Shown piece by piece: positions 1-20,781 of a stretch of DNA of 20,781 bases. The DNA comes from a virus. How positions within the stretch are numbered: the stretch's first letter is position 1; each line of letters starts with the position of its first letter. Under the pieces are notes generated by a model, which worked only from the letters and a program-made list of their open reading frames with translations, ran no database searches and was not told the DNA's origin. Position numbers and translations under genes: made by a program. Where the stretch lies: the IMG/VR virus record IMGVR_UViG_3300003583_000008, positions 5 to 20,785 of that record; one strand, 5' to 3'.

Positions 1-1373
1 GCTCCGCTGTCCCCCGTATTATTAGCGCCAACGAGTAGATTACCGCTAACGTCATTAACTTTAATATAGTTAAGATAATTGAATCCTCTGTATCCAGTGG
101 TTGCAGTAAGCTCTTGATCAAGCTCAAAATCTTCTTTTGTATTTCCATCAGCAAAAGAAACTCTATTATTCTGTAGTTGTGTATTATCAACACCAACAGC
201 AGAAATAGTTACATGCCCGTTGCTGTCAACATCGAAATCTTCTTGTGCGAAAGATGCAAGTCCTTTCTGCTCTACTAATGCAGCACCGAGATATCTCCAT
301 CCACCAGCATCTGTAGCATCAGTATGAGTTGGAGCACCACCACCTGCAGCGATTCCTGTGATTGCTTGATATACTCTACTAGTATCTTCAATAATATCAT
401 ATCTAACATACGTTGTACCTGCTGCATATGCCGCATACTTACTACCCTCGGTAGCAGTAGCAATAGGCACATTTGTTGCACTTGTTAAGCGACCCTTTTT
501 ATCAACTGTAAATTTTGTAGCGTTTACAGTTTCGGTGCCAACTAACTCTCCCTTTGGACCAGTAGTAGTTACAGATGTTAATGACTCTGTATTGTAATCA
601 CCATCATCATAAGTTGCAGGATCTGGGACAACTAAAGTATTAATTAATCTTAAAGTTGGATTTCCATTAACACCATCACCATCATCAATATTAATTTCAT
701 AGTTACCAACAATTTCTCTAATTGAAATTGCACCTGCCTGTCTTCTGATAACAATGCCGTTATCATTATTATTTGCAAGAGCTTGTAAGTCTGCATCCCA
801 AGGTTGTGCTAGATCAGCATTCACTTGACCTACAGCAGGATTATTACCATCCAATCCATAGTCTGCTAATGTCAACTGCTCTGGAGTGTTACCTCTGATT
901 ACACGCCCTTTTGCGTCAACTTCTACCTTAGTGTAATATCTAGTGGGTGCATCTGTGCCATCATAATGTGGCAGAGTCGGTAATACTCTTAACTCCGCTG
1001 CAATTACAACGTTTTGGGATCCGTCAAAGGTATCACTTCCTAAAACATCAGATACAGTACTACCAACGTTTGCTAATTGAATCTGACGGGTAGAAGCAAA
1101 ACGAGAAGCAGTAGAAGCATTACCAATTAGTGTTGCAGTAACAGTGCCTGCGGAAAAATTACCATCAGCATCTCTTTGTACAAGAGTTTCTGCGGTATTG
1201 GATGTGGATTCAATAGGTCTTTCATACCTAAGGTTATTCCAACCCGAAACACCATCACCGATTTTAATACGACCAGTATCTAGCTCAACTCCCAATTCTC
1301 CTTGAGCAAGAGTTGGGTTTGCGTTTGCCCATTCTTGAGCTCCACCTCTCCTTAATTGAATTCTATTTGCCAT
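1..1373 (-). CDS. Tail-fibre / host-recognition structural protein (3' end beyond window)
   Basis: The reading frame starts at the ATG at 1371-1373 and stays open to the left edge, so about 457 N-terminal residues are visible and the C-terminus is missing. The N-terminus (MANRIQLRRGGAQEW, then LAQGELGVELDTGRIKIGDG) is a motif recurrent at the start of marine myovirus fibres and resembles the N-terminal fold of the Bordetella phage major tropism determinant. A fibre-type repeat follows at about residues 70-110 (FSAGTVTATLIGNASTAS, later FDGSQNVVI), then short repeats of the form TKVEVDAKGRV, TKFTVDKKGRL and FDVDSNGHV. Residues about 309-363 look like a small aromatic carbohydrate-binding module. 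The gene follows a terminator and has its own late-type promoter, so it is expressed separately from the unit to its right. The role as a virion fibre contacting the host surface is inferred from family resemblance; the receptor is unknown. No Shine-Dalgarno sequence is visible before the start, only an A-rich run. Confidence 0.8.
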   Translation of the reverse strand, partial: MANRIQLRRGGAQEWANANPTLAQGELGVELDTGRIKIGDGVSGWNNLRYERPIESTSNTAETLVQRDADGNFSAGTVTATLIGNASTASRFASTRQIQLANVGSTVSDVLGSDTFDGSQNVVIAAELRVLPTLPHYDGTDAPTRYYTKVEVDAKGRVIRGNTPEQLTLADYGLDGNNPAVGQVNADLAQPWDADLQALANNNDNGIVIRRQAGAISIREIVGNYEINIDDGDGVNGNPTLRLINTLVVPDPATYDDGDYNTESLTSVTTTGPKGELVGTETVNATKFTVDKKGRLTSATNVPIATATEGSKYAAYAAGTTYVRYDIIEDTSRVYQAITGIAAGGGAPTHTDATDAGGWRYLGAALVEQKGLASFAQEDFDVDSNGHVTISAVGVDNTQLQNNRVSFADGNTKEDFELDQELTATTGYRGFNYLNYIKVNDVSGNLLVGANNTGDSG

Positions 1374-1409
1374 TTTTTACGACAACCCGTACAGTTAATG
1401 CTTCTGAGT

Positions 1410-1417
1410 TATTTATG
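1410..1417 (-). promoter_or_regulatory. Late-type phage promoter upstream of the fibre gene
   Basis: The minus strand reads CATAAATAACT here, one mismatch from the T4 late promoter octamer TATAAATA read by the gp55 late sigma factor. It lies in the 77-base gap between the stop at 1451 and the start at 1373, about 36 bases before the ATG, and just after the terminator of the preceding unit. The same octamer occurs in the other two promoter-sized gaps. No -35 element is expected for this class. Confidence 0.65.
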
Positions 1418-1420
1418 ACA

Positions 1421-1450
1421 TTAAAAAGGAGGACTCAAGTCCTCCTTTTA
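1421..1450 (-). terminator. Rho-independent terminator ending the gp8-to-75-aa unit
   Basis: On the minus strand, the arms AAAAGGAGGAC and GTCCTCCTTTT form a perfect 11-bp stem (1424-1449) around a TTGA loop. The 3' arm ends in a run of five T. The hairpin starts directly after the stop codon of the 75-aa gene at 1451. This is the textbook form of an intrinsic terminator and is the only strong one in the window. Confidence 0.9.
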
Positions 1451-1678
1451 TTATTCAGTTAAACCAACTTCTTCATCTTCTTCAGGAGGTGCAGACATTG
1501 TTTCTTCCTCAGGAGGATTGTAATACTCTAGAGTTTCAATAGCACCCTGAAGTTTAAGTGCTGTAATTTCATTTTCTTTAATCTTCTCTACAAGTTTCTT
1601 GTTTTCTTCAACTAGACTCGCATAACGTTGCTTGAATTGACCAAGCATTTCATCTTGGGAAACTTTTTCAATTGTCAT
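1451..1678 (-). CDS. Small coiled-coil protein, 75 aa
   Basis: Function is not recognised. Residues about 10-50 are charged and heptad-like (lysine- and glutamate-rich, with LVEENKKLVEKIKENE), which predicts an alpha-helical coiled coil. The last 25 residues are proline-rich and strongly acidic (PPEEETMSAPPEEDEEVG). Its ATG overlaps the stop of the 79-aa gene in an ATGA arrangement (1675-1678), which suggests translational coupling. It is the last gene before the terminator. Similar short open frames sit at this place in marine T4-like phages, as far as I recall. A role as an assembly factor or minor virion component is a guess from its position among baseplate and fibre genes. There are no membrane segments or cysteines. 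Confidence 0.75.
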   Translation of the reverse strand: MTIEKVSQDEMLGQFKQRYASLVEENKKLVEKIKENEITALKLQGAIETLEYYNPPEEETMSAPPEEDEEVGLTE

Positions 1679-1914
1679 AATTTTCTTTGATTTTGGACTA
1701 ACGTTATTAAGAGTGATTTGATATCACTCATTTCAGATTTTAACTGAGAAACTTCTTTTTGTAAAGCTTCCTTTTCAGCAATTTCTTTATGGCGCTTATT
1801 GTAAGTCGCCATATATTTAGTGTATTCAGATGTATTGGAATTAATGATGGCATTTGAGTGGGGGTCTCTATACCATCCATCCTTTCCGTCTACTGGAATT
1901 AAATCATCATTCAT
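1675..1914 (-). CDS. Small conserved phage protein with C-terminal coiled coil, 79 aa
   Basis: The N-terminal half carries GWYRDPHSNAIINSNTSEY, a segment I associate with short conserved proteins of T4-like marine phages; no function is known to me. Residues about 40-75 are heptad-like (EKEALQKEVSQLKSEMSDIK), predicting a coiled coil. The gene starts two bases after the stop of the 2625-aa gene (TAA TT ATG) and its TGA overlaps the next ATG, so it sits inside one translationally linked string. With the 75-aa protein it makes a pair of adjacent small helical proteins that could interact with each other or chaperone the giant fibre-like product upstream; this is inference from position and shape only. 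Confidence 0.78.
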   Translation of the reverse strand: MNDDLIPVDGKDGWYRDPHSNAIINSNTSEYTKYMATYNKRHKEIAEKEALQKEVSQLKSEMSDIKSLLITLVQNQRKL

Positions 1915-1916
1915 AA

Positions 1917-4900
1917 TTATGTTGCAATAGCGATAGCTCTTAGGTCTGCGATTAATGGCACTCTTGCCTGACTGTCGGATCTCATTACGATCTTAATTTG
2001 GAAAGCATTGAAGTTTAGACCACCTACCTCGTAGTAGTAATCCTTCCAAAGAATTTCTTCTGAGGGAGAAGAGTCATACTGGAGGGGAAGATCCATCTTA
2101 GTCCAACCTTTCTCATCAGGATTCTCATTAGATCCCATGTCAAAAGTCCTATAGTATAGGAATACTTCTGCTTGAGGAGGTCTGGACATTTGGAAATCAA
2201 TTCTCAAAGATCTAGACTCTTGGGAAAGTCTCGCCAAACGAGTGAGATAAACACAATCGTTTTGGTCACCAAATGGTAGGAGAGAAACATCTTGAGTCCT
2301 ATCAATCAAACCTTGCTGACCATATGGTTGTGGACCACCTGGCCATTTGTTGATTCTATTTGAAGTTGTAATCAGTGAGCATCTATCCAGGTCAACTACA
2401 GGAGAAAGAGTGCTCTTCTCTGTAGAAAGATCAATTAACATTGTGAAGGATGGATTACCACTCAATTTATTTTGCTCGTTAATATTAGAGCAAACCATTC
2501 GTGGGTTGGGGAAGAAGTTGAGATCGTTAAGTGTGACTGGGACATATTCACCATTATTGACAAAAGATGCTTGGTCACGAGGGGCAGATCCACCTTCACC
2601 ACCACCTTCGCCAACAGATGTTGCACTGGTAGTATTTACTCTAGCAGTAATAGTAGTTTCTGGAAGATCCATGACAGAAACTGTAGGTGTTAGAGTTTCA
2701 AATTGAATATTCTGTGTAGAATAAACCATACTTCCACCAGTCCTAATGCCACTAGTAGCAACTGCACCAACATCTAACATATAAGTATCAATCCATGGGC
2801 ATTCAATACTCGTATGTGTCTTATTAATATTGATAAGAGGAATGCCATCTAAGTTGTAACATTCAACTATATCACCAGAACTATGTGCAATATCATCTGT
2901 GCCCGATGCACCCCTACCAGAAGTTGCTACGGTAATAGTTTTTCCATCATTGGAAATCGCAGAATACTGAATGATTTCTTCAACGGATGAAGTTGCAGAT
3001 TTGATCTTAAGATATCCTGGATTGACATTACTAATAGAAACGCCATTAATAATTTTATGGAATTGTGATGCATTATCCACAGTCAGTGTAGTGCCACTAA
3101 TAGCAAGACCTGCTGCTAATGTTGTTGGAGTAATCTCAGAAATTACTCCTTCAATTGTAACATTGTTTGATCTATTATGCATACAATGGTTTTTATGATA
3201 TACCAATACTTCCTGCATATCTGATGCATAAGTAGGCACTGCATCCAGATAACCACCTAAACTATCACCAGTCGCAGCAGTTGTCCCACCTGCAGTTGCA
3301 CTAAAACTACCAGGATTAGTTAAAGTTTCGGCAGGGGAGAAATTACCAGAGATGAAGTTTAGTTTAAGTACTCCTGTGCCAGAATCCCACTCAAGAACTT
3401 CACCAGTAGAGTTGGAGCTACTACCAGTTACAACGTCTCCTATAGATAATGTCCCTGAAATACCAGTCACTGTCGTTTCCATAAAGGACTGTGAAGATGT
3501 AATCAAATATGTGTTGCTAGTACCTTGCAACCAAGATCCAGTAACAGAATTTACTGTGATTTCATCAGCAGTGTCATCAAACGAAACGATAGTTGCTTCT
3601 GCTTGTGTTGTTACCTGCTTCAGTCTTGCACCTTCAGTATAAGTATATGATGCTGTAGGAAGACTAAATGTTTGGGTAGGTTTGATAGTTTGAATTGGAT
3701 TATCAATCAGTCTATGGATACCACCATTACCTTTACCCTGAGGAGTATTGTTAAGAGCAACAGTGCCAGTTGTTTGAGTAAACTCAGCACGATATACAGT
3801 AAATTTAGCGTCAGAATACTGGTCAGCAGTCCAGGTAGATGCGTTTTGTGACTTGAATAGCACACCAGCATAGGGTTGCTCAGAAATTGTCCTGTTTCCA
3901 GTTACATCGACATCACCCATTCGGGAAATCCAAACTGTATATTCGTTGGAGTCAGACAGAAGCACGAAGCAATATTCAACAGATGCCTTAATATAAACAG
4001 GTGCTTTGAAAGTAAATCTGGTTGGCAGTGCAGCAGATTCGGAAGTCTCTACAACATCTGGTGTAAGGGTAATATCAGAGAATGGTAGAATACTCTTTGA
4101 CGGATAACCATTTTCCATTGCACGAATCTGCATGGAAACTGGAATATTGGTATCTTTTGTTGCGAAGAAAATATCAACACCAGTTAAGAAAATACCACCC
4201 TCATCTTCAATAATGAAAGATTGTGCCAGAGGGTCATACCAACCAAGTTGACGTGTCTCTGTCCTAGTTGTTGTAACAACTCTCTTATCATTAACTGTAT
4301 CAGTAACAACTTCAGCATTACGAATAGCAAGAATATTTTCACGGACAGTCTGTAATGTGCCAGTAGCAGTATACTTACCATCTGCAGAAGATTCTACTGC
4401 TCCTGGAGTCCTAGAATTACTATCAGATGTAGTGAATCTAATAGATCTGGTGCCAGTTGCCCAACGTGGATTTGCATCATTTTTGGGAGAAGGCACAAAG
4501 AAAGTGCCTTGAATGTTACCAACGTTGTCAGTAAGAAGGCGGCGATCTTTCACAACTGCACGAGCACCAGAGGTTTGACCAACTAATACTTCGCCAACTT
4601 GCATATTACCAAAATAATCTGGAGATACATTTTCAGAAATTACGGTAATGTCATGATTCAAATATTGAGTTTGGGAAGAGTATGTTGTGGGAAGAGTTTC
4701 TTCTCCTTTTCCATATGGATTAGTTTTATATCCATCATTTGGATCAATAACATTAAGTTGACAACCAGAGGTTTCGCCAATAACAGTCTCACCAACAACG
4801 AATGGAGTTTCATTCGTGCGATTATCTTCACTAGAATTCTTAGTTAACTCAATAACTTTTGGTGTAATGTATGTAGTAATATTAACACCATCAAAGAATG

Positions 4901-7900
4901 CAAATACTCTTGTGCGAGGTTTCATACGATCAACGTTGAAACCAATATTTCTGGAGCGAATCCAAGGAACTGCAGACTGTGAAAGAATAGTATCACCTTG
5001 AGACTTACGCTCAATCTTTGGCACAACTTTAGTCCTGACACCCTGTCTAGCCTGGTTATTAACAACACGGAATGTGCGACGTTCTTTTAGATAGAAAAGA
5101 CCTTGACGACGCTGACCGTGACCAGCACGACCCAGAGCACGACCAACACCATATGTGCCAGACTGTGACTGGAATCTCTTCGTGGATGTCACTGTCTCGC
5201 CTGTCCAGTTAGTCTGCCAAGATCCCCACTGAATAGGAGCAAATCCAGTATTAGGATCAGCACCCAACTTAGCGGTAGTTGCAGAAAAATCACCTTCAAC
5301 ATTTTCAACTTTTGCAGGTAAACGAACGGTGTCAATCCAATCATCTGATGCAGGTGTCAAGTCAATACGACCAATAAAGGTAAAGACGTTGAATGGGTTT
5401 ACATTAATTGTCCTAGATGCATATGGTTGAGTGATAACAGCAAGATCTTCATAAGGAAGCATCAATACATTGCCATTAGTTTTGACAATATTTGTGGATG
5501 CAGCAGGATTATACTTAAGACCAACATTAGTTGTATAATGTGATGGGCGTAACTGACCTTCTCTGAAGTCTAAAGAGCACTTATAATCTGGACTTAAGAC
5601 ATCACCAACAGTATGATCAGTAAAGTCGTCTACAACATAACCATTTTTCAGACGATCAAAACCATTTTCATCGTAAACATTAGTGTTATCTGCTTGAGAT
5701 TCTAATAATGATAGGGATGTATAGTATTCTACGTTAGTTAATCTATCTTCTAGTGCTCCAATATCTTTCATCGTGTAACGACGAATTACTTCTGATGTAA
5801 TAATTACATCATCTTCAGGATTGAATACATAAGGTTTGTATTCAATGGTTGCCAGAAGCATAGCATTCTGGACAGGTTGTGGTGGAATTAGATAGTAACC
5901 AGACACACCAGAAGTAATTCTCAATTCTCCATCGTGAGAAAGATATAGATTATCAATTCTAGGAAGATACCACGAATAGTCGGATCTAAACGATGTATTG
6001 ACCTTCATTATATCAAAAATTGTCGATCCATTTCCAGTTTCAAATACTCTAGAAACGAAGTCAAACGTAGAGCAATTTACAAAGAATGGTGCAGTGACTG
6101 TGCCAGATCCATTTCTCAATTCTTGAATTGCAGGACGGAAATCTGCCTGGTCACGAATTTTCTTGAGAGATCCATCCAATTTAATGTTTGGAATTTCTTT
6201 GTATAAAATACCACTATAAGATTCTGCAGAGAAATAATCACCCGATGCCTCATGCACAAAGTAATCAAAAATTACCAGTAGTCTTCTAGCAGGTGCTACT
6301 GTGCCTGCATCTCTAACAAATCTAGAGCAGTCATAGAAGTTAGTCTTTTGGGATTGATCTAAGGTAAACTGGTTGGTAATAACTTTACTTCCAGAAAAAA
6401 CTGCATCATCAACATCATCAATAATGCCAGAAATTATAACATCATCTGTATCATATCCTTCTACAGTCTCACCCGAGATAAACGTAGATTCGTTGATATT
6501 AACATAATACAATCTAAGATTTGTGTTAGAGAATGAAATTACTCTGCCTCTTGCACCTGAAGTCTTACCAATAATAAGAGATCCTGTTGCAAAGAATGTT
6601 GACTCTGTTAAGACAATGTATGGCGCAGATGCATCATTATCATCTAAAGACTCGTATACTGCATGAATATTATAAACATCATTAATTCCGAAAGAAATTT
6701 GCTCGTCTTGGACTCTAGTACCAAAGAGAGTACTATAAGTAAGACCAGTTTGCTGCACATCTACATTTTCAGTAGTTTTAATAACTTTCAATGCCTTCAT
6801 CTTAGAAGCGGTCTTAATTTTCTTAGAGACCGTATTTTTAGAAACTAGTGCTGTTAAAGTAACTGTGACTACACCTGTTAAACCTGAAATAGCAATAGAT
6901 TGATTATTGGCACCATATGTAACACTAAGTGTGCCACCATCAGAAAGTGCATCGATATCTAAGTTTGCTCCGTCAGCAAATGTTTGAGGTGTCCCACCAC
7001 CATCAATAATAGTAAGCACAAAGTTTTCGCCATCCAAGGCACCAAATGCTTCGGTTTCTGGAAGTGTAAATGTAATCGATCCAGAAATTACAGGTTTGTT
7101 TGCAAAGTTTCTATAGACAAAGAATGATTCATCAGACAAAGATCTCATGGCATCTTCTGCCAAGTCAAAAGACAATTCTCCGTTTTGATAGTCTTTTTGG
7201 AAGATGTAAGGACGCAATCTAACTAATTCTGCATACTCTCCTTCGATAACACTACCAACTCTCAGACCAAAATCAATAGATGAAGTTTGATTAGCATAGT
7301 TGAAGATTTCATCACCAGCAGATACAGTAGACTTTTTATTAGTTGCTGTTGTTGCAATTGCTGCTGGATTTACTCTTTCAATACGAATAGTATTGTTACC
7401 CTCAACATCAGACACTGTTGGAGTAATAACTTCTCCAGGTCTCAAATCTCTTTCAAATCTAGTACGGAAACCAGTCAGAGAATTTGCTTCGGTAATTTTA
7501 TTAACATCAACAGTTGCTGTGTTACCAGTGAGAGCAGCAACATCAAACGTTAATGATGCAGCACCGCCACTACCAAGTACAGTATCCAAAACTGTAAACG
7601 TTTCATCTACAACATATCCACTACCCTTATCTTCAACTACGATACTGGCAGCACCACTTCCATCAACCGTAATAGTGAAAGTTGCGTTTGTGCCAGATCC
7701 ATCAGTAGTATAGTCTGATGCTCCAATGTTATAAGTGCCAGAAGCTCTGGACACATCAGCAGCACTGATTGTATCTACTGTGCCAACACCATCAGTGAGA
7801 TTGGTATTAGTAATAGTAACGACTTCATCGATAGCATATCCTTTACCAGGAGTATTGATAGTTGCAAGAGTGACAACACCATCATCATCAACACTAAGAT

Positions 7901-9794
7901 CAACCGTGAGACCAGTGCCACTGCCGCTAGAAGTTGTAGCAACACCAGTTTCCTCAGCATAACCGCCAGTGCCGCCAGAAAGACTGTCTACACCTAAGAC
8001 ACCACCAGCAGTAGAGCTGATGCTTACAGTAGACAATTCAATAGGACTTGCATCATTCAGGATAATATTACAACCAAAACGAATTGCACTCGTATTGTTA
8101 CGACCAAACATGGATCTAGAATCCGTTAGATTGTAAGTATGAGCAGCTTCAAGAGTGCCAACATTCTTACCATCTATCTCTAGAATTTCTCCATTACTAA
8201 AGAGTCCTGATACTTGCTCAACATAAATGTAATGTGTATTGTTACCAGTACTTGCAATATATGCTGTGGCACCTGAGGTCCTACCTTTAATTCTAGTGCC
8301 TGCAACATATGGAGTTACAGCATTATTGATATTCAATACTGTCCACATCTGGACATCAAAGAACCATACATCATAAATGCCACTTGAAGATCCTTGACCA
8401 AGGAAAGGATTGCCTTGTGAAGATGTAGTATTAGATTCTTGCATCTGCACAACTCTACATCTACCAATCTGATTAGCACCAGATTTTACATCTGAGGTAG
8501 CATCCGCAGACCAATCATCATATAATTCTGCAACTTGATATGCCTTACTTACACCATCTCCAGAAATTTCTGGCCAACCATATACATCATAAACTTTAAA
8601 GAAGTTACCTAAAGTAAAATTGATGATACCATTATTAATTTCTTCAAATTCCCTAGGTTTATCTACATCAACATATTGTGGTGAAACAAATTCTGTGCGA
8701 TATCCTCTAACATATGCTTTTCCTGGAGAAATTTCAATTGCTAGTTTTTCCTCAGATGCAGTTGCACCTTGATCAGATTCAGATCCTCTAGTATATACAC
8801 CATTGTTAAATCCATCGTCAAGATGCTCTCTCGCTTTAACATCAAATGTATCAATTACATAGTCACCAGATTCCTCAAAGGTGCGTCTTGCTAAAGACTT
8901 CTCCAACTCACTGTATGCAGTGCTGTTTACAAAACTCTGTACTTTACTTTCTTTGATTCTAAGTAATTCAACGAAGTCCTTATCTGCTTCGTCGGCAATT
9001 TCTTTCTTTCCAAAGATCGTAGAAATTTTAAATCTATGTGCGCCAGGTGCTGAATAGTTTGAAGTGCCTGCAGCATTATCATTCAAAGATACATCATCTT
9101 CTGGAGTGATAATAGATTCATAAATTTCCAGACCAACTCTATAAGAAGGATTGCTAGAATACTGCTCTAGAAGAATATATGAAGATGGTACGTCTACAAA
9201 ATATCCTCTGATGAAATAAACACCTTCTTCAATATATGCAGCAGATCCAACATTTGTAGCATTAATAGGTAGAAGTTGAGCAAATGGTGTGCCAACCTCA
9301 ATCAAAGTTGTGCCAAATGTAATTTCCTTATTGGAAATAAGTTGCTCGTTAGTTTGGAAAGTTTTACTGGTTGTAGCTGAAGTTGTATCTCCAGAATCAA
9401 TATACTTTACATAAAGTGTAATATATCCCTTTTCAGACTCTTCTGCTGAAATAGAATATAAAACCTTTGCCTTAACTCCAGTTGTTAAACCTTCAATGAT
9501 AGTGCCATTGAGTTGAGTCCTGTAGGTTTCAATATCACTACCTAGGAAAGACTCTTGTAGAAGAACTGCTTGTACATTCAGATCGTAACCAACTTGACCT
9601 GGAATGACCATAGCACCTTCTTTAAAGAAGTGTGTGCCAATGTTTTCAACCTGATTCTGTAGAATCGATTGCATCGTAGTGATTTCCCTTGCTTGGATAG
9701 GAAATCCTGGACGGAAAAGCACCTTGTAAAAGTTCTTGTCCTTATCAAAGTCGTCGTAATAAGGAGTAACGTTAAGGTTAGTATTCTGGGGCAT
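1917..9794 (-). CDS. Giant DUF4815-type virion structural protein, 2625 aa
   Basis: The N-terminus (TPYYDDFDKDKNFYKVLFRP, then FPIQAREITTMQSILQNQVE) is the hallmark of the DUF4815 family of phage structural proteins, common in marine T4-like phages. Further family-like blocks are an arginine-rich stretch near residues 1548-1620 with the motif WIRSRNIGFNVDRMKPRTR, a block near 1850-1990 (GWYDPLAQSFIIEDEGGIFL), and a C-terminal beta-rich block. Residues about 600-755 are a glycine/serine-rich insertion of GSGY-type repeats, and at least five copies of a G-[DE]-x3-G-x-[ST]-SG-type repeat are scattered through the protein. A linker near residue 2390 reads GEGGGEGGSA. It starts three bases after the gp8 stop (TAA GAC ATG) without a clear Shine-Dalgarno. 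The likely role is a baseplate-attached peripheral or fibre-like component that contacts the host; placement next to gp8 supports this, but the exact role is not established. There is no frameshift or internal stop over 7.9 kb. Confidence 0.9.
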   Translation of the reverse strand: MPQNTNLNVTPYYDDFDKDKNFYKVLFRPGFPIQAREITTMQSILQNQVENIGTHFFKEGAMVIPGQVGYDLNVQAVLLQESFLGSDIETYRTQLNGTIIEGLTTGVKAKVLYSISAEESEKGYITLYVKYIDSGDTTSATTSKTFQTNEQLISNKEITFGTTLIEVGTPFAQLLPINATNVGSAAYIEEGVYFIRGYFVDVPSSYILLEQYSSNPSYRVGLEIYESIITPEDDVSLNDNAAGTSNYSAPGAHRFKISTIFGKKEIADEADKDFVELLRIKESKVQSFVNSTAYSELEKSLARRTFEESGDYVIDTFDVKAREHLDDGFNNGVYTRGSESDQGATASEEKLAIEISPGKAYVRGYRTEFVSPQYVDVDKPREFEEINNGIINFTLGNFFKVYDVYGWPEISGDGVSKAYQVAELYDDWSADATSDVKSGANQIGRCRVVQMQESNTTSSQGNPFLGQGSSSGIYDVWFFDVQMWTVLNINNAVTPYVAGTRIKGRTSGATAYIASTGNNTHYIYVEQVSGLFSNGEILEIDGKNVGTLEAAHTYNLTDSRSMFGRNNTSAIRFGCNIILNDASPIELSTVSISSTAGGVLGVDSLSGGTGGYAEETGVATTSSGSGTGLTVDLSVDDDGVVTLATINTPGKGYAIDEVVTITNTNLTDGVGTVDTISAADVSRASGTYNIGASDYTTDGSGTNATFTITVDGSGAASIVVEDKGSGYVVDETFTVLDTVLGSGGAASLTFDVAALTGNTATVDVNKITEANSLTGFRTRFERDLRPGEVITPTVSDVEGNNTIRIERVNPAAIATTATNKKSTVSAGDEIFNYANQTSSIDFGLRVGSVIEGEYAELVRLRPYIFQKDYQNGELSFDLAEDAMRSLSDESFFVYRNFANKPVISGSITFTLPETEAFGALDGENFVLTIIDGGGTPQTFADGANLDIDALSDGGTLSVTYGANNQSIAISGLTGVVTVTLTALVSKNTVSKKIKTASKMKALKVIKTTENVDVQQTGLTYSTLFGTRVQDEQISFGINDVYNIHAVYESLDDNDASAPYIVLTESTFFATGSLIIGKTSGARGRVISFSNTNLRLYYVNINESTFISGETVEGYDTDDVIISGIIDDVDDAVFSGSKVITNQFTLDQSQKTNFYDCSRFVRDAGTVAPARRLLVIFDYFVHEASGDYFSAESYSGILYKEIPNIKLDGSLKKIRDQADFRPAIQELRNGSGTVTAPFFVNCSTFDFVSRVFETGNGSTIFDIMKVNTSFRSDYSWYLPRIDNLYLSHDGELRITSGVSGYYLIPPQPVQNAMLLATIEYKPYVFNPEDDVIITSEVIRRYTMKDIGALEDRLTNVEYYTSLSLLESQADNTNVYDENGFDRLKNGYVVDDFTDHTVGDVLSPDYKCSLDFREGQLRPSHYTTNVGLKYNPAASTNIVKTNGNVLMLPYEDLAVITQPYASRTINVNPFNVFTFIGRIDLTPASDDWIDTVRLPAKVENVEGDFSATTAKLGADPNTGFAPIQWGSWQTNWTGETVTSTKRFQSQSGTYGVGRALGRAGHGQRRQGLFYLKERRTFRVVNNQARQGVRTKVVPKIERKSQGDTILSQSAVPWIRSRNIGFNVDRMKPRTRVFAFFDGVNITTYITPKVIELTKNSSEDNRTNETPFVVGETVIGETSGCQLNVIDPNDGYKTNPYGKGEETLPTTYSSQTQYLNHDITVISENVSPDYFGNMQVGEVLVGQTSGARAVVKDRRLLTDNVGNIQGTFFVPSPKNDANPRWATGTRSIRFTTSDSNSRTPGAVESSADGKYTATGTLQTVRENILAIRNAEVVTDTVNDKRVVTTTRTETRQLGWYDPLAQSFIIEDEGGIFLTGVDIFFATKDTNIPVSMQIRAMENGYPSKSILPFSDITLTPDVVETSESAALPTRFTFKAPVYIKASVEYCFVLLSDSNEYTVWISRMGDVDVTGNRTISEQPYAGVLFKSQNASTWTADQYSDAKFTVYRAEFTQTTGTVALNNTPQGKGNGGIHRLIDNPIQTIKPTQTFSLPTASYTYTEGARLKQVTTQAEATIVSFDDTADEITVNSVTGSWLQGTSNTYLITSSQSFMETTVTGISGTLSIGDVVTGSSSNSTGEVLEWDSGTGVLKLNFISGNFSPAETLTNPGSFSATAGGTTAATGDSLGGYLDAVPTYASDMQEVLVYHKNHCMHNRSNNVTIEGVISEITPTTLAAGLAISGTTLTVDNASQFHKIINGVSISNVNPGYLKIKSATSSVEEIIQYSAISNDGKTITVATSGRGASGTDDIAHSSGDIVECYNLDGIPLININKTHTSIECPWIDTYMLDVGAVATSGIRTGGSMVYSTQNIQFETLTPTVSVMDLPETTITARVNTTSATSVGEGGGEGGSAPRDQASFVNNGEYVPVTLNDLNFFPNPRMVCSNINEQNKLSGNPSFTMLIDLSTEKSTLSPVVDLDRCSLITTSNRINKWPGGPQPYGQQGLIDRTQDVSLLPFGDQNDCVYLTRLARLSQESRSLRIDFQMSRPPQAEVFLYYRTFDMGSNENPDEKGWTKMDLPLQYDSSPSEEILWKDYYYEVGGLNFNAFQIKIVMRSDSQARVPLIADLRAIAIAT
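7530..8000 (-). repeat. GSGY-type repeat insertion in the DUF4815 protein
   Basis: Residues about 600-755 of the 2625-aa protein are low-complexity Gly/Ser/Thr/Val-rich sequence with units such as GSGTGLTVDLSVDDDG, NTPGKGYAIDEVVTIT and VEDKGSGYVVDETFTV. The segment separates two blocks of ordinary composition and has the look of an inserted module of the same family as in the neighbouring genes. Confidence 0.65.
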
Positions 9795-9797
9795 GTC

Positions 9798-11330
9798 TTA
9801 GAACTCGATTACGATTTTAATGTCTTCTACTTGGTCATTGGCGCGACTGATCGCACGTCTGTTATCTATATAGATGACTTGTCCAGTATTAGATTTAATC
9901 TCTGGTTTTGCATAACCATTGTTAAATTTCATACCCAAATCATATTCAGTATTGTTAATTGTCCTTGACGCTGTATTTGGAACTGCAGGGAAGTTGATGT
10001 CAGGTTGACCAGCAGCACCAGAAGTTGCACCACTGATGACATTAGATCCATCAAATTCATTCAAAGTACCTGTAACTTCAGGGAAAATGCCATCGACTTC
10101 ATTTTGATAATACTTCAAAACTTTAGTAGTTGCATTCCAACTAACAACCCTCGCTCTAGCAGTAATATTAATACCGCCAATAACTCTAGTTTGTGTGACA
10201 ATTTCATCAGGCACATAATTGCCTTGGAATGTAGGAGAGAAAATAACTGCTTTTGTTGCAGATACTGTCAAATCTGAAATTAATTCAGACGTTCCAAATT
10301 TAAGAGGATTTGTTACAAGACCAATACGACGATAATCGTTATCAATCGGGAAGTCTCCAGCACCTTCATCATATGAAAGTTTCGCATTGATCATGACACG
10401 ATAAGATCCAATCTCAATCGTAGGATCAAAACCATGACCATTTGGAGGAGGAATGATAACATCAACCTGAGCACTTGTGCCAGTGCCGATACCAGTGATA
10501 GCATCAACACTAACTTTACCGAAAGTATAACCCGTGCCTCCAGAAGTTACAGTAGCGGAAATAATTTTACCACCATCAACAACAATAGAAACACGACCAC
10601 CTGTCCCATCACCATTAATACCTACATTGTCGTAAGTGCCATTATTATAACCAGATCCTGCTGAAGTAATGACAACAGTATCAATTTCACCAGCAACTGC
10701 ATTTGTCTTCACCGCATCATTAGAGAAGACTGGCATGTAGTCATTAGAGAAAAACTTCAAAACAGAAGCAACAGGGATGGTGTAAAGATATTTCCAGCGA
10801 TAACCATCAGAAGTAGTGATAATAGAAGTAGAAGTGCCAGTCGGCTCAACTGTGGATGGTTTTCCGTTAGGGTCTGAAGGAGATGTGCCATTGTAGATGC
10901 ACTTATATACTTGATACTGAGAATTCACAACATAAAAGTCGGAATCATACAGTTTAGTTGCACCAGAAGAAGCAGTCTTACTAGGAGAATAATCATGACG
11001 ATACATGTCATAGGTAAAACCTAGACCACCCGTAGTTTGCTCTGGAGATACCCAGTCAATTCTACGGACAACCTGAATCGTATCAGATGCCAAAACTCTT
11101 TTCAAAGAAATCATGTCATCATAAGATCCAGAAAACTCTTGGAAAGAGTCCACTGCTTGGGGTGGAGAATTTTCATTATCCCACGTTTGAGGTCTCCCGA
11201 TGAAGATATACAAACGATCTCTCGTGCCACCAGCATCAGCATCACTTTGGATCGCAATAGGACCTTCTAGTGATTTGATGAATTTACTAGCAGAGAAAAT
11301 TCTAAATTGATCAGTAAGTAAAGCTGCCAT
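9798..11330 (-). CDS. gp8: Baseplate wedge subunit gp8
   Basis: This 510-aa protein is the homologue of T4 gp8, a dimeric wedge protein that links the inner baseplate to peripheral parts. Recognisable blocks in order are IFIGRPQTW (residues 42-50; T4 ITFGRSEPW), VVRRIDW (87-93; T4 VIPRRDW), DGYRWKYLYTIP (175-186; T4 DGYVWEYLFEIP), YRRIGLVTNPL (333-343; T4 FRQISIITNPL), and a C-terminal stretch GQVIYIDNRRAI (483-494; T4 GEMIYMENRPPI) ending DIKIVIEF. T4 gp8 has 334 residues; most of the extra length here is two insertions, about 210-300 and about 352-455, built of GSGY and TSGA-like repeats. It is the first gene of a four-gene unit behind a late-type promoter and is one of the few here with a visible AGGA before the start. 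Assignment rests on recalled T4 sequence. Confidence 0.93.
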   Translation of the reverse strand: MAALLTDQFRIFSASKFIKSLEGPIAIQSDADAGGTRDRLYIFIGRPQTWDNENSPPQAVDSFQEFSGSYDDMISLKRVLASDTIQVVRRIDWVSPEQTTGGLGFTYDMYRHDYSPSKTASSGATKLYDSDFYVVNSQYQVYKCIYNGTSPSDPNGKPSTVEPTGTSTSIITTSDGYRWKYLYTIPVASVLKFFSNDYMPVFSNDAVKTNAVAGEIDTVVITSAGSGYNNGTYDNVGINGDGTGGRVSIVVDGGKIISATVTSGGTGYTFGKVSVDAITGIGTGTSAQVDVIIPPPNGHGFDPTIEIGSYRVMINAKLSYDEGAGDFPIDNDYRRIGLVTNPLKFGTSELISDLTVSATKAVIFSPTFQGNYVPDEIVTQTRVIGGINITARARVVSWNATTKVLKYYQNEVDGIFPEVTGTLNEFDGSNVISGATSGAAGQPDINFPAVPNTASRTINNTEYDLGMKFNNGYAKPEIKSNTGQVIYIDNRRAISRANDQVEDIKIVIEF

Positions 11331-11331
11331 T

Positions 11332-11335
11332 TCCT
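11332..11335 (-). promoter_or_regulatory. Shine-Dalgarno-like AGGA before gp8
   Basis: The minus strand reads TTAGGAAATG at the gp8 start, placing AGGA just before the ATG. The spacing is short (one or two bases), so its strength is uncertain. It is worth marking because the other starts in the window have A-rich leaders with no such motif. Confidence 0.4.
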
Positions 11336-11357
11336 AAGGGATTATTGTCCTCTTGTT

Positions 11358-11365
11358 TATTTATG
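11358..11365 (-). promoter_or_regulatory. Late-type phage promoter upstream of gp8
   Basis: The minus strand reads CCATAAATAAAC, containing the same CATAAATA octamer as the two other gaps, one base off the T4 late consensus. It lies in the 42-base gap between the 1378-aa gene and gp8, about 27 bases before the gp8 ATG. It would drive gp8, the 2625-aa gene and the two small genes down to the terminator at 1421-1450. Confidence 0.65.
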
Positions 11366-11372
11366 GTTCTTA

Positions 11373-14300
11373 TCAAGAAGAAGATCTGACTTGGGTATTA
11401 TAGTCAATTCTTGAAATTGTAAATGATGCTCCATTTTGTCCTGTAATTTTTTCAGCACCCAAAACTGCTTGCAATACAGCATCCTCTCCAGTTGTGTCTC
11501 CAACAGCATTAGTAACTGTTGTTGTAGGATGTAATACATTAGTTTCGACATATTGATTATATCCATATCCACCAGTAGTTATTGTTACTGATTCGATTTG
11601 GTCTCCTGCAACTGTCATAACTGGTGTTGCAACTACACCAATATCACCAATATTTTCAACGGAAATCGATGGCACAGATGAATAGTTAATACCTTGATCT
11701 GCGACAATAAAGTCTACAATTGTGCTGTTTGTAGAGAATTTATATAACAATCCACCTTCACCGATATTTGCATCTCCAGTGTTATATGGCACCACATTAT
11801 TAACCTGCAAGATTTTATCTGTAGGATTCCAAGCAACTACAGTTGCCTGAATTCCAGATTCAGATCCAGTAATAATTTCACCCGTGCTAAAGTTTTGTCC
11901 ATTACCTGTACCCAGAGTCATATTGATCAATGCATCATGAGGAATACCCTCACTCAATTGACCTGCAGTGACTACAGTTGCATAATTAAATGGCAATGTT
12001 GCATCCTTAATACTGTCTCCAACTTGGAAGAGAGTTGTATTCTGTCCACCGACTGTCTCTTCAATACCATACAGAGATACTGCAATACCACCATCCAAAT
12101 TAATTTGATTTTCGTATTGACTACCAGTATTTACTAGATCAGGAATCCCATTTCCAACACCTTCCAATTCGTCATCATCTTCAAAGTCCAATCCTGTAAG
12201 TGTGGAAATTGGTACAGTCAACAAAGTAATCGTATTGCCATCTGAGGCAACCAAAGTGTGGGGATTTGCTCCAGAAGCACTGCTAGTAGGAATTCCAGCA
12301 TCAAATTGCACAATTGCATCTTCGGTAGTTGGAATACCACCGTCAATAAATGCTAATTCATCAACCTCAAATGTTACTAATAATTCCTTGAGATTTGGAT
12401 TCCAATCATATACCTTAGCAACTTTATTCGTAGAGCTTTCTACTCTACGAATAACTCTATCCCCAACATTAAATTTATATTGAGAGATGCCAGCATCATT
12501 ATCTAGATTTGTGTCAAGCACAACTCTTTGATCATATTTAAATGTAACTCCCCTAGTTACACCTGTAAATGAATTGGCAGTTTTTCCTGTATACGAAATA
12601 GTCTCATTCTGAAGGAGTGCATCACCAGATCCAGGGAAAGCACTTGTATTACTAACGTAAATTGTAGTATCAGATGCTTCTGCTTTTTTAAGAAGTCCTG
12701 AAATATAAAGATTGCTAGAATTTAAAGACTGCCTTGCACTAACTTTTCTCCTTAGATTTACAAGTTTTGTGAAAAGGACACTAGGCACCGAAGTGAATTT
12801 AGATCCAGGATCAACTACATCAATACCGACAATTGATCCTTGATCTATTCTGGCAACTGCTTTAGCACCGCCACCACCACCGCCATTAATTAAAATGTAT
12901 GGTGCTTCTTGATAGAATTCTCCAGAATCAATAACATCAATTCTAGTAATTTTGCCTGTTGTGCTAACTTCTGCAGCACCTCTAGCACCCTGTCCACCAC
13001 CACCTTCAAAGATTAGACTTGGTGATGTTGCATATTGAGTGCCTTCATTTAAAAGAGTGAGTCCTGTCACAGATTGTACTACGGGACTTGCGGTTGCACC
13101 TGATCCAGATCCTCCAAGAATTCTTACATTTGCTGGACCAAAATACCCATCACCACTACGAATCATTTTCACATATTCAACTGCACCACTATCGTTTAAA
13201 ACAGGTTCTGCAAGAGCGCCACTAGGGAAATCTTGGGTAACTTCTGGGACTTCATCACCTACAAATAAGGGAGACCCATAGAAAGTCGGACCAACTACAT
13301 ATGGATAAACTGGATTTTGCTGATTATCCTCCGCCATAAAATATGCATAAGTGCCGTTTGGATATTCTGGCGTTACAGCAAATTTGCCATTATGTGCATC
13401 TAAGTTTCCAAGACCTTCTTCATAGATATAATCTTGCACAAAATCACCCATGATATATCCATCTTGGACAGATCTCAATCCAAGACCAGATGTTGAATAT
13501 GCAAAAGCATATAATAGTCTGGGAGCATCAACTAATACACTATATCTCAACTCTCTGGTTGTAGCACCAGTAAAAGAACTAAGGTAGACAGCATATGTAA
13601 CTTCACTGCCATCTATAAAATATCTCATTCCTGCAGAGAAGAGATAATCTAAATCTCCAATAACAGGAGGAGCTCCTACGTGCCAACCATCTTCCGTTGT
13701 AGAGAAGAATAAATGCTCACTATCATTTGAAGAATCGTCTTGATTGAAAATATATTCCTTACCTCTTTCTAAATTTAAAAGGTCTAACTCTTGCCCATTA
13801 AAAAGAAACTTATTATTAGACACAGTAACTGTATAAGTTACTTGACCTTCAGTGTTTTGTTGTGGTCTACCAGCAGTGACTTCATTACCAACTTTCAAGC
13901 GGTAAGATGATGTCATTAAACCAGCAGTTCTTCCCGAAGTATATCCAAAAGGACCATAAATTGGATAACCATCATATGCAACACCAATAATTTTAGAGTG
14001 TCCATCAGCATGTCTGGAATAGTCTGGTAGACCATTCGATAAGAAATTAGATCCAATATAATAATTATTTGGTAGTGGGTCACTGTCATTTGCAGGATCG
14101 AGGATCATATATCCTTCATCACCCTCATATCCAGACATGTATCTGTGATTTTTGCAATAATAATATATTCTATTAGTCTCATCCTCATTCATTAAGAATA
14201 GAGTTTGATATTCATTTTCATAATCTACAGAAGGAGCACCACTTGCTCCAGTGCTATCATAATACAATGTGCCAGTATTCAATGCACCATCTGCAGTAGT

Positions 14301-15509
14301 ACTAAACTGTATAGGATGTCCTATACCCTCAGCATTACTAGAATCAGACTGATTCCAAATAATCAGAGAATTTCTCTTGACTGTAATATTGTCAGGTATT
14401 GGATAATACTCACCTGGTGTAAATGGTCCAAATTCCTGAGCGTTTGGTCCAAATTCAATGTAGTATATATTAAGAGAAACTGGATCATCACTGATAGTAC
14501 ACTTAAATCCAGTATTGCCTAAGAGAAGATCGCCATTTGCAAATGTGCCATTGACTTCTCTCAGATATAATCTTGTAATATTATTGCTACCATCTCTGAC
14601 AATCTTAGCAACTTTTGCATAAGTCTCATTAGTGATAACATCAATTTGTCTACCAACTTCAAAAGGAGCAATAGATTCGTCAATTGATGTTACATCAATA
14701 GCAACGTTACCATACTCAACTTTTATTGTCCAAGTATATGGACGTATAAATCCATTTTCAAAAACACTATTTTTTTGAGCAAACTGACCGATTAACTTAT
14801 TAGTATGATAAAAATAGTTTGAATTGTCTATAACACCATCAAATTCATTATGTGATTTGATATGCTTGTGTTTTACTGTATCAATATTAAAGTTTACTGG
14901 TGCTCCCCCAACACCACCCCAGTCGGGAGTGTGTAGAAGAGTGCCATTTGCAAAAATTCCTAGAGTTTTATTACTCTGAAATGCCCTAGTACCAGAATCT
15001 GGTACATCTTTACCTGCACGATAAATGATCGTGTGGTCATAAGTATTATCTGTTAGGAGAGTATTTCCAAATTCTCTAATACCAGCAAGCAACGCTGGTT
15101 TTGGATTATTATCACTTTCTATACGAAGTCTATCAACAACTTCATTTTCTACAATTTGAAAATTACTTACTGTCTGAGAATTTGGAGTGCTTTGCCAAAT
15201 TCTATTTGGATTGAAAGAATTTACAACATCAGGAGTATCCTGTGAAGGTAAAATAGAAACTCGTATAGGATCATATCCTGATCCAGATTCTAAAACTCTA
15301 ACATGTATAATTCTACCCGCATCATCATCAATAATAGGATAGAGAACTGCTGCCTCTACAGGAGTGCCACATCCAGTAATAGTTAATCTTGGTGGATCGG
15401 AAGAAGTATATCCATCACCACCATTAATAACAGTTACTGATTTAATGCCATATACTTCATTAAATACTGGCTCGATTACTGCACCAGATCCAGGAATTTC
15501 TCTTGCCAT
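11373..15509 (-). CDS. YHYH-domain virion structural protein with cupredoxin-like domains, 1378 aa
   Basis: Residues 1-90 hold two GSGY-type repeats. Residues about 375-470 look like a cupredoxin domain with a complete potential type-1 copper set: His398, Cys452, His455 and Met458 in CKNHRYM. The YHYH domain follows at about 480-745, marked by IIGVAYDGYPIYGPFGY (507-523), SYRLK, then LGNLDAHNGKF and TPEYPNGTYAYF (713-724). A second cupredoxin-like segment (about 560-690), which has lost the Cys-His-Met end, is inserted inside the YHYH domain. Residues about 760-915 are four or five further GSGY-like repeats with poly-glycine turns, and the C-terminal third contains TSGA-type repeats and another GSGY-like unit. 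The gene starts four bases after the 409-aa stop (TAA TTAA ATG), so the two are co-transcribed. YHYH proteins are recurrent in marine T4-like phages without a proven function. A peripheral virion or adhesin role is inferred from neighbours and repeat content. Confidence 0.87.
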   Translation of the reverse strand: MAREIPGSGAVIEPVFNEVYGIKSVTVINGGDGYTSSDPPRLTITGCGTPVEAAVLYPIIDDDAGRIIHVRVLESGSGYDPIRVSILPSQDTPDVVNSFNPNRIWQSTPNSQTVSNFQIVENEVVDRLRIESDNNPKPALLAGIREFGNTLLTDNTYDHTIIYRAGKDVPDSGTRAFQSNKTLGIFANGTLLHTPDWGGVGGAPVNFNIDTVKHKHIKSHNEFDGVIDNSNYFYHTNKLIGQFAQKNSVFENGFIRPYTWTIKVEYGNVAIDVTSIDESIAPFEVGRQIDVITNETYAKVAKIVRDGSNNITRLYLREVNGTFANGDLLLGNTGFKCTISDDPVSLNIYYIEFGPNAQEFGPFTPGEYYPIPDNITVKRNSLIIWNQSDSSNAEGIGHPIQFSTTADGALNTGTLYYDSTGASGAPSVDYENEYQTLFLMNEDETNRIYYYCKNHRYMSGYEGDEGYMILDPANDSDPLPNNYYIGSNFLSNGLPDYSRHADGHSKIIGVAYDGYPIYGPFGYTSGRTAGLMTSSYRLKVGNEVTAGRPQQNTEGQVTYTVTVSNNKFLFNGQELDLLNLERGKEYIFNQDDSSNDSEHLFFSTTEDGWHVGAPPVIGDLDYLFSAGMRYFIDGSEVTYAVYLSSFTGATTRELRYSVLVDAPRLLYAFAYSTSGLGLRSVQDGYIMGDFVQDYIYEEGLGNLDAHNGKFAVTPEYPNGTYAYFMAEDNQQNPVYPYVVGPTFYGSPLFVGDEVPEVTQDFPSGALAEPVLNDSGAVEYVKMIRSGDGYFGPANVRILGGSGSGATASPVVQSVTGLTLLNEGTQYATSPSLIFEGGGGQGARGAAEVSTTGKITRIDVIDSGEFYQEAPYILINGGGGGGAKAVARIDQGSIVGIDVVDPGSKFTSVPSVLFTKLVNLRRKVSARQSLNSSNLYISGLLKKAEASDTTIYVSNTSAFPGSGDALLQNETISYTGKTANSFTGVTRGVTFKYDQRVVLDTNLDNDAGISQYKFNVGDRVIRRVESSTNKVAKVYDWNPNLKELLVTFEVDELAFIDGGIPTTEDAIVQFDAGIPTSSASGANPHTLVASDGNTITLLTVPISTLTGLDFEDDDELEGVGNGIPDLVNTGSQYENQINLDGGIAVSLYGIEETVGGQNTTLFQVGDSIKDATLPFNYATVVTAGQLSEGIPHDALINMTLGTGNGQNFSTGEIITGSESGIQATVVAWNPTDKILQVNNVVPYNTGDANIGEGGLLYKFSTNSTIVDFIVADQGINYSSVPSISVENIGDIGVVATPVMTVAGDQIESVTITTGGYGYNQYVETNVLHPTTTVTNAVGDTTGEDAVLQAVLGAEKITGQNGASFTISRIDYNTQVRSSS

Positions 15510-15513
15510 TTAA

Positions 15514-16743
15514 TTAGCTGACGACGTTGATAGTACCATTCATCAATGCATGAATTGTGCATTGGTAATAAAGAGTATTGGGTGCATTTAATGGGACTGT
15601 CCAATATAGGACGTTAGATCCACTTCCAGATTGCCCATCAGTATATGGTGTGCCAGTTAAACCCTGAGTAGATTGCAATCTAAACGGATGTCCCCCACCC
15701 TGCACCGAATTATCAAATGCATATGTGAATCCACGATACACATAAAGAGTTGGATCATTTTGAGTAGTTGGGAATCCTGGACCAGCAAATGTATAATCTG
15801 AAGCTCCGTTGGCATTCAATTCCCACCAAACAATAGGACTACGAGTTTTGACCCAATCAGTGCCGTTCCAATATAAAGAATCACCTTGGATAATACCACC
15901 AGTGAAATCTGTGTCAGTTAGTGCCGCCATAGATGTAATTGGCGTGCCAGTATAATTAATTGTTAGGGTATCGCCCACAACAGCTGTGCCAATATCTGTG
16001 CCACCAGCAATAACTAATGTATCTGCTTGAGCATCTGCAGTAGTAGACCCACTGTCAGAATCAAATGTAGAAAATATATTTAAAGATGAAATACCTGCTT
16101 GATCATCGGCAGGTTCCCATTTACCAGCAGTATTATCCCACTTAAGCACTTGTCCTTCAGTAGGTGCTACTGTAGTAGTATCAACATCCGACAGAATATC
16201 AATACTAGAATATTCTGTTACGAGTTTTGCTTTTACGTTTCCAGCACCACCTGCAGTGATATTAATGTTTACATAAGGATTATCATCACCGTTGACGGTG
16301 TAGTAATATCCCAAATTATCTCCAGCTGCAGGTCCAGCGGCAAGAGTTGTATATTCATTTACATATTTAATTTTAGTTGGGAAATCAACTAAATTATTTG
16401 CAGAATCAAAAGTTGCAGTATTTGTATTGTATCCAATAGTAACATTGGCACCAGATCCTGGTATGATGGGAATGTTTACACCCGAAGAAGAAACAATACT
16501 TTGTCCGTTTGTATTAAGATTACTTGTCAATTCAGTAATCTCGGTAGGCACAAATTGCGTGCCATTGTAACGTAAAAATTCACCACTCGCGGCATTTGCC
16601 ACATTGATCTGTGCAATAACACCGTTACCAACAGCGGCATACAGCTCGTCAAAATTCGAGTTGATTTTAATGCCGCCGTTGCGAATAGTGTCTCCACTAT
16701 TATCATTGGCAAGTGTGCCTACATTCAGGGTCTGTTTAGACAT
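15514..16743 (-). CDS. gp10-like N-terminus with C-terminal cupredoxin-like domain, 409 aa
   Basis: The first 41 residues match the N-terminus of T4 gp10, the baseplate tail-pin protein: here GGIKINSNFDELY (residues 23-35), in T4 GGIKINENFDELY, with the preceding DNSGDTIRN matching DGTGDYLRK. In T4 this end of gp10 attaches to the wedge protein gp7. The rest does not resemble T4 gp10. Residues about 53-305 contain degenerate repeats (EFLRYNGTQFVP, QVLKWDNTAGKWEP, DSLYWNGTDWVK) typical of phage fibres. Residues about 305-409 look like a cupredoxin domain with His352, Cys395, His398 and Met401; CTIHALM has the Cys-X2-His-X2-Met spacing of amicyanin. It is the first gene after a late-type promoter and is followed within four bases by the YHYH gene. 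A wedge-anchored peripheral spike is the likely role; copper binding is unproven. Length 409 against 602 for T4 gp10. Confidence 0.82.
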   Translation of the reverse strand: MSKQTLNVGTLANDNSGDTIRNGGIKINSNFDELYAAVGNGVIAQINVANAASGEFLRYNGTQFVPTEITELTSNLNTNGQSIVSSSGVNIPIIPGSGANVTIGYNTNTATFDSANNLVDFPTKIKYVNEYTTLAAGPAAGDNLGYYYTVNGDDNPYVNINITAGGAGNVKAKLVTEYSSIDILSDVDTTTVAPTEGQVLKWDNTAGKWEPADDQAGISSLNIFSTFDSDSGSTTADAQADTLVIAGGTDIGTAVVGDTLTINYTGTPITSMAALTDTDFTGGIIQGDSLYWNGTDWVKTRSPIVWWELNANGASDYTFAGPGFPTTQNDPTLYVYRGFTYAFDNSVQGGGHPFRLQSTQGLTGTPYTDGQSGSGSNVLYWTVPLNAPNTLYYQCTIHALMNGTINVVS

Positions 16744-16763
16744 TTTTACTGCAACTTTTTAGT

Positions 16764-16771
16764 TATTTATG
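16764..16771 (-). promoter_or_regulatory. Late-type phage promoter upstream of the gp10-like gene
   Basis: The minus strand reads CATAAATAACT, identical over 11 bases to the element before the fibre gene at 1410-1417. It sits in the 34-base gap between the stop at 16778 and the start at 16743, about 20 bases before the ATG, giving a very short leader. It would drive the 409-aa and 1378-aa genes. Confidence 0.65.
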
Positions 16772-16774
16772 TGG

Positions 16775-16800
16775 TTATCAATCCAACTCAGGATTGATAA
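16775..16800 (-). repeat. Perfect inverted repeat across the end of the large upstream gene
   Basis: TTATCAATCC and GGATTGATAA form a perfect 10-bp stem with a 6-base loop, covering the last codons and tandem stops (TGA TAA) of the gene ending at 16778. No T-run follows on the minus strand (the next bases are CCACATAAATAAC), so it is not a standard intrinsic terminator. It may be a weak terminator, an RNA 3'-end stabiliser or a processing site placed directly before the late promoter. Confidence 0.6.
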
Positions 16801-19800
16801 CTTCAACACCGTATTGAGATAGATCTGGTGCTACCCAATCATCAGGTACTGATGTTTCAACTTCGATCGCGGGAGTCTCATAATTAGATCCGCTATTAGA
16901 AATAATTACGCCACCAACACCGACCAGGGGTTTAATATTTCCATTAAATCCACTAATAGAATCAACTCTAATTACAGGTCTAGAAGTATATCCAGATCCA
17001 GCAGAAGTAACTCTAACGTCGGAAATATAACCAGTATTTAGTATCACTTGTCCCTGAGCATCCTTACCAAAGATAGATCCAAGGTAATCGAAGGTAATCA
17101 GAGAGTTGGAAGATTCGATAACTGCAACTTCACGATCGGATGTCTCGCCTTGGATGTCAATGAAATCACCTGCTTCGATTGGTGGGACAACTTCAGCAGC
17201 ATCAACGTCTGCCTCAGATCCAACGTAAGAGAATGCGACGAAGGTCGATCCCACGCGAGGAATTTCAGAGAAGATGATTCTAGAACCAACGATTTCAAAA
17301 CCAACTCCAGGTTCTTGAATAACACCATTGAGCGAGACGATAATGTTATTTTCTGGTCTGATGTTGGTGGATTGGACACCTTCAGTCAGGGTCAAGGAGT
17401 AGAAGACTCCGTTTCTTCTGAGGTTGAAGGATTGTCTTAGCGAATCGAAGTCGAAAGAGATATCATCTAATTTTCTTAGTTTACCAACGTAGTAACCTGT
17501 AAATGCAGATCCCTGCGAAGGCGGCTCGGTAAACTGAATCTTATCCGCAAATGTTGTGAATCCTTCTCCAGGAGGTTGTAAGATGCCATTAATAAATGTG
17601 AGTAGATGACCTTCAGTATCAGGTAAATATTGAATGCCATTACTAATAGTGAGATCAAATGTAGTCTGGGATCCATCAAATCCTCTAAATGCTCTCTTGA
17701 CTCTACCTTTCAATTCTACAAGATTTGTAATTGCAGATCTATAACCATTGACGGATTTGATGGAATCTCTAGAAGAGAAGGTGCCGATAATTCCGCTTAG
17801 GTAAAGTCTACGATTCAAACCAAACGTTTGGATAGACTGGACGATTGCACTAGCTGCCCCAGAATTTTCAACAGTAGTTGAAACTAATGCTTCACCAATA
17901 GGAAGTTGGTTAATATCAGTATATTGAGCGACTGTTACACCATTTCCAAATGTGCCCTCAATCACAACTGCGTAAAGGAAATTATTTTCCAGATCAACAT
18001 CAGTAATAATTGCTCTTTGTGCTGGGTCTCTTGTACCGTTTACAATCTTATAAAGTATTCCACCCTTAGTAAAGATATTTCTATTATTTTGAATTGTAAT
18101 ACCAAGGACAATATGACCAAGAGATGTAATTCGATCACCAACATTGACCTCAAAAGATCCTCCATATTTGATAACATCAATATACAATCTCGATGTCGAT
18201 GGATAAATTACACTATTAACTTCAAACAATCCAGTTAATGAATCAGTATCAACAACTAATTTGCCATCCGTATTGGTTAATACAGCAGCTTCAATTTTGA
18301 CAAATTCATCTGGCGTAGCAACAGAATTTGATGTGTATCCTTCAAACTGAATATCCTCAGCAAAATCACCTTGGAGATCAATTACTTGAATTCGATCTTG
18401 GATATTACCAATTTGTGCAGTTGTGCCATTTTCATCACCAACCATGGTGTCTAAAATAGTCCATGGTTGACCAGTTATTTCAACATCAAGATAATCATAA
18501 TTAGCATCCGAGTGAATACTATAAACAATACCAGTTACAGTAGCATCTCCCTGCTTTTGAATAGTCTCATTAACATTAAATGGACCATCTGTAATATCAC
18601 CTTCAATACGGAATCTCTTAAATACCTTCACAATTTTTGCTTCATTTAAAGTAGTATTTGAGACTTCAGCGTAAGAATCGCTAGTTTTGCCATAAATGTA
18701 ATCACTATCTTCAATCGCACCAGAAAGTGGTACTAGAAGATCTCTTGTGCCATAGGTATATGTGGGAATAGTGATTCCATTATTTGTGGTAACCGTTGCA
18801 TAGTAATTGCCATTAAGAAGTTGATTTAAAATAATATTAAGATTTTGTCTTATAAATCTAGCAATAGTATCAGTTTGATAAGAAGAAGCATAATCAGAGT
18901 CATAGAATGAAGTGAATCCAGAATTACCTGACGGTGAAGCAAGGACACCATTTAAAGCACTGACAGTAAGATCTTCTAAAGTTTCAATAGCAAATTTCTT
19001 AACATTATATTCTGTATTTGAATAGAAGATTTGACTGGATTCAGAACTGTAAGTATCAAGTCCACCCTCATTTAACTTCATACCCCACATATATGCTTCA
19101 TCATTTAAGTTTGCACTGAAGCTTGTCCCACCTCCTCCTGGAGCACGGAGATACTGGAAGAATCTGACTAATTGATATCCATAGGAAACTGAGAATGTGA
19201 AGTAGAATCTAAACCACCCATTGCCATATGGGACAGAACCATATTCTTCAATATCAAATGCTTGTCCCTGACTACTAATATCGCTAACAACGCCAGTCTC
19301 AATATTGACTCTAGAGAAGTTAATTCTCTGAGTAGTTGAGCTACTATAAGCTTGGATTCGCACGTAAAGCTCATCATAATCAACAGACTTAGCGAAGAAT
19401 GAATATGTAAACTGGCGTTTCGATCCATCACCAGGAGCACCTTCATCAAACGTTGTATTGCTAGTATCAAATCTGATACTACCATTATCTAATGTTTCAT
19501 ATGCAGTTAGATAATAATCCCGATACACATAATGGGAGGTAGTCGCTGTAGTATTTGATCTCCATGCAATTGCAGTTTGTGTTGCATCTGGAGCAAGGGC
19601 AGCAGCATTAACAAGATTCGATCCCGATCGTCTCCAAGTGCTGGTAGTTGCAAACTCTGGATTAGTTAGTAAGTTTGCAGAGATAATTGCTCCTTCAACT
19701 AAAGATGATATATTTCTTGCCGTATTGATAGTTTCAACATTAGCGATATCATTATAATAATTAATTTCAGGTCCAACACCATTGGAAGGAATTTCTGCAG

Positions 19801-20781
19801 TAACCAAACCTTGTGTCAGAGTATCACCATCCGCAAATCCAGATCCAGTGATAGATCCAATATAAAGATTATTACCAGAATCTTCTAACACATTACCAGT
19901 TGTGCCACTACCATTAGTAATTTCTGCATTAACAATAAATCTGCTGTTATCGAGAGAAACAGATAGATCTGTAATAGTGCCAGGATTAGTGGTGCCACCA
20001 CCAGTAAGAGTTGCCGTAGGTGGATTTGCAGGATCGTATCCTGATCCAGGATTAGTAATATTGATAGCAGCAATACCAATACCAGTTACAAGTTCAACCT
20101 CTGCGGTAGATGGTGTGCCACTTTCAAGTGGTGCATTGTTTACCGCAATCGTTGTATCGATACTAAACTGTTGAGCGCCATCGATCAAACCAATTCTAGT
20201 AACACCATACTGATCAAAAGTTCCATCGGTATACTGATCCTGCTGGAATCGGAAGTAGATTGTCTGTGCTCTTGCAAGGGTAGGTAAGGTTATATCAACA
20301 TAATTTAGAGTATTAAAGTTTGTGTATTCTTTAGAAGTTCCAGTTGATCCACCCTCAACAAGTGTATCAATCAATACCCAATTAGATCCAGTAGTAGAAT
20401 AATATAAATCCAAATCTTCATTAAGTTCTGGAGCATTGCCACCGTTACTACCACTACCAGCAATAACATAAACTCTAATAGTTTCTGCATAAGTGGTATC
20501 AAATGGTGTTTGGATAGATGCAAAGCGACTGCCCGATCCAGTGCCAAACAATAGTAACTGTCTACCCGTCAACATTCCACTTGTGCCTGCAGTCATAGAA
20601 ACTGCAGATCCTAATGTTAAAGCACTAATGACTGAATTGTTAAAATCATATACGATACCATCGTATGTAACAGCAGTTACAGCACCATTAGTAAGAGTTG
20701 AGCTACCTCCATGAGAATCACCTACATCAAACGTAGATCCAGTAAATACCAGATCTGGGGAGAATGTATATCCAGATCCAG
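16778..20781 (-). CDS. Very large adhesin/baseplate-type structural protein (5' end beyond window)
   Basis: The frame is open through the right edge; 61 complete codons precede the Met at 20596, so that Met is internal and at least 1333 C-terminal residues are visible. Modules in order are: a GSGY repeat at the edge; a reelin-like segment (about 20494-20171) with LDLYYSTTGSNWVLIDTL and AQTIYFRF; more GSGY repeats; a jelly-roll-like segment (about 19675-19045) opening NLLTNPEFATTSTW, with FTYSFFAKS and NGWFRFYFTF; several TSGA-like units; two tandem fibre repeats (about 17700-17190) with LLTFINGILQPPGEGF and IIVSLNGVIQEPGVGF; and two terminal GSGY units. The C-terminus is APDLSQYGVEVINPELD. 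The modules suggest a surface-exposed virion protein with sugar-binding segments. Its place just before a gp10-like gene and gp8 makes a highly expanded gp7 a possibility, since gp7 carries gp10 in T4, but I see no clear T4 gp7 signature. Confidence 0.82.
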   Translation of the reverse strand, partial: GSGYTFSPDLVFTGSTFDVGDSHGGSSTLTNGAVTAVTYDGIVYDFNNSVISALTLGSAVSMTAGTSGMLTGRQLLLFGTGSGSRFASIQTPFDTTYAETIRVYVIAGSGSNGGNAPELNEDLDLYYSTTGSNWVLIDTLVEGGSTGTSKEYTNFNTLNYVDITLPTLARAQTIYFRFQQDQYTDGTFDQYGVTRIGLIDGAQQFSIDTTIAVNNAPLESGTPSTAEVELVTGIGIAAINITNPGSGYDPANPPTATLTGGGTTNPGTITDLSVSLDNSRFIVNAEITNGSGTTGNVLEDSGNNLYIGSITGSGFADGDTLTQGLVTAEIPSNGVGPEINYYNDIANVETINTARNISSLVEGAIISANLLTNPEFATTSTWRRSGSNLVNAAALAPDATQTAIAWRSNTTATTSHYVYRDYYLTAYETLDNGSIRFDTSNTTFDEGAPGDGSKRQFTYSFFAKSVDYDELYVRIQAYSSSTTQRINFSRVNIETGVVSDISSQGQAFDIEEYGSVPYGNGWFRFYFTFSVSYGYQLVRFFQYLRAPGGGGTSFSANLNDEAYMWGMKLNEGGLDTYSSESSQIFYSNTEYNVKKFAIETLEDLTVSALNGVLASPSGNSGFTSFYDSDYASSYQTDTIARFIRQNLNIILNQLLNGNYYATVTTNNGITIPTYTYGTRDLLVPLSGAIEDSDYIYGKTSDSYAEVSNTTLNEAKIVKVFKRFRIEGDITDGPFNVNETIQKQGDATVTGIVYSIHSDANYDYLDVEITGQPWTILDTMVGDENGTTAQIGNIQDRIQVIDLQGDFAEDIQFEGYTSNSVATPDEFVKIEAAVLTNTDGKLVVDTDSLTGLFEVNSVIYPSTSRLYIDVIKYGGSFEVNVGDRITSLGHIVLGITIQNNRNIFTKGGILYKIVNGTRDPAQRAIITDVDLENNFLYAVVIEGTFGNGVTVAQYTDINQLPIGEALVSTTVENSGAASAIVQSIQTFGLNRRLYLSGIIGTFSSRDSIKSVNGYRSAITNLVELKGRVKRAFRGFDGSQTTFDLTISNGIQYLPDTEGHLLTFINGILQPPGEGFTTFADKIQFTEPPSQGSAFTGYYVGKLRKLDDISFDFDSLRQSFNLRRNGVFYSLTLTEGVQSTNIRPENNIIVSLNGVIQEPGVGFEIVGSRIIFSEIPRVGSTFVAFSYVGSEADVDAAEVVPPIEAGDFIDIQGETSDREVAVIESSNSLITFDYLGSIFGKDAQGQVILNTGYISDVRVTSAGSGYTSRPVIRVDSISGFNGNIKPLVGVGGVIISNSGSNYETPAIEVETSVPDDWVAPDLSQYGVEVINPELD
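16986..17001 (-). repeat. GSGY-coding repeat, exact 16-base copy 1
   Basis: The 16 bases CTGGATCTGGATATAC (minus strand) are identical to those at 20766-20781. Both encode Gly-Ser-Gly-Tyr in the same frame of the same gene, 3.8 kb apart. Near copies with one to three changes occur in the YHYH gene (about 15268-15285) and at about 20036-20052. Confidence 0.7.
17190..17700 (-). repeat. Two tandem fibre-type protein repeats
   Basis: Two adjacent units of about 80 residues share the pattern LLTFINGILQPPGEGF...IQFTEPPSQGSAFTGYYVG and IIVSLNGVIQEPGVGF...IIFSEIPRVGSTFVAFSYVG. This N-G-[IV]-[LI]-Q-x-P-G-x-G-F motif recurs in phage tail and fibre proteins as a small beta-rich repeat. The copies have diverged at the nucleotide level, so this is an old duplication rather than a recent one. 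Confidence 0.75.
20766..20781 (-). repeat. GSGY-coding repeat, exact 16-base copy 2
   Basis: This is the second exact copy of the 16-base GSGY-coding string at 16986-17001. It ends at the window edge, so the identity may extend further. Confidence 0.7.

Follow-up and report, generated by a model that had tools for sequence, protein, structure and literature searches.

A predicted cupredoxin-fold domain without metal ligands in a loop of the YHYH domain of a cyanophage baseplate wedge protein

The window analysed here, a stretch of 20,781 nucleotides, is part of the genome of a T4-like marine cyanophage of the Kyanoviridae type. One of its proteins contains two segments of similar sequence: the first carries a complete His-Cys-His-Met set of metal ligands, whereas the second, which interrupts a YHYH domain, has lost it. 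The question raised by this locus is where the second segment came from. The initial annotation regarded it as an internal duplicate of the preceding cupredoxin-like domain, which had lost its metal site and had been captured by the YHYH domain.

The main genes of the window are all on the minus strand, in the order: end of a giant virion protein, gp9 (15514-16743), the wedge protein, gp8 (9798-11330) and a 2625-aa structural protein. The wedge protein ORF (P0001, 1378 aa; 11373-15509, minus strand) matches phrog_708, 'baseplate wedge subunit', along its full length (residues 1-1376, 2276 bits), and over the queried region it is 98.8% identical to the 'baseplate wedge initiator' of Synechococcus phage S-MbCM25. 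It shares both the full-length match and the order gp9 - this gene - gp8 with the other phrog_708 proteins (T4-like GC 399/1018 of marine cyanophages; S-MbCM25, Syn33, P-SSM4), and is an ordinary member of the family without essential difference. In the open-access literature we found no description of the nested architecture of this family. Some phage records give the ORF the name 'gp7' or 'baseplate wedge initiator'; a phmmer search of the PDB with the whole wedge protein, run as a test of homology to T4 gp7, matched no phage protein. These two names are used inconsistently in the phage records behind loci L083-L088, where they are given both to the giant YHYH ORF beside gp6 and to the ORF between gp9 and gp8.

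Two features of the neighbouring genes were also recorded. The C-terminal part of the giant virion protein (16778-20596, minus strand) has a match to Reelin_subrepeat-B (PF21471, E = 1e-7, residues 10-133). The gp9 protein ends in an intact cupredoxin-like domain (15529-15855, minus strand) with His, Cys, His and Met in the ligand columns; it belongs to the same fold family as the cupredoxins of the wedge protein, but to a different subtype, and forms a clade of its own in the domain tree. Of the related gp9 copies seen, nearly all likewise have the four ligands intact.

The YHYH domain of the wedge protein was recognized by the Pfam profile PF14240 with 74.8 bits (cut-off 25) in two stretches, covering profile positions 90-147 and 140/141-184. 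In other phages the match to the same gene is likewise split, at profile position ~137/141, and the uninterrupted YHYH paralogs in the genomes of those phages are matched in one piece. Alignment with uninterrupted phage YHYH proteins delimited the parts, all on the minus strand. Piece 1 of the host domain (residues ~124-254; 14748-15140) includes YFYH, a degenerate version of the YHYH motif (residues 232-235). It is followed by Insertion 1 (residues ~255-480; 14070-14747), which is absent from the uninterrupted proteins and from the relatives assigned below to class B. Insertion 1 begins with a small beta domain, I0 (residues ~258-344; 14478-14738), which was delimited by its AF2 strands, has no Pfam match and in class A always accompanies the site-1 cupredoxin-like domain (residues ~345-478; 14076-14477). 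In the latter the ligands His398, Cys452, His455 and Met458 are intact. Piece 2 of the host domain (residues ~481-547; 13869-14069), which includes GHSKIIGVAYDGYPIYGP and SYRLK and was assigned by the alignment and the profile match at 90-147, is separated by Insertion 2 (residues ~548-683; 13461-13868) from piece 3 (residues ~684-748; 13266-13460), which includes GDFVQDYIYEEGLGNLDAHNGKF, TYAYF and YPYVVGP and accounts for the profile match at 140/141-184.

This arrangement agrees with the initial annotation in that the similar motifs lie where they had been located (WNQSDSSN..GHPIQFSTTADG at residues ~384-408, FNQDDSSN..EHLFFSTTEDG at residues ~589-607), and that the second segment separates two YHYH blocks, SYRLK (residue 535) and EGLGNLDAHNGKF (residue ~698), which are normally close to each other: the loop at site 2 has 9-62 amino acids in 100 cellular YHYH domains, 10-38 in uninterrupted phage proteins and ~140 in the window. 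The segment, which had been placed at residues 560-690, is real, and its bounds had to be corrected to those of Insertion 2. Its nesting was also correctly described, but the 'preceding' cupredoxin proved not to be outside the host domain: it is nested in the same YHYH domain, after the YFYH motif.

Compared with other YHYH domains, the host domain has retained the DGYPIYGP, LDxxNG, TPEYPxGTYAYF and YPY blocks, but it is interrupted twice and the canonical Asp/His pattern D..GGH..YHYH has disappeared. Uninterrupted phage YHYH proteins (588 aa in ACG-2014d, 538 aa in S-WAM1, giant ORFs in S-PM2 and P-HM1) share the host domain, the aligned stand-alone ones being 34-38% identical to the window protein; they lack a cupredoxin insert, and the stand-alone proteins mostly retain D..GGH..YHYH. 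In a Foldseek search of the PDB the model of residues 124-752 (629 aa) found only multi-cupredoxin and other beta-rich proteins with TM about 0.12. A structural match to the model (E = 2e-7, 10% identity) was obtained in BFVD with A0A5B8IDC5, a YHYH protein of Mimiviridae sp. ChoanoV1, which indicates that YHYH occurs in giant viruses, too.

The YHYH domain has been predicted to bind Zn by three His and one Asp residues and to act as a tail-associated hydrolase (Iyer et al. 2021, PMC7824862). We picked the residues of the predicted site from the conserved motif D..GGH..YHYH, as the text of that paper gives no residue numbers. In these columns the window protein has N, V, F and H, in contrast to D, H, H and H of canonical members. 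The motif is kept in none of the domains of class A (0/23), class B (0/9) and class D (0/6), but in six of seven uninterrupted phage proteins; none of the insert-bearing members examined has the His of GGH or a full YHYH. Among eight cellular YHYH domains six have DHYHYH and two vary inside the YHYH motif. On the basis of these residues the predicted metal site of the host domain appears to be lost in the wedge protein. By inspection, the giant proteins also lack the motif in their YHYH regions, though these regions have no inserts, thus loss of the motif does not imply the presence of an insert.

Is Insertion 2 an integral element of the YHYH domain? None of the 100 cellular YHYH domains (79 loci) has a cupredoxin in the site-2 loop, and a family search in 397 genomes of two phyla yielded 32 near-full-length YHYH matches (552-702 bases), none of which contained an insert of such size. 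These 100 domains and 32 matches rule out that the segment is an integral part of the domain. Its absence outside phages (0/100 and 0/32), together with the split Pfam match, bears out the earlier proposal that it was captured as a domain insertion.

The AF2 model of Insertion 2, calculated from an alignment of 31 related sequences from which annotated phage records had been left out, has a pLDDT of 93.9 and a pTM of 0.87. Its best Foldseek match is the cupredoxin AcoP (E = 1.5e-4, probability 1.0, TM 0.55), followed by laccase domains, rusticyanin and plastocyanin; the cupredoxin matches have TM values of 0.47-0.58 and rmsd values of 4-7 Å. Searches by sequence in the PDB and Pfam, including the copper families, gave no useful match for Insertion 2. 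In the model of residues 124-752 (pLDDT 87.6) the inserts form two separate beta-sandwiches, whose strand order appeared equal when compared by eye from the DSSP line, without superposition, and the second has an additional hairpin and helix. Insertion 2 is thus predicted to be an elaborated cupredoxin, the fold expected if the two segments are related, and shares this fold with plastocyanin, rusticyanin and AcoP of Acidithiobacillus ferrooxidans.

The difference from these cupredoxins and from the relatives of Insertion 2 at the same site, which retain His-Cys-His-Met, is that in the window all four ligand positions are replaced: the ligand columns contain E598, A670, T673 and L676, which do not make up a type-1 (blue) copper site. 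The initial annotation had correctly noticed the loss of the Cys, the second His and the Met, but it regarded the first His (His599) as kept. His599 can be ruled out as a surviving ligand, because it stands one position beyond the ligand column, which is occupied by Glu598, and pairs with the Pro that follows the ligand His. The degenerate state is general among the class A copies: 73 of 77 degenerate site-2 copies retain none of the four ligands and four retain one, while the Cys column contains A, G or S in all 77. The complete HCHM set was found in 83/86 site-1 copies of class A, in 31/108 site-2 copies and in 128/134 copies located outside YHYH domains, gp9 included. Judged from these residues, copper binding by Insertion 2 of the window is not expected.

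To place the two inserts in context, we divided 148 phage loci into classes A to D according to the order of their domains. Class A (the window, Syn33, P-SSM4 and others) has cupredoxin-bearing inserts at both sites. Class B (ACG-2014d, S-RIM14 and about 20 contigs) has the site-2 insert only, with His-Cys-His-Met intact, and lacks the site-1 cupredoxin. In class C the YHYH domain is uninterrupted, and class D (L139-L141) has two tandem YHYH domains with cupredoxins in both loops of each. The alignment shows three tiers: no insert, insert at site 2 only, inserts at both sites. The earlier conclusion that the metal site was lost is upheld by this comparison, since the class B relatives have intact HCHM at a site where 73 of the 77 degenerate copies have no ligand. 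Whole phage genomes of class A encode two YHYH proteins, the giant uninterrupted one and the wedge protein, whereas those of class B encode three, the third being a stand-alone protein just upstream of gp9; S-WAM1 has two, S-PM2 and P-HM1 have one each. A split YHYH domain was found in whole phage genomes only in the gene between gp9 and gp8. These counts and positions suggest that duplication of a YHYH gene next to gp9 gave rise to the wedge gene, and that the stand-alone copy was later lost in class A.

We then compared the two segments with each other. The local alignment of the site-1 and site-2 segments of the window has a score of 57 (shuffled mean 30.4, sd 5.4, z = 5.0), a value reached by 2 of 2000 shuffles, and it is the best match of the segment elsewhere in the 1378-aa protein, although it comprises just 36 columns. 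The profile of the degenerate site-2 copies matched the site-1 domain with Prob 89 and E = 2.3e-6 (hhalign), over 45 columns only. The two segments are homologous, as had been noticed, and have NQ(S/D)DSSN and FSTT.DG in common. These similarities are what an internal duplication, followed by loss of the metal site and capture in the YHYH domain, would account for. The same degenerate profile, however, matched the profile of the intact class B site-2 copies with E = 9.6e-43 over 129 columns: the cupredoxins closest to Insertion 2 are the site-2 copies of relatives that carry an intact insert and have no site-1 domain.

In a tree of the YHYH core, from which the inserts were excluded, class A is monophyletic (100/99), groups with the S-RIM14-type members of class B (98/86), and forms a clade with all of class B (98/95). 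Class A is nested inside class B, and the intact site-2 insert is therefore older than the site-1 cupredoxin. The tree of the cupredoxin domains (121 columns) places the two inserts apart. The 77 degenerate site-2 copies form one clade (100/100) among cupredoxins of the long subtype, which is characterized by the hairpin and helix GVxYxxDGxxVxYxxYxxxFxxAT present in Insertion 2 and missing from the site-1 domain; those of site 1 fall with cupredoxins of the short subtype (L130, L139 site 1; 89/73). The clade that unites degenerate and intact site-2 copies has a support of only 78/76, and a tree constrained to join site 1 with degenerate site 2 is disfavoured by a delta lnL of 9.9 but not rejected (AU p 0.214), so the phylogeny of the two segments separates them in the best tree and, taken by itself, tolerates a joint clade. 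It is the nesting in the core tree, not the domain tree alone, that contradicts an internal duplication of the site-1 domain, by putting the relatives with the intact insert outside the class of the window. Conceivably, class B once had site 1 as well and a precise deletion removed it. Weighing these points we consider the origin of Insertion 2 from the site-1 cupredoxin very unlikely.

A duplication in the reverse direction, in which the older site-2 insert was copied into a second loop of the same domain to form the site-1 cupredoxin, agrees with the order in which the two appear on the core tree. Both sites contain cupredoxins, and in L139-L141 both loops do. But the site-1 copies cluster with the short-subtype cupredoxins and not with the site-2 copies, and the site-1 domain arrives jointly with a different small domain, I0; we find this direction unlikely, too. 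Two further explanations concern the present state of Insertion 2 rather than its source. Loss of all four ligands in 73/77 copies might indicate a functionless relic that is being lost. For 137 class A pairs (Nei-Gojobori, own script) the degenerate insert had a median dN/dS of 0.21, compared with 0.14 in the intact site-1 domain, and the medians of the remaining segments ranged from 0.13 to 0.30; the pairs overlap, are not independent and were chosen by insert similarity, and the estimator is simple, so that these values demonstrate constraint but not its exact strength. At about 0.2, like the rest of the protein, the ratio leads us to reject pseudogene-like decay at site 2. Moreover, none of the complete class A genes found lacks the degenerate insert, the fold of the insert is predicted with high confidence, and RG, F, W, Y and R positions are conserved, which together make the relic the least probable of the explanations considered. 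The insert appears from these ratios to be under purifying selection, which speaks for a structural, metal-free domain rather than decay. Alternatively, the domain might bind a metal or another ligand by a different, newly conserved site, for which H610 in the sequence GWH, nearly invariant across copies, would be the candidate. The intact class B copies, however, have GWH as well, so that it is not a replacement site, and class A has no conserved cluster of Cys or His; this possibility seems highly improbable.

The region of the site-2 loop is a hotspot of insertions. In L070 and L071 an extra intact cupredoxin (wedge protein residues ~529-661) lies just before the degenerate one and breaks the stretch from DGYPIYGP to SYRLK. 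Glycine-rich stretches of ~170-200 aa are inserted in the site-2 region in L075 and L078, and stretches of ~50 aa in L036, L059 and L084. A further insertion in this region is a ~300-aa stretch of Syn33 (L083) with the motif EHVFHTLHMHG, located in the last YHYH block (6150-7073, plus strand of that locus), for which no Pfam match or clear PDB match was found; phages of the S-RIM12 and S-RIM2 types have a long gap in the same region. An insertion of ~140 aa between the site-1 cupredoxin and YHYH piece 2 was found in L063-L068, with no Pfam match above the cut-off. In L139, L140 and L141 the tandem-YHYH protein is encoded in one open frame (locus positions 1 to ~7200). According to the domain tree, one of its site-2 cupredoxins is of the gp9 subtype, which indicates a separate insertion. 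The ligands of its first site-1 copy were lost independently of class A.

The best explanation of these observations, to which we assign a probability of roughly 0.8, is that Insertion 2 is a metal-free cupredoxin-fold domain in a YHYH loop with the following history. The ancestral cyanophage would have had uninterrupted YHYH proteins, a step that we count as established because such proteins persist in the same genomes. As the nesting in the core tree shows, a YHYH copy beside gp9 then gained an intact long-subtype cupredoxin in the loop between SYRLK and GDLD, giving rise to class B. On the stem of class A the block consisting of I0 and a short-subtype cupredoxin would have entered another loop, behind the YFYH motif; judging from the co-occurrence of the two changes, the older insert would have lost its His, Cys, His and Met on this same branch. 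The ligandless domain would since have been maintained as a rigid surface beta-sandwich, as suggested by the purifying selection on it and by its intact predicted fold. Any metal-dependent role may now be carried by the cupredoxins of site 1 and gp9, since their ligand sets are intact. What the domain does is a less certain matter; we somewhat favour the view that it decorates the baseplate wedge as an exposed, metal-free beta-sandwich, which may help the wedge proteins pack against one another or provide a weak contact to the host surface.

In kind, the events are ordinary: insertion of a domain and loss of a metal site. A search of the open-access literature for phage virions with cupredoxin or plastocyanin-like domains gave no paper, which is weak evidence of novelty. 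What looked like a one-off duplication would become a series of ordered events in one of the most abundant virus groups of the ocean, in which the YHYH domain lost its predicted active site, a copper-type domain was gained, then a second one, and the first lost its metal site. A bolder and rather doubtful generalization is that in cyanophage baseplates dead YHYH domains are sockets for cupredoxins, at least two subtypes of which were repeatedly inserted into the same two loops, and that in the lineage of the window the newer insert took over metal binding from the older one; if true, these baseplates would be copper proteins with a swapped metal site. The intact His-Cys-His-Met sets of site 1, of gp9 and of site 2 in class B predict that cyanophage baseplates contain metal, and for this prediction the site-2 domain of the window would be a natural negative control.

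Follow-up and report, generated by a model that had tools for sequence, protein, structure and literature searches.

The Locus and Its Genes

The window, by which we mean the whole stretch of viral DNA analysed here (about 20.8 kb), comes from a near relative of Synechococcus phage S-MbCM6, the equivalent domains of the two being 100% identical. On its minus strand, genes for baseplate and structural proteins follow one another in the order and with the lengths found in S-MbCM6 (Table 1). One of these genes encodes a 409-aa protein whose counterpart in S-MbCM6 is annotated "baseplate wedge tail fiber protein connector", and it is the C-terminal part of this protein that concerns us most. The motif residues named in the original prediction, His352 in GGHPF and Cys395, His398 and Met401 in CTIHALM, lie exactly at the positions given for them, and the segment that bears them is indeed residues 300-409 of the 409, ending in NGTINVVS.

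The 409-aa protein passed the Pfam family PF07880 (T4_gp9_10_N) with 38.7 bits against a cut-off of 25, over residues 3-118, and residues 1-408 of the 409 were aligned with positions 1-409 of the 412 in phrog_677, "baseplate wedge tail fiber protein connector" (gp9), at an E-value of 1.7e-184. In addition, residues 1 to 41-58 matched places annotated as gp10 in many T4-like phages, with a gp9 feature adjoining, and in KVP40 the match to the N-terminal residues fell on gp10 alone. Since PF07880, the gp9 family phrog_677 and gp10-annotated places are all matched, "gp9/gp10-like" is a safer name than the "gp10-like baseplate protein" of the original prediction, of which the baseplate part stood and the restriction to gp10 did not. 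Upstream, a large structural protein (16778-20779, minus strand) has a match over cut-off to Reelin_subrepeat-B at residues 70-194.

Table 1. Features of the window discussed in the text, and the basis on which each was assigned.
Feature	Positions	Strand	Basis
Neighbouring wedge protein of the baseplate, 1378 aa (phrog_708); YHYH region, cupredoxin-like copies D1 and D2	11373..15509	-	ORF, family matches, S-MbCM6 counterpart
D2 of the wedge protein, about residues 554-686; retains the predicted fold without Cys-His-Met	13452..13850	-	Alignment, high-confidence model, rusticyanin match
D1 of the wedge protein, about residues 345-476; His398, Cys452, His455 and Met458 intact	14082..14477	-	Motif, profile match, conservation, moderate-confidence model
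Domain-bearing gp9/gp10-like baseplate protein, 409 aa	15514..16743	-	ORF, PF07880, phrog_677, S-MbCM6 counterpart
Predicted cupredoxin domain, residues 300-409	15517..15846	-	AlphaFold2 pLDDT 93.3, PDB fold matches, profile matches to nitrite reductase, amicyanin and plastocyanin
Met401, predicted axial ligand	15541..15543	-	Sequence, hhalign pairing
His398, predicted second equatorial ligand	15550..15552	-	Sequence, hhalign pairing
Cys395, predicted thiolate ligand, sole Cys of the protein	15559..15561	-	Sequence, hhalign pairing
His352 (GGHPF), predicted first equatorial ligand	15688..15690	-	Sequence, pairs with plastocyanin His
N-terminal T4 gp9/gp10-type region, residues 3-118	16390..16737	-	PF07880

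A Predicted Cupredoxin Fold

An AlphaFold2 model of a 115-residue domain, built on an alignment of 53 sequences, had ten strands and a pLDDT of 93.3. Foldseek searches of the PDB with this model had as their best matches rusticyanins, three-domain nitrite reductases, AcoP, pseudoazurin and amicyanin (1aaj and others), and laccases and further multicopper oxidases appeared at lower ranks among the 50 matches listed; the PDB fold matches listed are cupredoxins or proteins with cupredoxin-fold domains. In VIA-align the top match was residues 24-132 of the Hyphomicrobium nitrite reductase 2dv6 (Z 10.6, rmsd 2.1 Å over 93 residues, 23% identity), an N-terminal domain that is a type-1 copper cupredoxin, followed by rusticyanin 2cal (Z 9.1, rmsd 2.8, 95 residues). 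The cupredoxin-like domain that had been proposed from the sequence was thus borne out by the predicted fold.

Profile searches led to the same families. A profile of 19 phage domains, run against the PDB with hmmsearch, matched nitrite reductase 6hbe at 1.2e-6 (two weak stretches summed), amicyanin 1sf3 at 6.8e-5 and plastocyanin 1b3i at 2.3e-4, pseudoazurins were also matched by the phage-domain profiles, and a profile of 53 phage sequences recovered the same families more weakly. A search of the PDB with the single window sequence gave no cupredoxin and weak antibody matches only. The 409-aa protein passed no Pfam or NCBIfam copper family cut-off: it scored 13.7 bits against the amicyanin family TIGR02657 (equivalog cut-off 110.2) and 17.9 bits against the At5g54830-like family PF25489 (gathering cut-off 27), and had no match up to an E-value of 1 in the plastocyanin/azurin family PF00127, which 5 of 19 aligned relatives did match, at best with an E-value of 0.0012. 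No solved phage relative of the domain was present among the best 60 of 77 and 45 of 45 profile matches in the PDB. Together, the model and the profiles support the prediction that the C-terminal 110 residues are a true cupredoxin domain with a Greek-key barrel.

The Four Predicted Ligand Residues

The 409-aa protein has one Cys (395), two His (352 and 398) and three Met (1, 272 and 401). A chance motif was ruled out by shuffling of the 110-residue domain, in which the string C-x2-H-x2-M arose in 30 of 200,000 shuffles, together with the conservation of the ligands across relatives; an intrachain disulphide was ruled out by the single Cys of the window protein and by the finding of exactly one Cys in 77 of 90 full-length gp9-type proteins. 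When the domain was aligned by hhalign to the plastocyanins of Syn9, S-SCSM1 and P-SSM2 (probability 82.7%, P 9.5e-6), His paired with His, Cys with Cys, His with His and Met with Met. In HMMER alignments the first His paired in the nitrite reductases and was shifted against amicyanin and plastocyanin. The four residues are accordingly in type-1 register on the sequence, with His, Cys and His as the predicted equatorial ligands and Met as the predicted axial one.

All four ligands were kept in 34 of 34 domain sequences less than 85% identical, a count that left out one copy (L051_1506) with Met changed to Gln. The same was true of every one of 90 distinct gp9-type proteins anchored at the N-terminus, a number that includes the window's protein and leaves aside eight matches without such anchoring; of the 90, 30 were less than 60% and 16 less than 50% identical to the window's domain, and all 74 that were left after the removal of 16 from a Cys-pattern scan kept the ligands as well. 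All 90 belong to loci retrieved by means of the domain, and the set gives no measure of the share of gp9 proteins without it. The codons under the ligands varied in 98 gp9-type proteins (CAT/CAC 67/31 for the first His, TGT/TGC 74/24 for the Cys and CAT/CAC 76/22 for the second His), and such synonymous variation places the constraint on the protein.

Beyond the gp9-type proteins, distinct copies of the domain were collected from 245 sources, and 238 of the 243 complete copies, i.e., those with all four columns filled, had His-Cys-His-Met, five having another combination. A further 34 partial copies were set aside, 14 of them with another residue at the first His, and 13 of those 14 were D2 copies (see below). 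How the sources were gathered bears on such counts: loci L001-L080, L097-L132 and L133-L151 came from scans of six patterns each, any one of which was sufficient and one or two of which touch ligands, and loci L166-L244 were fetched by a pattern containing Cys and His, so that the ligand counts there are not independent. With the Cys-pattern scan left out, the full set was found in 86/88, 31/31 and 15/15 complete copies per source. The rows of alignment A3 had been chosen for all four ligands, and their invariance, being there by construction, was not used as evidence.

One feature of the site departs from precedent. The residue after the first His was Pro in 229 of 238 copies, the window's included, Ser in one and Asn in none. 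In blue-copper proteins an Asn (or Ser) in this place is common, though not obligatory, and the Asn helps to hold the Cys loop; His-Asn was found in the plastocyanins of the three phages. The site may thus be atypical and tuned differently from those of blue-copper proteins. That the domain may bind copper, as originally suggested, is a well-supported prediction from sequence and model.

Two Further Copies in the Neighbouring Wedge Protein

Next to the 409-aa gene lies that of a 1378-aa protein whose S-MbCM6 counterpart is annotated as a baseplate wedge subunit, and it has two cupredoxin-like copies of its own, D1 and D2. The D2 model found its best PDB match in rusticyanin (Z 8.4, rmsd 3.0 over 103 residues, 9% identity), and because D2 keeps its predicted fold without the ligands, the fold would not appear to need them. 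Among 85 relatives of the wedge protein, D1 had His-Cys-His in all 75 ungapped rows and the Met in 72 of 73, and the D2 motif was lost in 76 of 76 rows that have D1, the window among them. Ten rows without D1 (L082, L085, L133, L134 and L136-L141, of the S-SSM4 type) had His, Cys, His and Met all present in D2, an arrangement opposite to that seen in the window's lineage. In the three rows without a full motif in either copy, D1 had kept His-Cys-His and lost the Met alone, the ligand that is absent from some known type-1 sites. In sum, there was one His-Cys-His site in each of 86 aligned wedge proteins (82 distinct), 76 in D1 and 10 in D2. That one site is kept per wedge protein, and that the axial Met is the first to be lost, is the pattern expected of selection for a metal site, and D2 is a natural ligand-less control.

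D2 seems to be inserted in the YHYH region (13275-14477, minus strand), as PF14240 matches in two stretches, the best of them at residues 685-729 just after D2 and the other, placed by eye, before D2 near residues 500-525.

Spread over Phages and Other Genomes

The domain is not peculiar to the window's phage and recurs on several virion proteins. It was matched in 338 of 50,697 phage records at an E-value of 0.01, many of them near-identical isolates, and the names among the matches listed were mostly of the "baseplate wedge tail fiber connector" kind. Other carriers include fibre proteins (in Sf-CH8, a pelagiphage and a Methylophilales phage), fibre-like proteins in two podoviruses (P-GSP1 and P-SCSP2), large proteins in S-BM3, P-HM2 and S-H9-2 and, in S-SCSM1 and P-SSM2, the proximal tail fibre. 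The S-SCSM1 carrier bears a "virion protein" note in its record, and 45 virion proteins of that phage are reported from mass spectrometry (PMC9602691). A structure search of BFVD returned 66 viral models at an E-value of 0.001 or below, the named ones among the 50 matches listed being mostly cyanophage proteins. A few "beta-sandwich proteins" annotated to the giant viruses Pithovirus and Marseillevirus also match the domain model there, with Foldseek E-values near 3e-6.

Outside recognised phages, one pattern scan of bacterial and archaeal species genomes gave 14 loci, of which at least one (L152) looks like a phage, with a PF07880 match just under cut-off, and others had collagen-like proteins or At5g54830-like matches that were mostly under cut-off. 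In L153 and L159, both contigs from bacterial assemblies, the domain (residues 328-436 of 1011 aa and 693-788 of 1565 aa, respectively) is linked to collagen-like repeats, and the L159 protein also has the kind of Peptidase_S74 chaperone end seen in phage fibres. No plasmid-borne relative was found in 72,556 plasmid records at an E-value of 0.1.

The generality of the domain was gauged in 12 genomes hand-chosen via gp8 from 60 listed of 530, two of them outgroups (BUCT-ZZ01 and Rhizobium phage IG49) and one, S-WAM2, already known to match by fold in BFVD. It was present in six (P-SSM4, S-SSM6b, Bellamy, S-RIM44, S-SSM7 and S-WAM2) and not found in S-T4, S-CAM7, ACG-2014f, the lake phage BUCT-ZZ01, S-CREM2 and Rhizobium phage IG49. 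With only half of the sample positive, the domain is frequent, yet dispensable for T4-like cyanophages as a group. Five of the positive genomes each had an intact copy, and the single copy found in S-WAM2 had lost all four ligands; S-H38 has a gp9/gp10-like protein without C-x2-H-x2-M. The original prediction had looked to the invariance of the ligands among homologues: this held throughout the gp9-type proteins and broke down in paralogous copies, namely D2, the five divergent complete copies and S-WAM2. S-SSM7 (L255, W21) has three N-termini of the gp9/gp10 type, of which two exceed the cut-off, and also a separate open frame of 251 aa with the cupredoxin domain at its end.

Nine of 18 searched records had PF07880 over cut-off; the gp9/gp10-like protein bore the domain in six of these, whereas in S-SCSM1, Melnitz-1 and S-H38 it lay elsewhere; 17 of the 18 had been fetched for the domain and S-H38 for the gp9 N-terminal part. 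That gp9-borne and fibre-borne copies are mutually exclusive is only suggestive. The domain appears to have been shuffled between carriers, though the carrier tree is poorly resolved and has a loose carrier label, few columns and an unsettled bootstrap.

A free plastocyanin gene over the PF00127 cut-off was found beside the virion cupredoxin in five of seven genomes tested (G001, G002, W03, W06 and W16). A recent copying of the phage plastocyanin was ruled out, as three petE proteins have another ligand loop than the virion domain and another residue following the first His; the two may have a distant common origin.

Proposed Role and Its Alternatives

Overall, the explanation we consider probable is that an intact type-1-style cupredoxin is carried on a baseplate protein as a metal-locked joint or attachment module. 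Its metal-binding part, in which we infer both copper as the metal and its occupancy in virions, is very likely right. The domain as a joint between baseplate and fibre, taken on its own, is argued from position and is a much more tentative reading: the domain is C-terminal in gp9-type proteins and near the N-terminus in several fibre proteins of other phages. In the mechanism proposed, each chain in the virion would hold one copper ion, bound by His352, Cys395, His398 and an axial Met401, and a particle would have about 18 such sites if the trimer follows that of T4 gp9, with those of the wedge protein added. The copper would tie the His loop to the Cys-His-Met loop, giving a firm surface, and that surface would be the meeting place of baseplate and fibre, or of fibre and host surface.

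A receptor-binding or adhesion head, in which the domain touches the host surface and the metal merely stabilises binding loops, is a reading that we find doubtful, and it draws on two observations: in 59 of 90 anchored gp9-type proteins no residues follow the domain, and the domain occurs on many tail-fibre proteins. In several fibre and other proteins (e.g., L088, L238, L223 and L148), however, it starts within the first 8-20 residues, and the N-terminus of a fibre is usually its virion-proximal end. Moreover, receptor tips tend to diversify, whereas in five of the six phages compared the domain was more strongly conserved than the remainder of the gp9-like chain: identities in the domain and in the N-terminal 289 residues were, respectively, 80 and 53% for Syn9, 78 and 58% for S-SSM5, 83 and 57% for ACG-2014a, 73 and 53% for ACG-2014b and 44 and 36% for ACG-2014d, and in S-RIM14 they were even, at 50 and 51%.

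A different soft metal, e.g., Zn(II), is distinctly improbable as the natural ligand. Cys-His-His sites can, as a matter of general knowledge, bind other soft metals in vitro, but the ligand set here is that of type-1 copper proteins, with an axial Met that was the first ligand lost in three D1 copies.

The original prediction had also allowed that the fold might be kept only as a rigid tip, i.e., a beta-sandwich without metal. D2 of the wedge protein is just such a case, and the S-WAM2 copy is likewise ligand-less, so that this suggestion fits D2; for the window's gp9-type copy it is disfavoured, and we rate it as highly unlikely, since the ligands were retained in every one of the anchored gp9-type proteins, even those less than 50% identical in the domain, and D2 shows that the fold can do without them.

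We attach equally little probability to electron transfer, whether by a redox-active site that exchanges electrons with carriers of the host surface or periplasm or by a redox sensor that triggers the baseplate. The ligand set and its spacing are those of amicyanin-like electron carriers, and free plastocyanin is encoded by five of the seven phage genomes tested; against this, there is no known partner, the domain is also found on phages of non-photosynthetic hosts (Pelagibacter, Methylophilales), and the many different virion carriers fit a structural or binding use better. Least probable of all is a metal decoy, in which tail copper would pass for a copper complex at the uptake receptors of the host, much as the Ferrojan-horse idea has it for iron in phage tails. 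HxH iron sites are reported in phage tail fibres (PMC11705849), but nothing pointing to a receptor or to uptake was found here, the site is of another type than HxH pairs and the metal, judging from known cupredoxins, would be largely buried.

Novelty and Meaning

The superfamily itself has long been known, and what seems new is the architecture. Among the papers listed by searches of the open-access PMC literature, none was seen to describe an intact-ligand cupredoxin fused to baseplate or fibre proteins of tailed phages. In the family libraries searched the protein was named and the domain was not, and a copper-type site has thus been overlooked behind labels of the "baseplate wedge tail fiber connector" kind.

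T4-like cyanophages abound in the sea, and the predictions suggest that the tails of many marine cyanobacterial viruses may carry copper. If copper is indeed held, the phage tail would be a copper protein, and copper would join the iron already reported in phage tails. It would also give a handle on cyanophage attachment, through chelation, Cys mutation and spectroscopy, with a bearing on trace-metal cycling in the ocean. A bolder and unlikely extension is that cyanophage tails have dozens of type-1-style copper centres at their baseplate-fibre joints, the metal or redox state of which would govern attachment or firing and so link infection to copper and redox at the host surface.

Comparison with Known Systems

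The nearest likeness in the ligand loop is to amicyanin (TIGR02657; 1aac, 1sf3), which has the same C-x2-H-x2-M near its C-terminus. The phage domain differs from it in being fused to a virion protein, in scoring far below the family cut-off and in having Pro after the first His, where amicyanin has Asn. The best fold match, the N-terminal cupredoxin of the Hyphomicrobium three-domain nitrite reductase (2dv6, 6tfo), is part of an enzyme and not of a virion. The plastocyanin of cyanophages (petE, an auxiliary metabolic gene) belongs to the same superfamily, and some genomes carry both, but it is encoded as a protein by itself, some 110 aa long, whose N-terminus is signal-like and which has His-Asn and C-x2-H-x4-M, whereas the virion domain has His-Pro and C-x2-H-x2-M.

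Among structures of phage tails, the resolved fibre N-terminus of P-SCSP1u is a jelly-roll barrel plus a helix, and the word "cupredoxin" is absent from the main text of that report (PMC10575957). HxH iron sites have been reported in phage tail fibres, i.e., T4 gp37 and that of alterophage R22Y, with the metal bound or proposed to be bound (PMC11705849). These too place metal in a tail protein of the virion, but as His-x-His pairs in fibre trimers rather than in a folded cupredoxin site.

In its architecture, the closest comparison is with T4 gp9 and gp10 (PF07880; 1S2E, 2FKK), which have the N-terminal region in common with the window protein. By analogy with T4, the window protein is probably a trimer at the edge of the baseplate. 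The T4 proteins end in other C-terminal domains, and it is the place of these that the cupredoxin occupies in the window protein. T4 gp9 is described as a trimer with 18 copies per tail, whose N-terminal domain binds gp7 and whose C-terminal domain is where the long tail fibre attaches (PMC3004832). As it is the C-terminal domain of gp9 that binds the fibre, the cupredoxin would, if the gp9 reading is right, stand at the fibre-binding place.
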